Assembly (NCBI RefSeq): GCF_026810365.1
Contig: NZ_CP113948.1
Span: 3,999,501-4,063,500 of the forward strand
Reading direction: 5' to 3'
DNA length: 64,000 bases
From: Flavobacterium praedii
GTDB taxonomy: Bacteria; Bacteroidota; Bacteroidia; Flavobacteriales; Flavobacteriaceae
Both the position numbers and the translations under genes were made by a program. Below, one piece after another: positions 1-64,000 of the stretch (position 1 is the stretch's first letter; the number at the start of each line of letters is the position of its first letter). Below the pieces are notes generated by a model that had not been told where the DNA came from, did not search any database, and saw only the letters and a program-made list of their open reading frames with translations.

Positions 1-21
1 CATTGAATTCATAAAATAGAC

Positions 22-618
22 ATGATAAAAATAATTAAAACTTTTATTCTTTCAGGAATTAATCTAGTAAAAGATAAAATTAAAGCGTTTCGAATTTACA
101 ATTTGAGATCAAAAAAAGAGTCAGATGTTAAACGTTGGAAAGAAAACGATCAATTATTCAACGACTGGAATGAAAGAACCTTGCTGTTAGGTTCATTTAT
201 TCAAATAGATAGTAAAGTGATTGAGTTTGGAGCCGGTAATATGATTTTGGAAACCTTACACTTTAAAAGATATACCCCAACTGATATTGTAAAACGGAAT
301 CCAAAAATGCTAGTTTGTAATTTAAACGAACCTATCACTATTGACTTATCGGGTTATACTGCAGCAGTTTTCAGTGGAGTTTTAGAATATGTTTATGATA
401 TTGATGCTGTGTTTTCTGAAATTTCAAATAACATTGATCAAATTGTGCTGTCATATTGTTGCTCGGATAATCTAAACATTTCAAGAATTAAAAATGGTTG
501 GTTAAGTGATTATTCCAAAAATGAACTGGAAACAATTTTTGAAAAATACAATTATAGAATTTGTGATGAAACACAATGGAGAGGACAAACGATTTATCAT
601 CTAAAAAGGAAGGGGTAG
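22..618 (+). CDS. Divergent class I methyltransferase-like protein
   Basis: A 198-residue soluble protein. A glycine-rich stretch at about residues 64-72 (VIEFGAGN) resembles motif I of class I SAM-dependent methyltransferases. A later segment (FSGVLEYVYD, about 115-125) resembles the post-motif II region in which such enzymes often carry a sugar-associated variant. The N-terminus is basic. It is the first complete gene of the polysaccharide operon. The five codons before it (positions 2-19, ending in TAG) may be the tail of an upstream gene cut by the window edge. Its substrate cannot be read from the sequence. Modification of a surface glycan is inferred only from location. Confidence 0.7.
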   Translation: MIKIIKTFILSGINLVKDKIKAFRIYNLRSKKESDVKRWKENDQLFNDWNERTLLLGSFIQIDSKVIEFGAGNMILETLHFKRYTPTDIVKRNPKMLVCNLNEPITIDLSGYTAAVFSGVLEYVYDIDAVFSEISNNIDQIVLSYCCSDNLNISRIKNGWLSDYSKNELETIFEKYNYRICDETQWRGQTIYHLKRKG

Positions 619-677
619 TTTTATTAATTTCTTCGAACTAGTTTGAAAAAAGATTAAAAGAAAATACATTATATATA

Positions 678-1328
678 ATGAGATTAGAAATTAAATCGCT
701 TGCAAAAAGTAATTATAAAAAATTTTGTGAATTAGAGGGTTGTGATTATATCGCTAGTGAGTTTGCATTAGAATCCTTATTAAGGATAATGGAGTGTTTT
801 AAAATAAAAAGTATTCTTGAAGTAGGAATGGGTATAGGTTCAGTCTCTGATACTATTTTGAAATATGTAGCTAGCAGAAATTTAAGTGTTTGTTATCATG
901 GAACAGAAAACAATGGTTTTTGTTTGAAAGCTTTGCCTCAAAATGTTACATTATATAATCAAGTTAATGTTTTTTTTGGCTTGAATTCTTTGACTGATAG
1001 AAAATATGATTTAATAATAATAGATGGTTCAGATGAAAGTTTAATTAAGTTACTAGATATTTGTAGCGAGAATGCTATTGTTTTTATTGAAGGAGGAAGG
1101 CAAGAACAAACCAAGATGGTTTTGAATTTGTTTCCAAAATCTTTACATGTTAATGTTATTACTTTGAAGAAGAATCCTTCTTATGCTCATGAAGGTAGAA
1201 GTAGTAAAAGTTATATAGGCGGAGGGCAATTGATTTTTGTAAATCCAACATACAAAATGAGACTATATTGGTTTAATAAAAAAGTACTCACTTTTTTTAA
1301 AATAAGAATTAGGAAGATAAATAGATAA
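678..1328 (+). CDS. SAM methyltransferase-like protein of the polysaccharide locus
   Basis: A 216-residue protein with a Rossmann-type methyltransferase core. ILEVGMGIGSVSD at about residues 44-56 fits the SAM-binding motif I, and YDLIIIDGSDE at about 112-122 fits the motif IV region of O-methyltransferase-like proteins. The C-terminus is rich in Lys and Arg. It lies 59 bases after the first gene on the same strand. The family cannot be named more narrowly than class I methyltransferase-like. The acceptor is unknown, and a sugar or lipid-linked glycan is an inference from the surrounding operon. Confidence 0.7.
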   Translation: MRLEIKSLAKSNYKKFCELEGCDYIASEFALESLLRIMECFKIKSILEVGMGIGSVSDTILKYVASRNLSVCYHGTENNGFCLKALPQNVTLYNQVNVFFGLNSLTDRKYDLIIIDGSDESLIKLLDICSENAIVFIEGGRQEQTKMVLNLFPKSLHVNVITLKKNPSYAHEGRSSKSYIGGGQLIFVNPTYKMRLYWFNKKVLTFFKIRIRKINR

Positions 1329-1455
1329 TTATCTTGAATATGTTGAAAACACTGATCTTCAAATTACGATATCACCCGAATTGTATTCTACTAAAAGTTG
1401 GTTGAAAGGAATGAATTCCATCATAAATAGAGCCAAAAAGGCTATTGCTATTTAA
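1327..1455 (+). pseudogene. C-terminal remnant of an unidentified gene
   Basis: In the frame starting at 1327, right at the stop of the preceding methyltransferase, 42 codons stay open to a TAA at 1453-1455. They read as ordinary protein (for example LQITISPELYSTKSWLKGMN) and end in a basic helix-like tail. There is no convincing start codon, and the frame differs from the upstream gene. This looks like the 3' end of a gene whose 5' part was lost by deletion or replacement during locus rearrangement. The parent family is not recognised. A frameshifted extension of the upstream gene is the alternative. Confidence 0.4.
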
Positions 1456-1534
1456 ATCCATCTACATAGCATAATCAAATTTTCAATTTATATTATAGTT
1501 TGATATAAGTTGTTTGTTATAAAAAATAAAACAG

Positions 1535-2227
1535 ATGAAAAACATAGCCATCATTCCTGCCCGTGGCGGATCGAAGCGCATCCCAGAAAAGAACATTCAA
1601 TTGTTTGGGGGATTGCCTTTATTGGTGCATTCCATTCAATATGCTTTGGCTAATAGTACTATTATAGATGATATTTATGTTTCTACAGATGATTCTACCA
1701 TCAAAAGGGTAGCTTTGGCTAATGGAGCTAAAGTTATTGATAGGCCAGAAGCGCTCTCGGGTGATTTGGAGCCTACAATTACTGCAGTGAAACATGTTTT
1801 AGAATCTATTGAATCTGATGTTGAAAATGTGATTTTACTACAACCGACAAATCCTCTTCGACCACAAAATTTGTTAAAGGAAGCTTTTGATATTTATAAA
1901 AAAGGGAAATACGACAGTCTTTTTACCGTTACCAGAAACCATCAAAAATTCGGAAAAATAACTGAAAATAAATTTCAACCCTTTAATTATACTATTGGGC
2001 AACGCAGTCAGGATCTGGAACCTTTGTTTTTCGAAAATGGACTGTTATATATATCTAAAGCATCTTTGATTTTGCCTCCCGACTGTACTCTAGCCGATAG
2101 CAAAATTATTTCTGAAAACGCTTTTCCATTCGAAGTAAATCATATTTTTGCCAATATAGACATTGATACGCCAGAGGACTTGGAATATTCGGAGTATTTA
2201 CTTAAGAAACACACTCTCTCCCGATAG
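1535..2227 (+). CDS. neuA: CMP-N-acylneuraminate cytidylyltransferase
   Basis: Activates a nonulosonic acid with CTP to give the CMP-sugar used by sialyltransferases. The 230-residue protein has the N-terminal nucleotide-binding signature IPARGGSKRIPEKN (about 7-20), a second conserved block with YVSTDD (about 49-54), and LLQPTNPLR (about 103-111), all typical of the NeuA/PseF/KdsB-like cytidylyltransferase fold. The ATG at 1535 gives the conserved N-terminus. It is followed by neuB and neuC, so CMP-sialic acid synthesis is the natural reading. Cytidylyltransferases alone do not separate Neu5Ac from legionaminic or pseudaminic acid; the Neisseria-like NeuB and NeuC next door favour Neu5Ac. 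Confidence 0.9.
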   Translation: MKNIAIIPARGGSKRIPEKNIQLFGGLPLLVHSIQYALANSTIIDDIYVSTDDSTIKRVALANGAKVIDRPEALSGDLEPTITAVKHVLESIESDVENVILLQPTNPLRPQNLLKEAFDIYKKGKYDSLFTVTRNHQKFGKITENKFQPFNYTIGQRSQDLEPLFFENGLLYISKASLILPPDCTLADSKIISENAFPFEVNHIFANIDIDTPEDLEYSEYLLKKHTLSR

Positions 2228-2354
2228 GAGTTGGTAGTGAAAAAAAACGAATTAAACTTTAGATAAAATGGTAGCAGAATCGTATTCCCTTCTTGGGAGG
2301 GGCTAATGGTGATTTTTTTCAAAGTAAATTGAACTTCAAAGCAAAAAATAAAAA

Positions 2355-3395
2355 ATGAATCCATTTATAGAAATAGCCGGTAGAAAAATCGGTCCCGATT
2401 ATCCTCCTTTAGTTATTGCCGAAATTGGTATCAATCACGAAGGGTCATTAGAAGTAGCCAAAGAAATGGTTGATGCAGCCCAACGAGCAGGAGCTGAGGT
2501 AGTAAAACATCAAACTCATATTGTGGAAGATGAAATGTCTGGAGCTGCCAAAAAAGTTATTCCAGGAAATGCAGATGTTTCCATATATGAAATCATGGAG
2601 CGCTGTTCGTTGAATGAAGCAGATGAATTGGAATTGAAAATGTACGTGGAGCGTAAAGGGATGATTTTTATTTCTACCCCCTTTTCCCGTGCCGCTGCGG
2701 AACGATTGAAAAAGTTTGATATTCCCGCTTATAAAATTGGATCTGGCGAATGCAATAACTATCCATTATTGGAGCATATCGCCTCCTTTGGTAAGCCCGT
2801 TATTTTGAGTACCGGAATGAATACCATAGAAAGTATCCGAAAAGCGGTTGCTATTTTTGACCGTCATGAAGTGCCGGTGGCTTTGTTGCATACGACTAAT
2901 TTATATCCAACCCCAATACATTTAGTTCGGTTTGGGGCGATGATGGAAATGCACCATGCTTTCCCCGATAAAGTATTTGGATTGAGTGACCATACGTTGA
3001 ATAACAATGCCTGTTTGGGAGCAGTGGCTTTGGGTGCCAGTATTTTGGAACGTCATTTTACGGATCACATGCAACGTACCGGACCAGATATTGTGTGCAG
3101 TATGGATGAGCGAGCCACAAATGAGTTAATTGAAAATTCTAATGAGATTTGGCAAATGCGCGGGGGAGTCAAGGAACCTGCAAAAGAAGAACAAGTAACT
3201 ATTGATTTTGCTTTTGCCACAGTTTGTGCTATCGCTGATATAAAAAAAGGAGAAGTATTTACCAAAGAAAATATTTGGGTGAAACGTCCTGGAACAGGGA
3301 AGATTTTAGCTGAGCATTTTGATTCTATTTTGGGTAAAAAAGCGACTCAGGAAATTGTTAATGATGTTCAGTTGACTTGGGAAGATATTGAATAA
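2355..3395 (+). CDS. neuB: N-acetylneuraminate synthase (sialic acid synthase)
   Basis: Condenses phosphoenolpyruvate with N-acetylmannosamine to form Neu5Ac. The 346-residue protein has the NeuB TIM barrel followed by a C-terminal SAF (antifreeze-like) domain. Visible signatures are [10 protein letters not shown] (about 22-31), [21 protein letters not shown], the metal-binding histidines in GLSDHT (about His213) and ERHFTD (about His234), and the SAF arginine in VKRPGTG (about Arg311). From memory these blocks match the Neisseria meningitidis synthase closely, more so than PseI or legionaminate synthases. It is preceded by a 127-base gap from neuA and followed by a REP palindrome and neuC. 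Confidence 0.93.
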
Positions 3396-3408
3396 TTCAT
3401 GTCTAGTT

Positions 3409-3441
3409 AATCCTTTCAGAGTTCAAAACGCTGAAAGGGTT
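3409..3441. repeat. REP-like palindrome, copy 1 (neuB-neuC gap)
   Basis: Imperfect hairpin with arms CCTTTCAG (3412-3419) and CTGAAAGG (3431-3438), plus flanking AA/TT pairs. It belongs to the same family as the better-conserved copies at 4593, 5324 and 9169. One base in the inner arm has drifted (acgctg where the others read actctg). It lies just upstream of neuC. Confidence 0.8.
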
Positions 3442-3461
3442 GGTTGATTATAAAAAAATAA

Positions 3462-4583
3462 ATGAAAAAAATCGTATTTCTAACTGGTACTCGTGCCGAT
3501 TTTGGTAAAATAAAATCATTGATTTCAATTTTGGAACAACAACCCGAATTTGAAGTTTTTGTGGCGGTAACGGGTATGCATTTACAGGAAGAATATGGTT
3601 ATACTTTGTTGGAAATTCAGCGTTGTGGGTATAAAAATATACACACTTTTCAGAATCACACTCATGAGACCACTATGGATTTGACCTTGGCCAAAACCAT
3701 CGAAGGACTTTCTAGTTATGTAAAAACGGTGAAGCCAGATTTAATTCTCGTGCATGGGGATCGTGTAGAGACTTTGGCAGGAGCCATAGTTGGGTCTTTG
3801 AATAATATTTTGGTAGCGCATATTGAAGGTGGCGAAGTATCGGGAACGGTAGATGAACTGATTCGCCATAGCGTGAGTAAACTGAGTCATATCCATTTTG
3901 TTTCAAACTCGGAAGCGGCCAAAAGGCTGAAACAAATGGGAGAAATTAAAGATTCTATTTTTACTATTGGTTCACCGGATATAGATGTGATGTTTTCAGA
4001 TCAACTTCCTGACTTAAAGGTTGCAAAGAAATATTATCAAATTGATTTTGATTTGTTTGGAATTGTAATGTTTCATCCTGTTACCACTGAAATAAAGGAA
4101 ATGGAACAGTATGCAACTCATTTTGTCAATGCTTTATTGGCGGACAGACATAATTATATTGTTGTTTTTCCCAATAATGATTTAGGAAGCAAAACGATCT
4201 TGGCAGCTTATGAGCGATTAAAAGGCAATTCGAGATTCCGAATTTTTCCTTCCCTGAGATTCGAATATTTTTTAACATTATTAAAAAACAGTCAATTCAT
4301 TTTAGGGAACAGTAGTGCCGGAATTCGCGAAGCACCTTATTACGGAATTCCGATTATCAATATTGGCACTCGGCAACAAAACAGAGCCGTTCATGCGGAT
4401 ATTATTAATGTCGATTATAATGAAAGGAATATTTCTGAAGCCTTAAGAATAATCGATTCCCATAAAGTAATACAATCAGATGATGATTTTGGGCAAGGCA
4501 ATAGTGCCGAACTATTTCTAGAATCCCTCCAAAAAGAGACCTTTTGGCAAATGAATCATCAAAAACAATTTAGAGATCGATAA
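3462..4583 (+). CDS. neuC: UDP-N-acetylglucosamine 2-epimerase (hydrolysing)
   Basis: Converts UDP-GlcNAc to ManNAc plus UDP, supplying NeuB. The 373-residue protein has the GT-B-like epimerase fold. Diagnostic blocks are FLTGTRADFGK (about 5-15), HGDRVETLAGA, HIEGGEVSGTVDE, HPVTTE (about 206-211), and GNSSAGIREAPYYG (about 286-299), which binds the UDP moiety. These blocks closely recall the Neisseria SiaA/NeuC enzyme. It completes a neuA-neuB-neuC cassette. REP palindromes lie immediately before and after it, and the following gene is the RAYT transposase. Confidence 0.93.
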   Translation: MKKIVFLTGTRADFGKIKSLISILEQQPEFEVFVAVTGMHLQEEYGYTLLEIQRCGYKNIHTFQNHTHETTMDLTLAKTIEGLSSYVKTVKPDLILVHGDRVETLAGAIVGSLNNILVAHIEGGEVSGTVDELIRHSVSKLSHIHFVSNSEAAKRLKQMGEIKDSIFTIGSPDIDVMFSDQLPDLKVAKKYYQIDFDLFGIVMFHPVTTEIKEMEQYATHFVNALLADRHNYIVVFPNNDLGSKTILAAYERLKGNSRFRIFPSLRFEYFLTLLKNSQFILGNSSAGIREAPYYGIPIINIGTRQQNRAVHADIINVDYNERNISEALRIIDSHKVIQSDDDFGQGNSAELFLESLQKETFWQMNHQKQFRDR

Positions 4584-4592
4584 TAGTCTTTT

Positions 4593-4629
4593 CTAACCCT
4601 TTCAGAGTTTTGAACTCTGAAAGGGTTAG
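4593..4629. repeat. REP-like palindrome, copy 2 (left of RAYT)
   Basis: A perfect 17-base inverted repeat, arms 4593-4609 and 4613-4629, with a 3-base loop (ttg). The core is AACCCTTTCAGAGTT and its complement. It lies 10 bases after the neuC stop and 43 bases before the transposase gene. A DNA hairpin of this kind is what TnpA-REP enzymes recognise. Confidence 0.9.
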
Positions 4630-4672
4630 GAAGATAGGGTTGAAATAAAGCAGAAAAATTTAAAAGTAGTTT

Positions 4673-5302
4673 ATGCAAAACGAAAAATACAAAAAAGAGC
4701 CTTTGGTTTCAGGGAATTATTACCACATTTATAATCGGGGTAATAATGGAATTGATATTTTTTTTGAAAATAGCAACTATGAATATTTTTTAAAGCTATA
4801 TCATCAGTATGTACATCCTTTTGCCGAGACTTTTGCTTGGTGCTTAATGAAAAATCATTTTCATTTTTTGGTGTATATTCGGGATGAAAATGAAGTTTTG
4901 CTTGATTCACTGGAATATTCAACCGTAGAAAAGCCAAAAGTTTTAGATGCTTCAAAACAATTCGGACATTTGTTTAATGCCTATACACAAGCCATCAATA
5001 AACGATATTCTAGGACAGGAAGCTTATTCGAAAAACCCTTTGAACGAAAGAAAGTGAGTTCCGAAAAGTATTTGCAAAATTTAATTTACTACATTCATAA
5101 TAATCCTGTTCATCACGGTTTTACTAAAACAGCCAATGAGTATCCTTGGTCTTCTTATGAGAGTATTCTTTCAGAGATGCCGACTAAACTAAGAAGAGAG
5201 GATGTTATTAGGATTTATGGATCTAAAGAAAATTTTATTGTCTACCATAATGGAGAACAAGATTTGAAAAATATTTTCGATATAAGTATTGATAAACGAT
5301 AA
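4673..5302 (+). CDS. REP-associated tyrosine transposase (RAYT, IS200-like)
   Basis: A 209-residue single-strand DNA transposase of the HUH/Y1 class. The N-terminal block YYHIYNRGNNG (about 17-27) is typical of the family. The HUH motif is HFHFLV (about 62-67), and the presumed catalytic tyrosine lies in the helix YYIHNNPVHHG (about 141-151). It is a single gene without IS ends, bordered by perfect hairpins at 4593-4629 and 5324-5356. That is the classic RAYT arrangement, in which the enzyme acts on dispersed REP hairpins and is not itself a mobile IS. It has no glycan function and interrupts the polysaccharide operon in the sense orientation. Confidence 0.92.
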   Translation: MQNEKYKKEPLVSGNYYHIYNRGNNGIDIFFENSNYEYFLKLYHQYVHPFAETFAWCLMKNHFHFLVYIRDENEVLLDSLEYSTVEKPKVLDASKQFGHLFNAYTQAINKRYSRTGSLFEKPFERKKVSSEKYLQNLIYYIHNNPVHHGFTKTANEYPWSSYESILSEMPTKLRREDVIRIYGSKENFIVYHNGEQDLKNIFDISIDKR

Positions 5303-5323
5303 TAAGTACCCTTTTGGAGTTTC

Positions 5324-5356
5324 AACCCTTTCAGAGTTCAAAACTCTGAAAGGGTT
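5324..5356. repeat. REP-like palindrome, copy 3 (right of RAYT)
   Basis: A perfect 15-base inverted repeat, arms 5324-5338 and 5342-5356, with a 3-base loop (caa). It has the same core as copies 2 and 4. It is followed at once by a degenerate extra half-arm (cagaaagggttaggg). It lies 21 bases downstream of the transposase stop and 39 bases upstream of the next glycan gene. Confidence 0.9.
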
Positions 5357-5395
5357 CAGAAAGGGTTAGGGAAAAAAACATAAATAAAATTAAAA

Positions 5396-6799
5396 TTGAC
5401 ACCAAATAATAAAATAGTCATCCTTTTACCCGACGGAATTGGTCTTCGTAATTTTGCGTATTCCGATTTTCAGGCTATTGGAGTACAAGAAAATTTCGAA
5501 GTAGTTTTTTGGAACAATACTCCTTTTGATTTAACCCAATTGGGTTTTAAAGAGATTAAAATTCAAAACTCCAAATCACACCCACTTACGGAGACCTATA
5601 AAAATGCCCGTAAACAGATTGAGTTGAATCTTAATATACGAAGAACAAAAGACCGAGTTTATGATACCTATAGATTCCCTTTTTCGTATGCCACCACTCT
5701 AAAAGCACTAAAAAGTGGAGTAACGCAATTTTTGTCAATTACCCATTCTTCGACTTTTGGATTAAAACGCATTCGACATAAAATCAAGCAAGAGGAACGC
5801 AAAACCTTGTACTACCATCAATGTTTAGAAACTTTACAAAAGGAACAGCCAGCGATGGTTTTTTGTACCAATCAGCGACCAATGACGGCAATTGCACCAA
5901 TACTAGGAGCACAAGAATTGGGAATCCCTACGGCTACATTCATTTTTTCTTGGGATAATTTGCCCAAGGCGACTATGGTGGTAGAAACTGATTATTATTT
6001 TGTTTGGAGTGATTTAATGAAAAAAGAATTACTCTTTTATTATCCGTATATCAAGGAAGAACAAATTTTTGTTACAGGGACTCCTCAATTTGAATCCCAT
6101 TTTGACACAAATAAGTTGCTCTCAAAAGAAGTTTTTTTTGAGCAGAACGATTTAGATTTGAATAAAAAATACATTTGTTATTCGGGTGACGATGTAACGA
6201 CTTGTCCGGATGATCCGAAATATCTCGAAGATGTTGCAAAGGCTATTCGTGAATTAAACCAAAAAGGGCATTCATTGGGTATTATTTTTCGACGCTGTCC
6301 TGTTGATTTTTCAAATCGATATGGTGAGGTTTTAGAAAACTATAAAGATGTAATCACGCCAATTGCTCCACTTTGGAAAAAAATAGGTGATGGTTGGAAT
6401 ACTGTTTTACCTACTCAAGCTGATATTGATATACAAATGAATACCATAGCACATACTGAGTTAGTGGTTAATTTAGGTTCTTCGATGGTCTTTGACTATG
6501 TAGCTCATAATAAGCCTTGTGCTTTTGTGAATTATGATGTTGTTCCGAAAAAAATATCGGATTGGTCGGTAAAAAAAATATACGATTATGTTCATTTTCG
6601 CTCTATGCCTAATAAAGATACTGTTTTATGGATAGACAGTCCAGAATCGATTACTGGAATAATAGAAAACGCTATTGTAACAAATTCTTTGGTTATAGAA
6701 AACGCACAAAAATGGTTCGAAATTATCAATCAACATCCTCCACAAGAAGCTTCGAAACGTATTTGGGAAGGAATTAAAACCATCATTTCTAAAGAATAA
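5396..6799 (+). CDS. Unclassified GT-B-like glycosyltransferase
   Basis: A 467-residue protein that I cannot assign to a named CAZy family. The N-terminus (KIVILLPDGIGLRNF) and a central FCTNQRPMTAIAPILGA block look like the N-lobe of a GT-B protein. FVTGTPQFE (about 226-234) and a late block VVNLGSSMVFDYVAHNKPC (about 357-375) recall the donor site of CDP-glycerol- or UDP-GlcNAc-epimerase-like transferases. The start is TTG at 5396: an in-frame stop lies at 5381-5383 and the next ATG is about 150 codons in. It directly follows the CMP-sialic acid genes, which makes it a candidate sialyltransferase, but that is inference from position only. Confidence 0.65.
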   Translation: MTPNNKIVILLPDGIGLRNFAYSDFQAIGVQENFEVVFWNNTPFDLTQLGFKEIKIQNSKSHPLTETYKNARKQIELNLNIRRTKDRVYDTYRFPFSYATTLKALKSGVTQFLSITHSSTFGLKRIRHKIKQEERKTLYYHQCLETLQKEQPAMVFCTNQRPMTAIAPILGAQELGIPTATFIFSWDNLPKATMVVETDYYFVWSDLMKKELLFYYPYIKEEQIFVTGTPQFESHFDTNKLLSKEVFFEQNDLDLNKKYICYSGDDVTTCPDDPKYLEDVAKAIRELNQKGHSLGIIFRRCPVDFSNRYGEVLENYKDVITPIAPLWKKIGDGWNTVLPTQADIDIQMNTIAHTELVVNLGSSMVFDYVAHNKPCAFVNYDVVPKKISDWSVKKIYDYVHFRSMPNKDTVLWIDSPESITGIIENAIVTNSLVIENAQKWFEIINQHPPQEASKRIWEGIKTIISKE

Positions 6800-6846
6800 T
6801 CCTTTTCTTTGCATCTAAATTAGAATACAATTTTTTACAATCAATT

Positions 6847-8280
6847 ATGTTTTTCAATTCCCTGGCTTTTGCCATTTTTTTGCCCATAGTGTTTTTCTTG
6901 TATTGGTTTGTTTTTAATAAAACGAAGAATACCCAAAATGCACTCCTTATCGTCGCCAGTTATTATTTTTATTCCTGTTGGGATTGGCGGTTTTTGTTTC
7001 TGTTGGTTTTCTCTACATTTCTGGATTATTATACCGGGATTCAAATTGAGAAAAGCACCAAAGATAAAGGACGCAAATTTTGGTTTTGGTTGAGTATTGG
7101 TGTCAATTTGGGATTCTTAGGAATTTTTAAATACTATAATTTTTTCTCCGCTTCGTTTGCACAAATGCTGACTTCTGTTGGGTTCAAGGCGAGTCCTATT
7201 TTACTGGATGTCATTTTACCGGTTGGGATTTCATTTTATACCTTTCATGGATTATCCTACGTGATCGATATTTATTACAAACGCATCAAAGCCGAATATA
7301 ATTTTGTCGATTACTCTTTGTTTGTGAGTTATTTTCCGTTATTGGTGGCGGGTCCTATTGAAAGAGCCACTCATTTATTACCTCAGGTTAAAGTTAAAAG
7401 AGAATTTAATTTGGCTCAAGCCAAAGAAGGAATCTGTCAAATCATTTGGGGATTGGTCAAAAAAGTGGTTATTGCCGATACTTGTGCTACGTATGCTAAT
7501 GCTATTTTTGATAATTACACCTCTATGAATTCATTGTCGTTGATTTTGGGAGGGGTTTATTTTGCGTTCCAAATTTATGGTGATTTTTCAGGATATTCGG
7601 ATATGGCCTTGGGAATGTCAAAATTGTTTGGGTTGGATTTATTGCGCAATTTTAATTACCCTTATTTTTCAAGGGATATAGCAGAGTTTTGGCGTCGTTG
7701 GCACATTTCACTTTCCTCTTGGTTTCGGGATTATTTATATATTCCGCTGGGTGGTAGCAAAGGATCGAAAGCGATGCAAGTCCGTAATGTCTTCATTATA
7801 TTTGTGGTAAGTGGTTTTTGGCATGGTGCCAATTGGACCTATCTGGCTTGGGGATTTATCAATGCGGTTTATTTTCTACCTCTTTTATTGTTGAATAGAA
7901 ATCGGAGTAATGTCGATGAAATTCAATTGAAATGGAATTGGGATTCGGTTAGAACAATCGTAAGTATTGTTACAACATTTATTTTAAGCACTATTGCCTG
8001 GGTATTTTTTAGAGCCAAGACCATAACAGATGCCTGTTTGTATCTGAAACGAATAGTAATAAACAGAGAGTTTACTAGTCAGTATCTTGTAAATGAGCGT
8101 TACAACTATGAATTAGTATTGATGGTCGGTTTGTTTGTTCTAGTCGAATGGAACAATAGAACCAAAGTCGAGCCTCTATCAGGGAAATACAATACGGTAA
8201 AGTTGGTTTTGGCGATAGCTGCCATTCTCGCTTTTGGAACCTATTCGGATTACAAAGAATTTATATATTTTCAATTCTAA
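6847..8280 (+). CDS. MBOAT-family polysaccharide O-acyltransferase (AlgI-like)
   Basis: A 477-residue integral membrane protein with about ten hydrophobic segments. The MBOAT signatures are FWRRWHISLSSWFRDY (about 280-295) with the conserved LYIPLGG that follows, and the presumed catalytic histidine in SGFWHGANWTYLAWG (about 322-336). Proteins of this kind move acetyl groups across the inner membrane for O-acetylation of alginate, peptidoglycan or capsules. Its stop codon shares its last base with the start of the SGNH-like partner, so the two are translationally coupled. The target is probably the glycan made by this operon. Confidence 0.92.
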   Translation: MFFNSLAFAIFLPIVFFLYWFVFNKTKNTQNALLIVASYYFYSCWDWRFLFLLVFSTFLDYYTGIQIEKSTKDKGRKFWFWLSIGVNLGFLGIFKYYNFFSASFAQMLTSVGFKASPILLDVILPVGISFYTFHGLSYVIDIYYKRIKAEYNFVDYSLFVSYFPLLVAGPIERATHLLPQVKVKREFNLAQAKEGICQIIWGLVKKVVIADTCATYANAIFDNYTSMNSLSLILGGVYFAFQIYGDFSGYSDMALGMSKLFGLDLLRNFNYPYFSRDIAEFWRRWHISLSSWFRDYLYIPLGGSKGSKAMQVRNVFIIFVVSGFWHGANWTYLAWGFINAVYFLPLLLLNRNRSNVDEIQLKWNWDSVRTIVSIVTTFILSTIAWVFFRAKTITDACLYLKRIVINREFTSQYLVNERYNYELVLMVGLFVLVEWNNRTKVEPLSGKYNTVKLVLAIAAILAFGTYSDYKEFIYFQF

Positions 8281-9155
8281 TGCAAAAGTTTTTACTATTC
8301 ACTTTAAAAATACTTATCTTGACAATAGCTGTGGCCGTTGTTTTAGATTTTGTATACACCGCTATTTACCTTCAGTCTAGTAATCGCGGTAAAATAGATC
8401 ATGTTTACAACTCCAAAAATGAAAATTTTGATGTTGTTATTTTAGGATCTTCCAGAGCCAATAACCATTTTGTTGCCCAAATGTTTGAAGACAAAGGATT
8501 AAAAACCTTTAATTATGGGATGAGCGGAGGTCATTTGTTTGAAGCAGATTTGTTATTGAAATTAATGGTAGAGCGACATTACAAAATTAAAAATGTAATA
8601 CTAGAAGCCGATTTGAATTTGTCTAATGAGCATAGAGATTTTGGTATTTCAAGTAAATTTTTGCCCTATTTACATCAATCGGAATTGATTAAAGAACATT
8701 TTTTTAATGAATTAGATTTTAAAGAGTTGTATTATATTCCTTTTTATCGATATATAAAATTTGATGAACGTATTGGTTTTCGGGAATTTCACGAAGTTGC
8801 TTTAAAAAAACCTACGAACACTTTGGATAATAAAGGATATTACCCTTTGGGCATGAAACCAAATGCCAATATGAAAAACAATATTGCCAATTTGAAGCCT
8901 TTGAGACATAATAAATACTACGATCAAATCAAGCAAATTTGTAAAGCCAATAATATCAATTTCATAGCAGTAATGACGCCTATGTGCGAAAACACAAAAG
9001 GAATTAATTATTTTGATAAAGTGCAACAACTCTATCCCGAAATTCATAATTATGAGAATGTTGTTATCGGGGATCAATACTTTTCGTCTTGCGGACATAT
9101 GAATGATACTGGTGCGAGAATGTTTACTGCCCGAATTTTAAAAGATTTTTTTTGA
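8280..9155 (+). CDS. SGNH-hydrolase-like O-acetylation partner (AlgX/DltD-like)
   Basis: A 291-residue protein with one N-terminal membrane anchor (about 5-28) and a periplasmic SGNH-like domain. The nucleophile block is VVILGSSRANNHF (about 51-63), and the C-terminal acid/histidine block is GDQYFSSCGHMNDTGA (about 261-276). Such proteins accept an acyl group exported by an MBOAT protein and transfer it to a polymer. Its start overlaps the MBOAT stop by one base, a standard two-gene O-acetylation module. A REP palindrome follows the stop. Confidence 0.8.
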   Translation: MQKFLLFTLKILILTIAVAVVLDFVYTAIYLQSSNRGKIDHVYNSKNENFDVVILGSSRANNHFVAQMFEDKGLKTFNYGMSGGHLFEADLLLKLMVERHYKIKNVILEADLNLSNEHRDFGISSKFLPYLHQSELIKEHFFNELDFKELYYIPFYRYIKFDERIGFREFHEVALKKPTNTLDNKGYYPLGMKPNANMKNNIANLKPLRHNKYYDQIKQICKANNINFIAVMTPMCENTKGINYFDKVQQLYPEIHNYENVVIGDQYFSSCGHMNDTGARMFTARILKDFF

Positions 9156-9168
9156 TAAACCTACGGGT

Positions 9169-9216
9169 AACCCTGTCAGAGTTCCAAACTCTGAAAGGGT
9201 TAAACTCTGAAAGGGT
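9169..9216. repeat. REP-like palindrome, copy 4, with an extra half-arm
   Basis: Arms 9169-9183 and 9187-9201, 14 of 15 pairs intact (CCCTGTCAG against CTGAAAGGG), with a 3-base loop (cca). The right arm is duplicated at 9202-9216, so the left arm could pair with either. It sits between the O-acetylation pair and the next glycosyltransferase, 18 bases before its ATG. Confidence 0.88.
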
Positions 9217-9234
9217 AAATTGACAAGTAAAAAA

Positions 9235-10380
9235 ATGAAAATAGCTTTTTTAACCCCCGAATATCCTCATGAGCGCATACAGTATGCAGCAGGAATAGGT
9301 ACAAGTATCAAGAACTTGGCGGTGGCTTTGGCTAAAAATGGTGTGAGAGTATCCGTTTTTGTTTATGGTCAAAATGAAGCAGTTGATATTGAGGAGGAAG
9401 GAGTTAAAATTCATTTGATAAAAGCCCGAAAATTTAAAATATTGGGTTGGTATTTGCATCGAAAATACATTCAAAACTATATTAATACCTATATTGTTTC
9501 TGAAGGAATCGATTTAATTGAAGCACCCGATTGGACCGGAATTACTGCTTTTATGAATCTAAAAGCGCCATTAGTGATTCGTTTTCACGGGAGTGATACT
9601 TATTTTTGTCATTTGGAAGAAAGAAAGCAAAAACTTAAGAATTTTTGGTTTGAAAAACTAGCCATCAATAATGCTCAAGCTTTTATTGCACCTACCCGTT
9701 TTGCAGGAGAATTGTCGAAAAAGCTTTTTGGCATCAAAAAGAAAAGGATTGAAACCATTCATCATGGATTGGAGTTGAATCAATTTCAAAATGATAATGC
9801 TTTGGTTTACGAGAAAGGGATGATTTTATACATTGGTACGATAATCCGAAAAAAGGGAGTATTGGAATTACCTGCAATTTTTACTAAAGTAAGAAGAAAA
9901 TATCCCATTGCACGTTTGGTTTTAATAGGAAGTGATTCGTATGATATTCAGACAAAATCTGATTCGACTTGGGAATTATTGCAAAAAGAGTTTGAAAGGA
10001 AGGATTTAAACAACGTTACTTACTTAGGCAAAATTCCGTATCAAGAAATACAGGAATATATAAAAAAAGCCCATGTTTGTGTTTTCCCAACCTTTGCTGA
10101 AACTTTAGGGATGGTTACTATTGAATCTATGGCGTTGCAAAAGCCGGTAGTCAATAGTAATATTGGTTGGGCACAAGAATTGATTGTTGAGGGCGAAAGC
10201 GGGTATTTGGTGCATCCAAAAAAGCACAGTGAATTTGCTAATAAAATAGTTGATTTGCTGCAAGATGAAAATTTATGTGTTAACATTGGGAGTGCAGCAA
10301 GAATGAGAGTAGAGACTGTTTTTGATATTGAAAAAACGGTAAAGCAAAATATTGATTTTTATAAAACGTTAATAGATTAA
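9235..10380 (+). CDS. GT4-family glycosyltransferase
   Basis: A GT-B retaining glycosyltransferase of about 381 residues. The N-terminus KIAFLTPEYPHE with the GIGTSIKNLA loop, and the C-terminal donor-binding block with the E-x7-E pattern (FAETLGMVTIESMALQKPVV, about 288-307), are typical of GT4 enzymes. The frame is open back to a TTG at 9220, but the ATG at 9235 gives the conserved Met-Lys-Ile start and is preferred. It lies after REP copy 4 and two bases before the next gene. Donor and acceptor sugars are unknown. Confidence 0.9.
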   Translation: MKIAFLTPEYPHERIQYAAGIGTSIKNLAVALAKNGVRVSVFVYGQNEAVDIEEEGVKIHLIKARKFKILGWYLHRKYIQNYINTYIVSEGIDLIEAPDWTGITAFMNLKAPLVIRFHGSDTYFCHLEERKQKLKNFWFEKLAINNAQAFIAPTRFAGELSKKLFGIKKKRIETIHHGLELNQFQNDNALVYEKGMILYIGTIIRKKGVLELPAIFTKVRRKYPIARLVLIGSDSYDIQTKSDSTWELLQKEFERKDLNNVTYLGKIPYQEIQEYIKKAHVCVFPTFAETLGMVTIESMALQKPVVNSNIGWAQELIVEGESGYLVHPKKHSEFANKIVDLLQDENLCVNIGSAARMRVETVFDIEKTVKQNIDFYKTLID

Positions 10381-10382
10381 TT

Positions 10383-11924
10383 TTGATTGTAGTTTTCCAT
10401 AATAACAAGTCCATTACTAGAGTTGAATCTATTGGAAATAAAACAATACTCTTTGATCGAAAAAAGACTATTGCTTGTGGACTGATGCAATTAGCGATTC
10501 AGTTTCCAGAGGAAACTTTGGTTTGGTGTCATGAAGATTTTCAGAATCAAATTAATCTGAATGCCATTCCTGATATACTACATCATCAAAAAATGATGCT
10601 TTCCTATCACCCGAGTGAATCCAATTATTTGGGAAGAGAAATAGGTTATGTAGAAGAATCACCTTTTATAAATGTAAACAAAAAAGTGACCTACCCTACT
10701 TGGCAAATGAGTAGTTTGGCGGGAGCGATTTATTCGTCGGTTTTATTGGTTTTTAAAGATAAAATAAAGTTAGATTCTGATTTTGATTATTATCTGAGCT
10801 CTATTGCCAAAGTGGGTATGCCATTAGGCTTGTTATGCTATTCGGAACCAAAATTATTGAAAGAGGAAGCAATTGAAATAAGTTCGAAAGCATCTGTATT
10901 TGTACTTTTTAAATTTGTTAAGCAACATTATAAAACACGATGGTTGTTTTTATTGCTATTGAATTTTTTAGTGTATGAATTTCGATTTCCATTTGTAGCT
11001 TTTATTTTTGCTTTGTTTTTTAGAAATAGGAATAATCTAAATATTTCTTTAGAAAGCATTCCCGTTCAATCCAATAGAGAAGTGGTGCAACAAGCTACAA
11101 TTGATGTAATTATTCCCACTATTGGAAGGAAAAACTATCTGTATGATGTGTTACAAGATTTGGCTAAGCAGACCCATTTACCAACAAATGTGATTATTGT
11201 AGAGCAGAATCCACAAGAAGGAAGTATTTCAGAATTGAATTATTTGCATACTGTGAAATGGCCCTTTATAATTAAACATACCTTTACTCATCAGGCAGGA
11301 GCTTGTAACGCCAGAAATTTGGCATTACGTCAAGTAGAAAGTGAGTGGGTTTTTATGAATGATGATGATAATCGATTTGAATCGGATTTAATAGAAAGGG
11401 TGTTTGGAAATATTAGAATATACGGTATTAAAAGTCTTTCTACATCTTATTTGCAAGATGGAGAAAAACTTCGATATTCTATAATTTCACAATCAGGTAT
11501 TTTTGGTTCAGGGAACAGTTTCTTGGAGGCGGAATTATTAGAGTATGTTTCTTTTGATAAATCTTTGGAGTTTGGTTATGGAGAAGACACTGATTTTGGT
11601 TTGCAATTGAGAAATTTAGGTATTGATATAATATATTTTCCAGAGCCTGCTATTTTGCATTTAAAGGCACCTATGGGAGGATTTAGAATAAAACCGGTTT
11701 TTGAATGGTCGAATAAAGTAATTCAACCCAAACCTTCTCCTACTATTATGTATGTGAAGAAAAAACACAATACAAAAGAGCAAATATTAGGTTATAAAAT
11801 GACTTTGTTTTTTAAATTCTACCAACATCAAAGTATTAAAAATCCATTTCGATATTTTGTAAATTACAAAAAGCAATGGAAACAAAGTGAATTTTGGGCT
11901 AATAAATTAAAAATGCAAACATGA
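10383..11924 (+). CDS. GT2 glycosyltransferase with an unrecognised N-terminal domain
   Basis: A 513-residue protein in two parts. Residues 1 to about 235 form a region of unknown family, with a short hydrophobic stretch near 178-205. From about residue 238 a GT-A fold GT2 domain begins (IDVIIPTIGRKNYLYDVL), with AGACNARNLAL and the metal-binding acidic motif FMNDDDN near 324-330. The start is TTG at 10383, two bases after the previous stop; no ATG fits the conserved beginning better. The stop overlaps the next GT2 gene by four bases (ATGA). The N-terminal half might contact the membrane or the acceptor. Confidence 0.85.
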   Translation: MIVVFHNNKSITRVESIGNKTILFDRKKTIACGLMQLAIQFPEETLVWCHEDFQNQINLNAIPDILHHQKMMLSYHPSESNYLGREIGYVEESPFINVNKKVTYPTWQMSSLAGAIYSSVLLVFKDKIKLDSDFDYYLSSIAKVGMPLGLLCYSEPKLLKEEAIEISSKASVFVLFKFVKQHYKTRWLFLLLLNFLVYEFRFPFVAFIFALFFRNRNNLNISLESIPVQSNREVVQQATIDVIIPTIGRKNYLYDVLQDLAKQTHLPTNVIIVEQNPQEGSISELNYLHTVKWPFIIKHTFTHQAGACNARNLALRQVESEWVFMNDDDNRFESDLIERVFGNIRIYGIKSLSTSYLQDGEKLRYSIISQSGIFGSGNSFLEAELLEYVSFDKSLEFGYGEDTDFGLQLRNLGIDIIYFPEPAILHLKAPMGGFRIKPVFEWSNKVIQPKPSPTIMYVKKKHNTKEQILGYKMTLFFKFYQHQSIKNPFRYFVNYKKQWKQSEFWANKLKMQT

Positions 11925-12931
11925 CGTTTTCGCTAATTATCTGCACCTATATGCGCCCTAAGCCCTTGCTGAAATTGTTGCAATCGGTACAGGAGCAAAC
12001 ACTATATCCTGATGAAATTCTCATAGTCGATGGTTCTGTTAATGATCAAACACAACTTGTCATAAAAGATCATCATTTTCAAAATTTAAATTCTTTTTTG
12101 GTTTCTAGTGAAGATCGAGGTTTGACTAAACAACGCAATTTTGGGATTACCCGCGTTGGAAACGATATGGAAGTGGTTTGTTTTTTAGACGATGACACCA
12201 TTTTAGAAAAAGATTATTTTGAGCAATTGATTAATACCTACAAATTGCATCCACTTGCATTAGGAGTAGGGGGTTATATTTGCAATGAGACAAAATGGGA
12301 GTTTGTTGGGGGAAAATATCATCCAAAAATAAACGAATTTTATTTTGATGGATGGAAAAGAAAAGACGGAAGTCGATTCGTTTTAAGAAAAAAATTAAGA
12401 TTGGATAGTGATTGTCCCCCAGGATTTTCATCTCTGTTTTCACACGGAAGAAGTGTTGGTTTTCTACCTCCAAGTGACAAAATCTATGAAGTCGAACAGT
12501 TAATGGGAGGAGTTTCCTCCTTTAAGAAAATCGTATTCGAAAGGTTTCAGTTTTCTACTTATTTTGAGGGCTATGGTTTGTATGAAGATGCCGATTTTTG
12601 CTTGAGAGTTGCCAAAACGGGTAAGCTGTATCTCAATACGAAAGCGAAATTGAATCATTACCATGAAGCTTCGGGAAGACCTAATCAATACCAATACGGT
12701 AAAATGGTGGTTCGAAATGGATGGTATGTGTGGAGGGTTAAAAATCCAAGTCCCAATGCAGCGGATTTCTTAAAATGGCATGCTATTACTTTACTTTTGA
12801 CAATCATACGATTTAGCAATACCTTTACCACTACAAAACCAAAGGAACCTTTTACCGAAGCAATAGGAAGAACTATTGGTTGGTGGAGTTTGATTTTTAG
12901 TAAACCAAATAAAAAAAATGAAAACAACTGA
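11921..12931 (+). CDS. GT2-family glycosyltransferase
   Basis: A 336-residue inverting GT-A transferase. It begins directly with the GT2 core (SLIICTYMRPKPLLKLL), has the DGSVND block near residues 37-42, TKQRNFGI near 68-75, and the catalytic metal motif FLDDDT near 89-94. The later block GYGLYEDADFCLRVAK (about 211-226) fits the acceptor-side motif of this family. It overlaps the preceding GT2 by four bases and the following methyltransferase by 14, so the three are probably translated together. Confidence 0.9.
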   Translation: MTFSLIICTYMRPKPLLKLLQSVQEQTLYPDEILIVDGSVNDQTQLVIKDHHFQNLNSFLVSSEDRGLTKQRNFGITRVGNDMEVVCFLDDDTILEKDYFEQLINTYKLHPLALGVGGYICNETKWEFVGGKYHPKINEFYFDGWKRKDGSRFVLRKKLRLDSDCPPGFSSLFSHGRSVGFLPPSDKIYEVEQLMGGVSSFKKIVFERFQFSTYFEGYGLYEDADFCLRVAKTGKLYLNTKAKLNHYHEASGRPNQYQYGKMVVRNGWYVWRVKNPSPNAADFLKWHAITLLLTIIRFSNTFTTTKPKEPFTEAIGRTIGWWSLIFSKPNKKNENN

Positions 12932-13724
12932 ATCAATTTTAGAAACAAATATTAAGCAAGCCGAATTTTATAATACCAAAAAGAAAAATTATGCAACGCG
13001 TATTTGGTCCAATTTCAGAAATGGAATTTTGAATAAGATAAAAAAAGCAGTTGGAGTTCAAGATCAAGCTTACTTGTTACATAAAGAATGGTTTGGGGAT
13101 TTAAGTTCCAAGAAAGTATTGGATTTAGGTTGTTTTTCTGGGAATTATTGGTCCATGTATTTAGCAGAACATTCTAAGGAATATTTAGGAATTGACTTGA
13201 GCGATATAGCTATTTCAAAACTGAATGAACGATTAGTTTGTTATCCAAATGCAAGCGCTAAAACTATTGATTTTCTTTCTGCAGCGTTTCTAGAGAAAGA
13301 TTACGATTTGATTTATGCTTATGGAGTTTTGCATCATTTTGAAAACACACAAATTCTGATCAATAAGCTCAACGAAAAATTAGCTCCAAAGGGTCAGATA
13401 ATTAGTTATGATCCTTTAGAAACTAGTTTGCCTATAAAAATAATACGAACATTGTATCGTCCATTTCAGTCGGATGCCGCATGGGAGTGGCCTTTTAGTA
13501 AAAAAACATTTTATCAATTTCAGTCTGCTTTTACAATTGTTGAAAAGAGGGGGCTTCTAGGTAAATCAAAATGGATGGCGTTAATTTCAATACTTCCAAT
13601 TTCAGATTTAAGCAAAAATAAAATTGGACAGAAATGGCATAAAGAGGATTGGGAAAATTCTAAGACTTCAGAATCTGTTTTGTTTAGCTGTATGCATTTA
13701 ACTATGTTAATGCAGAAAAAATAA
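12918..13724 (+). CDS. Class I SAM-dependent methyltransferase
   Basis: A 268-residue methyltransferase of the Methyltransf_11/12 type. Motif I is VLDLGCFSGNYWS (about 69-81), motif II carries GIDLSD (about 93-98), and LIYAYGVLHHF (about 132-142) is the motif IV/V region. It starts 14 bases inside the preceding GT2 gene. A sugar O- or N-methyltransferase, or one that caps glycan chain ends, is plausible from context. The acceptor is not evident. Confidence 0.88.
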   Translation: MKTTESILETNIKQAEFYNTKKKNYATRIWSNFRNGILNKIKKAVGVQDQAYLLHKEWFGDLSSKKVLDLGCFSGNYWSMYLAEHSKEYLGIDLSDIAISKLNERLVCYPNASAKTIDFLSAAFLEKDYDLIYAYGVLHHFENTQILINKLNEKLAPKGQIISYDPLETSLPIKIIRTLYRPFQSDAAWEWPFSKKTFYQFQSAFTIVEKRGLLGKSKWMALISILPISDLSKNKIGQKWHKEDWENSKTSESVLFSCMHLTMLMQKK

Positions 13725-13781
13725 TGTTAGCTCTATAAATTATTAAATAATGATGTTTCCAAAATATAATAGAAGCTTCAA

Positions 13782-14897
13782 ATGAAATTTACCATAATTA
13801 CCCATGTACCGCATATAAAGTATAAAAACAATTATTTTGCTTATGCTCCTTATGTGCGTGAAATGAATATTTGGTCAAAATATTGTGATGAATTCATTAT
13901 TGTGGCTCCATTACAAAAAGGACATGTGACAGCCATTGATTGCTCTTATGCTCAAAGCAATATTAAGTTTTTGAAGATTGAAGCAATAAATATACTTGGA
14001 TTTAAATCTATATGTAAAACAATTTTAAAAAGTCCTAAAATAATTTGGCAAATTTTCAAAGCCATGCAACAAGCTGATCATATTCATTTGCGTTGTCCTG
14101 GCAATATTGGTTTATTGGGTTGTATTATACAAATTTTATTTCCTAAAAAACCCAAAACTGCAAAATACGCCGGTAATTGGGATCCGAAAGCAAAACAACC
14201 TTGGAGTTACCGTTTGCAGAAATGGATTTTGAGCAACACTTTTTTGACCAAAAACATGCAGGTTTTGGTTTATGGCGAATGGGATGGTAGTACGAAGAAT
14301 ATCAAACCTTTTTTTACCGCTACCTATTCGGTAGTAGATAAAGAGCCGTTAAAAGAATTGGATTTAAAAGAAACCATACATTTTGTTTTTGTGGGAGCAT
14401 TGGTTTCAGGGAAAAATCCTTTATATGCGATACAATTAGTCGAAGGATTATATAGAAAAGGGTATGATGTGTCTTTGGATTTATTTGGGGAAGGGATAGA
14501 ACGTGAAGTTTTGGAAAAGTATATTGCTTCAAATCGTTTGGATAATTTTATAAAACTAAACGGAAATCAGAATCAAGAAACCTTAAAAAAAGCATATCAA
14601 GAGAGTCATTTTGTGTTATTAGCATCCAAAAGCGAAGGTTGGCCAAAAGCACTGGCAGAGGGAATGTTTTGGGGCTGTGTTCCTGTGGCTACTCCAGTTT
14701 CTTGCGTTCCTTATATGCTTGATTTTGGAGAAAGAGGTTTGTTGTTGCGCGTGAACTTGGAACAAGATATTCAACAATTGGAAGCACTATTTACGAATGA
14801 AAGTGATTTTAAATCTAAAAGAGAAAAAGCATCCCATTGGTCACGCCACTATACCTTGGATGTTTTTGAAGGAGAAATAAAAAAAATATTAAAATAA
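13782..14897 (+). CDS. GT4-family glycosyltransferase
   Basis: A 371-residue GT-B enzyme. FVFVGALVSGKNPLYAIQL (about 203-221) is the usual hinge-to-donor-domain entry of GT4 proteins, and SEGWPKALAEGMFWGCVPV (about 284-302) carries the E-x7-E catalytic and donor motif. The ATG at 13782 gives a clean start (MKFTIITHVPH). It ends five bases before the beta-propeller-like gene. The substrate is unknown. Confidence 0.9.
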   Translation: MKFTIITHVPHIKYKNNYFAYAPYVREMNIWSKYCDEFIIVAPLQKGHVTAIDCSYAQSNIKFLKIEAINILGFKSICKTILKSPKIIWQIFKAMQQADHIHLRCPGNIGLLGCIIQILFPKKPKTAKYAGNWDPKAKQPWSYRLQKWILSNTFLTKNMQVLVYGEWDGSTKNIKPFFTATYSVVDKEPLKELDLKETIHFVFVGALVSGKNPLYAIQLVEGLYRKGYDVSLDLFGEGIEREVLEKYIASNRLDNFIKLNGNQNQETLKKAYQESHFVLLASKSEGWPKALAEGMFWGCVPVATPVSCVPYMLDFGERGLLLRVNLEQDIQQLEALFTNESDFKSKREKASHWSRHYTLDVFEGEIKKILK

Positions 14898-14902
14898 TAT
14901 AA

Positions 14903-15895
14903 ATGAAGAAGTATTTAGTTGGGATTTTGGTTTTTGGAATTTTAGTAGTGTTATTGATAAACTACAGGACACCATTTTTTCAACAAGATGGAGGAGGTTG
15001 GTCCATAGGATATGGACAGTCTACTGTTTATCCCAAAGAAATAAATGTGAAAGAAAATGCTATTTATTCTATCGAGAAATTAAAAAAACAAAATGACAGT
15101 ACCGTTTTTCTTGCGGATCCTTTTTTTGTAAAAGAAAAAGGAGTTTTTTATTTGTTTTTTGAACATAAAAAAACAAAATCAAATGGAGATGTAGGTGTAA
15201 TGACTTCAATTGATGGTAAAAATTACAAGTATAGTGGCACGGTTCTGACACAAAAGTTCCATTTATCCTATCCACAGGTTTTTAAATATCGAAATGATTT
15301 TTATATGGTGCCAGAATCCAAGCAGGCCAATGCAGTTTTGTTATACAAAGCCTATCGATTCCCTTATGATTGGAGGGTTTGTGACACTTTGATTGCTAAT
15401 GTTCAATATAAGGATCCTTCCATTTATGTATCGGATTCCTTGAATATAATGGTGGCATCTGACGGTAAATTAAATATGTATGTATATCAAGCCGATTCCC
15501 TTTTTGGAAAATGGAAATTGCATAAACAACCAATAGCCTTAATGGGAACTGAGGCTCGAGCAGGAGGACGATTTTTTGCGGATAAAAAAGGATTAATTTT
15601 ACCCATACAAAATTGCACCAATGGGTATGGATTTGGCTTGTCTTTGTATCGATTTTCTTTCAAAAACGGATCGTATACCACTAAAAGAGTTTCTCCCTAT
15701 TTCTTAAAAGGCAACACGGAAATAAAAGAATTTAATGCTGGAATGCATCAGTTGGATATACAACAATTAGGACCAAATGAGTTTTATTATGTATATGATG
15801 GGAACCGATTGAATAGTGATTCTAAAAAAATAAATATTTGGGGTCCGTTAAAATGGACTTATATCGATTTTAAAAATTGGATTGTAAATCAATGA
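14903..15895 (+). CDS. Membrane-anchored beta-propeller-like protein (GINT1-N/GH43-like)
   Basis: A 330-residue protein with one N-terminal transmembrane segment (about 4-22) and an outer domain that begins GGGWSIGYGQ (about 31-40). ADPFFVKEKGVFYLFFEH (about 69-86), SYPQVFKYRNDFYMVPES and KDPSIYV are the repeated blade motifs of the five-bladed fold shared by GH43-type proteins and the N-domain of glucosamine inositolphosphorylceramide transferases. Similar genes occur in polysaccharide loci. Catalysis is uncertain, and the protein may bind or trim the glycan in the periplasm. Its stop overlaps the next ATG (ATGA). Confidence 0.7.
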   Translation: MKKYLVGILVFGILVVLLINYRTPFFQQDGGGWSIGYGQSTVYPKEINVKENAIYSIEKLKKQNDSTVFLADPFFVKEKGVFYLFFEHKKTKSNGDVGVMTSIDGKNYKYSGTVLTQKFHLSYPQVFKYRNDFYMVPESKQANAVLLYKAYRFPYDWRVCDTLIANVQYKDPSIYVSDSLNIMVASDGKLNMYVYQADSLFGKWKLHKQPIALMGTEARAGGRFFADKKGLILPIQNCTNGYGFGLSLYRFSFKNGSYTTKRVSPYFLKGNTEIKEFNAGMHQLDIQQLGPNEFYYVYDGNRLNSDSKKINIWGPLKWTYIDFKNWIVNQ

Positions 15896-16965
15896 GAATT
15901 CTCCAAATCATAGATTCCCTGGAAGCTGGTGGTGCTGAACGTATGGCAGTAAATTATGCCAATACACTAGCTGCTGAAGTTGAGTTTTCGGGTTTGATTG
16001 CCACTAGAAAAGAAGGTGCTTTACTAAATCAGATTCATCCAAGTGTTTCCTATTTGTTTTTGAACAAAAAAAGGCAGCTTGATTTTGGAGCACTTTATAG
16101 ATTACATTATTTTGTTAAAAAAAATAAAGTAACTCATGTTCATGCGCATAGTACTTCCTTTTTTATGGCTTTTTTATTAAAAATGATTCGTCCGTCTATT
16201 AGTATTATTCGACATGATCATTATGGGAATAATGAATTTTTAGCCGTTAGACCTCATTTTGTATTGAAGCTGACAGCTTCTTTTTTTTGTGGAATTATCG
16301 CAGTTAATCAAAAATTAAAATCGTGGTCTGAGTTAAAACTTAAAGCTCGAAATGTTATTTATTTGCCTAACTTTCCAGTGAACGAAGCAGGTATCGTTGC
16401 AGAAACAAAACTAAAAGGAATTGAAGGAAAACGAGTTGTATCTTTGGCCAATTTAAGGGAACAAAAAAATCATTTTTTAGTATTGGAAGTAGCCAAAAAA
16501 CTCAAAAAATCTCGTCCAGACTGGACTTTTCATTTGGTTGGAAAAGATTTTGAAGATGAATATTCCTTTCAAATTAAAAATCAAATTATTGAGTTTGATT
16601 TAGTAAATAATGTATTTCTGTATGGTTCCAAATTAGATATAGAAAGCATACTTAATCAAGCTTCAATAGCCATTTTGACCTCTCAATCAGAAGGTTTACC
16701 TGTAGCGCTATTGGAATATGGATTGAATAAAAAAGCGGTCGTGGTAACGAATGTAGGCGAAATTGGTTCTATTGTTGAAAATAACAAAAATGGATTTATA
16801 GTAGATTCCAATAATTCAGATTTGTTTTATAACGCTATTCTAAAACTTGTGGAAGATAAAAAGTTAAGACTTGAGTTTGGGAATGCACTTTATAATACGA
16901 TACAAGGTAATTATACAGCTGAAAGTGTACTTAAAAAATATTTAAATTGGTTGCAAACTATTTAA
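15892..16965 (+). CDS. GT4-family glycosyltransferase
   Basis: A GT-B retaining transferase of 357 residues. The N-terminus is RILQIIDSLEAGGAERMAV, the classic GT4 beginning with the GGAE loop. The donor site has SQSEGLPVALLEYGL (about 259-273). The frame is open to a TTG at 15877, but the ATG at 15892 overlaps the previous stop as ATGA and gives the family-typical start, so it is preferred. It is followed one base later by the polymerase gene. Confidence 0.92.
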   Translation: MRILQIIDSLEAGGAERMAVNYANTLAAEVEFSGLIATRKEGALLNQIHPSVSYLFLNKKRQLDFGALYRLHYFVKKNKVTHVHAHSTSFFMAFLLKMIRPSISIIRHDHYGNNEFLAVRPHFVLKLTASFFCGIIAVNQKLKSWSELKLKARNVIYLPNFPVNEAGIVAETKLKGIEGKRVVSLANLREQKNHFLVLEVAKKLKKSRPDWTFHLVGKDFEDEYSFQIKNQIIEFDLVNNVFLYGSKLDIESILNQASIAILTSQSEGLPVALLEYGLNKKAVVVTNVGEIGSIVENNKNGFIVDSNNSDLFYNAILKLVEDKKLRLEFGNALYNTIQGNYTAESVLKKYLNWLQTI

Positions 16966-16966
16966 A

Positions 16967-18310
16967 ATGAAGAAAGAAGAATTATCCTATGTTTATTTGG
17001 TGCTATTTCATGCTTTTATGGGAGTATTGATTTTTGCATTGCCTTTTCTTTCAAAAATATACACTTTAGGAATATTGGTGTTTGGTGTTTTTTATATTGT
17101 TAAAACGAAGAACAAGAATAATGAAGTTCTAATGCTATCAGCTTATATAGTTAGTGTTGAGGTGCTTTTAAGAATGACTGATGGAATGATTCTAAATGAG
17201 TTTGGGAAATATTCTGTTATGTTTTTTATGTTTTTGGGTCTGATTTATTCTGGATTTTCAAAGAATGCATTGATGTATTGGATCTTTTTAGTATTACTGG
17301 TTCCAAGTATTGTTTTGTCAACAGTTTCCTTAAATTTTGATACGGATATTAGAAAAGCAATTGCTTTTAATATTTCAGGTCCCGTATGTTTGGGAATTAG
17401 TGCTATATATTGTTTTCAAAGAAAAATAACTTTTGATCGATTAAAAGGAGTTATTTCAGCTTTTTCAATGCCCTTAATTAGTATTGTGGTGTATCTGTAT
17501 TTATACACGCCTAGTGTAAAAGATGTAGTTACAGGAACGCAATCCAATTTTGAGACCTCAGGAGGATTTGGACCCAATCAAGTATCAACAATATTGGGAT
17601 TGGGTATATTTGTGTTTTTTGTACAATTACTATTGAATTCTAAAAACACATTGCTGCAACTTTTAAATGGTGGTTTGGTACTCGTTTTTGCTTTTAGAGG
17701 AATCGTAACTTTTTCAAGAGGTGGAGTGTTTACTGCAATAGTTATGATTATTTTATTTATGGCAGTGCTCTATTTTCAAGCTAATTTCAATACGAAACCC
17801 AAGATAGGTTTGATTATTATACTCGCTTTAGTGGCTGGATTGGGAGTTTGGGGATACAGTTCCATACAAACTGGTGGTTTAATCGATAAGCGATATGCTA
17901 ATGAAGATGCTTTAGGTCGAAAAAAACAAAGTCAACTGAGCGGTAGAGAAGTGCTTATTGCATCTGAATTTCAAATGTTTCTGGATAATCCTTTTTTAGG
18001 AGTTGGAGTGGGTAAAAATAAGGAATTGCGAAAACAACAAACAGGAATTGATTTGGCGACACACAATGAAATTACCAGAATGTTAGCAGAGCATGGTTCT
18101 CTTGGTTTAATAGATTTGATGATTCTTTTTTTTACACCATTATTTTTATTTGTAAATAATCGCCAAAATTTATTGGCGTTATCTTTTTTGGCTTTTTGGT
18201 TATTTACAATTAATCATGCTGCTATGCGTCTTGCTGCCCCTGCATTTGTTTATGCATTATCATTATTAAAAGTTTATACTATTGAAGAACCTACTCTACA
18301 TAGGGAATAA
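16967..18310 (+). CDS. O-antigen polymerase/ligase-like membrane protein (Wzy/WaaL type)
   Basis: A 447-residue integral membrane protein with about eleven hydrophobic segments. The large loop near residues 295-355 includes FLGVGVGKNKEL and THNEITRMLAEHG, the signature region of the PF04932 (Wzy_C/O-antigen ligase) family, in which the histidine is usually required. In an operon full of cytoplasmic transferases and ending in an initiating transferase, a Wzy polymerase is the likely role. WaaL-type ligase cannot be excluded. No Wzx flippase lies in the window, so it must be outside it or encoded elsewhere. Confidence 0.88.
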   Translation: MKKEELSYVYLVLFHAFMGVLIFALPFLSKIYTLGILVFGVFYIVKTKNKNNEVLMLSAYIVSVEVLLRMTDGMILNEFGKYSVMFFMFLGLIYSGFSKNALMYWIFLVLLVPSIVLSTVSLNFDTDIRKAIAFNISGPVCLGISAIYCFQRKITFDRLKGVISAFSMPLISIVVYLYLYTPSVKDVVTGTQSNFETSGGFGPNQVSTILGLGIFVFFVQLLLNSKNTLLQLLNGGLVLVFAFRGIVTFSRGGVFTAIVMIILFMAVLYFQANFNTKPKIGLIIILALVAGLGVWGYSSIQTGGLIDKRYANEDALGRKKQSQLSGREVLIASEFQMFLDNPFLGVGVGKNKELRKQQTGIDLATHNEITRMLAEHGSLGLIDLMILFFTPLFLFVNNRQNLLALSFLAFWLFTINHAAMRLAAPAFVYALSLLKVYTIEEPTLHRE

Positions 18311-19289
18311 ATTGTCCAACCATGGAGTTACTCCAACGACTATTGAAACTCTTGGGCCTCTTTTGGAGCAAGAAGGGTTCAATATATGCTACAGTTCTTC
18401 CAAAAATAATAAATCATTACGCTTAGTCGCCATGTTGTACACTGTGTTTCGATATAGAAAAGCAGATGCAGTATTGATTGACACCTATAGTACGACCAAT
18501 TTTTGGTATGCTTTTGGCACTTCTCAGTTGTGTAGGGTTTTAAGAATAAAATATATTCCTATTTTGCATGGAGGCAATTTAGCTTTTAGGTTGCATCAGA
18601 ATCCTAGAATTTGTAAAATGATATTCAATAATTCTTATCATAATGTATCTCCTTCTCTTTTTTTAAAGGAACAATTCAATACTTTGGGGTGTAAAAATGT
18701 AATTTATATTCCAAATGCAATTGAGCTTCATAATTATCCTTTTTTGGCACGAATAAAAGCCTCGCCAAATTTATTATGGGTGCGTTCCTTCGCAAGAATA
18801 TATAATCCTATGATGGCGGTTCAGGTATATTACGAATTAAAAAAGACATATCCATTAGCAACCTTGCGAATGGTTGGGCCTGAAAAGGATGGGAGTTTAG
18901 TAGAAGCCAAACAAAAAGCCAAGGATTTGGATTTAGATATTCATTTTACAGGAAAATTATCTAAACAGGATTGGATCAAAATTTCAAAAGAATCTGATAT
19001 TTTTATAAATACAACCCATTTTGACAATATGCCAGTCAGTATAATTGAAGCGATGTCATTGGGATTGGCAGTGGTTTCAACTAATGTTGGTGGAATTCCC
19101 TATATGTTAGAGGAGCAAAAAGAAGCATTATTAATTCCAGATAATGATGTAGAAAAAATGGTTGATGCTCTAAAAAGTTTGATAGAAAGCCAGGTTTTGT
19201 TTACTGAACTGGTTTTGAATTCTAGGCAAAAAGCGGAACAGTTTGAATGGGTAAAGGTTAAACTCAGTTGGATGAATATTTTAAAATAA
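18282..19289 (+). CDS. GT4-family glycosyltransferase
   Basis: A 335-residue GT-B transferase. The N-terminus KNLLYIGNKLSNHGVTPTTI (about 2-21) is family-typical, and LHGGNLAFRL and FINTTHFDNMPVSIIEAMSL (about 244-263) are the acceptor and donor site blocks. The start is TTG at 18282, which overlaps the end of the polymerase gene by 29 bases. The start is supported because the conserved N-terminus begins right there and no ATG occurs before residue 65 or so. Confidence 0.9.
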   Translation: MKNLLYIGNKLSNHGVTPTTIETLGPLLEQEGFNICYSSSKNNKSLRLVAMLYTVFRYRKADAVLIDTYSTTNFWYAFGTSQLCRVLRIKYIPILHGGNLAFRLHQNPRICKMIFNNSYHNVSPSLFLKEQFNTLGCKNVIYIPNAIELHNYPFLARIKASPNLLWVRSFARIYNPMMAVQVYYELKKTYPLATLRMVGPEKDGSLVEAKQKAKDLDLDIHFTGKLSKQDWIKISKESDIFINTTHFDNMPVSIIEAMSLGLAVVSTNVGGIPYMLEEQKEALLIPDNDVEKMVDALKSLIESQVLFTELVLNSRQKAEQFEWVKVKLSWMNILK

Positions 19290-19341
19290 AAGTTTAATTT
19301 TTTATAGATTATGATTAATATACAATCTTTAATTAAAGAGT

Positions 19342-20736
19342 ATGAGTAAAAAGAAAAAAATGCACTTCGAAATTTCAGAACGTAAAATACTTTTACGGTT
19401 TTTTGATGTGGTTTTTGTTTTGTTAAGTTTGTATGGAATTGGACTTTTTTTTGAATTTAATTACTTTGAATTTTCAACTTCAAATTTCTATTGGACAATT
19501 GTGTTAGCATTTTATTTAAATGCTTTTGGCGCTATTTTTGAAATGTATAATTTGCAAGTGGCAAGCAATCATTTTCAAGTATTGAGAAGCGCTATTTTGA
19601 CAACTTCTACAACCGTAATATTCTATTTATTAACGCCTGTTTTTTCTCCTCAATTGCCCAAAAATAGGTGGCAATTGCTTGTTTTTTATGGTACAATTTT
19701 TATTGCATTGTATGCTTGGAGAATGATTTATGTTCGGTTTTTAGCGTCACATCGTTTTGTTCAAAAAGCGATTTTAATATGTGATAGGGAGCAAGTACAG
19801 GAATTGGTATTGGGATTGGAACAAGTGGATCCACATTATAAAATAATTGGATATGTGAATTCCGATTTTTATTCTAAAACTGAGTTTGAGTATCAATATG
19901 TAAAACATATAAGAAGAGATGATTTGAAGTCGTTTGTTTCTGAAAATGGAATTTCGGAAATAGTGGTGGCTTGTCAAAAAACCGATGGAATTACTCCTGA
20001 ATTATACCAACAATTACTTCATTTTTTAGAATCAGGAAAGAGTATTCGGGAATATACACAAGTATATGAAAGCAAAACACAGCGTATTCCTGTTCAGTAT
20101 ATTTCTCGGGACTTTTATCGATTTTTTCCTTTCAGTCGCTCCAATCAAAATAAATTATACATTTATTTAATACGATTATTTGAAGTTGTTTTTTCAATAA
20201 TTGGATTGGGTGTTGGATTGTTATTGTTGCCTTTACTGTTGGTTGGGAACCTGTTTTGGAATAAAGGGAAATTATTATATACTCAAAAAAGAGTAGGTAA
20301 AGATGGTGTAGTGTTTAAAATCATAAAGTTTCGTACCATGGTTAAAAATGCCGAAAAATCAGGAGCTGTTTTTACGAAAACAAATGATACCAGAATTACT
20401 AAATTTGGAAAATTTTTGAGAAAAACCAGAATTGATGAAATTCCACAATTTATAAATATTTTAAAAGGAGAAATGGCTGTAATTGGACCAAGGCCTGAGA
20501 GACCAGTATTTGTTAGGGAAATTGCTCAAATTATGCCATTTTATGAAACACGCCATATCATAAAACCGGGTCTTACGGGATGGGCTCAAGTCAATTATTC
20601 CTATGGGGAAAAATTAGAAGACAGCTTGGTAAAACTACAATACGACTTGTATTATATTAAGCATCGAAGCATTTACTTGGATTTAAGTATAGCTTTTAAA
20701 ACTATTTCTACCGTTTTGTTTTATAGAGGACAATAA
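19342..20736 (+). CDS. Polyprenyl-phosphate sugar-1-phosphate transferase (WcaJ-like)
   Basis: Starts glycan repeat-unit assembly by placing a sugar-1-phosphate on undecaprenyl phosphate at the inner membrane. The 464-residue protein has four N-terminal membrane segments (about 14-140), a cytoplasmic nucleotide-binding-like middle, a further membrane segment (about 276-300) and the bacterial sugar transferase domain. Motifs are FKIIKFRTMVKNAE (about 329-342), TRIDEIPQFINILKGEM and IGPRPERPVFV (about 385-395), then GLTGWAQVNYSYGE. It lies at the promoter-distal end of the glycan operon. The sugar (Glc, Gal or GalNAc class) is not decided by sequence alone. Confidence 0.93.
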   Translation: MSKKKKMHFEISERKILLRFFDVVFVLLSLYGIGLFFEFNYFEFSTSNFYWTIVLAFYLNAFGAIFEMYNLQVASNHFQVLRSAILTTSTTVIFYLLTPVFSPQLPKNRWQLLVFYGTIFIALYAWRMIYVRFLASHRFVQKAILICDREQVQELVLGLEQVDPHYKIIGYVNSDFYSKTEFEYQYVKHIRRDDLKSFVSENGISEIVVACQKTDGITPELYQQLLHFLESGKSIREYTQVYESKTQRIPVQYISRDFYRFFPFSRSNQNKLYIYLIRLFEVVFSIIGLGVGLLLLPLLLVGNLFWNKGKLLYTQKRVGKDGVVFKIIKFRTMVKNAEKSGAVFTKTNDTRITKFGKFLRKTRIDEIPQFINILKGEMAVIGPRPERPVFVREIAQIMPFYETRHIIKPGLTGWAQVNYSYGEKLEDSLVKLQYDLYYIKHRSIYLDLSIAFKTISTVLFYRGQ

Positions 20737-20778
20737 TAAGTTATTGTTTTAATTGTCGGGAACATACAATCTAAAGAT

Positions 20779-20823
20779 AAGGCATTAAAGTTCATTGGAA
20801 ATAGAAATGAATTTTAATGCCTT
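20779..20823 (+). terminator. Terminator-like hairpin closing the polysaccharide operon
   Basis: Inverted repeat with 18-base arms (20779-20796 and 20806-20823), 17 of 18 paired with one G-T, followed by a T-rich run (gtctgttttt). It lies 43 bases after the WcaJ-like stop and just before the strand switch, so it is likely the operon terminator. Confidence 0.75.
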
Positions 20824-21013
20824 GTCTGTTTTTAATAGGTTGTAGAATACTATACCATTAGCACATATAAAATAGCCCAATCTATTCATTCTTTTTCTCC
20901 AATACGTCCTCAGAAAATAATTCCACAGCGAAGGCTATGCAATGATTTTTATCGTTGTCTTGAAAAAAAATAACTTCGCATCTTTGTGGACTATTTTACA
21001 TCCACTAATGGTA

Positions 21014-22159
21014 TTATATGATAATTGGAATTCGCTTTTTATGTTTTATAGCTACGCGAATTAAGATTGTAAAATTGGTAATCAATATTGGTAAAACAAT
21101 CATTAAATGTACTTTAGGAATGATTATAAAGAAATATAAAAGCATCATTATTATATTTATTATACAAAGTTTGTAAGTCCATTTGGGATTTTTAGTACTC
21201 CAAAAATAGAGCAATACAAATAGTGCTGGATTAAACAACAAAATATTATAGTTATATTCCAGTTCGTGATGAAAAGAATAAAAACCTAAAAAGGTAAATA
21301 GCAAACCCAATAAAGCGATGCTAAATAAATACACAAAATCGATGCTTTTTTTGTTAATCAAAATGACAAACCCTAAGAATAATAAATAGGTGTAAGCATT
21401 ATTCCACCAAGAAGTTGGGATTTCTTTTTCAAAAGTAAGTATGGTTATGGGTTCTTTGGAAAAGGGTTGATTGTTATATTTAATTTGTTTTAAACTTTCC
21501 AGTAATTCAAATGGTAAAAATATTTTAGTTCCCATTTGGTCTACTTTTGTTCCAAAAACAATACTAGTCCCTAGTTTTTCATAAAAATGATTGTCAAAAT
21601 AAGGGTATAAAATTGTTCGATATGTTTTGTCGGTGTCTACTTTCTTTTTGATTACCGTTGATTGCAGCGTTTTGTTGATTACATCTACTACTTTTGAAGT
21701 GCAATTGTTATCTATGAATTTATATTTGTACAATCGCTCATCAGAAAGCATAGATTGAGCTAAGTTGTCAAATAATTTTTGTTTTAGTTCAAACGGAATG
21801 TTTAATTCTTGCTCAAAAACAGCTCTGTTTTCATAGTTGTATTGATTAATAAAATCGATATACCTGTCGTTGACAATGAAATAGTCTAAATCTCCTTTAG
21901 CAAATTTTGGAACAAAATTGGGCGTTTGAAAATCAAAAGCACCATAATTATAAACGACGTCTATATTGTTTATTGAATCACTTACTCGTATGGCTGTGTG
22001 ACCAAATAAGGAATACGATTCATTCCCAGTTCCGCATGTTAAAACACTAATTTTTGCATTTTTTGACAAAGAAACACTTTGGGCAAGTGTGCTATACGCT
22101 GAACTCAATACAATAATGCTAATTAAAATTTTTCTAAAAAGGTGCGATTTCATAATCAT
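21014..22159 (-). CDS. DUF4105 (Lnb-like) membrane protein
   Basis: A 381-residue protein. A signal peptide (about 1-27, ending in LAQ) precedes a periplasmic DUF4105/Lnb N-terminal-like domain. That domain shows SYSLFGHTAIRVSD (about 49-62) and NNCTSKVVDVI (about 151-161); the His and Cys in these blocks fit a cysteine-peptidase-like pocket. Four or five hydrophobic segments fill the C-terminal third. The start could also be the ATG six bases in (22153). It lies 47 bases downstream of the PorV/PorQ-like gene and is probably cotranscribed with it. Its function is not established. Confidence 0.8.
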   Translation of the reverse strand: MIMKSHLFRKILISIIVLSSAYSTLAQSVSLSKNAKISVLTCGTGNESYSLFGHTAIRVSDSINNIDVVYNYGAFDFQTPNFVPKFAKGDLDYFIVNDRYIDFINQYNYENRAVFEQELNIPFELKQKLFDNLAQSMLSDERLYKYKFIDNNCTSKVVDVINKTLQSTVIKKKVDTDKTYRTILYPYFDNHFYEKLGTSIVFGTKVDQMGTKIFLPFELLESLKQIKYNNQPFSKEPITILTFEKEIPTSWWNNAYTYLLFLGFVILINKKSIDFVYLFSIALLGLLFTFLGFYSFHHELEYNYNILLFNPALFVLLYFWSTKNPKWTYKLCIINIIMMLLYFFIIIPKVHLMIVLPILITNFTILIRVAIKHKKRIPIII

Positions 22160-22206
22160 GAGATTTTTTCTTCGAGTATTATTTAAAGTGGTATAAAAAT
22201 AGCCAT

Positions 22207-23277
22207 TTAGTTGGTGAATAACGATAAGTCAATTTTTAGAGAAAAAACATTCGAATACAGAGCAGTGCTTTGGTTGCCCAATGCCGTCAATGCATAATCA
22301 ACAGCAATACCTTTGTATTTGAAACCCAAACCAATATTGGGTTGAAAGCCTATTTTTTTTGAATTGTCTAATTGGGTTACCTGTTGGAAATTTCCGACTC
22401 CTGCTCTCAAAAACGCTAAATCGGAATACCCAAATTCCAAACCAATGGCAGGGTCAATACTTACAAAAGAGGTAGAAATTAAATCATTGGTTTGTGTGAA
22501 TTGCATGTTCATGTTGGCGGTCGTCAATAGACTATAATCATCATGAAATTCAAATTTTTTAGCTACACCCAGTTGTGCTTTTGGTGGAGTGATTTCGGTA
22601 CTTTCTGGAATTTCTTGGTTTTCACCAGGAATAGCATCGGCTATTTTTTGATAGGCTTCTTCATTAATATTCCAAATGTTGTAGGTAGTGGTAATGTCGC
22701 GAAGCATGAAACCAAATTGCCAGTTATTTTTTTCAAATTGCAGTCCAAGATCAAAACCGAAACCCCAAGAAGTTGCAAAATCTCCAATTATTCGGCGAAT
22801 AATTTTGGCATTTACGCCATATTGAAACCCTTCAACAGGTAATTTTACAGCGTATGAAAAAGTGAATCCATAGTCGGCAGTTGAAAACAGTTTAATTCGG
22901 TTGTAATCGATATTGCCTTCATTGTCTATTAATTCAGTTGTATTCAAAATATCATCAACTCCAAAACGAATTAATGATAACCCCCATGCACTTCTGTCAT
23001 CAATAGGACTGGCATAAGCAGCATAATCGTATTTGGCAATATTGGCGAAGTAATTGGAATGCATTAACGAAATTTGATTCTCTTTCAAATGAATTAGTCC
23101 TGCTGGATTCCAATAGCAGGAATTGACATCTGCTGAGGATGCTACAACTGCATTTGACATTCCCAAAGCTGCAGCATCTACACCTATATTCATAAACTCA
23201 TTCGAGTATTTTCGAACAGTTTGACTGTAGGTAGCGTTTACAACGAAAAGAAGTAAGAAAAGGATTTTTTTTTTCAA
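22207..23277 (-). CDS. PorV/PorQ-family outer-membrane beta-barrel protein
   Basis: A 356-residue exported protein with a signal peptide ending near residue 19 (TYSQ) and an N-terminal block GVDAAALGMSNAVVAS (about 33-48) followed by YWNPAGL. These features place it in the PorV/PorQ (FadL-like) group that includes T9SS components. The rest is alternating beta strands with a terminal aromatic region (SLKIDLSLF). The start is TTG at 23277, after which a run of ten A residues encodes the basic N-terminus. It is not clearly PorV or PorQ itself, so the exact role is open. Confidence 0.82.
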   Translation of the reverse strand: MKKKILFLLLFVVNATYSQTVRKYSNEFMNIGVDAAALGMSNAVVASSADVNSCYWNPAGLIHLKENQISLMHSNYFANIAKYDYAAYASPIDDRSAWGLSLIRFGVDDILNTTELIDNEGNIDYNRIKLFSTADYGFTFSYAVKLPVEGFQYGVNAKIIRRIIGDFATSWGFGFDLGLQFEKNNWQFGFMLRDITTTYNIWNINEEAYQKIADAIPGENQEIPESTEITPPKAQLGVAKKFEFHDDYSLLTTANMNMQFTQTNDLISTSFVSIDPAIGLEFGYSDLAFLRAGVGNFQQVTQLDNSKKIGFQPNIGLGFKYKGIAVDYALTALGNQSTALYSNVFSLKIDLSLFTN

Positions 23278-23431
23278 AGGTTTTTGTTTGTAGACTTGAT
23301 GCGTTTTAAATTTTTGTCAAAAATAAAGTTTTTTAATGATGTAGCTGCTTCAATTCAATTAATTAATGCTTTTTGATAGTTCAAAATAAAAATCTCTCAT
23401 ATAAAACGAGCATCGCTTTCACATATTGTAT

Positions 23432-23439
23432 TAAATTTG
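23432..23439 (+). promoter_or_regulatory. Candidate -7 box of the pssA promoter
   Basis: TAAATTTG matches the Bacteroidetes TAnnTTTG -7 element and lies 27 bases before the pssA ATG. No good TTTG -33 box is seen at the usual spacing, so confidence is moderate. Confidence 0.5.
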
Positions 23440-23466
23440 TCACGTATATCAAACAAATTATAACTT

Positions 23467-24189
23467 ATGAACATTAAAAAACACATTCCGAATACCATTA
23501 CATTGCTTAATCTTTTCTGTGGCTGTATTGCAGTAGTATTTGTAAGTAAAAATCAATTTGAAATGGCTTTCTTTTTTGTTTCACTTGGAATATTTTTTGA
23601 TTTCTTTGATGGGTTTTTTGCTCGCTTGTTTAAAGTTACCGGTGAATTGGGGCTGCAATTGGATTCTTTGGCAGATATGGTTACCAGTGGCGTAGTTCCT
23701 GGTTTTGTAATGTTCAAAATGATGCAAAGCAGTTCAGTTGCAATGAGTGAAGGTTACCTGCAATTTTTTCCATATTTAGGATTTATTATTACTTTGGGAT
23801 CATGTTATCGCTTGGCTAAGTTCAATATAGATACTCGTCAAACCGATTCGTTTATCGGTTTGCCCACTCCTGCCAATGCTCTTTTTATATTGAGTCTTCC
23901 ATTGGTGTTGCAGTATTATTCAAACGACTCATTAGCAGTACTTGAAATCTTTACAGAGAAATGGGTTTTATTGGTAATTACGTTGTTTAGTGCTTATGTT
24001 TTAAATGCCGAAATTCCTTTGTTTTCTTTAAAAATCAAAAAATTTAATTTCAAGGATAATGCGCTTCAAATTATTTTTTTAGCAATCTCTGTTTTGTTGT
24101 TGTTTTTTCTACAGTATTTTGGAGTTGCATTGGTTATTATTTTCTATGTGTTGCTTTCGGTAATCAATAATATGTTGAAAAAAAAGTAA
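23467..24189 (+). CDS. pssA: CDP-diacylglycerol-serine O-phosphatidyltransferase
   Basis: Makes phosphatidylserine, the precursor of phosphatidylethanolamine, in the inner membrane. The 240-residue protein has about seven hydrophobic helices. The CDP-alcohol phosphotransferase motif reads D-x2-DG-x2-AR-x8-G-x3-D-x3-D and is seen in FFDFFDGFFARLFKV followed by GLQLDSLADMVTSG (residues about 40-75). Length fits bacterial PssA of the integral type. It is followed nine bases later by the GH25 gene. Confidence 0.92.
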   Translation: MNIKKHIPNTITLLNLFCGCIAVVFVSKNQFEMAFFFVSLGIFFDFFDGFFARLFKVTGELGLQLDSLADMVTSGVVPGFVMFKMMQSSSVAMSEGYLQFFPYLGFIITLGSCYRLAKFNIDTRQTDSFIGLPTPANALFILSLPLVLQYYSNDSLAVLEIFTEKWVLLVITLFSAYVLNAEIPLFSLKIKKFNFKDNALQIIFLAISVLLLFFLQYFGVALVIIFYVLLSVINNMLKKK

Positions 24190-24198
24190 TTTTTTTGA

Positions 24199-25044
24199 AT
24201 GAAAAGAAAGAATACACGAACGACCTACAGTAGGAAGATCAAAAAGAAAAACTCCATTTTGCCTGCTCAATTAATAAGGTATTTTGTGTTTGGATTTTTA
24301 CTTTTTGTTGTTCTGTCTTTAGGGTATCATTACCGCTCTAGTTTTGCTTATTATTTAGGTTTTAAATCTCATTTTAATAAGGAAACCAATGTTTTTTCTG
24401 AAGCCCGTAATTTAAAGGTTTTGGAGAAAAGCGAGGGGAAGGTTATAGGTTTGGATGTTTCCGAATATCAAGGAAAAATCCGATGGTCTTACGTAGATAC
24501 TATAGAAGAAAAATATCCATTACATTATGTTTTTGTTAGAGCAACAGTAGGAAAAGATAGGGTTGATCATCAATTTAAGAGAAATTGGCTTGGTGCCAAA
24601 GAAAATAAAATGATTCGTGGCGCTTATCATTATTATCGTCCAAATGAGAATTCCCTCGAGCAAGCCGAACTTTTTATAAAAACAGTAAAGCTTAAAAAAG
24701 GGGATTTACCACCCGTTTTGGATATTGAAAAGCTACCAAAAGAACAATCTTTAGATCGTTTAAAAATTGGTTTACACCGTTGGTTGAAAGCAGTAGAATT
24801 GCATTATGGAGTGCGGCCGATAATTTATACAGGCGAAAAATATTATGACGATTTCTTGAAAGAGGAGTTTAGTGATTATCTTTTTTGGATAGCCAATTAT
24901 AATTTTTATAGGGAAGAAATTCAGGACGATTGGCTCTTTTGGCAATTTACAGAAAAAGCAAAAGTACCCGGAATCGATTATAAAGTTGATGTCAATATTT
25001 ACAATGGCGATTTACAACAATTGCAATATATTACAGTAGAGTAG
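24199..25044 (+). CDS. GH25-family lysozyme, membrane-anchored
   Basis: A 281-residue protein with a basic N-terminus, one transmembrane segment (about 24-46) and a GH25 (N,O-diacetylmuramidase) domain. Visible blocks are VIGLDVSEYQGKI (about 82-94), FVRATVGKD, GAYHYYRPN, and VLDIEKLP (about 173-180), which carries the catalytic Asp and Glu. An aromatic-rich end (WLFWQFTEKAKVPGID) is usual for this fold. It is probably held on the outside of the inner membrane to remodel peptidoglycan. It is likely cotranscribed with pssA. Confidence 0.9.
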   Translation: MKRKNTRTTYSRKIKKKNSILPAQLIRYFVFGFLLFVVLSLGYHYRSSFAYYLGFKSHFNKETNVFSEARNLKVLEKSEGKVIGLDVSEYQGKIRWSYVDTIEEKYPLHYVFVRATVGKDRVDHQFKRNWLGAKENKMIRGAYHYYRPNENSLEQAELFIKTVKLKKGDLPPVLDIEKLPKEQSLDRLKIGLHRWLKAVELHYGVRPIIYTGEKYYDDFLKEEFSDYLFWIANYNFYREEIQDDWLFWQFTEKAKVPGIDYKVDVNIYNGDLQQLQYITVE

Positions 25045-25047
25045 TGT

Positions 25048-25110
25048 TCAGGTTTCAGATTTCAGAAAACAGATTTCAGAAAACAGATTTCAGATTTCAG
25101 GTTTGAGATT
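25048..25110. repeat. CAGATTTCAG tandem-like intergenic repeat
   Basis: Five imperfect copies of CAGATTTCAG (alternating with GAAAA and GTTT spacers) follow the GH25 stop. Similar single units lie downstream of recQ (about 30510) and of idi (about 55233), always in gaps. The unit is partly self-complementary (CTGAAATCTG). No coding potential is seen. Confidence 0.6.
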
Positions 25111-25179
25111 TAGACTATTAAGCAGCTCTTATTGATGTTGTTTCTTTTTCTCTGAATCTGAAATCGGCTAACTATTTTT

Positions 25180-25920
25180 CTAAAATTCTAACTTCTTTTT
25201 TCTTAATTCAAAATTCTGACCTAGGTATACACGACGCACCATCTCGTCTTCAACCAATTCTTCAGGGACACCAGCTTTTAAGATGCCTCCTTCAAACATA
25301 AGATATGTTTTATCCGTGATGGCTAATGTTTCCTGTACGTTGTGATCAGTGATTAGAATTCCAATATTCTTATTTTTCAATTGAGCAACAATTCTTTGAA
25401 TGTCTTCAACGGCTACTGGGTCAACACCGGCAAAAGGTTCGTCAAGCAAAATGAATTTAGGGTCAGTGGCTAAGCAACGGGCAATCTCAGTACGACGACG
25501 TTCTCCTCCTGAAAGCAAATCGCCTCTGTTGGTACGAATGTGTTCCAAACTAAATTCCGCAATTAGGCTTTCCATTTTGGCAATTTGATCTTCTTTGGAT
25601 AATTTGGTCAATTGCAATACACTTAAAATGTTGTCTTCAATGCTTAGTTTTCTAAAAACAGAAGCTTCTTGCGCCAAATACCCAATTCCTTGTTGGGCTC
25701 TTTTGTACATTGGGTAATCCGTGATATTTAAATCTTCCAGATAAATATTTCCGGAATTTGGTTTTACCAATCCCACAATCATATAAAAAGAGGTCGTTTT
25801 TCCAGCACCATTTGGTCCCAAAAGCCCCACAATTTCACCTTGGTTTACTTCTACCGAAATGCCTTTTACAACAGAACGCCCCTTGTATGTTTTTATTAAA
25901 TTCTCTGCTCTTAATTTCAT
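25180..25920 (-). CDS. lptB: LPS export ABC transporter ATP-binding protein
   Basis: The cytoplasmic ATPase that powers LPS extraction with LptF and LptG. The 246-residue protein has Walker A GLLGPNGAGKTTS (about 32-44), Q-loop YLAQEASVFRKLS, ABC signature LLSGGERRRTEIAR (about 136-149), Walker B FILLDEPFAGVDP (about 155-167) and the H-loop LITDHNV. The pattern LDEPFAGVDPVAV is typical of LptB. It lies downstream of kdsD, tatC and the AhpD-like gene but is separated from them by a 170-base gap containing repeats. Confidence 0.95.
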   Translation of the reverse strand: MKLRAENLIKTYKGRSVVKGISVEVNQGEIVGLLGPNGAGKTTSFYMIVGLVKPNSGNIYLEDLNITDYPMYKRAQQGIGYLAQEASVFRKLSIEDNILSVLQLTKLSKEDQIAKMESLIAEFSLEHIRTNRGDLLSGGERRRTEIARCLATDPKFILLDEPFAGVDPVAVEDIQRIVAQLKNKNIGILITDHNVQETLAITDKTYLMFEGGILKAGVPEELVEDEMVRRVYLGQNFELRKKKLEF

Positions 25921-25942
25921 GTTTTAAAGTTGCTAAGTAGCA

Positions 25943-25959
25943 TAGTTACTGAGTAACTA
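25943..25959. repeat. Short perfect palindrome upstream of lptB
   Basis: TAGTTACTGAGTAACTA, an 8-base perfect inverted repeat around one central base. It is embedded in a wider set of related triplets (gttgctaagtagc, gttactgagtaac). It may be an operator, but it also resembles degenerate intergenic repeats, so no regulator is claimed. Confidence 0.45.
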
Positions 25960-26090
25960 AGTTTATATTGTTGCAAAGAAACGAATTTCGTTTATTTGGT
26001 TTTAGGTTTTAACTTCAATTTTAGTTTTTTAATCGTGCAACTAGAATTTGAAAAAGGATGAACTCTTATCTGATTTCTGACTCCTGCTAC

Positions 26091-26438
26091 CTATTTTTGC
26101 TCCTCCAATGCTTCCCAGAATTCATAAGCTCTTCGCAAATGAGGTACTACAATTGTACCACCTACAAGGGTTGCAATTCCCATGGCTTCCATCATTTCTT
26201 CTTTAGTAACACCTTCTTTATGGCTGGTTTCCAAATGGTATTTTACGCAATCATCACAACGTAATACCGCCGATGCCACTAATCCCAGTAATTCTTTGGT
26301 TTTTACATCCAAAGCTCCTGCCGCATAAGCATTCGTATCTAGATTGAAAATGCGTTTTACAATTTTATTATTGTCCGCCAATAATTTTTCGTTCATTTTA
26401 GAACGGTAATCGTTAAATTCTTGAATGATATCAGACAT
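26091..26438 (-). CDS. Carboxymuconolactone decarboxylase (AhpD-like) family protein
   Basis: A 115-residue helical protein of the CMD/AhpD family. The redox-type motif is LRCDDCVKYHLE (about 74-85), with Cys-x2-Cys and the downstream His that some AhpD-like alkyl-hydroperoxidase proteins use. GVTKEEMMEAMGIATLVGG is the second conserved helix. Its start overlaps the tatC stop by eight bases, so it is read from the kdsD-tatC message. A role in peroxide defence is possible but not proven; the family also includes decarboxylases. Confidence 0.85.
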   Translation of the reverse strand: MSDIIQEFNDYRSKMNEKLLADNNKIVKRIFNLDTNAYAAGALDVKTKELLGLVASAVLRCDDCVKYHLETSHKEGVTKEEMMEAMGIATLVGGTIVVPHLRRAYEFWEALEEQK

Positions 26439-27246
26439 TTTCTTTCTTTTTGTTATATACTACAATTTTTGAAATCAATATACTTACTTCATAAATAAGT
26501 AACATTGGGATCGCCACAATGGTTTGACTCACCACATCGGGAGGTGTAACAATTGCTGCCACAATTAAAATTATTACTACTGCATATTTCCAATATTTCC
26601 TTAAAAAAACGGGCGTGACTAAGCCTAATTTTGTTAAAAAATAAATAATTATAGGTAACTCAAAAAATAATCCACTGGCCAAAATACTTGTTTTTACCAT
26701 ACCTATATATGATTCTAGTGTAAATTGGTTTTTTACAACATCACTAACGGTAAAGGTAGCCACAAAATTAACAGACATTGGAATAACCACATAATATCCA
26801 AAAAGGACACCCATAAAAAAAAGCAATGAAGAGGTGAATATAAAAACTCTTGCATTTTTTTTCTCTTTTTCATAAAGAGCTGGGCTAATGAATTTCCATA
26901 CTTCCCACAAAATATATGGAAAACTTAGTATAAAACCAGCCAAGATACACATCCAAACAAAGATGTTTACCTGTCCTTCCATTTCGGTGTTTTGAATGAT
27001 AAAAGGCATTTCAGTGATACAAATACTATCAGCAAAACCCAATTGATGCGATAAATCACAAAAAAAAGTGTAAGTGAAAAAAGAGGGTCTTGTTGGACCG
27101 AAAATAATCACATCAAATAAATAATCACTAATAAAATAAGTGACACATGCCATAATAATAACAGCTGTGGTACTTCGAACTAAAAGCCATCTTAATTCTT
27201 CAAGATGGTCTAAAAAGGACATTTCGCCTAGGTTTTTCTTTGCCAT
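26431..27246 (-). CDS. tatC: Twin-arginine translocase subunit TatC
   Basis: The receptor subunit of the Tat pathway, which recognises twin-arginine signal peptides at the inner membrane. The 271-residue protein has six hydrophobic segments. The N-terminus has MSFLDHLEELRWLLVRS (about 9-25), the hallmark TatC signature. A large first periplasmic loop (about 48-95) is unusually long, as in Bacteroidetes TatC proteins. The ATG shares one base with the kdsD stop (TAATG), indicating tight coupling. No tatA gene is nearby. Confidence 0.95.
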   Translation of the reverse strand: MAKKNLGEMSFLDHLEELRWLLVRSTTAVIIMACVTYFISDYLFDVIIFGPTRPSFFTYTFFCDLSHQLGFADSICITEMPFIIQNTEMEGQVNIFVWMCILAGFILSFPYILWEVWKFISPALYEKEKKNARVFIFTSSLLFFMGVLFGYYVVIPMSVNFVATFTVSDVVKNQFTLESYIGMVKTSILASGLFFELPIIIYFLTKLGLVTPVFLRKYWKYAVVIILIVAAIVTPPDVVSQTIVAIPMLLIYEVSILISKIVVYNKKKENV

Positions 27247-28211
27247 TATACGATTCCTTCTTTTAAAATATCATGTAAATGCAATACACCTTTATATTCA
27301 CCATTATCTACAACTACTAATTGAGTTATAGAGAAGTCTTCCATGATATTAAAAGCATCAATTACCATTTCATTTGAGTTTGTCATTTTTGGGCTTTTTG
27401 TCATAATATCTTTTGCCGTCAATTCCGTAAAAGTATCTCTGTCGTTTAGCATTCTACGAATATCACCATCAGTAATTATCCCGATCACTTTGTTGTTTTC
27501 TACTACAGCTGTAACTCCAAGTCTTTTTTCTGAAATTTCAAAAATAACTTTTTTGATAGGAGTGTCAGGTCCTACTTCGGGTTTCAGTGAGTTCTCAAGC
27601 ATGTCTTTTACACGAAGTAATAATTTTTTCCCTAAAGCTCCTCCAGGATGATATTTAGCAAAATCTTCGGCTTTAAAATCACGCATTTCCATCAAGCAAA
27701 CCACCAATGCATCTCCCATAACTAATTGAGCAGTAGTGCTATTTGTTGGAGCCAAATTTAATGGACAGGATTCTGTGTCTACTGTTGTATTTAATACAAA
27801 ATGAGATCCTTTGGCCAAAAAGGAAGTCATGTTTCCAGTCATTCCAATTAAGGTATTGCCAAAACGAGTCAATAGAGGGACCAAGGATTTAATTTCGGGA
27901 CTATTGCCGCTTTTTGAAATACAAATGATAACATCTTCATTTTGGATCATTCCTAAATCTCCATGAATTGCTTCCGAGGCATGTAAAAATAAAGAAGGAG
28001 TGCCGGTAGAATTGAATGAGGCTACCATTTTTTGAGCAATAATAGCACTTTTTCCAATGCCGGTCACAACTAATCTTCCTTTGGAATTATAAATGCATTG
28101 TACCGCTTCCGCAAAAGTATCGTCAATGAAATCAATTAGTTTAGCAATTGATTTGCTTTCCGATTCAATTGTTTTCTTGGCATTTGCCAATATATTTTCT
28201 TTTGTAATCAA
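27246..28211 (-). CDS. kdsD: Arabinose-5-phosphate isomerase, KdsD/KpsF family
   Basis: Interconverts ribulose-5-phosphate and arabinose-5-phosphate, the first step of Kdo synthesis for LPS. It has an SIS domain (GIGKSAIIAQKMVASF at about 47-62 and CISKSGNSPEI at about 93-103) and two C-terminal CBS domains. The reading frame is open to an ATG at 28286, but the added 25 residues are not family-like and would reach to within 10 bases of the divergent recQ start. The TTG at 28211 gives the usual 321-residue protein. A TAnnTTTG box at 28266-28273 lies inside the rejected extension, which supports the shorter start. Confidence 0.92.
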   Translation of the reverse strand: MITKENILANAKKTIESESKSIAKLIDFIDDTFAEAVQCIYNSKGRLVVTGIGKSAIIAQKMVASFNSTGTPSLFLHASEAIHGDLGMIQNEDVIICISKSGNSPEIKSLVPLLTRFGNTLIGMTGNMTSFLAKGSHFVLNTTVDTESCPLNLAPTNSTTAQLVMGDALVVCLMEMRDFKAEDFAKYHPGGALGKKLLLRVKDMLENSLKPEVGPDTPIKKVIFEISEKRLGVTAVVENNKVIGIITDGDIRRMLNDRDTFTELTAKDIMTKSPKMTNSNEMVIDAFNIMEDFSITQLVVVDNGEYKGVLHLHDILKEGIV

Positions 28212-28265
28212 AACAGATAATTTTAAATTTGTATGTGTAAAAGAAAGTTGTATCTTTATGTGCCG

Positions 28266-28273
28266 CAAATTTA
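28266..28273 (-). promoter_or_regulatory. Candidate -7 box of the kdsD promoter
   Basis: On the minus strand TAAATTTG (plus-strand CAAATTTA) fits the TAnnTTTG element, 54 bases upstream of the TTG start proposed for kdsD. It lies in the 85-base divergent gap with recQ. Confidence 0.5.
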
Positions 28274-28296
28274 TACAAAATACCACATATTAAAGA

Positions 28297-30492
28297 ATGA
28301 ATTCAAACGAAATTGACATACATAAAGAATTAAAGAAATATTTTGGCTTTAGCCAATTTAAAGGCTTGCAAGAAAAAGTCATAACAAGTTTACTCAATAA
28401 ACAGAATACGTTTGTTATAATGCCAACTGGCGGGGGAAAATCTCTTTGTTACCAACTGCCTGCTTTAATTCAGGAAGGGACAGCAATAGTTGTATCTCCT
28501 TTAATTGCATTAATGAAAAACCAAGTAGATGCCATTCGAAGTCTATCTTCCGAAAATGGAATTGCCCATGTTTTAAATTCTTCTCTGAATAAAACTGAAA
28601 TTACTCAAGTTAAATCGGATATTACCGCAGGTATAACGAAATTGTTATATGTAGCACCAGAATCCTTAACTAAAGAAGAATATGTAGCTTTTCTTCAAAC
28701 GGTACCTATTTCATTTGTTGCAATAGATGAAGCCCATTGTATCTCAGAATGGGGTCATGATTTCAGACCGGAGTATCGTAATTTAAAAAATATTATTAAG
28801 CAATTGGGCGAAGTTCCCATAATAGGTCTTACTGCAACTGCTACTCCAAAAGTACAAGAAGATATCTTGAAAAATTTGGATATGGCAAATGCTACCACAT
28901 TTAAGGCATCCTTTAACAGGCCTAATTTATATTATGAAGTTCGTACCAAAACCAAAAATATTGAATCGGATATTATTCGGTTTATCAAACAACATAAAGG
29001 AAAATCGGGAATTATTTACTGTTTAAGCCGCAAAAAAGTAGAGGCAATTGCCGAAGTTTTACAAGTAAACGGTATAAGTGCCGTGCCTTATCATGCTGGA
29101 TTAGATGCTAAAACAAGAGCCAAACATCAAGATATGTTTTTGATGGAAGATGTAGAAGTTGTTGTAGCGACTATTGCCTTTGGTATGGGCATTGATAAAC
29201 CTGATGTTCGTTTTGTAATTCATCATGACATTCCAAAATCTTTAGAAAGTTACTACCAAGAAACTGGACGTGCAGGTAGAGATGGAGGGGAAGGACATTG
29301 CTTAGCGTATTATTCATACAAAGATGTTGAAAAATTAGAAAAATTTCTATCTGGAAAACCTATTGCAGAGCAAGAAATTGGTTTTGCATTATTGCAAGAA
29401 GTTGTAGCTTATGCTGAAACATCAATGTCTAGGCGTAAATTTTTATTGCATTATTTTGGTGAAGAATTTGATAGTGAAACAGGAGAAGGAGCAGATATGG
29501 ATGATAATGTTCGCAATCCAAAATCAAAAGTGGAAGCCAAAGACGAAGTGCTGAAATTATTAGAAGTAGTCAAGAAAACTAAACATATTTATAAATCCAA
29601 AGAAATTGTTTTCACCTTAATTGGGCGTGTGAATGCAGTTATAAATGCTCATAAAACAGATTCCCAATCTTTTTTTGGTTCAGGATCTGATCATGACGAG
29701 AAATATTGGATGGCCTTATTGCGACAAGTTCTTGTGTCTGGTTTGTTGTCTAAGGATATAGAAACTTATGGTATTATAGAAATTACAAAAGATGGATTGG
29801 CATTTTTAAAAAGCCCACAATCTTTTATGATGTCGGAAGACCATGAATATAATGAATCCGAAGATGAAGCTATTGTGACTGCGGCAAAATCATCAGGAAC
29901 TTCTGATGAATTATTGATGTCAATGTTGCGTGAATTGCGAAAAAAAGTAGCTAAAAAATTAGGTGTTCCTCCTTTCGTGGTTTTTCAAGATCCTTCTCTG
30001 GAAGATATGGCTTTGAAATACCCAATTTCTCAAGCTGAATTGATTAATATTCATGGTGTTGGAGAAGGAAAAGCTAAAAAATATGGTAAAGAATTTATTG
30101 AATTAATTAACCGTTACGTAGAAGAGAACGATATAATTCGTCCCGATGATTTGGTAGTAAAATCAACGGGTGTCAATTCCATTAACAAGTTATATATCAT
30201 TCAAAATATAGACAGAAAGTTGGCACTGACTGATATCGCTTCCGCAAAAGGGTTGAAAATGGATGATTTGATCAAAGAAATGGAGCAAATTGTATATTCT
30301 GGAACCAAATTAAATATCAAATATTGGATAGATGAAATGTTGGATGATGACCAACAAGAAGAAATTCATGAATATTTTATGGAGTCTGAATCTGACAGTA
30401 TTGAAAAAGCACTCAAAGAATTTGATGGAGACTATGATCTAGATGAATTGCGCTTAATGCGAATAAAATTCATTAGTGAAGTTGCGAATTAG
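28297..30492 (+). CDS. recQ: ATP-dependent DNA helicase RecQ lacking the zinc cysteines
   Basis: A 3'-5' DNA helicase in recombination and repair. The 731-residue protein has Walker A MPTGGGKSLCYQLPAL (about 42-57), the DEAH box AIDEAHCISEWGHDFRPEY (about 146-164), SGIIYCLSRK, and motif VI QETGRAGRDGG (about 324-334). RQC and a C-terminal HRDC-like domain (about 530-605) follow. In E. coli RecQ four cysteines bind zinc between the helicase core and the winged helix. Here the matching region (SRRKFLLHYFGEEF, then GADMDDNVRNP, about 378-410) contains no cysteine. The C-terminal 120 residues are acidic. Confidence 0.95.
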   Translation: MNSNEIDIHKELKKYFGFSQFKGLQEKVITSLLNKQNTFVIMPTGGGKSLCYQLPALIQEGTAIVVSPLIALMKNQVDAIRSLSSENGIAHVLNSSLNKTEITQVKSDITAGITKLLYVAPESLTKEEYVAFLQTVPISFVAIDEAHCISEWGHDFRPEYRNLKNIIKQLGEVPIIGLTATATPKVQEDILKNLDMANATTFKASFNRPNLYYEVRTKTKNIESDIIRFIKQHKGKSGIIYCLSRKKVEAIAEVLQVNGISAVPYHAGLDAKTRAKHQDMFLMEDVEVVVATIAFGMGIDKPDVRFVIHHDIPKSLESYYQETGRAGRDGGEGHCLAYYSYKDVEKLEKFLSGKPIAEQEIGFALLQEVVAYAETSMSRRKFLLHYFGEEFDSETGEGADMDDNVRNPKSKVEAKDEVLKLLEVVKKTKHIYKSKEIVFTLIGRVNAVINAHKTDSQSFFGSGSDHDEKYWMALLRQVLVSGLLSKDIETYGIIEITKDGLAFLKSPQSFMMSEDHEYNESEDEAIVTAAKSSGTSDELLMSMLRELRKKVAKKLGVPPFVVFQDPSLEDMALKYPISQAELINIHGVGEGKAKKYGKEFIELINRYVEENDIIRPDDLVVKSTGVNSINKLYIIQNIDRKLALTDIASAKGLKMDDLIKEMEQIVYSGTKLNIKYWIDEMLDDDQQEEIHEYFMESESDSIEKALKEFDGDYDLDELRLMRIKFISEVAN

Positions 30493-30550
30493 TTTACAGA
30501 ATATAGAACTCAGATTTCAGGAAAAAAGTCTCAAAGTAAAAAATTTTCTC

Positions 30551-30598
30551 ATAAATCAAAAAGCCGATTTTCATTTGAAAATCGGCTTTTTGATTTAT
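30551..30598. terminator. Bidirectional terminator between recQ and a convergent small gene
   Basis: A perfect 21-base inverted repeat, arms 30551-30571 and 30578-30598, with a 6-base loop (catttg). The core is AAAAAGCCGATTTT with T-rich and A-rich flanks, so it can work for both recQ and the small minus-strand gene. Confidence 0.9.
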
Positions 30599-30641
30599 AG
30601 ACCGATAAAGTGCAGACTGAAAACTGCTTTCTGCTGCCTGA

Positions 30642-30878
30642 TTACTGATATACTTCCCCGCGATGTGGTTTCAAAGCATCGCGTACCTGAATCATATTTT
30701 CTTCAGCCACTACCATATAAGCTATCGCATACATTTCATCCAAGATTTGGAAACCAGTACTATTTATTGATAGTTTTTCAATGAGTATGTATTCTTTCAA
30801 ATGAATCTCGTGGTGTTCGGCTGTTTTTGCCGAAGCGGGGCCTCTAAAATCCCATATTAGTTTTATTTTTCTGGACAT
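30642..30878 (-). CDS. Small conserved hypothetical protein
   Basis: A 78-residue protein with no signal peptide or membrane segment. It begins RKIKLIWDFRGPASAKTAEH and has paired histidines near residues 21-27. It has a proper ATG, a plausible composition, and its own side of a bidirectional terminator, so it is likely real. I believe similar short proteins are common in Flavobacteriia, but I do not recognise a function. Confidence 0.7.
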   Translation of the reverse strand: MSRKIKLIWDFRGPASAKTAEHHEIHLKEYILIEKLSINSTGFQILDEMYAIAYMVVAEENMIQVRDALKPHRGEVYQ

Positions 30879-30943
30879 TATATTTTTCTAAATTTCATTT
30901 GATTTTAAAAATGTAAAGTTACAAAGTTTAGTATAATTAATTT

Positions 30944-30975
30944 TTTGTATATATCGTATATATCGTATATATTTG
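30944..30975 (+). promoter_or_regulatory. Toxin-antitoxin promoter with embedded operator repeats
   Basis: TTTG (30944-30947), a 20-base spacer and TATATTTG (30968-30975) form a complete Bacteroidetes promoter 17 bases before the antitoxin ATG. The spacer holds the direct repeat GTATATATC (30947-30955, 30956-30964, and a partial third at 30965-30972). A ribbon-helix-helix antitoxin bound there would block the promoter. Confidence 0.75.
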
Positions 30976-30992
30976 TGTAAAATTTATTCCCA

Positions 30993-31244
30993 ATGAGAAA
31001 ATTAATAGACATAGATGAAGCTACTTTGACGAAATTGAAAGTAATTTCGATATTTGAAAAAACAAGTGTCAAGGGATTGATAGAAAATGCAGTGCAAACG
31101 TACGTTAAAAATAAGCAATCTAATCAATTTAATAACTTATCTGATGAAGAAAAAGAGGATATGGGAATGCTTCTTTTAATGCAAGAAGCCGATAGAAATG
31201 AAAAAGTTAGTGAGGAAGAAATCTTCAAAATGTTAGGTAAATGA
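30993..31244 (+). CDS. Ribbon-helix-helix-like antitoxin
   Basis: An 83-residue protein. The N-terminal half (KLIDIDEATLTKLKVISIFE followed by SVKGLIENAVQTYV) has the strand-helix-helix pattern of RHH DNA-binding antitoxins. The acidic, flexible C-terminal half (about 45-83) is where such antitoxins grip the toxin. It is preceded by a promoter with operator repeats and overlaps the toxin start by four bases (ATGA). It should neutralise the next gene product and repress the operon; the family assignment is by pattern only. Confidence 0.8.
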   Translation: MRKLIDIDEATLTKLKVISIFEKTSVKGLIENAVQTYVKNKQSNQFNNLSDEEKEDMGMLLLMQEADRNEKVSEEEIFKMLGK

Positions 31245-31507
31245 AAGTTGAATACTTGAAGCAATTTTCTAAAGATGTATCCAAAATTAATGATGAATCG
31301 TTGAAAACTAATTTATTTGATGTTATTATAGTTTTAAAAAACACAGAAAATTTAAATTTGATATCTAATCTAAGAAAGATGAAAGGTCATTCAGAAGCTT
31401 ACAGAATAAGAATTGGAAAATATAGATTAGGATTTTACTTTGATGGAGAAGTGATAGAATTAGCTAGATTTGCCAAAAGAGAAGATATTTACAAGCTTTT
31501 TCCATAA
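31241..31507 (+). CDS. RelE/ParE-type toxin
   Basis: An 88-residue basic protein with the RelE/ParE fold pattern. The N-terminus is YLKQFSKDVSKI, KMKGHSEAYRIRIGKYRLGF (about 46-65) is the central sheet, and the last strand is ELARFAKREDIYKLFP. The arginine-rich central strands and the C-terminal histidine-free end fit both RelE-like ribosome-dependent nucleases and ParE-like gyrase inhibitors, so the target is not decided. It is coupled to the upstream antitoxin. Confidence 0.85.
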   Translation: MKVEYLKQFSKDVSKINDESLKTNLFDVIIVLKNTENLNLISNLRKMKGHSEAYRIRIGKYRLGFYFDGEVIELARFAKREDIYKLFP

Positions 31508-31524
31508 TTTCAGAATATAAAAAC

Positions 31525-33084
31525 ATGCCACAAGAACTCCTATTACAAGTTTCACCAGAAATCGCTTCCAATGAGTCGTTACTCAAAGATTATTTGTCCA
31601 AACAAATAAAAGTTTCGGCCAAAGATATTCAGCATGTTGCTATTTTGAAACGATCCATTGATGCCCGTCAAAAGGCAATCAAAATCAATTTGAAGGTTTT
31701 GATTTATTTAAAAGGAGAGCCTTTTAAGGAACATAAAATAGAACTTCCCGATTATAAGAATGTATCATCTGCACAAGAAGTTATTGTTGTTGGAGCAGGG
31801 CCAGCAGGACTTTTTGCTGCTTTACAATTGATCGAATTGGGGTTGAAACCAATAGTTATCGAACGCGGGAAAGACGTTCGTGGTCGTCGTCGCGATTTGA
31901 AAGCGATCAATAGAGATCATATTGTTGATGAAGATTCCAATTATTGTTTTGGAGAAGGTGGAGCAGGAACTTATTCAGACGGAAAATTATATACAAGATC
32001 TAAAAAACGTGGAGATGTTACCAGAATTTTAGAATTATTGGTTGCTTTTGGAGCTTCGGGAGACATTTTAGTTGATGCTCATCCGCATATTGGAACCAAT
32101 AAATTACCTCAAATTATTCAAGATATTCGAGAAAAAATTATCGAACGTGGTGGGAAAGTCTTATTCGAAACACGGGTTACCGATATTTTGATAAAGAATA
32201 ATGAAGTAGAAGGAATTGTAACTCAAAAAGGAGATACTATTTTAGCGAATAAATTAATTCTAGCTACGGGACATTCTGCTCGTGATATTTTTGAATTATT
32301 AGATAGAAAAAAAGTACTTATAGAAGCCAAGCCTTTTGCCTTGGGCGTAAGAGCCGAACATCCACAATCACTAATTGACAGCATTCAATACAGTTGCGAT
32401 TACCGAGGTGAACATTTGCCGCCAGCTCCTTATTCGATAGTGAAGCAGGTTAATGGTCGCGGTATGTACTCGTTTTGTATGTGTCCAGGAGGTGTAATTG
32501 CACCATGTGCCACTAGTCCTGGAGAAGTGGTTACCAATGGTTGGTCTCCATCCAAACGAGATCAAGCTACTGCCAATTCTGGAATTGTTATCGAATTGAA
32601 ATTGGAGGATTTCAAGCCTTTTGAAAAGTTTGGCGCTCTTGCTGGAATGGAATTTCAAAAAAGTATCGAGCAAAAGGCATGGCATTTAGCAGGACAGACT
32701 CAAAAAGTGCCTGCACAGCGCATGGTTGATTTTACACAAAATAAAGTTTCATCAAGTATCCCAAAAACATCTTATGTTCCTGGGACTACTTCGGTAGAAA
32801 TGGGACAAGTATTTCCTGGATTTTTATCTCAAATATTAAGAGAAGGATTTACAGAATTCGGAAAATCTATGAAAGGCTATCTAACAAATGAAGCCATTTT
32901 ACATGCGCCAGAATCGAGAACTTCTTCACCTGTTCGTATTCCTAGGGATGCTATTTCTTATGAGCATTTGCAAATAAAAGGATTGTATCCATGCGGAGAA
33001 GGTGCTGGTTATGCAGGCGGAATTATTTCGGCAGCGATTGATGGCGAAAAATGTGCTTTGAAAATAGCGGAGGTACTGAAATAG
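31525..33084 (+). CDS. NAD(P)/FAD-dependent oxidoreductase (COG2509-like)
   Basis: A 519-residue flavoprotein. A short N-terminal domain (about 1-85) precedes the FAD-binding Rossmann fold, seen in VIVVGAGPAGLFAALQLIE (about 86-104), ERGKDVRGRRRD, CFGEGGAGTYSDGKLYTR (about 141-158) and LATGHSARD. A late GEGAGYAGGI motif (about 494-503) completes the flavin site. It belongs to the widespread uncharacterised dehydrogenase group that resembles HI0933-like proteins. The substrate is unknown. It lies 17 bases after the toxin gene, though cotranscription seems accidental. Confidence 0.88.
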   Translation: MPQELLLQVSPEIASNESLLKDYLSKQIKVSAKDIQHVAILKRSIDARQKAIKINLKVLIYLKGEPFKEHKIELPDYKNVSSAQEVIVVGAGPAGLFAALQLIELGLKPIVIERGKDVRGRRRDLKAINRDHIVDEDSNYCFGEGGAGTYSDGKLYTRSKKRGDVTRILELLVAFGASGDILVDAHPHIGTNKLPQIIQDIREKIIERGGKVLFETRVTDILIKNNEVEGIVTQKGDTILANKLILATGHSARDIFELLDRKKVLIEAKPFALGVRAEHPQSLIDSIQYSCDYRGEHLPPAPYSIVKQVNGRGMYSFCMCPGGVIAPCATSPGEVVTNGWSPSKRDQATANSGIVIELKLEDFKPFEKFGALAGMEFQKSIEQKAWHLAGQTQKVPAQRMVDFTQNKVSSSIPKTSYVPGTTSVEMGQVFPGFLSQILREGFTEFGKSMKGYLTNEAILHAPESRTSSPVRIPRDAISYEHLQIKGLYPCGEGAGYAGGIISAAIDGEKCALKIAEVLK

Positions 33085-33185
33085 CTTTGAAAATGTTTAG
33101 ATTTATCGCTCTTTGTTATAATCAATTTGTTGTTTAATTAACGAATTTATTCATCTTCTATAGTTATAATTTTACCTACCATATT

Positions 33186-35336
33186 ATGCATTATAAAGCC
33201 CCTAGATTTGACACATTTCGTTTTCTTTTGTTTTCATTTTTCATTTTTCTAGTTAATACTACTTTATATAGTCAAAATTTAAATGATAATCAAACTGAAA
33301 TTGAAGCTATATTAAATTACATAAAAAAGAGTGAAAGGAATAATGAAAAAATAGATTTATACTTTAGTTTGTGTAAACTATATCAAAAGAGTGATATTGT
33401 TAAATCCAATTATTATGCCGAGGAATTACTCGATTTTGCTAAAAAGGTTAATAATAAAAAAGGAATTGCCTATTATAATTTGATAAAATCATATAATTAT
33501 ATTTATGAGGGGAACTATAATAAAGCCATAAGTGTATCTTTAGAAGCTGCTTATATTTTAAAAGAAAAAAAATATTTTGATTTATATCTTGATGCAATAT
33601 ATTTTCAAGTTGTTGCCAATTATTTTTTGGGTAATTATCAAGATTCAAATAGAATAGCTTTTGCTGCCATTTCTAAATATAAAAATGGACAAAACTATAA
33701 ACAAATAGGATTACTCTTTAATTTGATAGGAGCTAATTATTCAAGTTTAGATAAGTCTCATTTAGCTTTACAAAATTTTGAACGAGCATCTTATTTTTTT
33801 CTAAAAGCAAAAGATAATTTTGGTTTGTTAAAGTGTTATAATCAAATTGCTGATATTTATTTTAAGTTAAATCAAGATATACATGCATTAAATTATTCAA
33901 AAAAAGCAATTCAAATTGCAAACGAAATCAAAAATATTGACATTCAAAGTTATACCATTTTGTTGTTGTTTAATACCGAAATTAACCTTAAACTAAAGAA
34001 AGTAGCACCTGTTTCAAGCAACTTAAATAAAATCAATGTTTTATTACAAAAGATAGATAATAAAGGGTTAAAGGCATTTTATTATTTGTTACATGCAGAT
34101 TTGTGTTATTTAAAAAAAAATTACGATTTAAGTATTATTTATTGTAATAAAGCGAAAGAGTTGAATGTTGATTACGAAAACTCAAAAACACGTATTGATT
34201 ATCAATTAGCAAAATCTTACCATCAAATTAATCAAACTGCAGAAGCTAGTATTTATTTTAAAAAAATAGAGCAAGAGTTGATAAAGAATAATTCACAATA
34301 CATTGGTATCAATACTGCTGCTTTTTATTTTGATTACGCAGATAATGAAAAATCCATAGGGAATTATAAGAAAGCGTATGATTTATTAAAAAAATATTCG
34401 GAATGGCAAAAAAATAAAACGGAAAATGAAAATAAGGAGCGAATTCTGTATTTGTTGACTAAATATGATTTGAATCAAAAAGAGATTGAAATCAAAAATA
34501 ATTTCATTGACAAGCAAAAAATGATTTTGGAATTGCAGAAAAGTAATTATAAAATGTATTTTTTTATTACAATATTGTTATTTGCTGTTTTGTTATTTTT
34601 ATTTTTCTTTTATAAGTTTAAAAAAGAAAAGATTTTTAATCAGCTAGTATCGGATAAAAGTAAAACAATTGAAGAAAAAAACGTGCTAATAGAAAATTCA
34701 TTAGCCAAACTCGAACAATTACTCAAAACAAAAGAAGTTTTGTTAAAAGAAATACATCATAGGGTTAAAAATAATTTGCAATTGGTAATGAGTTTGTTAC
34801 GAAGTCAAGCTAGAAATGGAGCCGATAATGATATTCATGATTTTATCGAGAAAAGTCAGTCCAGAATTGGAGCAATAGCATTGATCCATCAAAATTTATA
34901 TCAAAGTCCCCAAGTAGAAAAAGTCGATATACAAGAATATATTAGCTGTTTGTGTGAAACAATTATTGAATCATCCTCAAAGGATACAACAAAAATAGTT
35001 GCAAAAGTTAATGCAAATAATGTGTTTTTAGATATCTCAATAGCGATTCCAATTGGCTTAATAATTAATGAATTAATAACAAATGTGATTAAATATGCTT
35101 ATCCCAATGTTTCTTCTGGTTTGATTAGCATTGATATAAAAAACGTGAACGATACTGTATATCAACTTGTTGTAATAGATTATGGGATTGGTATTGATTA
35201 TCAATATAAAAAGAAAAATTCATTTGGGATGGAGTTAGTGTCTTTGTTGGTAGAACAAATAGGGGGTAGTCTATCGCTTATTAATGAGGAAGGATTACAA
35301 TACAATATAATTTTTGATAGTAATAATCATGAGTAA
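33186..35336 (+). CDS. TPR-containing sensor histidine kinase (HisKA_2 type)
   Basis: A 716-residue sensor. A signal peptide-like N-terminus (about 10-34) leads to a long helical region of tetratricopeptide-type repeats in the periplasm (about 40-430). One transmembrane segment lies at about 455-476, followed by a coiled linker and the kinase. The phosphorylation block is LLKEIHHRVKNNLQLVMSLL (about 519-538), of the HisKA_2/HWE-like type. The ATPase has an N-box INELITNVIKYAY (about 626-638) and a G-box DYGIGID (about 664-670). Its end overlaps the response regulator by eight bases. Confidence 0.92.
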   Translation: MHYKAPRFDTFRFLLFSFFIFLVNTTLYSQNLNDNQTEIEAILNYIKKSERNNEKIDLYFSLCKLYQKSDIVKSNYYAEELLDFAKKVNNKKGIAYYNLIKSYNYIYEGNYNKAISVSLEAAYILKEKKYFDLYLDAIYFQVVANYFLGNYQDSNRIAFAAISKYKNGQNYKQIGLLFNLIGANYSSLDKSHLALQNFERASYFFLKAKDNFGLLKCYNQIADIYFKLNQDIHALNYSKKAIQIANEIKNIDIQSYTILLLFNTEINLKLKKVAPVSSNLNKINVLLQKIDNKGLKAFYYLLHADLCYLKKNYDLSIIYCNKAKELNVDYENSKTRIDYQLAKSYHQINQTAEASIYFKKIEQELIKNNSQYIGINTAAFYFDYADNEKSIGNYKKAYDLLKKYSEWQKNKTENENKERILYLLTKYDLNQKEIEIKNNFIDKQKMILELQKSNYKMYFFITILLFAVLLFLFFFYKFKKEKIFNQLVSDKSKTIEEKNVLIENSLAKLEQLLKTKEVLLKEIHHRVKNNLQLVMSLLRSQARNGADNDIHDFIEKSQSRIGAIALIHQNLYQSPQVEKVDIQEYISCLCETIIESSSKDTTKIVAKVNANNVFLDISIAIPIGLIINELITNVIKYAYPNVSSGLISIDIKNVNDTVYQLVVIDYGIGIDYQYKKKNSFGMELVSLLVEQIGGSLSLINEEGLQYNIIFDSNNHE

Positions 35337-36093
35337 ACCGCTGATACTTGTAGTCGAAGATGAATTTTTGATAGCCAATGATATAAAAAACATATTGACT
35401 GATAATGGATATGAAGTCATTGCTAATGTTTCTAATGTAGCAAAGGCCAAGGAAATTATCAATTTGAATAAACCACAATTAATACTTTTGGATATCAATC
35501 TAAAAGGAGAGGAAGATGGGATAGACTTAGGAAATTATCTGTTGCATTTAGACACCATTCCTTTTTTGTATTTAACCTCTTTTTCCGATACTGTTACATT
35601 GGATAGAGCGAAAAAAACAAGGCCTTATGGTTTTTTGGTAAAGCCTTTTAAATCAATTGATTTGTTGACTACTGTTTCGATTGTTTTAAATAATTATATC
35701 CATAAAAAAATTGATATAGTACGATCTGATGAAGTAATAACTGATGATTCGCCTTTGAGAATAAAACAGGTTGTGAGTTATATTAACGAACATATTAATG
35801 ATAAAATTGAAATTGATGATTTGGCGGCTATAACCCGTTGGAAAAATCATCATTTTATACGAATGTTTTCAAAATATATTGGCATGACCCCTTATCAATA
35901 TATACTTAAAATTAAAATAGAAAGAGCCAAATCCTTATTAATAGAAACAACAGAGCCTATTGCAAATATAGCTACCGACCTAGGTTTTAGTGGCTATAGT
36001 AATTTTTGTGTCGCTTTTAAAAAGTTGAATAATAATGAACCTCCTGACTCTTTTAGAAAAAGAAATACTGCTTTTAATTCCAGCTTGATTTGA
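35329..36093 (+). CDS. Response regulator with AraC-type DNA-binding domain
   Basis: A 254-residue protein: receiver domain (about 1-120) with ILVVEDEFLIA near the N-terminus, phospho-acceptor LLDINL (about 49-54) and the lysine in LVKPF, followed by an AraC/XylS HTH (about 150-250; IDDLAAITRWKNHHFIRMF and IANIATDLGFSGYSNFCVAF). The reading frame opens at a TTG at 35314, but the ATG at 35329 gives the standard start and overlaps the kinase stop. It is the clear partner of the kinase. The closest target candidate is the adhesin operon that starts 813 bases downstream. Confidence 0.92.
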   Translation: MSKPLILVVEDEFLIANDIKNILTDNGYEVIANVSNVAKAKEIINLNKPQLILLDINLKGEEDGIDLGNYLLHLDTIPFLYLTSFSDTVTLDRAKKTRPYGFLVKPFKSIDLLTTVSIVLNNYIHKKIDIVRSDEVITDDSPLRIKQVVSYINEHINDKIEIDDLAAITRWKNHHFIRMFSKYIGMTPYQYILKIKIERAKSLLIETTEPIANIATDLGFSGYSNFCVAFKKLNNNEPPDSFRKRNTAFNSSLI

Positions 36094-36905
36094 TCGTATA
36101 CTGTTTTTGAAATACGATTATTGAATCTTTATTTTAGAGGTATGTGATTGATTTTTAAATTCTTAAAAATTAGTTGGTATTGCCTTAGCTTAAATAGGTA
36201 ATAGTGTGTATAATTTGAATTTTTAATACCCAACAAATATATATTAGTCCAACAAGATTGTCTTTTGTAGAAACTTATATATTAATAAGTTTCAGAAATT
36301 CTCTCACATATTTATAAATTATGATTCTCGCAAAGACGCAAAGGCGCAAAGTGATTCGTCCGATCTTAGCGCCTTTTGCGTCTTTGCGAGAAAAAAAGCT
36401 TAACCCTATTACTCTTGGTAAAGAAACATCGAGATAGAAATGTATTTGGTTTAATTTTTATTTGGTATAAATCCAAAATCTTGACTGCTTAATCAAACTG
36501 GATAGTTTTATAAAAGCGAGAACTCGAGATTTATTTTTAAATGAAGAATGCTATTGTATTTTTAAATTAAAAATTTGGTTTTGAAGAAGAATTTAGAAGA
36601 AATAGCTTTCAAATATATAATCTGGTTTGAATATGATTACAACTATAGGTGTACTTCTTTGTAGACACTGTATTATAAAATGTTGTATATCAAAATTATA
36701 TCCATAATCAATAGGTGATGGCAATTTTCAATCATCTTAATGATTCTGTGTTATTTACTTTTGCTCCAAAATAAGTTTTCAACAAAAAAGCTTGTTTTAA
36801 TTATTAGTTGTTAATGCTAGTTTTTTAGCGTAAGCAAAAATACCACCTTTTTGCCAGTTGTTTTTATTAATAGAAACATCCAAATTGAATTTTTAAAACC
36901 TTTTT
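36094..36905. other. Intergenic region upstream of the adhesin operon
   Basis: About 810 AT-rich bases without a credible gene. It contains one long inverted repeat (36325-36392) and little else that I can name. It is large enough for the adhesin promoter and for binding sites of the adjacent AraC-type regulator, but I see no clear TAnnTTTG box close to the adhesin start. Confidence 0.6.
36325..36392. repeat. Long inverted repeat (CGCAAAGACGCAAAGG family)
   Basis: The left arm at 36325-36351 and right arm at 36365-36392 are complementary across about 27 bases with one mismatch and one inserted T. Each arm contains the direct words GCAAAGACGCAAAGGCGC, much more GC-rich than its surroundings. 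The 13-base centre is unpaired. It may be a dispersed intergenic palindromic element or a strong transcriptional terminator for the two-component genes, with a run of eight As after the right arm on the plus strand and Ts on the other. Confidence 0.8.
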
Positions 36906-39900
36906 ATGAAAAAAAAATACTTTAATTGCAATAGTAGATCTATTGTGTTTTTGTCTTCTCTTGCCCAATTCTTTTTTAGTTGCCTTTTTTTACTAATTTT
37001 TCTTTTTAGTGAGTGTCTTACTGCGCAAACCGCCGCAACAAGAATTTATACGGACTGGAATGGGTATTGGACTTCTAACACTGCTACTGCTGCTGGAAAT
37101 AGGCCAACTTCGGAAAATAATTTATTGGCTTTTCGAATTGGAGCTACCGTTTATTCTACAGGAGTCAATGACGCGGCTTTAACGGCCAATGGACAAACTT
37201 TTACACCTTCATTGTTCAAGAATTTGCCCATTAATACTGTTAATTGGAATATTACATCTACTTTCTTTATGCAAGGAGCCAATATTGATGGTAGTCTTGC
37301 TACGGGCACTTTAGTCCCTCCGCTAGCTGGTGCAACAGCTACCACTGCTGAAACGGCATCAAAATTAAAAGATGGTATTCGTGGTTTGAGTTTAGGGACA
37401 GGAATAGCAAATATTAATGCTGGTGCAGCATCATTTACTGTTGGTTCTGGTGCTATTAATACAAGTGCAATTGGTGATGGTGTACCAGATTTTGTAATTT
37501 CTCAAATTGCGGTTCCCCATGCAACTGCATTTGATAAGGTTAAATTTGTCAATTCGGCAGGTGTTACTGTAGGAACAGAAGTGTCTATTGGTTTTAATGG
37601 TATTGCTGTAATGGGAACATATCTTTTGGATCGCTTTCAAATGAATGGCGCTTTAGCAGCTGCAAATGAAACTAGAGATATAAGACTAGTTTCATTAGAG
37701 TTATCTAATATGGGTATTACAGCCGTTAATGCTTCACAAGTAAATAGACTCGTTGTAACTTTTTCAGGAGAGTCGGATTGTGCATTTATAGCAGTAAACG
37801 CTGCTTCATTGCAAGTACCAGAACCTTCTTTGGCATTAGTTAAGACCGCTGTAGTAGGAGGTTCTGGTGCCGTAGGCGATGTGATTACGTATACTTTTGC
37901 AGTAACCAATACTGGAAATGTTCCCTTAACCAATGTTTCGGCAACCGATGCCTTGCCAGGAATTGTTTTAACAGGAAATCCAATTGCTACTTTGGCAGTT
38001 GGCGCAACAAATAGTACAATTAAAGGAACCTATACCATCAAACAATCTGACGTAGATGCAGGTGATGTGACTAACAGTGCATCTGCAAGCGGTACGGACC
38101 CAGATGGGAATACTGGCATTTCAGATATTTCGGGATCAACTATCTTACTTGATGATCCTTTAGTTACTACTTTACCTCAAACGTCCTCATTGGCTTTGGT
38201 AAAAACAGCAGTAGTATGCGGAACAGTAGCAGTAGGCGATGAGATTACGTACACTTTTGCGGTAACCAATACTGGAAATGTTACGTTAAGCAATATCGCT
38301 GTAACCGATGCGATGGTTGGAGTAACGATAACGAATAGCCCAATAGCAAGTTTAGCACCAGGCGCTACTAATTCAACAGTAACAGGAACATACGCCATCA
38401 AACAATCGGATATCGATGCTGGAAAAGTAGTCAATACGGCAACAGCCACAGGAAAGAATCCGCAAGGAGTTGATGTAAGCGATGTTTCAGGAACAGCCAA
38501 CACTAATAATACGCCAACCGATACGCCATTACCGGCAAGTGCAGGAACAAGCGGCAGTTTGGTAATCTGCGCAGGAAGTACAGTAACAGAAGCGCAATTA
38601 TATGCATCCATTACAGGAGAAGCAGTGGGAGGAACTTGGACGCCAGCGTTAGCAGGAGCCGGGACTTACATGTACACACAAGCCGCGACTTCACCTTGTA
38701 CAGTTGACAATACATCCACTGTAACAGTAACCGAACAAGCATTACCGGCAAGTGCAGGAACAAGCGGAAGTTTGGTAATCTGCGCAGGAAGTACGGTAAC
38801 AGAAGCGCAATTATATGCATCCATTACAGGAGAAGCAGTGGGAGGAACTTGGACGCCAGCGTTAGCAGGAGCCGGAACTTACACGTACACACAAGCCGCG
38901 ACTTCACCTTGTACAGTTGACAATACATCCACTGTAACAGTAACCGAACAAGCATTACCGGCAAGTGCAGGAACAAGCGGAAGTTTGGTAATCTGCGCAG
39001 GAAGTACAGTAACAGAAGCGCAATTATATGCATCCATTACAGGAGAAGCAGTGGGAGGAACTTGGACGCCAGCATTAGCAGGAGCCGGGACTTACACGTA
39101 CACGCAAGCTGCGACTTCACCTTGTACAGTTGACAATACATCCACCGTAACAGTAACCGAACAAGCATTACCGGCAAGTGCAGGAACAAGCGGCAGTTTG
39201 GTAATCTGCGCAGGAAGTACAGTAACAGAAGCGCAATTATATGCATCCATTACAGGAGAAGCAGTGGGAGGAACTTGGACGCCAGCATTAGCAGGAGCCG
39301 GAACTTACACGTACACGCAAGCCGCGACTTCACCTTGTACAGTTGACAATACATCCACCGTAACAGTAACCGAACAAGCATTACCGGCAAGTGCAGGAAC
39401 AAGCGGAAGTTTGGTAATCTGCGCAGGAAGTACAGTAACAGAAGCACAATTATATGCATCCATTACAGGAGAAGCAGTGGGAGGAACTTGGACGCCAGCG
39501 TTAGCAGGAGCCGGGACTTACACGTACACGCAAGCCGCGACTTCACCTTGTACAGTTGACAATACATCCACCGTAACAGTAACCGAACAAGCATTACCGG
39601 CAAGTGCAGGAACAAGCGGAAGTTTGGTAATCTGCGCAGGAAGTACAGTAACAGAAGCGCAATTATATGCATCCATTACAGGAGAAGCAGTGGGAGGAAC
39701 TTGGACGCCAGCGTTAGCAGGAGCCGGGACTTACACGTACACACAAGCCGCGACTTCACCTTGTACAGTTGACAATACATCCACCGTAACAGTAACCGAA
39801 CAAGCATTACCGGCAAGTGCAGGAACAAGCGGAAGTTTGGTAATCTGCGCAGGAAGTACAGTAACAGAAGCGCAATTATATGCATCCATTACAGGAGAAG

Positions 39901-42900
39901 CAGTGGGAGGAACTTGGACGCCAGCATTAGCAGGAGCCGGGACTTACACGTACACGCAAGCCGCGACTTCACCTTGTACAGTTGACAATACATCCACCGT
40001 AACAGTAACCGAACAAGCATTACCGGCAAGTGCAGGAACAAGCGGAAGTTTGGTAATCTGCGCAGGAAGTACAGTAACAGAAGCGCAATTATATGCATCC
40101 ATTACAGGAGAAGCAGTGGGAGGAACTTGGACGCCAGCGTTAGCAGGAGCCGGGACTTACACGTACACGCAAGCTGCGACTTCACCTTGTACAGTTGACA
40201 ATACATCCACCGTAACAGTAACCGAACAAGCATTACCAGCAAGTGCAGGAACAAGCGGAAGTTTGGTAATCTGCGCAGGAAGTACAGTAACAGAAGCGCA
40301 ATTATATGCATCCATTACAGGAGAAGCAGTGGGAGGAACTTGGACGCCAGCGTTAGCAGGAGCCGGAACTTACACGTACACACAAGCCGCGACTTCACCT
40401 TGTACAGTTGACAATACATCCACCGTAACAGTAACCGAGCAGCCTCAATACCAACCTACAATAGGAACGGTAACACAACCTAACTGTAGTTCCGCTAATG
40501 GTAGTTTCCAAATTATAGATTTTAATTCGGCTAATATTTATGAATTCACACCGAGTGATGTGAGTATTTCATCATCTGGATTGGTAAACGCTAATGCTGG
40601 AAGCTATACTTTCACAGTAACCAACACAGCAGGTTGCATATCTTTACAATCAGCAGATATTGTTATCTCAAATGTTATATGTGCCGTAACCGAAACGACT
40701 CCAAGTATTAATGGATTACCAGGTGGAACAACTGCGACATTAGTAGCCAACGACACCTTAAACGGAAGTCCAGTAGTGATCGGAACCAACCCAGGAGAAG
40801 TAACCTTGACAGGAGTAAGTGTCCCAACAGGATTAACCTTGTATGCAGATGGAACAGTAAGTGTTGGAGCAAATACCCCAGCAGGTAATTATAATGTAGA
40901 ATATAGAATCTGTGAAGTAACGAATCCAGTCAATTGCGAAACAGTAATTTCAGTGGTAGTAGTTGGAGTTCCAGTAATAGATGCCGTAACCGAAACGACT
41001 CCAAGTATTAATGGATTACCAGGTGGAACAACAGCGACATTAGTAGCCAACGACACCTTAAACGGAAGTCCAGTAGTGATCGGAACCAACCCAGGAGAAG
41101 TAACCTTGACAGGAGTAAGTGTCCCAACAGGATTAACCTTGAATGCAGATGGAACAGTAAGCGTTGGAGCAAATATCCCAGCAGGTAATTATAATGTAGA
41201 ATATAGAATCTGTGAAGTAACGAATCCAGTCAATTGCGAAACAGTAATTTCAGTGGTAGTAGTTGGAGTTCCAGTAATAGATGCCGTAACCGAAACGACT
41301 CCAAGTATCAATGGATTACCAGGCGGAACAACAGCGATATTAGTAGCCAACGACACCTTAAACGGAAGTCCAGTAGTGATCGGAACCAACCCAGGAGAAG
41401 TAACCTTGACAGGAGTAAGTGTCCCAACAGGATTAACCTTGAATGCAGATGGAACAGTAAGTGTTGGAGCAAATACCCCAGCAGGTAATTATAATGTAGA
41501 ATATAGAATCTGTGAAGTAACGAATCCAGCCAATTGCGAAACAGTAATTTCAGTGGTAGTGGTGAATACAATCGATGCTCAAGATGATGCATTATTACCC
41601 ATATACGATACATTTGGTGGCACAACCGATAACATACTGTTGAACGACACCGTAAATGGAGTGTTATTAACAACATCTACAGTAAATACAGTAACCGTAT
41701 CCCAAGTAGGAAGCTACCCATCAGGCATAACAATCAATACCGATGGTACTTTGAATGTTACCGCTGGTACAGCAATAGGATCTTACGTATTACAGTATCA
41801 AATATGTTCTGTGGCAGCGCCATTAGTATGTGATACCGCTAGCATCACTATAGACATAGAAAAAGTTCCCGATCCGGCACCACCAGTAATTTTTGCAGAT
41901 ATTGATTTGGCAGGTCCAATAGCGAGTAGCACAACAACGCAAGCAGTTTTGAATGTTTTATCGAATGATTTTGTAGCATTGGATCCAGCTACTATAAGCA
42001 ATGTAGCAGTAACTACTGTTACAGCGGATCCAAGTGGTTATATGACATTAAGCGCTGATGGTAGTATTGCATTAGCGGCTAATACCCCAGCAGGAACGTA
42101 TACATTAACCTATTCTATTTGTGAACTAGTACGCCCAGCTAATTGCACTACAGCCGTTGTAACAGTAACAGTTACTTGTAATTCATCTACAGCAATTTCA
42201 GGAAAAGTATTTAATGCTTCAAATAATGCGCCATTGGCCAATGTACCAATTACTTTAAAACCAATAAATACTACTACAGGTCCAGTTTTATTGCGTCTAA
42301 CCAAAGCAGATGGCTCCTATTCATTTACAGGAATGATACCAGGGGATTATGTAATCCAGGTTCAAGACGCGAATTTGAATGCGGCCCAAGAGTTGTATAA
42401 TACAACACCAAGTTTCTTGATATTAAAAGTAGAAGATTGTAAATATCAAAAGATTGATTTTGGATATAATAAAACTGATTTATTAGTTTTAGGTGATTTT
42501 GTATGGTACGATTTAAACAACAATGGAGTGCAAGATGAGTGGTACGATGCCAATAACGATGGTCTTGTGACTAAAAACATACCAGATGCAAATGGCGTAA
42601 TTGATTTCAGTAAATGGGAATGGATTGATTTTAATGGCGATGGAAGTTATAAAGGGATCCAAAATGCGGGAGAATTGAACGCAGCCGGATTTGGAAATGG
42701 AACCACAAATGTTCCTAATATATTTGTAACGGGTCCTAATGGATTCTCCAGAAGCGTAACGATGGGAGTTGAAGGCTATTGGAGAACAAGAGCGCCACAA
42801 GGAGCTTATGGAGAATATAAAATTGAGTTTATAAAAGAAGCTAATTTCGAACAAGCTTCTGAGGCGATGTCAGCTTCTGGATTGGTTAAAGTATTGCCAA

Positions 42901-44018
42901 GCGGAACACTAAAACAAGCGCGTACAGAAAAATCAAAAAGTTATGTTGACTGTGGTTTAACCACCAATACTATTTTGTACGCTCAGTTTACAGAATCAGT
43001 AAAAGTTAATTTGAATTTAGATTTTGGAATCAGTTGTAAAACCTATGCCGATATTCTAGCGGTCAATGACGATGCAGGAACAGTAGATGGAACTCAAGCA
43101 TTAACAGGAGTTCTCAATGTATTGTCAAATGACACAATCAATGGATTGCCGGCTAAGGCTTCAGATGTAAGTATCACATTGACACCAAGTCCAAATTTCA
43201 CAATAGGAACAGATGGGCTGTTGAATGTGTTGGGCAATACACCAGGGGGTAGCTATAGCTTAAATTACAGCATTTGTGAGAAAGCCAATCCTAGCAATTG
43301 CAGTCAAGCCACGATCACTATTGTAGTAGAAAGGCCTAGTATTGCTTTAGTGAAAACGGCGAAATTCAGGGATGAGAACAACGATGGATATGCACAGCCA
43401 GGGGAAACCATTACCTACAGTTTTGAAATAACCAATACAGGTAATACACCATTGAGTAATGTAACTATTAGTGATCCATTACCAGGAGTTATCATGTCAG
43501 GATCTCCATTAACATTGGCCATAGGAGAAGTCAGTACGACACATTTCTCGGGCTTGTATTTTATTAAGCAATCAGATATTAATTTAGGAAGTATTTCAAA
43601 TCAAGCTACTGTTTATGGTACCGCACCAAGCGGAAAAGTAGTAGAAGATAAATCGGACGAGTTGAATTTGGTGGATGATAATCCAACGGTACTGAGTGTT
43701 TCGGGCTGTGCAATAGAAGTCTTCAATGCAGTGTCACCTGATGGTTCGGCAGGGATCAATGACAAGTTTTATGTAAAAGGCTTAGAATGTTATCCGGAGA
43801 ATTCGATAGAGATCTTCAACCGTTGGGGTGTTTTAGTATTCGAACGCGAGCATTACAATAATGAAGATAGGGCTTTTAAAGGAGTTTCCGAAGGTCGAGT
43901 AACCATAGAGAAATCATCAGAATTACCCGTAGGAACCTATTTTTATATACTGAAATACAGAGACAGTGCCAATAATGCATTTGAGAAATCAGGATATTTG
44001 TATTTGAACAGAAAATAG
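36906..44018 (+). CDS. Giant repetitive T9SS surface adhesin (type B sorting domain)
   Basis: A 2370-residue exported surface protein. Signal peptide about 1-41 (ending LTAQ). Then an N-terminal domain (about 45-305), two DUF11-type domains (about 308-405 and 427-530, each with VITYTFAVTNTGN-like blocks), nine 71-residue repeats (542-1179), three near-identical 100-residue repeats (about 1260-1553) with more distant copies to about 1755, Cna-B/SdrD-like domains (about 1760-2045) including DLNNNGVQDEW calcium-like loops, another DUF11 (about 2147-2255) and a gliding motility-type (CHU_C) C-terminal domain (about 2269-2370, with EIFNRWGVLVFE). Secretion by T9SS with type B sorting is expected. 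The start has a run of nine A bases right after ATG. Confidence 0.93.
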   Translation: MKKKYFNCNSRSIVFLSSLAQFFFSCLFLLIFLFSECLTAQTAATRIYTDWNGYWTSNTATAAGNRPTSENNLLAFRIGATVYSTGVNDAALTANGQTFTPSLFKNLPINTVNWNITSTFFMQGANIDGSLATGTLVPPLAGATATTAETASKLKDGIRGLSLGTGIANINAGAASFTVGSGAINTSAIGDGVPDFVISQIAVPHATAFDKVKFVNSAGVTVGTEVSIGFNGIAVMGTYLLDRFQMNGALAAANETRDIRLVSLELSNMGITAVNASQVNRLVVTFSGESDCAFIAVNAASLQVPEPSLALVKTAVVGGSGAVGDVITYTFAVTNTGNVPLTNVSATDALPGIVLTGNPIATLAVGATNSTIKGTYTIKQSDVDAGDVTNSASASGTDPDGNTGISDISGSTILLDDPLVTTLPQTSSLALVKTAVVCGTVAVGDEITYTFAVTNTGNVTLSNIAVTDAMVGVTITNSPIASLAPGATNSTVTGTYAIKQSDIDAGKVVNTATATGKNPQGVDVSDVSGTANTNNTPTDTPLPASAGTSGSLVICAGSTVTEAQLYASITGEAVGGTWTPALAGAGTYMYTQAATSPCTVDNTSTVTVTEQALPASAGTSGSLVICAGSTVTEAQLYASITGEAVGGTWTPALAGAGTYTYTQAATSPCTVDNTSTVTVTEQALPASAGTSGSLVICAGSTVTEAQLYASITGEAVGGTWTPALAGAGTYTYTQAATSPCTVDNTSTVTVTEQALPASAGTSGSLVICAGSTVTEAQLYASITGEAVGGTWTPALAGAGTYTYTQAATSPCTVDNTSTVTVTEQALPASAGTSGSLVICAGSTVTEAQLYASITGEAVGGTWTPALAGAGTYTYTQAATSPCTVDNTSTVTVTEQALPASAGTSGSLVICAGSTVTEAQLYASITGEAVGGTWTPALAGAGTYTYTQAATSPCTVDNTSTVTVTEQALPASAGTSGSLVICAGSTVTEAQLYASITGEAVGGTWTPALAGAGTYTYTQAATSPCTVDNTSTVTVTEQALPASAGTSGSLVICAGSTVTEAQLYASITGEAVGGTWTPALAGAGTYTYTQAATSPCTVDNTSTVTVTEQALPASAGTSGSLVICAGSTVTEAQLYASITGEAVGGTWTPALAGAGTYTYTQAATSPCTVDNTSTVTVTEQPQYQPTIGTVTQPNCSSANGSFQIIDFNSANIYEFTPSDVSISSSGLVNANAGSYTFTVTNTAGCISLQSADIVISNVICAVTETTPSINGLPGGTTATLVANDTLNGSPVVIGTNPGEVTLTGVSVPTGLTLYADGTVSVGANTPAGNYNVEYRICEVTNPVNCETVISVVVVGVPVIDAVTETTPSINGLPGGTTATLVANDTLNGSPVVIGTNPGEVTLTGVSVPTGLTLNADGTVSVGANIPAGNYNVEYRICEVTNPVNCETVISVVVVGVPVIDAVTETTPSINGLPGGTTAILVANDTLNGSPVVIGTNPGEVTLTGVSVPTGLTLNADGTVSVGANTPAGNYNVEYRICEVTNPANCETVISVVVVNTIDAQDDALLPIYDTFGGTTDNILLNDTVNGVLLTTSTVNTVTVSQVGSYPSGITINTDGTLNVTAGTAIGSYVLQYQICSVAAPLVCDTASITIDIEKVPDPAPPVIFADIDLAGPIASSTTTQAVLNVLSNDFVALDPATISNVAVTTVTADPSGYMTLSADGSIALAANTPAGTYTLTYSICELVRPANCTTAVVTVTVTCNSSTAISGKVFNASNNAPLANVPITLKPINTTTGPVLLRLTKADGSYSFTGMIPGDYVIQVQDANLNAAQELYNTTPSFLILKVEDCKYQKIDFGYNKTDLLVLGDFVWYDLNNNGVQDEWYDANNDGLVTKNIPDANGVIDFSKWEWIDFNGDGSYKGIQNAGELNAAGFGNGTTNVPNIFVTGPNGFSRSVTMGVEGYWRTRAPQGAYGEYKIEFIKEANFEQASEAMSASGLVKVLPSGTLKQARTEKSKSYVDCGLTTNTILYAQFTESVKVNLNLDFGISCKTYADILAVNDDAGTVDGTQALTGVLNVLSNDTINGLPAKASDVSITLTPSPNFTIGTDGLLNVLGNTPGGSYSLNYSICEKANPSNCSQATITIVVERPSIALVKTAKFRDENNDGYAQPGETITYSFEITNTGNTPLSNVTISDPLPGVIMSGSPLTLAIGEVSTTHFSGLYFIKQSDINLGSISNQATVYGTAPSGKVVEDKSDELNLVDDNPTVLSVSGCAIEVFNAVSPDGSAGINDKFYVKGLECYPENSIEIFNRWGVLVFEREHYNNEDRAFKGVSEGRVTIEKSSELPVGTYFYILKYRDSANNAFEKSGYLYLNRK
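38529..40442 (+). repeat. Nine tandem 213-bp repeats in the adhesin gene
   Basis: 1914 bases form nine copies of a 71-codon unit (the first lacks one codon). Each unit carries LPASAGTSGSLVICAGSTV and ends TSTVTVTEQ, with one Cys in VICAG and one in SPCTV, so a disulphide per unit is possible. The units differ by only a few bases each, nearly all synonymous, and the variant sites are shuffled between copies. The array is GC-richer than the surrounding genes. Confidence 0.95.
40683..41564 (+). repeat. Three tandem 300-bp repeats in the adhesin gene
   Basis: Copies start at 40683, 40983 and 41283. Each encodes about 100 residues with AVTETTPSINGLPGGTTA at the front and VEYRICEVTNP near the end, and the copies are nearly identical at the DNA level. 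The last copy ends about six codons short. Related but diverged domains with the pattern LxYxICE follow at about 41580-42170 and 43060-43330, so this is a family expanded in two phases. Confidence 0.93.
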
Positions 44019-44053
44019 TTGGATAAGTCCCTAAGCTTAAAAAAAACACACAC

Positions 44054-44980
44054 ATGAAAACGAAAATAATAGGGTTGGTATTAATGCTTTTATCCTTTGT
44101 AGGCTTTGCCCAACAAGATGCGCAATACACCCAATACATGTACAATACGATAGTCGTGAATCCAGGTTATGCAGGATCTCGACAAGCCATGAGTATTTTT
44201 GCATTACACCGCAATCAATGGGTAGGAATAGATGGCGCACCGGTGACGAACACCTTTTCGATCAATACACCAATAAATGATAGTAAAGTAGGCTTGGGAT
44301 TGTCATTTGTAAACGATCAAATAGGGCCATCGGATGAGAACAATATAGCCGTTGATTTCTCATACACTATCCCTGTAAATTATAAATATAAAATGTCATT
44401 TGGAATAAAAGGTAGCGCAAATTTATTAAACGTTGATTTTACAAAACTGAAACAAAAGCCAGGCGATGCTATTTTTGAAGAGAATATCGACAATAAATTT
44501 TCGCCCAATATTGGAGTTGGGTTTTACTTGCATTCGGATAATGGTTATTTAGGATTGTCAGCGCCCAATTTAATCGAAACGGTACATTTTGATGGGACGG
44601 CCACCTCGAGTTCAAGCAGCCATATTGCCACCGAGAAAATCAATTATTACCTGATAGCAGGATACGTATTTGATTTAAATCCAAGTCTAAAATTCAAACC
44701 CTCGTTGCAAAGCAAATACGTACAAGGAGCACCACTTCAGGTGGACGTGAGCGCCAATTTCATGATGAACGAAAAATTCGTAGCGGGATTAGCCTACAGA
44801 TGGAGTGCTGCGATGAGCGCCATGGTGGGCTTCCAAGCCAGCGATTCATGGTTTATAGGATACAGTTATGATTTTGACACAACAGAATTGGCACAATACA
44901 ATTCGGGTTCCCACGAAATCTTTTTGCGATACGAATTGTTTAACAAGTTTGACAAAATTATCTCCCCAAGATTCTTTTAA
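44054..44980 (+). CDS. PorP/SprF-family T9SS outer-membrane protein
   Basis: A 308-residue beta-barrel protein with a signal peptide ending near residue 21 (GFAQ) and the family N-terminus QDAQYTQYMYN (about 22-32), NPGYAGSR and LHRNQWVGIDGAP (about 53-65). PorP/SprF proteins work with the T9SS, and SprF is needed for secretion of the SprB adhesin in Flavobacterium johnsoniae. The gene lies 35 bases after the adhesin and ahead of the OmpA-like gene, so it is probably the dedicated partner of that adhesin. Confidence 0.93.
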   Translation: MKTKIIGLVLMLLSFVGFAQQDAQYTQYMYNTIVVNPGYAGSRQAMSIFALHRNQWVGIDGAPVTNTFSINTPINDSKVGLGLSFVNDQIGPSDENNIAVDFSYTIPVNYKYKMSFGIKGSANLLNVDFTKLKQKPGDAIFEENIDNKFSPNIGVGFYLHSDNGYLGLSAPNLIETVHFDGTATSSSSSHIATEKINYYLIAGYVFDLNPSLKFKPSLQSKYVQGAPLQVDVSANFMMNEKFVAGLAYRWSAAMSAMVGFQASDSWFIGYSYDFDTTELAQYNSGSHEIFLRYELFNKFDKIISPRFF

Positions 44981-44990
44981 AACCACACCT

Positions 44991-46931
44991 ATGAAAATTA
45001 AAACTACACTATATAGCCTTTTTATATTGCTTTTGTTGACCTCAGGGTACGCCCAAAAAAAAACAGTTGCCAAAGCTGATGTCAATTACGATCGTTATGC
45101 TTATGTCGATGCCATAGTCAATTATGAGAAAGTGGCAGCCAAAGGATACCAAGACGAAAAGATGTTTCAAAAGTTAGGGAATGCCTATTATTTTAAAGCC
45201 GAATTGCCACAAGCATCAAAATGGTATGAGCAACTATTTACATTGTATCCCAATCAAGAGGCCGAATATTATTACCGCTACTCACAGACCTTAAAATCAA
45301 CAGGAGATTACAAAAAGTCGGATCAAATGTTGGAACAGTTTAATTTAAAAAGTGGTAACGATAAAAGAGGGATATTATTCAAAGAGAATAAAAATTATCT
45401 AGAGGAAATCAAGGCCAATTCGGGACGTTTTCAAGTAGTGGATGCAGGAGTTAATTCGGCATTTTCAGATTATGGGAGTTCCTTTTTAGGCGATAAATTA
45501 GTATTTGCTTCCGCAAGAGATACTGGAGGTGTTTCCAAGAAAGTATTCAAATGGACCAACAAATCCTTTACCAATTTGTATGCATCAGAGATGAAACCCG
45601 ATGGAGAGATGGGAATTCCGGAACGATTTGTACGTACTATCAATTCGAAGTTCAATGAATCAACTCCGATATTTACCCAAGACGGCAAAACCATGTATTT
45701 TACACGAAACAACTACCTAGAGGGCAAAAGAGGAAGAGATTCGAGTAAAAACACTTTATTAAAACTCTACAAAGCCACTCTGAATAAAGAAGGCGAGTGG
45801 AGCAATGTAGCAGAATTGCCATTTAACAGCAATGAATACAGCGTGGCTCACCCAGCATTAAGCCAAGACGAAAAAACCCTGTATTTTGCCTCGGATATGC
45901 CTGGGACATTAGGGCAGTCGGATTTGTTTAGGGTTAAAATCAATCAAGATGGTACATATGGAACTCCAGAGAATCTAGGGCCGGAAATCAATACCGAAGG
46001 CCGAGAAACCTTTCCGTTTGTATCGGAAGAAAATGAATTGTTTTTTGCCAGCGATGGCCGCCCAGGTTTAGGAGGATTGGATATTTTTGTGGCCAGAAAA
46101 GAGGTAGATGATAGTTTTTATGGCATTCAAAACGTTGGGGAGCCAATAAATAGTAATCAAGATGATTTTGCGTTTTTAATCAATAAAAAGCGCAATGGAT
46201 TTTTCACATCCAATAGAGAAGGCGGAAAAGGATACGATGATATTTACCGATTTGTGGAGTACAAAAAATTGATTTGTGATCAAATGCTTTCGGGCTTGAT
46301 AACAGATCAAGAAACCAAAGAAATAGTGTCGAATGCAAAGATGAGTTTATTTGATTCCAATTTCAAACCGTTGCAAGTTGCCCAAACCGATGCTCAAGGC
46401 AGGTATAGTTTTGCAGTAGATTGCAGTAAAACGTATTATGTAAGAGCCGAGAAAGAGGACTATCAAACCAAAGAAGGATCAGTTAGATCAAAAAGTTTCA
46501 GCGGAAGCAAAGACTACTCGATGGAGTTGGAGCGAAGAATCAAGCCAATAACCGTAGGAACAGATTTGGCCAAAACCTTGGACATTCCGATGATTTATTT
46601 TGATTTGGACAAGTCATACATTCGTAAGGATGCCAGTTACGAGTTGGCCAAAGTATTGACCGTTATGCAGCAATACCCAGCGATGAAAATCGAAGTTCGT
46701 TCGCATACCGATAGCCGCCAAACCGCTGCTTACAACGAGAAATTATCCGATAGAAGAGCCAAAGCTACAGTGGCTTGGTTGGTTAAAAACGGTATTAATT
46801 CAGCACGATTAATCGGGAAAGGATATGGAGAATCTCAATTGGTCAATCCATGTTCCGATGGTGTAAAATGTTCCGATGAAGAACACCAAGCCAACAGACG
46901 AAGCGAATTTATAATTGTTTCGATGCAGTAA
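44991..46931 (+). CDS. OmpA-family protein with TPR and PD40 repeats
   Basis: A 646-residue envelope protein. Signal peptide about 1-20 (TSGYAQ), TPR-like helices (about 25-140), PD40/WD40-like beta-propeller repeats (about 170-430; FTQDGKTMYFTRN, SQDEKTLYFASDMPG, LFFASDGRPGLGGLDIFVAR), a carboxypeptidase-regulatory-like domain (about 445-525) and a C-terminal OmpA peptidoglycan-binding domain (IYFDLDKSYIRKDA, about 545-558; SDRRAKATVAWL). The frame is open back to 44868 inside the PorP gene, but the ATG at 44991 gives the signal peptide. Adhesin-PorP-OmpA operons like this recall sprB-sprC-sprD-sprF. Confidence 0.92.
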   Translation: MKIKTTLYSLFILLLLTSGYAQKKTVAKADVNYDRYAYVDAIVNYEKVAAKGYQDEKMFQKLGNAYYFKAELPQASKWYEQLFTLYPNQEAEYYYRYSQTLKSTGDYKKSDQMLEQFNLKSGNDKRGILFKENKNYLEEIKANSGRFQVVDAGVNSAFSDYGSSFLGDKLVFASARDTGGVSKKVFKWTNKSFTNLYASEMKPDGEMGIPERFVRTINSKFNESTPIFTQDGKTMYFTRNNYLEGKRGRDSSKNTLLKLYKATLNKEGEWSNVAELPFNSNEYSVAHPALSQDEKTLYFASDMPGTLGQSDLFRVKINQDGTYGTPENLGPEINTEGRETFPFVSEENELFFASDGRPGLGGLDIFVARKEVDDSFYGIQNVGEPINSNQDDFAFLINKKRNGFFTSNREGGKGYDDIYRFVEYKKLICDQMLSGLITDQETKEIVSNAKMSLFDSNFKPLQVAQTDAQGRYSFAVDCSKTYYVRAEKEDYQTKEGSVRSKSFSGSKDYSMELERRIKPITVGTDLAKTLDIPMIYFDLDKSYIRKDASYELAKVLTVMQQYPAMKIEVRSHTDSRQTAAYNEKLSDRRAKATVAWLVKNGINSARLIGKGYGESQLVNPCSDGVKCSDEEHQANRRSEFIIVSMQ

Positions 46932-47002
46932 ATACCATTTGTTTTAAACAGATGCTGCATTGGAAAGTTACTGTTTCAATTGGTATATAAATTAAAATAG
47001 TT

Positions 47003-47036
47003 AAGGCTCCGATTTTTTAATCGGAGCCTTTTTTTT
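47003..47036 (+). terminator. Rho-independent terminator of the adhesin operon
   Basis: Perfect 12-base stem, arms 47003-47014 (AAGGCTCCGATT) and 47019-47030, with a TTTT loop and a run of Ts (47029-47036). It lies 71 bases after the OmpA-like stop. Confidence 0.92.
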
Positions 47037-47480
47037 AAATAGCTCCCTCTTATTTTTAAAACAAAAGAGAATAATCTTTCTTCTTTTTAAAGTTGTTCGT
47101 TTTCATTGTATATTCCAGCTACACAACATCTAATATAGAATTTGGTTATTATTTTTTTTGACTTAATACACAACCAAACATTAAATATTATAGAAACGAA
47201 TTTCATTCTTAAGAGGTTTTAGGAATGTGTTTTTCTATAAATTGCAATATTTCATTATGATAATGTTGGTCAATAGTATTCACAGCCATTAAAAACAGCT
47301 GAAAAGATTAATGTCATTCGACTTAATATTTGGTGTTTAAGTATGTAACTCGATTGATTTTAATGTATTGTCAAAAAAGTAATTTCAGTGCTCTCCTGTA
47401 TTGAAACCCCCTTTTTTATTGGTTTCAAAAATAGCTAAAACGATGTGCTTTAGTGTGTTTTCCTTTCAGGTTCTAAAAAT

Positions 47481-47544
47481 ATCCACCGCAAATTCGTAAA
47501 TTATTTTTTTTCCAAGTCTTTAAATATCCGAATTTGCGATGGAT
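47481..47544. repeat. Inverted repeat (ATCCACCGCAAATTCG family)
   Basis: Arms 47481-47496 and 47529-47544 are complementary at 15 of 16 positions around a 32-base AT-rich centre. It resembles the other GC-richer palindromic elements in gaps of this window, but it is a different sequence family from the REP copies at 3.4-9.2 kb. Confidence 0.7.
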
Positions 47545-47561
47545 TTTACTTTTCAACATCA

Positions 47562-47607
47562 CAGACTTTCAGTCTGCCAAATCAATCTATGGACTTTAAG
47601 TCCATAG
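47562..47607 (-). terminator. Two adjacent hairpins after the oligopeptidase B gene
   Basis: CAGACT/AGTCTG (47562-47567 with 47571-47576) and CTATGGACTT/AAGTCCATAG (47587-47596 with 47598-47607), both perfect. They end five bases before the minus-strand stop codon of the peptidase gene and could act as its 3' end structure. There is no long T run, so termination is only moderately supported. Confidence 0.5.
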
Positions 47608-47611
47608 TGGT

Positions 47612-49735
47612 TTAATTGTTTATATCTTCTAAATTTAAAAGAAAAGCAAAATTTAAGGCTACATCTTTTAAATAATCAAAACGACCACTTGCTCCACCAT
47701 GCCCAAAATTCATATTAGTGTGAAGCAATAACAAGTTATTGTCGGTTTTCATATCTCTTAATTTGGCTACCCATTTCGATGGTTCAAAGTATTGTACTTG
47801 ACTGTCGTGTAGGCCAGTTGTAACAAGCATATTAGGGTAGTTTTTCTTTTCTACATTTTCATAAGGGCTATAACTTTTTATGTATAAATAAGCCTCTTTA
47901 TTTTTTGGATTTCCCCATTCGTCAAATTCATTCGTAGTAAGCGGAATACTTTCATCAAGCATAGTGTTTACTACATCAACAAACGGAACCGCGGCAATGA
48001 CACCATTATAAAGTTCTGGTGCCAAGTTTACAACAGCTCCCATCAAAAGGCCACCTGCACTTCCTCCCAATGCATACAAATGTTCTTTGCTGGTGAATTT
48101 TTCTTGAATTAAAAATTGGGAACAATCAATAAAATCAGTAAATGTGTTTTTCTTTTTCATCAGTTTACCATCTTCATACCATTGACGTCCCATTTCTTGG
48201 CCCCCTCTAATGTGTGCAATAGCAAATGCAAAACCTCTATTTAATAAACTCAAGCGGTCACTTGAAAATCTCGCGTCTGTACTGTTTCCATAACTTCCAT
48301 ACGCATAAAGTAACAAAGGTGCTTTTCCGTTTTTTTGAAATTCTTTTTTGTAAACAATTGAAATGGGAATTTTAGTGCCGTCTTTTGCGGTTGCATACAA
48401 ACGTTCTGTTGTATAATCTTTTGAATTGTAACCACCCAAAACGGTTTGTTGCTTCATCAATTTTTTGTCTTTTGAAATCATATTATAATCAAAAGTAGAA
48501 TTTGGAGTAGTCAATGAAGTGTACTCAAAACGGAAGGTTTTGCTGTTGTATTCCGGATTTGGTCCAAAATCTGCGGTGTAAGTTGGCTCGCCGAAATTGA
48601 TATAATGCTCCGAATTATCCTTTGCGTTTCGAACTCTCATACTTGCTAAACCATTTTTGCGTTCATTGATTACTATGAAATCTTTAAATTCTTCAACTCC
48701 TTGTAGTAAAACATCAGATCGATTAGGAATAACTTCTTTCCAATTGGCAGATTCTGTTTTGTCTAAAGGGCATTCCATTAATTTGAAATTATTGGCACCA
48801 TCTTTATTGGTTCGAATTAAAAATTTATTGTCTAAAGTAACAACATCATAAAGTACGTCTTTTAATCGAGGTTGAAAAACAGTGAAAGAATCCGTTGGAT
48901 TTTCGGCTTTTATCATTCTGATTTCAGAAGACATTGTGGCAACCGAATAAATCATAATGTATTTGTTGTTCTTGGTTTTTGCAACACCGATGTAATTGCT
49001 AGGATCCTTTTCCTGAAAGACTTCTACATCATTCGTGCTTTCGGTACCAAGTGTGTGACGGAATATTTTTTCGGACAATAGCGTAACCGGATTTTTTGAA
49101 GTATAAAAAAAAGTTTTGTTGTCACTTGCCCATACCGCTTGTCCTTCTGTATTTATAACGGCATCCTTCAGAAGTTCTCCAGTTTCTAGGTTTTTAATGT
49201 AAATCGTATATTGTCTTCGGCTGACTTCGTCTACTCCAAAAGCCAATAATTTATTGTCATCACTTATTTCAAAACCAGTTACACCATAGTAGGAATGTCC
49301 TTTCGCCATCTCATCGACGTCTAATAGTACTTCTTCTTTAGCATTTAAATTCCCTTTTTTTCGGCAATATTTATAATATTCTTTCCCGTTTTCTGTTCGA
49401 GTATAATAAAAATAGCCGTTTTTGAATAAAGGAACACTTTCGTCTTTTTCTTTTATTCGAAGTTTCATTTCTGTAAATAAATCAGCTTGTAATTTTTGGG
49501 TAGCGCTCATTACTGTTTCTAGATAAGCATTCTCTGCTTTTAGATAATCAACGGCTTTTGTGCTATCAGGTCCTTTTCCAAAATAATCATACATCCAATA
49601 ATAAGGATCGTTGACGCTCTCTCCATGAATGGTTCGAATGTGCTCTTTTTTATCGGCTATTGGGGCGGTTGCTTTTTGGAATTGTGCCATTACGGGATAG
49701 GAAAGTAAAAATAAAATTAAAACTGATTTTTTCAT
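47612..49735 (-). CDS. ptrB: Oligopeptidase B-like S9 serine peptidase, exported
   Basis: A 707-residue S9A-family peptidase that cuts after basic residues in small peptides. An N-terminal signal peptide (about 1-17, VMAQ) indicates export, unlike the cytosolic E. coli enzyme. A beta-propeller domain (about 75-430) is followed by an alpha/beta hydrolase. The nucleophile elbow is GGSAGGLLMGA (about 555-565), the acid lies near the C-terminus in TGLHDSQVQYFEP, and the His in FGHGGASGR (about 678-686). AAVPFVDVVNTMLDES and FDEWGNP are typical of oligopeptidase B rather than prolyl oligopeptidase. Confidence 0.92.
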   Translation of the reverse strand: MKKSVLILFLLSYPVMAQFQKATAPIADKKEHIRTIHGESVNDPYYWMYDYFGKGPDSTKAVDYLKAENAYLETVMSATQKLQADLFTEMKLRIKEKDESVPLFKNGYFYYTRTENGKEYYKYCRKKGNLNAKEEVLLDVDEMAKGHSYYGVTGFEISDDNKLLAFGVDEVSRRQYTIYIKNLETGELLKDAVINTEGQAVWASDNKTFFYTSKNPVTLLSEKIFRHTLGTESTNDVEVFQEKDPSNYIGVAKTKNNKYIMIYSVATMSSEIRMIKAENPTDSFTVFQPRLKDVLYDVVTLDNKFLIRTNKDGANNFKLMECPLDKTESANWKEVIPNRSDVLLQGVEEFKDFIVINERKNGLASMRVRNAKDNSEHYINFGEPTYTADFGPNPEYNSKTFRFEYTSLTTPNSTFDYNMISKDKKLMKQQTVLGGYNSKDYTTERLYATAKDGTKIPISIVYKKEFQKNGKAPLLLYAYGSYGNSTDARFSSDRLSLLNRGFAFAIAHIRGGQEMGRQWYEDGKLMKKKNTFTDFIDCSQFLIQEKFTSKEHLYALGGSAGGLLMGAVVNLAPELYNGVIAAVPFVDVVNTMLDESIPLTTNEFDEWGNPKNKEAYLYIKSYSPYENVEKKNYPNMLVTTGLHDSQVQYFEPSKWVAKLRDMKTDNNLLLLHTNMNFGHGGASGRFDYLKDVALNFAFLLNLEDINN

Positions 49736-49892
49736 TTTATAAGGTTTGATTAGAATTTTGACTTATAAAGCCAAATGTAAAAATCAAATTTAATTATAAT
49801 TTCGGTTTTTTAATATTAAAACATATTGTAATTTAAGGTTTTAACAATTGTTTGATTTCTGTTTTAGTTTTTTATAATAAGGTATAAAAATA

Positions 49893-49919
49893 AAAAACCT
49901 CGAGTCGATCGAGGTTTTT
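49893..49919 (-). terminator. Hairpin terminator after the quinone oxidoreductase gene
   Basis: Arms 49893-49903 and 49909-49919, 11 perfect pairs, with GC core CCTCGA and A/T tails on both sides. It lies 25 bases downstream of the minus-strand gene ending at 49944. Confidence 0.88.
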
Positions 49920-49943
49920 AAAGTGTTTATGGAGTTTAATGTA

Positions 49944-50903
49944 TTATGGGATCAAGATAATTTTTCCAGTGCTTTTTCGGCTTTCCAGATAATCATGTGC
50001 CAATTTCCCTTCGGATAGTTTGAAAGTAGTCGGTGCTGCAATGGTAATATCTCCATTTGCAATCCAATCAAATAAATGATGTGCTCTTTTAATTCGTTCT
50101 TCTTTCGATTTTAAATAACTCCACAAATCGCCACCCGTTAATGTTTTGGATGTATCCATCAACATTCTTGGGTTTACCAATTCGGGATCACCACCGGCCA
50201 TTCCGAAGAACACAACTTGGCCACATTCTTTAGTGACTTCAAAACTATCCGTCAAAGTACTGCCAATACTATCGTAAACAACATCAACACCATTTGGACA
50301 AAAATCGAATACCTGTGTTTTCCAATTTTCAGAATATAGAAAAACAGCGTCGGCTCCATTTTGTTTTGAAACGGATGCTTTTTCAGCAGATGATGTCAGT
50401 CCGATAACTCTCGCGCCCAAAAGTTTACTGATTTGTGTTAAGAATTGCCCAACTCCTCCAGCAGAAGCATGAACCAAAACGGTTTCTCCTTTTTGTGTTT
50501 TGTGACTGTCAGTTGCCAAATAATGAGCGGTTAAACCTTGTAATAGAATTGTAGCTGCGGTTTCGAAAGAAATATTTTCAGGCAACGGAATTACATGTTC
50601 AAGAGGAACGGCAACGAACTCGGCATTGGCAAAAGGAACGTCGGCAAAAGCGACTCGGTCTCCAATTTTAAATTCGGAATTTCCATTGGCATTAACTACA
50701 ATTCCGGCGCCTTCGTAACCCGCAATAAATGGGGGATTTCCTTTGAGGTGATAATTCCCTTTTCGTCTGTACACATCGGCAAAGTTGAGGCCAATAGCTT
50801 TCATTTCGACCAAAATCTCATCGGTTTTTAAAATTGGTGCAGGTATTTCTTTATATTCAAGAACATTGGAGTCTCCAAACTTGGAGAAGGTAAGTGCTTT
50901 CAT
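49944..50903 (-). CDS. NADPH:quinone oxidoreductase-type zinc-independent dehydrogenase
   Basis: A 319-residue medium-chain dehydrogenase/reductase of the quinone oxidoreductase group. The N-terminus KALTFSKFGDSNVLEYKE and IGLNFADVYRRKGNY (about 38-52) replace the zinc-ligand pattern of alcohol dehydrogenases. The NADPH fold has VLVHASAGGVGQFLTQISKL (about 143-162). Zinc ligands are absent. Substrates of this family are often quinones or enones, but the specific one is unknown. It stands alone on the minus strand with its own terminator. Confidence 0.9.
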   Translation of the reverse strand: MKALTFSKFGDSNVLEYKEIPAPILKTDEILVEMKAIGLNFADVYRRKGNYHLKGNPPFIAGYEGAGIVVNANGNSEFKIGDRVAFADVPFANAEFVAVPLEHVIPLPENISFETAATILLQGLTAHYLATDSHKTQKGETVLVHASAGGVGQFLTQISKLLGARVIGLTSSAEKASVSKQNGADAVFLYSENWKTQVFDFCPNGVDVVYDSIGSTLTDSFEVTKECGQVVFFGMAGGDPELVNPRMLMDTSKTLTGGDLWSYLKSKEERIKRAHHLFDWIANGDITIAAPTTFKLSEGKLAHDYLESRKSTGKIILIP

Positions 50904-51028
50904 ATGTTGATATGTATTGTTTTTTATCGGTCATATGTAATTTGCATGCCTAATTGGTGCTACTTGCCAATTTAAAGTTATGCTCATTTCATATTTCATT
51001 TTTTTGAGGATGCAAAGAAAGCTAAATT

Positions 51029-51493
51029 TTACGGGTTAATAAAAGATTGATTCTCCTTTTTTGATATCCAATTGTTATGGGTCATTTCAAATTTTATTTC
51101 GTTTTTACCGTGAGTGCCAATTTCTACCCAGCCTGCTTTTCTATAAAAATATTCCGCTCTTGTCATTGGTGAAGTGCCTAGCCAAAGAGTGTTTTTTGTC
51201 TGCTCAAAACACCAATCAAGCATGTAATCATGAAGCTGTTTGCCAATTCCTTTTTTCTCAAATTTAGGATTTAAAAACAATGCCCAAATATTATTTTCTT
51301 TTAAATCTACAATTGCAAAACCAACAATTTCATTATCAATTTCACAAACCCAACCTTTTCCTCTTATTGTTAAGAATTCTTTGCAATCTTCGTCTGTTAC
51401 CAAGTTAGGGTCTGACAAAGTATTTTCTGTTACCGAATTTCGCACTGCTTGAATCTGTTTAATATCTTCAATTAAAGCTTTTCTAATGATCAT
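51029..51493 (-). CDS. GNAT-family N-acetyltransferase
   Basis: A 154-residue acetyltransferase. The acetyl-CoA loop is PKFEKKGIGKQLHDYML (about 97-113), preceded by the beta-4 strand NIWALFLN (about 88-95). The N-terminus IIRKALIEDIKQIQAVRNSV is typical. The substrate is unknown. A single gene with AT-rich flanks. Confidence 0.85.
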   Translation of the reverse strand: MIIRKALIEDIKQIQAVRNSVTENTLSDPNLVTDEDCKEFLTIRGKGWVCEIDNEIVGFAIVDLKENNIWALFLNPKFEKKGIGKQLHDYMLDWCFEQTKNTLWLGTSPMTRAEYFYRKAGWVEIGTHGKNEIKFEMTHNNWISKKENQSFINP

Positions 51494-51574
51494 TTTTTTA
51501 ATTTATTGAATTCTTTTTTTGATGTATAAAAGTAAATAAATCAGCCAGATTTTGGTTTTTAAATTTTATTTAAA

Positions 51575-52060
51575 TTAATGATCATAGCTTATCACCCTTG
51601 ATAGTTTCCATTGATTGTTTACTTTTTTCCAAATCATTACAAATTTAAAAGTGCCAATTTCTTCTTTTCCGTTTTCCATGTGTCGGAATTGATGAACGCC
51701 AATTTCAATTGCACCAAAATCTTTTATGGGATGCACCTCAAGACTTCCTTTCACTAATTGTCTAGTGAGTTTGTTTTCGTTTTTAAACATTTTTTCAAAA
51801 TTGGTAAAAACGGTTTCGTAAGAAAGTAATCCGCCATTGTCTTGATACCATTCAAGATCTTCGGTAAAAAGTGGTTTGAATTTGGCCATGTCTTTTGCAT
51901 TAAATGCATCGAAAAGGACAGTATCCATTGCTGCAATTTCGTTGTATAATTCTTGAGAAGTTGGCGCTACTTTTTTTTCTTGCGCCAGAGTTAAATTTAA
52001 ACCTATGATTAATAGGAATAAGAGGAAAAATACTTGGTTTTGTACAATTTTTTCTTTCAT
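51575..52060 (-). CDS. Exported NTF2-like (DUF4440-type) protein
   Basis: A 161-residue protein with a signal peptide (about 1-26, LTLAQ) and an NTF2-like domain. Visible blocks are FNAKDMAKFKPLFTEDLEWY (about 53-72) and WKKVNNQWKLSRVISYDH at the C-terminus. This fold is found in snoaL-like enzymes and in ligand-binding proteins; no catalytic residue can be assigned here. It is a single gene. Confidence 0.82.
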   Translation of the reverse strand: MKEKIVQNQVFFLLFLLIIGLNLTLAQEKKVAPTSQELYNEIAAMDTVLFDAFNAKDMAKFKPLFTEDLEWYQDNGGLLSYETVFTNFEKMFKNENKLTRQLVKGSLEVHPIKDFGAIEIGVHQFRHMENGKEEIGTFKFVMIWKKVNNQWKLSRVISYDH

Positions 52061-52117
52061 TTTCTTTTAAATTAGTAAGGTGTTGAAATTAAGCTTTATT
52101 TTTGAAATTGTAGTTTT

Positions 52118-52654
52118 TTAGTATTTTGTAGGGAGGAGTAATTTTGCACGTTTTAGGTCTATTTTTTCATCTTGGGTAACTTCCAAGAAATAATCCGATT
52201 GCCATTTCTGTGTTTTTTGGGCTTGTTTACTAGTAGTGCGATCCCAAGGAGGGTAAACTCGGATAGCCCGTTTTCCTTCTTTTGTATCTGAAACAATTTG
52301 GTTATTAATAAGAACAGATTTTGGAAAAATAAATAATCCGAAGTGATCTCCTTTTCGGGCGCTAATGATAAATACATCAATAGCATCGGTACTATCAAAA
52401 GGTTGGATAGGTCCTTGGTTTACTCTTTTCCAAAGTGTCACAAATTGTCCAATTTTGGTTGGTGTAGTTTTTGCAGTTCGAAATAGAATATTTACATTAT
52501 TTATCATGAAAGCACAGGCACCATATTCAGTACTTTCGGGTTCAAGAACAAATTGCGATATTTCGAAAGTACCATTTTTACTCAATATTTTTTTGGTATA
52601 AATGAAATCTTGGGGTAATTCTTCAATTGATATTCTTGGTTTTTTGAGGTTCAT
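52118..52654 (-). CDS. MepB-like protein
   Basis: A 178-residue cytosolic protein resembling MepB (PF08877), a family named after the Staphylococcus mepRAB operon but of unknown activity. Supporting blocks are EPESTEYGACAFMINN (about 38-53), LWKRVNQGPIQPFD (about 69-82), HFGLFIFPKSVL, and the C-terminal AIRVYPPWD and QKWQSDYFLE. No multidrug pump or MarR gene is nearby, so a resistance role is not implied. Confidence 0.82.
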   Translation of the reverse strand: MNLKKPRISIEELPQDFIYTKKILSKNGTFEISQFVLEPESTEYGACAFMINNVNILFRTAKTTPTKIGQFVTLWKRVNQGPIQPFDSTDAIDVFIISARKGDHFGLFIFPKSVLINNQIVSDTKEGKRAIRVYPPWDRTTSKQAQKTQKWQSDYFLEVTQDEKIDLKRAKLLLPTKY

Positions 52655-52689
52655 TTATGGAGAATTTTAATTATTGTCAAAGGCATAAA

Positions 52690-52717
52690 AAAAGGCGAAG
52701 ATACTATCTCGCCTTTT
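52690..52717 (-). terminator. Terminator of the msrB-msrA operon
   Basis: AAAAGGCGA (52690-52698) pairs with TCGCCTTTT (52709-52717), 10-base loop. On the minus strand it is followed by T residues, 12 bases after the msrA stop. Confidence 0.88.
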
Positions 52718-52728
52718 AAATGATATAA

Positions 52729-53361
52729 TTATTTTTTACTTTTCAGCTTATCTTTAAATACTTTTTCAAATTTTTCTAATTTGGGTTGAATAACCATTTG
52801 ACAATAAGGCTGATTTTTATTATTGGCATAATAGTTTTGATGATAGTCTTCGGCTTTATAAAATTTAGTAAAAGGTTCCAATGTAGTTACAATTGGGTTG
52901 TCATATACCTTTGCGTTTTTTAATTCAGCAATAATTGACTGCGCTTCTTGTTTTTGTTCTTCATTGTTATAAAAAATTACAGAGCGGTATTGTGTACCTC
53001 TGTCTCCTCCTTGTCTATTCAGGGTTGTAGGATCGTGTACGGTAAAAAACACCTTGAAAATTTCATCCAAAGTAGTTACGTTTTTGTCAAAAGTAATTTG
53101 TACAACTTCGGCATGTCCAGTGGTGCCAGAGCAAACTTCTTCATAACTTGGATTCAATGTTTTGCCTCCCGAAAAACCCGAAACAACCGATTTTACTCCT
53201 TTCAAGTTTTCATAAACAGCCTCCACACACCAGTAGCATCCACCGCCTAAGGTTATGGTTTCAAAATTAGATTGTGTCATTTTTTTTGTAGTATTATTGT
53301 TTTGAGAATAAAAAGTTCCAGTAATAAGTAAGCAAGCTAATAGGGTTAATATCGTTTTCAT
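52729..53361 (-). CDS. msrA: Peptide methionine-S-sulfoxide reductase, exported
   Basis: Reduces methionine S-sulfoxide in damaged proteins. 210 residues with an N-terminal signal peptide (TILTLLACLLITGTFYSQ) and the catalytic motif GGGCYWCVEAVYENLKGV (about 39-56), where the first Cys is the nucleophile (GCYWC in place of the more common GCFWC). The conserved GDRGTQYRSVIFY and EDYHQNYY blocks are present. The frame is open to 53394, but the ATG at 53361 starts the signal peptide. It begins eight bases after msrB, giving an exported MsrB-MsrA pair. Confidence 0.93.
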   Translation of the reverse strand: MKTILTLLACLLITGTFYSQNNNTTKKMTQSNFETITLGGGCYWCVEAVYENLKGVKSVVSGFSGGKTLNPSYEEVCSGTTGHAEVVQITFDKNVTTLDEIFKVFFTVHDPTTLNRQGGDRGTQYRSVIFYNNEEQKQEAQSIIAELKNAKVYDNPIVTTLEPFTKFYKAEDYHQNYYANNKNQPYCQMVIQPKLEKFEKVFKDKLKSKK

Positions 53362-53368
53362 TATTTGT

Positions 53369-53923
53369 TTATTTAGCATCAGGTTCAAAATCAAGGGCTA
53401 TAGAATTCATACAGTATCTTTTGCCGGTGGGAGCAGGGCCATCATCAAATAAGTGTCCCAAATGACCGCCACATCTACCACATAAGGCTTCAATTCTTTC
53501 CATTCCGATTGAATTATCGTTTTTGAATACCACACTTTTTTTATTTTCCTGTTCAAAAAAACTGGGCCATCCACAACTGCTGGCAAATTTGGCTCCAGAA
53601 CGAAAAAGCAGATTGCCACAAGCAGCACAGTAATAGGTTCCTTTGACATCGGTGTTCCAGTATTTACCTGTAAAGGCTCTTTCGGTATCGGCTTTTCTGG
53701 AAACCAAATAAACATCTTCTGGTAAGATTTTTTTCCATTCGGCATCCGTCAAATTTAGTTTTGTAGTGTCGGTATGAGAATAATATGGGTTACCAGGTTT
53801 GCTCTGATTGTTTTCGATTGGTGTCATAGCGTTATTTTTTGTTTCTTTATTCTGCCCACAAGCTTGAAAAAAAAAGAAAGGGAGAAATAGTAAAATGCAA
53901 AAAAATGAGGTTCTTGTTTTCAT
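53369..53923 (-). CDS. msrB: Peptide methionine-R-sulfoxide reductase, lipoprotein
   Basis: Reduces methionine R-sulfoxide. A lipoprotein signal peptide (FLPFFFFQACGQ, lipobox near residue 22) anchors it to a membrane. The MsrB domain has zinc-binding CAACGN and CGRCGGH, SCGWPSF, and the catalytic Cys in KRYCMNSIAL near the C-terminus. The frame is open back to 53995 with a longer N-terminus, but the ATG at 53923 fits the lipoprotein start. Together with msrA it forms a periplasmic repair pair, which in Bacteroidetes is a known arrangement. Confidence 0.93.
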   Translation of the reverse strand: MKTRTSFFCILLFLPFFFFQACGQNKETKNNAMTPIENNQSKPGNPYYSHTDTTKLNLTDAEWKKILPEDVYLVSRKADTERAFTGKYWNTDVKGTYYCAACGNLLFRSGAKFASSCGWPSFFEQENKKSVVFKNDNSIGMERIEALCGRCGGHLGHLFDDGPAPTGKRYCMNSIALDFEPDAK

Positions 53924-53944
53924 AAGGTTTGTTTTTTTATACTC

Positions 53945-53973
53945 CAAAAGTAGAGAGCAAATAACAATCAAAA
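53945..53973 (-). promoter_or_regulatory. Promoter of msrB-msrA
   Basis: On the minus strand TTTTG (53969-53973), 16 bases and TACTTTTG (53945-53952), a TAnnTTTG box, lie 22 bases before the msrB ATG. It also supports the 53923 start over the longer frame that begins upstream of the box. Confidence 0.6.
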
Positions 53974-54074
53974 TGTCGGGTATTTTACAAATCAATTTCT
54001 ATTTATAAAATCTTTAACAGTTGTTAGCTAATTTAAAATTGGTTTCAGTTTTTTAAAAAGAGAAATAGTGCTTT

Positions 54075-54530
54075 TTATATACCCAATCGCATGTTGATTA
54101 AATGCTTTTTGAATCCTACCTTTTCATATGCTTTTATTGCCGAAGGGTTGTCATTATATACATCCAATCGGATCTCAAATATGCCTTGTGAACGAATCCA
54201 GTTGCTTAATGCTTCAATAATTTGTTTGTTTACTCCTTTTCCGCGATGGTCTGGATGGGTGTACATAAAACCCAAATACGCAAATAATTCATGGTTCAAA
54301 TAGGATTTTGCATTATTAATTCGAGCATATCCAGAACCAATAATTTGATCGTTCAATACGGCAACAACGACTTCAACATCATGAGCAGTAATCATTTTTT
54401 TTAGATCGTAATAGCTTATTTCTCCCTCTTTCAGTGTTGGATCAAAAGGGCGTTCAGCTGCTATAATTCCTTGTTCAAATTCCAATAATATTGATAGGTC
54501 TTCGGGGATTGCTTTTCGAATATAAATCAT
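54075..54530 (-). CDS. GNAT-family N-acetyltransferase
   Basis: A 151-residue acetyltransferase. The acetyl-CoA binding loop is HPDHRGKGVNKQIIEAL (about 93-109), with LGFMYTHP before it and the final strand VYNDNPSAIKAYEKVGFKKH (about 124-143). The N-terminus IYIRKAIPEDLSILLEFEQ is typical. The substrate is unknown. It is divergent from idi. Confidence 0.85.
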   Translation of the reverse strand: MIYIRKAIPEDLSILLEFEQGIIAAERPFDPTLKEGEISYYDLKKMITAHDVEVVVAVLNDQIIGSGYARINNAKSYLNHELFAYLGFMYTHPDHRGKGVNKQIIEALSNWIRSQGIFEIRLDVYNDNPSAIKAYEKVGFKKHLINMRLGI

Positions 54531-54555
54531 ATAATTGATTTCAAATTTAGAGTAT

Positions 54556-54563
54556 CAAATATA
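54556..54563 (-). promoter_or_regulatory. Candidate -7 box upstream of the GNAT gene
   Basis: Minus-strand TATATTTG (plus-strand CAAATATA), 25 bases before the ATG at 54530. The -33 region is not a clear match, so this is moderate evidence. Confidence 0.5.
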
Positions 54564-54675
54564 CAAAAAAGAGTAGTCGTAATTTCTAAGGTTAAGTATT
54601 TAAAGGTTTCTCAAAAAAATAGCTTCCACAAAAAGCAAAAGAATGTTAAAGCCTTTACAAAGGATATCTTTTTTG

Positions 54676-54683
54676 TACTTTTG
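54676..54683 (+). promoter_or_regulatory. Candidate -7 box of the idi promoter
   Basis: TACTTTTG fits TAnnTTTG and lies 17 bases before the idi ATG at 54701. Confidence 0.55.
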
Positions 54684-54700
54684 TTTCATCAATACGTACT

Positions 54701-55228
54701 ATGGAAGAAGAAAAAGTAATTTTAGTAAATGAGTTAGATGAACAAATTGGTTTAATGCCAAAATTAGAAGCACATGAAAAAGCTATTTTGCATCGTGCTT
54801 TTTCTGTTTTTGTTTTAAATGAGAAAAAGGAAATTATGCTCCAACAACGAGCCCATCAAAAATATCACTCTCCTTTATTATGGACAAATACTTGTTGCAG
54901 TCATCAACGAGAAGGGGAGACTAATATTCAAGCAGGCAGTCGAAGATTGTTTGAAGAAATGGGTTTTAATACCGAGTTGAAAGAACTTTTTCATTTTATA
55001 TATAAAGCCCCTTTTGATAATGGTTTGACAGAGCATGAACTCGATCACGTTATGATTGGTTATTATAATGGAGAACCAATGATTAACACAGAAGAAGTTG
55101 AAGACTGGAAATGGATGAAAATTGAAGATGTAAAAAGTGATATGCTTTTGAATCCATCAAAATATACGGTTTGGTTTAAAATTATTTTTGATGAGTTTTA
55201 TCATTTTCTAGAAGAACATACATTATAA
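54701..55228 (+). CDS. idi: Isopentenyl-diphosphate delta-isomerase, type 1
   Basis: Converts isopentenyl diphosphate to dimethylallyl diphosphate for isoprenoid synthesis. The 175-residue Nudix-fold protein carries AILHRAFSVFVLNEKKEIML, the catalytic Cys in WTNTCCSHQREGE (about 66-78), the Nudix-like RRLFEEMGF (about 86-94), and the catalytic Glu in TEHELDHV (about 113-120). Length and motifs are standard for type 1 enzymes. Confidence 0.95.
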   Translation: MEEEKVILVNELDEQIGLMPKLEAHEKAILHRAFSVFVLNEKKEIMLQQRAHQKYHSPLLWTNTCCSHQREGETNIQAGSRRLFEEMGFNTELKELFHFIYKAPFDNGLTEHELDHVMIGYYNGEPMINTEEVEDWKWMKIEDVKSDMLLNPSKYTVWFKIIFDEFYHFLEEHTL

Positions 55229-55304
55229 CAAGATTGCAGATTTCAGTTTCCAGAATTCAGGAAGTCAATAAATTACAGAAAATAATCTACAATCAAAAAA
55301 CTAT

Positions 55305-55715
55305 ATGAGAGTAACCATATCCAGAAAAGCCCATTTTAATGCAGCGCATCGCTTGTATCGAAAAGACTGGACATTCGAACAAAATGATTCCGTTTTTGGC
55401 AAATGCAACAATCCTAATTTTCACGGGCATAACTATGAATTAATAGTAAGTGTCACTGGCGAAATAGATCAGGAAACAGGCTATGTCATGGATGTAAAAT
55501 TCCTTACCGATATTATCAAAGAAGAAGTAGAGAATCAAATGGATCACAAAAATTTGAATCTCGATGTTCCTGAATTTCAAGATTTAAATCCTACAGCAGA
55601 AAATATTGTAGTCGTAATTTGGAATAAAATACGAAAAAGAATAAAATTAGACTTGGATTTAGAAGTGATCCTTTATGAAACACCTCGCAATTTTGTAACC
55701 TATAAAGGAGAATGA
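55305..55715 (+). CDS. 6-pyruvoyl-tetrahydropterin synthase/QueD-family protein
   Basis: A 136-residue T-fold enzyme. Zinc-binding histidines are in FNAAHRLY (about 12-19) and FHGHNYEL (about 40-47). The active-site motif here is Cys-x5-His-Gly-His (GKCNNPNFHGH), the form found in mammalian PTPS. E. coli QueD has Cys-x3-His-Gly-His. MDHKNLNLDVPEF (about 78-90) and NPTAENIVVVIWNKI fit the family. It could make 6-carboxytetrahydropterin for queuosine or 6-pyruvoyltetrahydropterin for a biopterin-like compound. Its stop overlaps the peroxiredoxin start. Confidence 0.88.
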   Translation: MRVTISRKAHFNAAHRLYRKDWTFEQNDSVFGKCNNPNFHGHNYELIVSVTGEIDQETGYVMDVKFLTDIIKEEVENQMDHKNLNLDVPEFQDLNPTAENIVVVIWNKIRKRIKLDLDLEVILYETPRNFVTYKGE

Positions 55716-56173
55716 TGGAACTAAAAGTAGGAGATAAAATTCCAAAGTTTACTGCAAAAGATACTTATGGAAATGATTTTGATAGTCAAGAAATAATAGG
55801 TAAAAAGCCATTGGTTATTTATTTTTATCCAAAAGACAATACTCCAGGATGTACCGCGCAAGCCTGTAGTTTTAGGGATCAGTATGAAGATTTTAAAGAT
55901 TTGGGAGCAGAGGTAATTGGGATTAGTAGTGATAGTGTTGTGTCACATCAAAAATTTACTCAACGCTTTAAATTGCCTTTTATACTTTTGTCCGATTCAG
56001 AAAAAAAAATAAGAAAACTATTTGGTGTTCCAGCAGGATTATTTGGGTTATTGCCTGGCAGAGTAACTTATGTTGCTGATAAAACAGGAACAATCATTAT
56101 GACATTTGACAGTATGATGGCTACGCGTCATATTCCAAAAGCACTTGAAGCCATTAAAAAATTACAGCAATAG
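55712..56173 (+). CDS. bcp: Thioredoxin-dependent peroxiredoxin (PrxQ/Bcp type)
   Basis: A 153-residue peroxide reductase. The peroxidatic Cys is in the conserved block DNTPGCTAQACSFRDQY (about 44-60), and the second Cys five residues later is the resolving Cys typical of PrxQ. IGISSDSV is the next conserved strand. It starts with ATGATG; the first ATG overlaps the upstream stop (ATGA), indicating coupling, although the second would also serve. Confidence 0.93.
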   Translation: MMELKVGDKIPKFTAKDTYGNDFDSQEIIGKKPLVIYFYPKDNTPGCTAQACSFRDQYEDFKDLGAEVIGISSDSVVSHQKFTQRFKLPFILLSDSEKKIRKLFGVPAGLFGLLPGRVTYVADKTGTIIMTFDSMMATRHIPKALEAIKKLQQ

Positions 56174-56236
56174 ATTGACAAAATAGTATTATTGTTTGAT
56201 CGCAAAAGTGTTGAAATTTGTATTAAAAAAAACAAG

Positions 56237-57205
56237 ATGAAATCAAAAATATATCCATTACGTTTCGAAGCTATTCTTAAAGAAAGAATTTGGGGGGGCG
56301 AAAAATTAAAAACAATTCTAAACAAACCAATTACTTCGAATATTACTGGAGAAAGTTGGGAATTGTCTACTGTTGAAGGCGACGTTAGTGTGATTGCAAA
56401 TGGCGAGTATAAAGGAACAGCACTAAGCGAATTAATCAATGAATTTCCAAATGAAATTTTGGGAACGGCAGTTTATAAAAGATTTGGGAATCAATTTCCA
56501 TTGCTTTTTAAATACTTAGATGCTCGTGAAGATTTATCGATTCAAGTACATCCTAATGATGAATTGGCCAAAAAGCGACACAATTCATTTGGAAAAACTG
56601 AAATGTGGTATATTATGCAAGCTGATGATGATGCTAGAATTATCGTTGGATTCAAAGATAATTCTAATGCTGAAGAGTATTTAAAACATCTAAAAGACAA
56701 TACTTTGGTGTCTATTCTTGATGATGTAAAGGTAAAACCCGGTGATGTTTTTTTTCTGGAAACAGGAACTGTTCATGCCATAGGAGCTGGATTATTAGTG
56801 GCCGAAATTCAACAAACGTCTGATATTACCTATCGTTTGTATGATTTTGATCGAAAAGATGCCAATGGGAATACTAGAGAATTACATGTAGATTTAGCAT
56901 TAGAGGCAATTAATTATAAAAAAGTCAATACTTATAAGGAATATTCCAAAGAAGTTAATCAATCGAATAGTATTGTAGCATGTCCTTATTTTACAACCAA
57001 TTTTATTCCTTTAGAGAATGATAAAAAAGTTGAAAATACAGGATTAACTTTTATAGTATATATGTGTATTGAAGGTACTTTTGAAATAGAATATGATGCA
57101 GTAACCTATTCATATAGAAAAGGAGATACTGTTCTTGTTCCTGCAGCTATGAAGTCTTATGATCTTAGGGGAAAAGCTTCAATTTTAGAAATTTACATTT
57201 CATAG
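56237..57205 (+). CDS. manA: Mannose-6-phosphate isomerase, class I
   Basis: Interconverts mannose-6-phosphate and fructose-6-phosphate and feeds GDP-mannose and GDP-fucose synthesis. The protein of 322 residues has IYPLRFEAILKERIWGGEKL near the start, zinc-ligand blocks SIQVHPND (about 95-102) and FFLETGTVHAIGAG (about 166-179), and QQTSDITYRLYDFDR. The frame opens at 56192, but the ATG at 56237 gives the family-typical start. It may supply precursors for the surface glycans at the other end of the window. Confidence 0.93.
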   Translation: MKSKIYPLRFEAILKERIWGGEKLKTILNKPITSNITGESWELSTVEGDVSVIANGEYKGTALSELINEFPNEILGTAVYKRFGNQFPLLFKYLDAREDLSIQVHPNDELAKKRHNSFGKTEMWYIMQADDDARIIVGFKDNSNAEEYLKHLKDNTLVSILDDVKVKPGDVFFLETGTVHAIGAGLLVAEIQQTSDITYRLYDFDRKDANGNTRELHVDLALEAINYKKVNTYKEYSKEVNQSNSIVACPYFTTNFIPLENDKKVENTGLTFIVYMCIEGTFEIEYDAVTYSYRKGDTVLVPAAMKSYDLRGKASILEIYIS

Positions 57206-57227
57206 CTGGGATTAGAAAGATTATGTG

Positions 57228-57235
57228 TACTTTTG
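57228..57235 (+). promoter_or_regulatory. Candidate -7 box upstream of the 89-residue gene
   Basis: TACTTTTG (TAnnTTTG), 26 bases before the ATG at 57262, so the small gene likely has its own promoter rather than depending on manA. Confidence 0.55.
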
Positions 57236-57261
57236 CAAACGCAAATTAAATAAAAAATAAA

Positions 57262-57531
57262 ATGGCAAACGTTAAGAATTTAAAGAAAGACATCAACTAC
57301 GTTTTAGGAGATATTATTGAAGCAGTTTACTTGTTTGAAATCGCTACAACAGGAAAACCAACTGACGAAACGAATGCATTAATTGATGAAGCTATTGCTG
57401 CTTTTGACGTTTTGATCACTAAAGTGAATGCGAAAAATGTTGAAAATAAGAAAGCACATTTCAAACAAATAAATGTAGAATTAGAACAAACTGCTAATCA
57501 ATTGATTACTAAAATCAACGATTTACAGTAA
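57262..57531 (+). CDS. Small conserved helical hypothetical protein
   Basis: An 89-residue, nearly all-helical acidic protein (ANVKNLKKDINYVLGDIIEA at the start, then ETNALIDEAIAAFDVL). No Cys, no signal peptide and no membrane segment. It has its own promoter-like box and clean coding composition. I know of no assigned function. Confidence 0.8.
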   Translation: MANVKNLKKDINYVLGDIIEAVYLFEIATTGKPTDETNALIDEAIAAFDVLITKVNAKNVENKKAHFKQINVELEQTANQLITKINDLQ

Positions 57532-57560
57532 AAAAAAAGGCAAAAAAAGTCTGGATTTAT

Positions 57561-57591
57561 TTTGGAAAAACGAAATACAGACTTATATTTG
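57561..57591 (+). promoter_or_regulatory. Promoter of the tRNA-Thr pair
   Basis: TTTG (57561-57564), 19 bases, TATATTTG (57584-57591): an exact match to the Bacteroidetes promoter model, with the first tRNA beginning 15 bases after the -7 box. Confidence 0.8.
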
Positions 57592-57606
57592 CACCCGTAA
57601 TGAGTC

Positions 57607-57680
57607 GCCAGCGTAGCTCAGTTGGCTAGAGCAGCTGATTTGTAATCAGCAGGTCGTGGGTTCGAGTCCCTCCGCCGGCT
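57607..57680 (+). tRNA. tRNA-Thr (anticodon TGT), copy 1
   Basis: 74 bases that fold as a standard cloverleaf. The D-loop has AGTTGGCTAGA, the anticodon stem is GCTGA/TCAGC with loop TTTGTAA (anticodon TGT, threonine), and the T-loop is TTCGAGT. CCA is not encoded. In the acceptor stem the fourth pair is A-C, a mismatch present in both copies. A hairpin terminator follows directly. Confidence 0.97.
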
Positions 57681-57681
57681 C

Positions 57682-57714
57682 AAAAAAACCATCTATTCAT
57701 TTAGATGGTTTTTT
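57682..57714 (+). terminator. Hairpin after the first tRNA-Thr
   Basis: ACCATCTA/TAGATGGT stem with a T-run, directly after the tRNA. Confidence 0.8.
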
Positions 57715-57754
57715 ATTTGAAAAGGCAGATTTATTACACAAACATATTGAGTCC

Positions 57755-57828
57755 GCCAGCGTAGCTCAGTTGGCTAGAGCAGCTGATTTGTAATCAGCAG
57801 GTCGTGGGTTCGAGTCCCTCCGCCGGCT
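57755..57828 (+). tRNA. tRNA-Thr (anticodon TGT), copy 2
   Basis: Identical over all 74 bases to the copy at 57607-57680, including the A-C mismatch at the fourth acceptor pair. The two genes are separated by 74 bases with the first copy's terminator between them, so the second gene may depend on readthrough or on a separate weak promoter. CCA is not encoded. Confidence 0.97.
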
Positions 57829-57835
57829 CTTTAAG

Positions 57836-57867
57836 AAAACCATCTAACTTTTGTTAGGTGGTTTTTT
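57836..57867 (+). terminator. Hairpin after the second tRNA-Thr
   Basis: ACCATCTAAC paired with GTTAGGTGGT (G-T pair included), then TTTTTT, eight bases after the tRNA end. Confidence 0.85.
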
Positions 57868-57885
57868 CGTTTATAGCTGTTTTAG

Positions 57886-57957
57886 GATCAAACCAAAAAA
57901 GGATTGATCCATTTTAAAGATATTGAGGATCAGTTGCAAAAGTTGGGGATTAAGTAA
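57886..57957 (+). pseudogene. C-terminal remnant of an unknown protein, plus strand
   Basis: After an in-frame TAG, 23 codons remain open (ending HFKDIEDQLQKLGIK, stop TAA at 57955-57957) and read like the end of a soluble protein. There is no start. The family is unknown. It lies 58 bases after the second tRNA-Thr, a common integration and decay position. Confidence 0.35.
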
Positions 57958-57996
57958 AAAGATTGGATAATCTAAATAAGAAGAAATCAATTTTTC

Positions 57997-58092
57997 TCAC
58001 CCCTCTAAAAACGGATCTTCTTGTCCAAAAAGTAAGCCTAAATATTTTTTGAAATCTTTTTTGTGTATATTAAAGATATTGAAAATCCATAA
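57997..58092 (-). pseudogene. C-terminal remnant of an unknown protein, minus strand
   Basis: On the minus strand 31 codons are open and end in a protein-like tail (KKDFKKYLGLLFGQEDPFLEG in single letters would be its last part; key residues are the YLGLLFGQEDPF core), with the TGA at 57997-57999. An upstream TAA closes the frame and no start is present. The parent family is not recognised. It is convergent with the plus-strand remnant. Confidence 0.35.
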
Positions 58093-58545
58093 TTAAGTCA
58101 ATAATCGGTTTTTTTAGACATTCATCGAAAATAGTATTAATAAAGTAAATTCTGATGTATATTTAATAACCACGTTTATAGGAGGTTAAGTTTATGGTAG
58201 ATTTAGGGCAAAAAGGAAGTACTTATGATTATCTAATGAAAACTCACTAATTTAAAGTAAGTATTTTATCTATTAAAACAACAAATAGATGTATTTAAAC
58301 GATTATATTTGCATTTAAACAGTATATGATGTAACTTTAAGTAATGATATTTATTGGCTTCAAAGATTTTGTCTTATTATAAACAACTTTTATGTTTTTT
58401 AGTTTTATTTTTTTATAATGTTCATTATGATTAATGGACGCTATAAAATCATTTGAAATTAAGGGAATTAGAAAAATAGTAAACTTGATTTTTTTTACTA
58501 ATAATTAGAATAACCATTTAATTAATTTTTAAAACAATCGTTATT

Positions 58546-59040
58546 ATGAAACTATTTTTTATTTGCATACTTCTTTTTAGTGTGATTGGAGTATCAGCAC
58601 AAGGATTAAGATTTGGGGATAGTGAATATTTTACTTTCTCAGCATTTGGAAGCCCTTCGATTTCTGTAAACGAAAGTGATCTTAATTTTGGTGTAGACAT
58701 TGAATTGGTGTCCTATGCAAAGTACATTAGATTTGGTGTAAATAGATTTCAAAATTTAGAGGGATCCTATACACAATTCATGGGTTCGGCTGGTTTAAAT
58801 TTAACTAGTGGTTATTTTGAAAATTTAAGATATTATGGAGGATTGCGATTGGGTTTAATATACCGAACCAACGTTTATCCTACAGGTGGTGTCGAATGCG
58901 GAGTAGATGTTGATTTGTCAAAAGACTTATATGTAGGGTTAAAAGCAGCTTATGGCTATAGATCGGATTTAATGGCCATTTCACTTCCAACTAAATGGGA
59001 AGAAAGTACTTCTATTAGGATTGGATATGCGTTTGAATAA
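58546..59040 (+). CDS. Small exported outer-membrane-like protein
   Basis: A 164-residue protein with a signal peptide (about 1-19, GVSAQ) and about eight amphipathic beta strands (FTFSAFGSPSISVN, IELVSYAKYIRFGV, AGLNLTSGYF, YGGLRLGLIYR and others) ending in the aromatic RIGYAFE typical of outer-membrane barrels. It resembles small 8-strand barrel proteins, but no named family fits. It has its own terminator. Confidence 0.75.
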   Translation: MKLFFICILLFSVIGVSAQGLRFGDSEYFTFSAFGSPSISVNESDLNFGVDIELVSYAKYIRFGVNRFQNLEGSYTQFMGSAGLNLTSGYFENLRYYGGLRLGLIYRTNVYPTGGVECGVDVDLSKDLYVGLKAAYGYRSDLMAISLPTKWEESTSIRIGYAFE

Positions 59041-59143
59041 AAAAGGACTATTATAAATGGAAAGTCTTATGGTTGTTAGAAGTTGTTTTTTTAAATTTCA
59101 TTACTAGTGATTCAATACCTATGTAAATAATTTATATCCAAAA

Positions 59144-59172
59144 AAAAACCGCCTTTTGATGAGGCGGTTTTT
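59144..59172. terminator. Bidirectional terminator
   Basis: AAAAACCGCCT (59144-59154) pairs with AGGCGGTTTTT (59162-59172), loop TTTGATG. It serves the small barrel gene and the convergent lipoprotein gene. Confidence 0.92.
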
Positions 59173-59194
59173 GGTGTTTTAAGAAGTACTTAGA

Positions 59195-59911
59195 TTAATT
59201 TCCTTCACTTTTTTTGATAGTATTCACATATTTAGTCAATTTCTCACCATACAAAGATTTTGCTACTTTAGGAGTCATTGATTTTTGAATAGTATCCAAA
59301 TATTTGATATTAATATCATAAATTTCAGCCAATGCAATATAAGGTGAAACTTCATGGTCTTTATTGTTTACCGTAAAATTTGTAGCATATAAGTATTTAC
59401 GTTTGACATTATTGTCTTGTAAAATAGATATGCTATCTATTGCTTTGGTATTCTTCCTTTTTATGGCTTTGAATTTTTGTTCGATCAAGGTTAGATTTTC
59501 ATCTGTGAAGCGAGCGTTTATTTTGCGATATTCTTCGAATAATTCATGGTTTTTTGAACCTGTTATTTTAGCACTTGAAAGATAGGTATCTAAGTTAGTA
59601 TCGATATTTATAGTTCCTGGTTCTGCAAAAAACATAATGTTGTTGTCAAGGGAATTGGTAACTCCTCGGTCAAGAAATAAATACAGCATTTCGGGTGATT
59701 TTAAATCAATGTTACATTCAAAATTTGAGTTTCCATCAATTTTTATGCTATCTATAGCAACAAGAGATGGTTCAACATATCGCTGTATATATAAAGTACC
59801 TTCTTTAAGTCCTTTTATATTTCCTGTGATGTGTAAATTGGTTTTAGATTCATTTTTGTTACAAGAAACCAACAGGAATAGGGCAACAAAAGCAATAATA
59901 GAATTTTTCAT
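59195..59911 (-). CDS. DUF4369-domain lipoprotein
   Basis: A 238-residue lipoprotein (signal with LLVSC lipobox, Cys at about 17). The DUF4369 region shows LHITGNIKGLKEGTLYIQRY (about 26-45), and DSIKIDGNSNFECNI follows. In many Bacteroidetes this domain is the N-terminal part of a TlpA/ResA-like thiol-disulfide protein, but here the protein ends without a thioredoxin CxxC. It is probably a periplasmic or outer-membrane lipoprotein of unknown role. Confidence 0.82.
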   Translation of the reverse strand: MKNSIIAFVALFLLVSCNKNESKTNLHITGNIKGLKEGTLYIQRYVEPSLVAIDSIKIDGNSNFECNIDLKSPEMLYLFLDRGVTNSLDNNIMFFAEPGTINIDTNLDTYLSSAKITGSKNHELFEEYRKINARFTDENLTLIEQKFKAIKRKNTKAIDSISILQDNNVKRKYLYATNFTVNNKDHEVSPYIALAEIYDINIKYLDTIQKSMTPKVAKSLYGEKLTKYVNTIKKSEGN

Positions 59912-60051
59912 GTGTATTTAATATTTGTTTTGTAAACAAAAAACGCTGTTTTCATTTTTGAATTAAAACGATTTTAAGTTTGTTTATTTTTGACGCAAAA
60001 TAAAGAAAATTGTTGGAATGAATCTATTTAACGGGAATGATTTTCAAAAAA

Positions 60052-60078
60052 AATCCCAATCTAAACTAGATTGGGATT
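60052..60078 (-). terminator. Terminator of the M61 peptidase gene
   Basis: AATCCCAATCTA (60052-60063) pairs with TAGATTGGGATT (60067-60078), loop AAC. On the minus strand it lies 20 bases after the stop and is followed by T residues. Confidence 0.9.
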
Positions 60079-60097
60079 AAATAAAGAGTTATTAGGA

Positions 60098-61960
60098 TTA
60101 TCCTTTCAGCCAAGTATTTCTCAAATTTGCTTTAGAAGCATCTGTTGCATCCATACCTTCGGTATCTATGTAAGGGAATTTTACAACTCCTTTTAATATT
60201 TGTTCTTTACCGTCACGTTTTATTTTTAGGGTAATTGGGTCGTTTTCTTTCCATTTCATACTCTCTGTAATCATATCGTATATGTTATCCAAAGAATATG
60301 GAATGTCATTAATGCTAACAATGATATCTCCACCTTTTAGATCAAGTGTGCTATAAAATATGTTTAATTCTTTATTTGGGGCAACATATATTTCTTTGGT
60401 TGCTTGATTTACGCCAATATAGGGTACTTGACCTTTTAGAAAGATTCCTTCAGGAGTTTTTTGTGTTATTTTTGTCACTCCTACTTTTGATAGAAAATCA
60501 TAATAAGGAATAGGAGTTGGTCCTGAAACGTATTTTGAGAAAAATTCCCCAACTTCAGGATAGGTTAGTGAAGTTATTTTTGCAAACAATTCTTCATCGT
60601 TAAAGGGTTTTGATACTCCGTATTCGTTTGATAATTGGTGCATTAGATCTAATATGCCTCTTTTGCCTTCGCTTTTTTCTCTAATTATAATGTCTAAGCA
60701 CATTCCGATTAAGGCTCCTTTTTCATATACATTTAGGTATTGATCTTTGTATGGTTCTGTTAGAACATTTGCACTCATAACCGTAAATGGCATTGTATCA
60801 TTCATGGTATTGGCATGCTCTATTTTTCCTGCCATACGGGTATAAAATTCAGTTTCTGGAATTAATCCTTGGTTTATTTGGAATAAATTGGCAAAATATT
60901 CCGTTACGCCTTCATACATCCATAAGTGTTGAGACATTTTTGGGTCATTGTAATCAAAATATTGAATTTCTTTGGAATGTACTGTTAATGGAGTAAGTAT
61001 ATGAAAGAATTCATGTGAAACTACATCTTTCATTTGTTTTACCAATTCTTCTTTTGGCATCATTTCTGGCATGACAACTGTAGTAGCTGTAGGGTGTTCT
61101 AACGCTCCAAAGCCTTTAGCATCTGTTGGAGTCATTGAAGATAGATATAAAATAACAGTATATTTTTTAGTAGAATTGACTTTTCCTAAAAATGTTTTTT
61201 GTGCAGTCATCATTACTTTCATCTCTGGAGTAATATTTTCTGCAGTAAATTTTCCTGATGGCGAATAAACTGCAATTTGAATATCCATACCGTCTACCAT
61301 GAAAGTGGTGTAATCTGGTTTAGAATACATGATAGGATTTTCTAATAATTCTGAATAAAGTGGCATTTCAAAAAGATCTACAGTTTTAGAACCGTCTTTA
61401 TCAATCATTGAAGTGGCTCCCCAAAGTGTTTCTGGGTGAGTAATGGTAACTTTGTAGGGTATTCCTTTTTTGTCTTGAAAATATCCTATAAAGCCATGTA
61501 AGTTTAACATGAAGTTTTTGCCTGCATCAATATTAGTTCCTGATGGAGAAAATACATCATCTTTCCCAAAACCTCTTCCTTTTTCGATATCGAAAGTATC
61601 GTTTACTAAATAGGTAATCTTCACCAATGCCTTTGCGTTTTTTATTACCCAAGTATTATCATCGGTTTTAGTTACCGTCAATAAATTTCCTTTACTGTCG
61701 ATTGCTTTAAAGTCGGCAATATATTTACCATAATTATCAGTCGAATATGTTCCAGGTACCGTTTTAGGTAGACTGAATGTGATGTCATTCGTTTTTATTT
61801 TTGGGGCTTTTACCGTAACCAATACTTGGTCATCTTTTACATCAATCAGATTAATGCTTACTTCTATCTCTTCTTTTTTTGAATCTGTTGTGGTTGTAGT
61901 GCTTGCTTTACTTGTCCATATAAGACATGAAAAAGCAAGTGCAAAAAATAATTTTTTCAT
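60098..61960 (-). CDS. M61-family metallopeptidase with PDZ domain, exported
   Basis: About 620 residues, with a signal peptide (KLFFALAFSCLIWTSKAS). An N-terminal beta domain (about 30-190) precedes the catalytic domain with the zinc motif HEFFHILTPL (about 313-322) and the third ligand region MYEGVTEYFANL (about 347-358). A PDZ domain (about 515-600; GGDIIVSINDIPYS) is at the C-terminus. M61 enzymes act as glycyl aminopeptidase-like proteases. The frame opens at a TTG at 61981, but the ATG at 61960 is preferred. Confidence 0.92.
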   Translation of the reverse strand: MKKLFFALAFSCLIWTSKASTTTTTDSKKEEIEVSINLIDVKDDQVLVTVKAPKIKTNDITFSLPKTVPGTYSTDNYGKYIADFKAIDSKGNLLTVTKTDDNTWVIKNAKALVKITYLVNDTFDIEKGRGFGKDDVFSPSGTNIDAGKNFMLNLHGFIGYFQDKKGIPYKVTITHPETLWGATSMIDKDGSKTVDLFEMPLYSELLENPIMYSKPDYTTFMVDGMDIQIAVYSPSGKFTAENITPEMKVMMTAQKTFLGKVNSTKKYTVILYLSSMTPTDAKGFGALEHPTATTVVMPEMMPKEELVKQMKDVVSHEFFHILTPLTVHSKEIQYFDYNDPKMSQHLWMYEGVTEYFANLFQINQGLIPETEFYTRMAGKIEHANTMNDTMPFTVMSANVLTEPYKDQYLNVYEKGALIGMCLDIIIREKSEGKRGILDLMHQLSNEYGVSKPFNDEELFAKITSLTYPEVGEFFSKYVSGPTPIPYYDFLSKVGVTKITQKTPEGIFLKGQVPYIGVNQATKEIYVAPNKELNIFYSTLDLKGGDIIVSINDIPYSLDNIYDMITESMKWKENDPITLKIKRDGKEQILKGVVKFPYIDTEGMDATDASKANLRNTWLKG

Positions 61961-62107
61961 ATTGTAAGTGTTTGTTTTCAAATTAGTGTTTCAGAACTTT
62001 AAATTGTTACAAAAATGCTTTGAAAAATTTAAAAAAGAATAAAAAATATTTCTTCTAATTTTAATAGGGCTTATTTTAGAGTCTATTCTTTAAAAAAAAA
62101 GCAAAAA

Positions 62108-62130
62108 AAACTCCTGAAATACAGGAGTTT
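62108..62130 (-). terminator. Terminator after the DUF2805-like gene
   Basis: AAACTCCTG (62108-62116) pairs with CAGGAGTTT (62122-62130), loop AAATA. On the minus strand it is 12 bases after the stop and is followed by a T run. Confidence 0.9.
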
Positions 62131-62141
62131 AAAAGGTTAGG

Positions 62142-62420
62142 TTAGTCTAGTTTGTTTTTTATGTAATATTTACCATCTAAATCTTCGTCAAAGTCGTCAA
62201 TCTTTAGAGGTTTTGGTTTCGGTTTACTTGCGATCGCTTTCTTTTTCCACATTTCGTATTTCTCTGTTGGCATTTTCTTTTTCATAATCTCAAGAACTTC
62301 TTTTTCGTCTAAACCGAATTCTTTCTTAATAATCTCAAAAGGATTTCTTTCTTCTTGGGCCAATGTAACAAGTTTTTCTGTTTGTTCCCAGTTCAATTCT
62401 TTGCGGTTACTCTTTTTCAT
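62142..62420 (-). CDS. DUF2805/TIGR03643-family protein
   Basis: A 92-residue basic cytosolic protein. LNWEQTEKLVTLAQEERNPF (about 8-27) and FGLDEKEVLEIMKKKMPTEK (about 34-53) are the conserved helices of the small TIGR03643 family, common in Bacteroidetes and Proteobacteria, of unknown function. The frame includes a GTG one codon upstream, but the ATG at 62420 is preferred. Confidence 0.85.
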   Translation of the reverse strand: MKKSNRKELNWEQTEKLVTLAQEERNPFEIIKKEFGLDEKEVLEIMKKKMPTEKYEMWKKKAIASKPKPKPLKIDDFDEDLDGKYYIKNKLD

Positions 62421-62423
62421 CAC

Positions 62424-62742
62424 GTGAAAATTAATTCTATTTTTTGTTAATGATTAATAAATCTGATTTTAAATCTTATTCAATATTAATAAAAAATTGT
62501 ATTACTTTTTATTTTAATTAAAAAAATTTTCATTTTTTTTTATTGGTTATAGCTGAAGTAGAAAACAATGTCATTTAAGGTGTTTTACTTTTACTTCTAA
62601 TAAATATTTGGACACCGATTAATTGGATTATTATTGAATAATCTGTGCGGATCTTTTTATGCTGTCGCTAATTAGTTACATTAACTTTGCAGGTTTTAAT
62701 TTTGCCAAACAATTCAATGGGATTTTTAGTGTAAATTGAAGT
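62424..62742. other. AT-rich intergenic region without recognised features
   Basis: About 320 bases between the starts or ends of two minus-strand genes, very AT-rich. The upstream promoter of the small DUF2805-like gene should be here, but I see no clear TAnnTTTG box. No gene or strong hairpin was found. Confidence 0.5.
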
Positions 62743-63345
62743 TTATTTAATGAATCGAAAGGTGAGATTTATTCTAGGTCCAATTGGTTTTGTTGTCTTT
62801 GGTACTTGGTGTTTCCAAAAATGCTGTGTTGCTCCTTTCATTAACAACAAGCTCCCATGCTCTAATTTGATATTCATTTTTAGATCAGAATTGATCTTGT
62901 GTTTTAATTTAAAAACGCGTTCCGTACCAATACTTAGGGAGGCAATTATAGGGTTAATTCCAAGTTCTTTTTCATCATCAGCATGCCAACCATTACTGTC
63001 GTTTCCATCTCTATAATGGTTTAATAGAACCGAGGTGAATTTATTTTCGGTGATATTTTCTACAAGAACTTTTATCTTTTGCAAAGGTAAAGTCCAATTT
63101 AGAGGTTGCATCACGATATTGGAATAGGAGTAAGGCTTACCTTCATTTCCATATAATGCAGTTAGTCGTGGTTGTAAATGTTTTTTTCCATAAACCGTAA
63201 TATAGTCATGTTGCCAAGGAGTATTATTCATTAGTTCCTGAAAAAGCACATCGGCTTCTGTTTTTGATAGAAAATTTGGGAAATAGGTAATATCGGCATC
63301 TGGAAGATTAAGATGTATAGGGTCGGAATTAAATAGTGAATTCAT
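62743..63345 (-). CDS. alkB: AlkB-type 2-oxoglutarate/Fe(II) dioxygenase
   Basis: Reverses alkylation damage in nucleic acids by oxidative demethylation. The 200-residue protein has the Fe(II) ligands in NGWHADDEKELG (about 118-129; His and Asp) and the distal His in ATQHFWKHQVP (about 173-183), then the 2-oxoglutarate-binding end RINLTFRF (about 191-198). PRLTALYGNEGKPYSYS fits the substrate lid region of the ALKBH2/3-like group. It stands alone on the minus strand; its promoter may overlap the aquaporin terminator. Confidence 0.93.
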   Translation of the reverse strand: MNSLFNSDPIHLNLPDADITYFPNFLSKTEADVLFQELMNNTPWQHDYITVYGKKHLQPRLTALYGNEGKPYSYSNIVMQPLNWTLPLQKIKVLVENITENKFTSVLLNHYRDGNDSNGWHADDEKELGINPIIASLSIGTERVFKLKHKINSDLKMNIKLEHGSLLLMKGATQHFWKHQVPKTTKPIGPRINLTFRFIK

Positions 63346-63356
63346 AAAACAAAAAT

Positions 63357-63395
63357 AAAGAGAAAAACAAAATATTCAATTTCGTTTTTCTCTTT
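63357..63395 (-). terminator. Hairpin terminator of the aquaporin gene
   Basis: AAAGAGAAAAAC (63357-63368) pairs perfectly with GTTTTTCTCTTT (63384-63395). It lies 25 bases after the minus-strand aquaporin stop and is AT-rich, so it is weaker than the other terminators. Confidence 0.6.
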
Positions 63396-63419
63396 AGTAT
63401 AATAATCTTTTTAAATATG

Positions 63420-64000
63420 CTATCCTTCTGAATGGTCTTGCAGTAAATTTTTATAAATAAAACCAGCTACGATTGCTCCTAATATAGGTGCTACCCAAAA
63501 CAACCAAAGTTGAGATAATGGTTCTCCACCCACAAATAAGGCTTGCGAAAGTGATCTCGCTGGATTTACTGATGTATTTGTAATTGGAATACTAATTAAA
63601 TGGATAAGTGTCAATCCCAATCCTATAGCGATTCCTGCAAATTTTCCATTTGCAAATTTATCTGTTGCTCCAAGTATTATTAAAAGGAAAAATAATGTAA
63701 GTACAAATTCAGCAATGAATGCCGCTTGCATGGAATAACCGTCGGGAGAAAATGCACCAAATCCATTTGAAGCAAAAGCACCTGCTTTTGTATTGTCTAT
63801 CATGAAACCTGCTTTTCCTGAAGCTATTGTATAAAGAGTTCCTGCCGCAGCTATTGCACCAACACATTGAGCAATAATATAAGGAAGTAATTCTTTAGCC
63901 GAAAATCTTCCACCAGCCCATAGTCCAAAAGAAACTGCGGGATTAAAATGTCCTCCTGATATGTGTCCAACAGCATAAGCCATTGTTAATACGGTTAAAC
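63420..64000 (-). CDS. aqpZ: Aquaporin (AqpZ-like), partial at window edge
   Basis: A MIP-family water channel whose 5' end lies beyond position 64000. The frame stays open from a Met at 63983 through the last bases of the window, and residues before it (LTVL) match the family, so 63983 is an internal Met. Both NPA boxes are present: [10 protein letters not shown] and [10 protein letters not shown], with about five of the six helices in view. The aromatic/arginine pore residue after the second NPA (Arg in NPAR) is conserved. Confidence 0.93.

Follow-up and report, generated by a model that had tools for sequence, protein, structure and literature searches.

Locus and palindromes

The window, a 64,000-nt stretch of the Flavobacterium praedii contig NZ_CP113948.1, carries a sialic-acid-type polysaccharide operon in which a transposase-like gene, RAYT-A (4673..5302, forward strand), is embedded. 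On the same strand lie a neuB-like N-acetylneuraminate synthase gene (2355..3395; TIGR03569, 2.8e-119, just under the cut-off), a neuC-like UDP-GlcNAc 2-epimerase gene (3462..4583; TIGR03568, 4.3e-122) and, after RAYT-A, a glycosyltransferase-like gene (5396..6799; NF046086, 1.9e-9, below the cut-off). A search of the window with the half-arm AACTCTGAAAGGGTT at up to 3 mismatches gives 10 matches, against a mean of 2.96 and a largest value of 8 in 100 shuffles; nine are part of four palindrome sites and the tenth lies at 5307-5321. The four palindromes, recognised by this search and by folding and assigned to no strand, all lie between ORFs. Copy 1 (3409..3441) is in the neuB-neuC gap and has two pairs that are not Watson-Crick. 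Copy 2 (4593..4629), upstream of RAYT-A, is perfect, with a 17-bp stem and a 33-nt core at 4595-4627 (AACCCT-TTC-AGAGTT/TTG/AACTCT-GAA-AGGGTT), copy 3 (5324..5356), downstream of RAYT-A, is likewise perfect and has the loop CAA, and copy 4 (9169..9201) has one mismatched pair. The folding z values of copies 1-4 are -4.3, -6.6, -5.8 and -4.2, and each copy folds better than every one of its 200 shuffles. Further units were found beside two of the copies: a third 15-nt unit directly 3' of copy 4 (9203..9217) and a decayed 15-nt unit with 3 mismatches to the left of copy 3 (5307..5321), both from the half-arm search, and a partial unit, CAGAAAGGGTT, seen in the sequence to the right of copy 3 (5357..5367). 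The first-pass annotation had described four copies of one palindrome in the gaps of the operon, two of them perfect and bordering a single RAYT gene with intact HUH and tyrosine motifs, and an extra half-arm at copy 4, all of which is borne out.

Relatives show what this operon looks like when it is empty. Only 1-4 nt separate neuB and neuC in the four closest neuC relatives, in the gap that copy 1 occupies here, and in relatives including G056, G157 and G094 a homologue of the glycosyltransferase lies directly against neuC. Both the RAYT and the palindrome are absent from the operon in four close relatives that have the same operon genes, and the RAYT cassette is an addition relative to their compact operon. 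Compared with these empty sites, the edges of the insertion are ragged beyond the palindromes, and no target duplication was seen by eye. The polysaccharide operon is the current seat of RAYT-A and not necessarily what RAYT-A serves.

The RAYT-A protein

RAYT-A encodes 209 aa, probably of the group-5 or TnpA_REP subclass 2.6 type. It matches NCBIfam NF047646 (REP_Tyr_transpos) with an E value of 5.6e-14 at 52.2 bits, below the 80-bit cut-off, as do two related proteins of the same genome, RAYT-B and RAYT-C (59 and 35.6 bits); such scores are taken as distance within the superfamily, the cut-off having been built for one equivalog. The score against Pfam Y1_Tnp is also below its cut-off. PDB entry 4er8 (TnpA_REP) is the top match both to the sequence (profile search, E 1.6e-4) and to the fold of the predicted model (mean pLDDT 89; E 2e-8 to TnpA_REP bound to a REP hairpin), so that the earlier identification of 4673..5302 as a RAYT is supported by the sub-threshold family match and by the nearest structure alike. 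In an alignment of 38 sequences, H62-F63-H64 and Y140 are invariant; they supply the HUH motif and the single catalytic tyrosine of a Y1 fold. About 65 residues lie C-terminal of the tyrosine, including a serine pair of which S161 is invariant and S160 is present in at least 90% of the same alignment. The HUH letters read NHFH and the tyrosine motif YIHNNP, and WQ is absent.

Copies and parallel systems in the genome

When up to 3 mismatches are allowed, the genome, one 4.17-Mb contig, contains 10 full palindromes, whereas a reversed control pattern gives no matches. Four are in this operon and six elsewhere, two of these six within ORFs. The palindrome is hence not confined to the operon; such confinement is what the first-pass annotation had named as a refutation of its reading. 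The same annotation had expected tens of intergenic copies that track the RAYT: the tracking held across genomes (see below), but the number here is ten. Classical REPs are dispersed, mainly intergenic palindromes, usually in >100 copies, according to the part of Nunvar 2010 drawn on here; compared with these, the copies in this genome are few, and the type is mainly intergenic, with 61 of the 65 A-type copies available as loci lying outside ORFs, where 1939 of 2440 random 33-mers fall inside ORFs.

RAYT-B and RAYT-C are likewise each flanked by a palindrome family of their own, with other sequences, and these families number 9 and 27 copies. The three RAYTs are mutually 42-46% identical, and none is therefore a recent duplicate. 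In this genome, each clade-A copy stands as a lone palindrome, in some cases extended by a half-unit, and the type-B palindromes beside RAYT-B form inverted pairs with oriented TAT feet, their starts 62-197 bp apart.

Association across genomes

A palindrome lies within 300 bp of the RAYT on at least one side at 112 of 126 loci, on both sides at 82 and on both sides with the same arm at 71. Shifted-window controls give 11/123, 10/121, 14/116 and 7/62 for one side, and 0, 0, 0 and 1 for both sides. Among 72 named loci, the palindrome is found on both sides in only 31 and on neither in 13.

Four genomes with a matching RAYT hold 6-28 copies of the type-A palindrome (5-26 without the copies that flank the gene), compared with 0-3 in 120 genomes in which no RAYT of this kind was detected, a set defined by no match at E <1e-10 to RAYT-A or RAYT-B and including incomplete genomes. 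For type A, this contradicts the possibility, raised beforehand as a refutation, that the palindrome is equally common in RAYT-less genomes. Since the matching sets were picked by their flanking palindromes, flanking copies were subtracted before copy number was compared with the presence of a matching RAYT; the Mann-Whitney p values, which are uncorrected for relatedness, are 2e-6 (type A), 7e-9 (type B), 2e-14 (type 2) and 4e-4 (type 3, for which only four loci have flanks that were read, G096, G159 and G183, with 54-56 copies and related RAYTs, being left out). The type-A set consists of G000, G017 and G125, with an identical arm, and G046, with the triplet GTC; its p value stays at or below 3.4e-5 without G046, or with the addition of G036, whose downstream flank fits with up to 3 mismatches.

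The association is not absolute. Outside the matching type-A set, 41 of 195 genomes carry the A palindrome at least once. Of these, 21 are among the 75 genomes that have a different RAYT of this kind, where copies number up to 13, and 20 are among the 120 that have none, where the maximum is 3. In RAYT-less genomes, type B rises to 27 copies and type 3 to 99, and a strict rule that the palindrome occurs only where the RAYT does is rejected for these two types, suggesting that palindromes persist after the gene is gone or spread independently of it. Another enzyme could also serve the palindromes of such genomes: when 14 genomes rich in palindromes, but with no RAYT of this kind detected, were searched with REP_Tyr_transpos, 13 matched at E 1e-3, of which four exceeded the model's cut-off, and G138 gave no match. 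Arm similarity follows RAYT identity across 96 loci (Mantel r 0.48; largest of 2000 permutations 0.14) and also within clade A (r 0.47, 31 loci; largest permutation 0.31).

Anatomy of the stem

The 15-nt arms are nearly palindromic in their own right, in a 6-3-6 arrangement; the control for this symmetry is shuffles alone, the other palindromes in the same loci numbering two after filtering, too few for comparison. Two small hairpins were considered as the folded form and rejected on energies, which for eight elements are -11.6 to -16.6 kcal/mol for one long hairpin and +0.8 to -5.3 kcal/mol for two small ones. As the long hairpin is the more stable, the symmetry of the arms is more plausibly that of a symmetric stem. 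The middle triplet of the arm differs between RAYT lineages, with triplet flips, and two-sided stem changes occur among copies; the apical loop varies, while the stem triplet changes with the RAYT. Clade-A palindromes appear the same on both strands, whereas a TAT foot or G·T wobble is retained in two sister clades. No conserved foot, flank or target was found beside clade-A copies over 65 copies, and neither was a GTAG or GTGG foot.

These features hint at a modular recognition code in the RAYTs of this Bacteroidota group, a proposal that is tentative and somewhat doubtful. Under such a code, the substrate would be a 15-bp hairpin stem of near-perfect internal dyad symmetry, built from a half-site, a triplet and the half-site inverted; the half-site would mark the clade and the triplet would be the private address of each RAYT, readable from either end; clade-A RAYTs would have given up the strand discrimination that their sister clades keep through the TAT foot or G·T wobble, one genome could run several addresses side by side, and an address no longer used might persist long after loss of its RAYT. 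The 6-3-6 symmetry, the lineage triplet and its flips, and the TAT foot or G·T wobble are not described in the passages of Quentin et al. 2018 (PMC6006769) drawn on here, and the same applies to three private systems in one genome.

Interpretation and alternatives

The locus is very probably a group-5-type REPtron, in which a single-gene HUH/Y1 transposase, RAYT-A, is paired with a private family of short palindromes. By analogy with the family, the palindrome would become single-stranded, for example on the lagging strand, and fold into a 15-bp hairpin, which RAYT-A would bind and nick through Tyr140; over time, RAYT-A may copy or move palindromes into other intergenic sites. The anatomy of the stem suggests that RAYT-A would read mainly the middle triplet, within a nearly symmetric half-site scaffold, and that clade-A RAYTs, RAYT-A included, may need no strand-marking foot.

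The hairpins might instead be bidirectional intrinsic terminators or mRNA-stabilising structures under selection for operon expression, with the RAYT as an unrelated passenger. The genes on either side of the 56 classified intergenic copies are co-directional in 43 cases, convergent in 12 and divergent in 1, as expected at transcript ends or between operon genes. However, T-tracts are mostly absent (at least 6 T in the next 8 nt at 18 of 122 hairpin ends, where A is commoner than T), the stem sequence follows the RAYT lineage, and the closest relatives share these operon genes but have no palindromes, a comparison of gene content and not of expression, which together leave this explanation improbable.

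To a similarly small degree, the palindromes could be the terminal inverted repeats of an ordinary single-gene IS or TIRtron, the dispersed copies being solo remnants. The two near-identical palindromes around one transposase-fold ORF and the addition of the cassette to a compact operon agree with this, but the divergence among the three RAYTs of the genome, the completeness of each palindrome as a hairpin, the excess of palindromes over the gene, and the ragged insert edges with no visible target duplication do not. That the palindrome is the double-stranded binding site of an unrelated glycan-gene regulator, as its dyad symmetry (of the sort used by dimeric DNA-binding proteins) and the four of ten copies in one polysaccharide operon might suggest, is very improbable given the six copies elsewhere and the single classified copy between divergent genes, and it accounts neither for the two-sided changes nor for the agreement with RAYT lineage.

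The locus offers natural material on how RAYTs recognise hairpins. For groups 2 and 3, the choice of REPs by RAYTs has been elucidated in vitro, as reported in the part of Corneloup et al. 2021 (PMC8266576) drawn on here, and a literature search found no comparable in vitro recognition work on the Bacteroidetes RAYT group. A single scaffold is common to dozens of natural RAYT-palindrome pairs, and since those of clade A differ largely in the triplet, a recognition code is testable by triplet swaps, with the three private systems of one genome serving as internal controls of specificity. The rate at which repeats decay without the enzyme can be approached through RAYT-less genomes, which hold up to 99 copies.

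Comparison with known systems

From its sequence, the pair appears to be a RAYT-REP system of the published kind, closest to TnpA_REP subclass 2.6, which is RAYT group 5 of Bertels et al. 2017 as given through Quentin et al. 2018 (PMC6006769). In the passages of the latter drawn on here, subclass 2.6 belongs to Bacteroidetes and has atypical flanking hairpins without GTAG and with copies elsewhere in the genome; its printed motifs are NH[LIV]H, YIH[QN]NP and WQ, although the text states that the WQ region is not conserved in 2.6. The atypical GTAG-less flanking hairpins here, their further copies in the genome, the tyrosine motif and the serine pair S160-S161 behind it all agree, but RAYT-A has NHFH instead of NH[LIV]H and has no WQ, and because one letter of the HUH motif differs, the assignment is likely and not proven. 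Subclass 2.4 (RAYT group 4; Cyanobacteria and Bacteroidetes) would fit with its NH[IFV]H and YIxNNP, but is described there with a GT[AG]G foot and no C-terminal extension, and is the less likely class in view of the foot-less palindromes and the residues after the tyrosine. As hairpin-flanked RAYTs of the atypical sort are already on record in Bacteroidetes, a RAYT-REP pair in Flavobacteriaceae is less of a surprise than the first-pass annotation had proposed. No mention of Bacteroidetes was found in the part of Nunvar 2010 drawn on here.

With the E. coli REPtron (group 2; 4er8), RAYT-A has the fold and catalytic motifs in common, but the E. coli REP, as far as the sources drawn on here describe it, combines a GTAG foot with a bulged stem, whereas clade-A palindromes are foot-less and perfect or nearly so. 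Group-3 REPtrons of Stenotrophomonas and Marinomonas have perfect palindromes, as here, but in the part of Corneloup et al. 2021 drawn on here they carry a GTAG motif and critical loop positions, unlike the variable loop and RAYT-following triplet of this system. REPINs or BIMEs are resembled by the type-B inverted pairs with their TAT feet and not by the single palindromes of clade A. In the sense of a RAYT flanked by its own REPs, RAYT-A and its palindromes form a REPtron.

Four palindromes and a RAYT gene in a polysaccharide operon

The four palindromes described by the first-pass annotation (type A) lie where it placed them, at 3409-3441, 4593-4629, 5324-5356 and 9169-9216, all intergenic and between same-strand genes of the neuB-neuC polysaccharide operon. 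The first occupies the neuB-neuC gap, and copies 2 and 3, which are indeed perfect, border a 209-aa ORF after neuC (4673-5302, + strand), here termed RAYT-A. The extra half-arm claimed for copy 4 is a third 15-nt unit at 9203-9217, and copy 3 is flanked on both sides by debris of additional units. In predicted folding each copy surpasses every one of its 200 shuffles, and the window holds 10 half-arm matches (≤3 mismatches), a number reached by none of 100 shuffles. The HUH and tyrosine motifs, reported as intact, are invariant across 38 aligned relatives (H62-F63-H64 and Y140, in YIHNNP).

The Pfam Y1_Tnp match of RAYT-A is weak (E 0.02, below cut-off), and the NCBIfam REP-associated tyrosine transposase model reaches 5.6e-14 but only 52 bits of the 80 required. 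A profile of 16 relatives picked out PDB 4er8 (TnpA_REP; E 1.6e-4), with no further entry better than E 0.67. Among solved structures, the AlphaFold model (mean pLDDT 89) is closest to a REP-associated tyrosine transposase in complex with a REP hairpin (E 2e-8); the IS608 and ISDra2 transposases come next.

Three systems in one genome

The F. praedii genome (G000) carries two additional RAYTs of what we label the group-5 type, meaning RAYT-A and its kindred; they are 42% and 43% identical to RAYT-A and 46% to each other. RAYT-B (L025, G000:C1:2678600-2679187) is flanked by CCTAACAGGTTT-nnn-AAACCTGTTAGG, and RAYT-C (L026, G000:C1:3313799-3314362) by ACCTTTGTCAAAGTT-nnn-AACTTTGACAAAGGT. Counting RAYT-adjoining copies, the genome holds 10 palindromes of family A (≤3 mismatches), 9 of B (≤2) and 27 of C (≤3), and reversed control patterns of all three gave 0 matches genome-wide. 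The three RAYTs are three systems, each with a private palindrome family. The genome also encodes a Y1/RAYT relative (L255, G000:C1:1569006-1569470) that at 96.6 bits is above the NCBIfam cut-off, unlike the other three.

Flanking palindromes among relatives

A total of 140 RAYT loci was scanned (32 and 28 from genus searches and 80 named, two duplicates excluded); the gene was recognised in 133, and full windows were obtained for 126. Within 300 bp of the RAYT, a palindrome lay on one or both sides at 112 of the 126 loci; at 82 both sides had one, 71 of these with the same arm, against a mean of 15.5 (maximum 24) of 82 under random cross-locus pairing of upstream and downstream palindromes. 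When the windows were moved by 400, 700, 1000 and 1200 bp, a palindrome lay on one or both sides at 11/123, 10/121, 14/116 and 7/62 loci, and on both at 0, 0, 0 and 1. Of the 54 genus loci, 53 had a palindrome on one or both sides (both, 51); of the 72 named loci, which come from the 80 best among at least 557 confirmed stretches, 59 did (both, 31). Six group-5-type loci (L157, L174, L180, L185, L189 and L211) lie in MAGs labelled Anaerolineae, Chloroflexi, Methylobacter or Anaerolineales; these genes have either been transferred from Bacteroidota or sit on contigs that were mis-binned.

Palindrome anatomy and the variable triplet

At 93 of the 126 loci a well-scoring odd-centred palindrome could be placed in a 33-nt frame of half-site (6), triplet, inverted half-site (6), loop (3) and mirror image. 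The 15-nt arms are themselves near-palindromic, as in AACCCT-TTC-AGAGTT (G000 type A), AAAGCT-TCC-AGCCTT, AAACCC-GAC-AGGTTT and the Reichenbachiella arm AGTAAC-GAG-GTTACT. Fourteen mutually dissimilar arms, among which L175 and L207 are perhaps non-cognate repeats and L109 is apparently out of register, averaged 4.29 of 6 internal complementary pairs versus 1.60 when shuffled (sd 0.29, maximum 2.71 of 2000).

Within clade A, the clade including RAYT-A, the half-sites are widely common and the triplet varies (TTC, GTC, GAC, ATC, AAC, TCT, TGA, CGA, GCC and CGC among others). At two-sided loci with comparable palindromes the triplet was identical in 47, reverse-complemented in 5 and otherwise different in 3; such flips among the eight non-identical pairs have a chance expectation of 4% (p 9e-6, treating loci as independent). 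Since a flipped triplet is the same stem turned end to end, this suggests that the stem may be readable from either end. Arm similarity tracks protein identity (r 0.48 over 96 loci versus a permutation maximum of 0.14; clade A, 0.47 versus 0.31), and an identical arm is found in 79% of RAYT pairs at 75-85% identity and 3% at 55-65%. Exceptions are L030 (65%) and L151 (55% to RAYT-A), which carry the RAYT-A arm, and L028 (71%), with a different one.

Strand polarity

A conserved flank was sought beside clade-A palindromes and none was found. Type-B palindromes at RAYT-B genes have TAT on both sides (reversed, ATA) in 41 of 53 cases, located beyond the base-paired stem. They often form inverted pairs, with the full order > < > < at 7 of 16 loci. 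A third clade, L111-L119, of RAYTs of about 183 aa, has imperfect palindromes (CCTGCAAGG...CCTTGTAGG) with TAT feet and a recurrent G.T wobble on one strand, which is A.C on the opposite strand. When this pattern was searched for in the clade and among the named loci, 28 of the 42 matches had the wobble; the remaining 14 were pooled, and some of them come from outside the clade. The sister clades therefore mark one strand, and clade A apparently does not.

Copy number and the matching RAYT

Four palindrome types were counted in 199 genus genomes and tabulated against RAYT type. Matching genomes held 6, 7, 10 and 28 copies of type A, 2-49 of type B (n=16, median 20), 2-14 of type 2 (n=6, median 7) and 9-59 of type 3 (n=4); without RAYT-adjoining copies, the ranges were 5-26, 0-46, 1-12 and 6-57. 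After this subtraction matching genomes exceeded the rest at p 2e-6 (A), 7e-9 (B), 2e-14 (type 2) and 4e-4 (type 3), in statistics that ignore kinship. The 120 genomes with no detected group-5-type RAYT had medians of 0 and maxima of 3, 27, 4 and 99, respectively, and among genomes with another group-5-type RAYT the type-A maximum was 13 (G105). Equal abundance in genomes lacking the matching RAYT, which the first-pass annotation had named as evidence against a pairing, was thus not what was seen (type A, 6-28 versus 0-3 where no RAYT was detected).

Because of these counts, palindromes A and type 2 can be said to track their RAYT closely, and B and type 3 with exceptions: 11 genomes have at least 10 type-B copies, and 14 at least 10 type-3 copies, despite no detected group-5-type RAYT. 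We read these palindromes as survivors after RAYT loss, although they may have been spread by another enzyme. Palindrome-rich genomes of this kind include G103, with up to 99 copies of AAACCCGACAGGTTT, G083, G136, G108 and G088.

Genomic setting and the operon without the insert

Four of 65 distinct A-type copies (≤4 mismatches), taken from loci of several genomes, fall within an ORF of 100 aa or more, versus 1939 of 2440 random 33-mers; two of the four are from G000 (L004 and L017, in ORFs of 472 and 313 aa). Of 56 copies classified by gene context, 43 are co-directional, 12 convergent and 1 divergent. Most hairpin ends lack a T-tract (at least 6 T in 8 nt at just 18 of 122).

The neuC gene was compared across 30 loci. 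Leaving G000 and G046 aside, neuC and the following gene overlap or are separated by no more than 4 nt at 20 of 28 loci, often as TAATG, and neuB-neuC spacing is 1-4 nt in the four nearest relatives (G056, G157, G094 and G168; neuC 89-91% identical). A RAYT follows neuC at two loci, in G000 and G046 (RAYT 71% identical), and a type-A-family palindrome lies in the neuB-neuC gap at three of 30, in G000, G046 (triplet GTC) and G105 (decayed); L243 starts at neuC, so that its gap is not assessable. From these tight junctions it follows, on comparative sequence grounds, that the RAYT and palindromes are additions to a compact operon; they come between genes whose arrangement in relatives suggests translational coupling. 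G000 shares the filled site with a relative more distant than those with an empty site, which requires transfer, repeated insertion or precise loss. In other species (L231, L242 and L245) the neuB-neuC gap holds an inverted repeat of another sequence (around CTCGACTGCGCTCGAC / GTCGAGCGCAGTCGAG), and in L241 (G067) a palindrome of another type (AGACCTGATAGGTTT...); the junction seems to be a collecting place for intergenic repeats.

Proposed mechanism and comparison with known systems

By analogy with E. coli TnpA_REP and from the fold, the REP would be bound single-stranded and nicked by Tyr140, and covariation alone suggests that the RAYT may read the stem triplet. The folded form is most likely one long hairpin, predicted at -11.6 to -16.6 kcal/mol; two small hairpins, at +0.8 to -5.3 kcal/mol, were rejected.

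The literature covered yielded no description of the 33-nt frame, the triplet or the polarity difference, all three of which may already be in print. Of the subclasses that Quentin et al. 2018 (PMC6006769) set out, as far as that account was covered, the best fit for RAYT-A is subclass 2.6 (RAYT group 5), which is mostly from Bacteroidetes and has YIH[QN]NP, a conserved serine pair and, on its flanks, atypical hairpins that lack GT[AG]G and also have copies elsewhere. However, the HUH consensus printed for 2.6 is NH[LIV]H, against NHFH in RAYT-A, and its WQ is absent. In these letters subclass 2.4 (NH[IFV]H, YIxNNP) is closer, but its REPs are GTAG-footed and its proteins lack the extension, both unlike the RAYT-A system. 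The RAYT-palindrome pair belongs to an already known kind.
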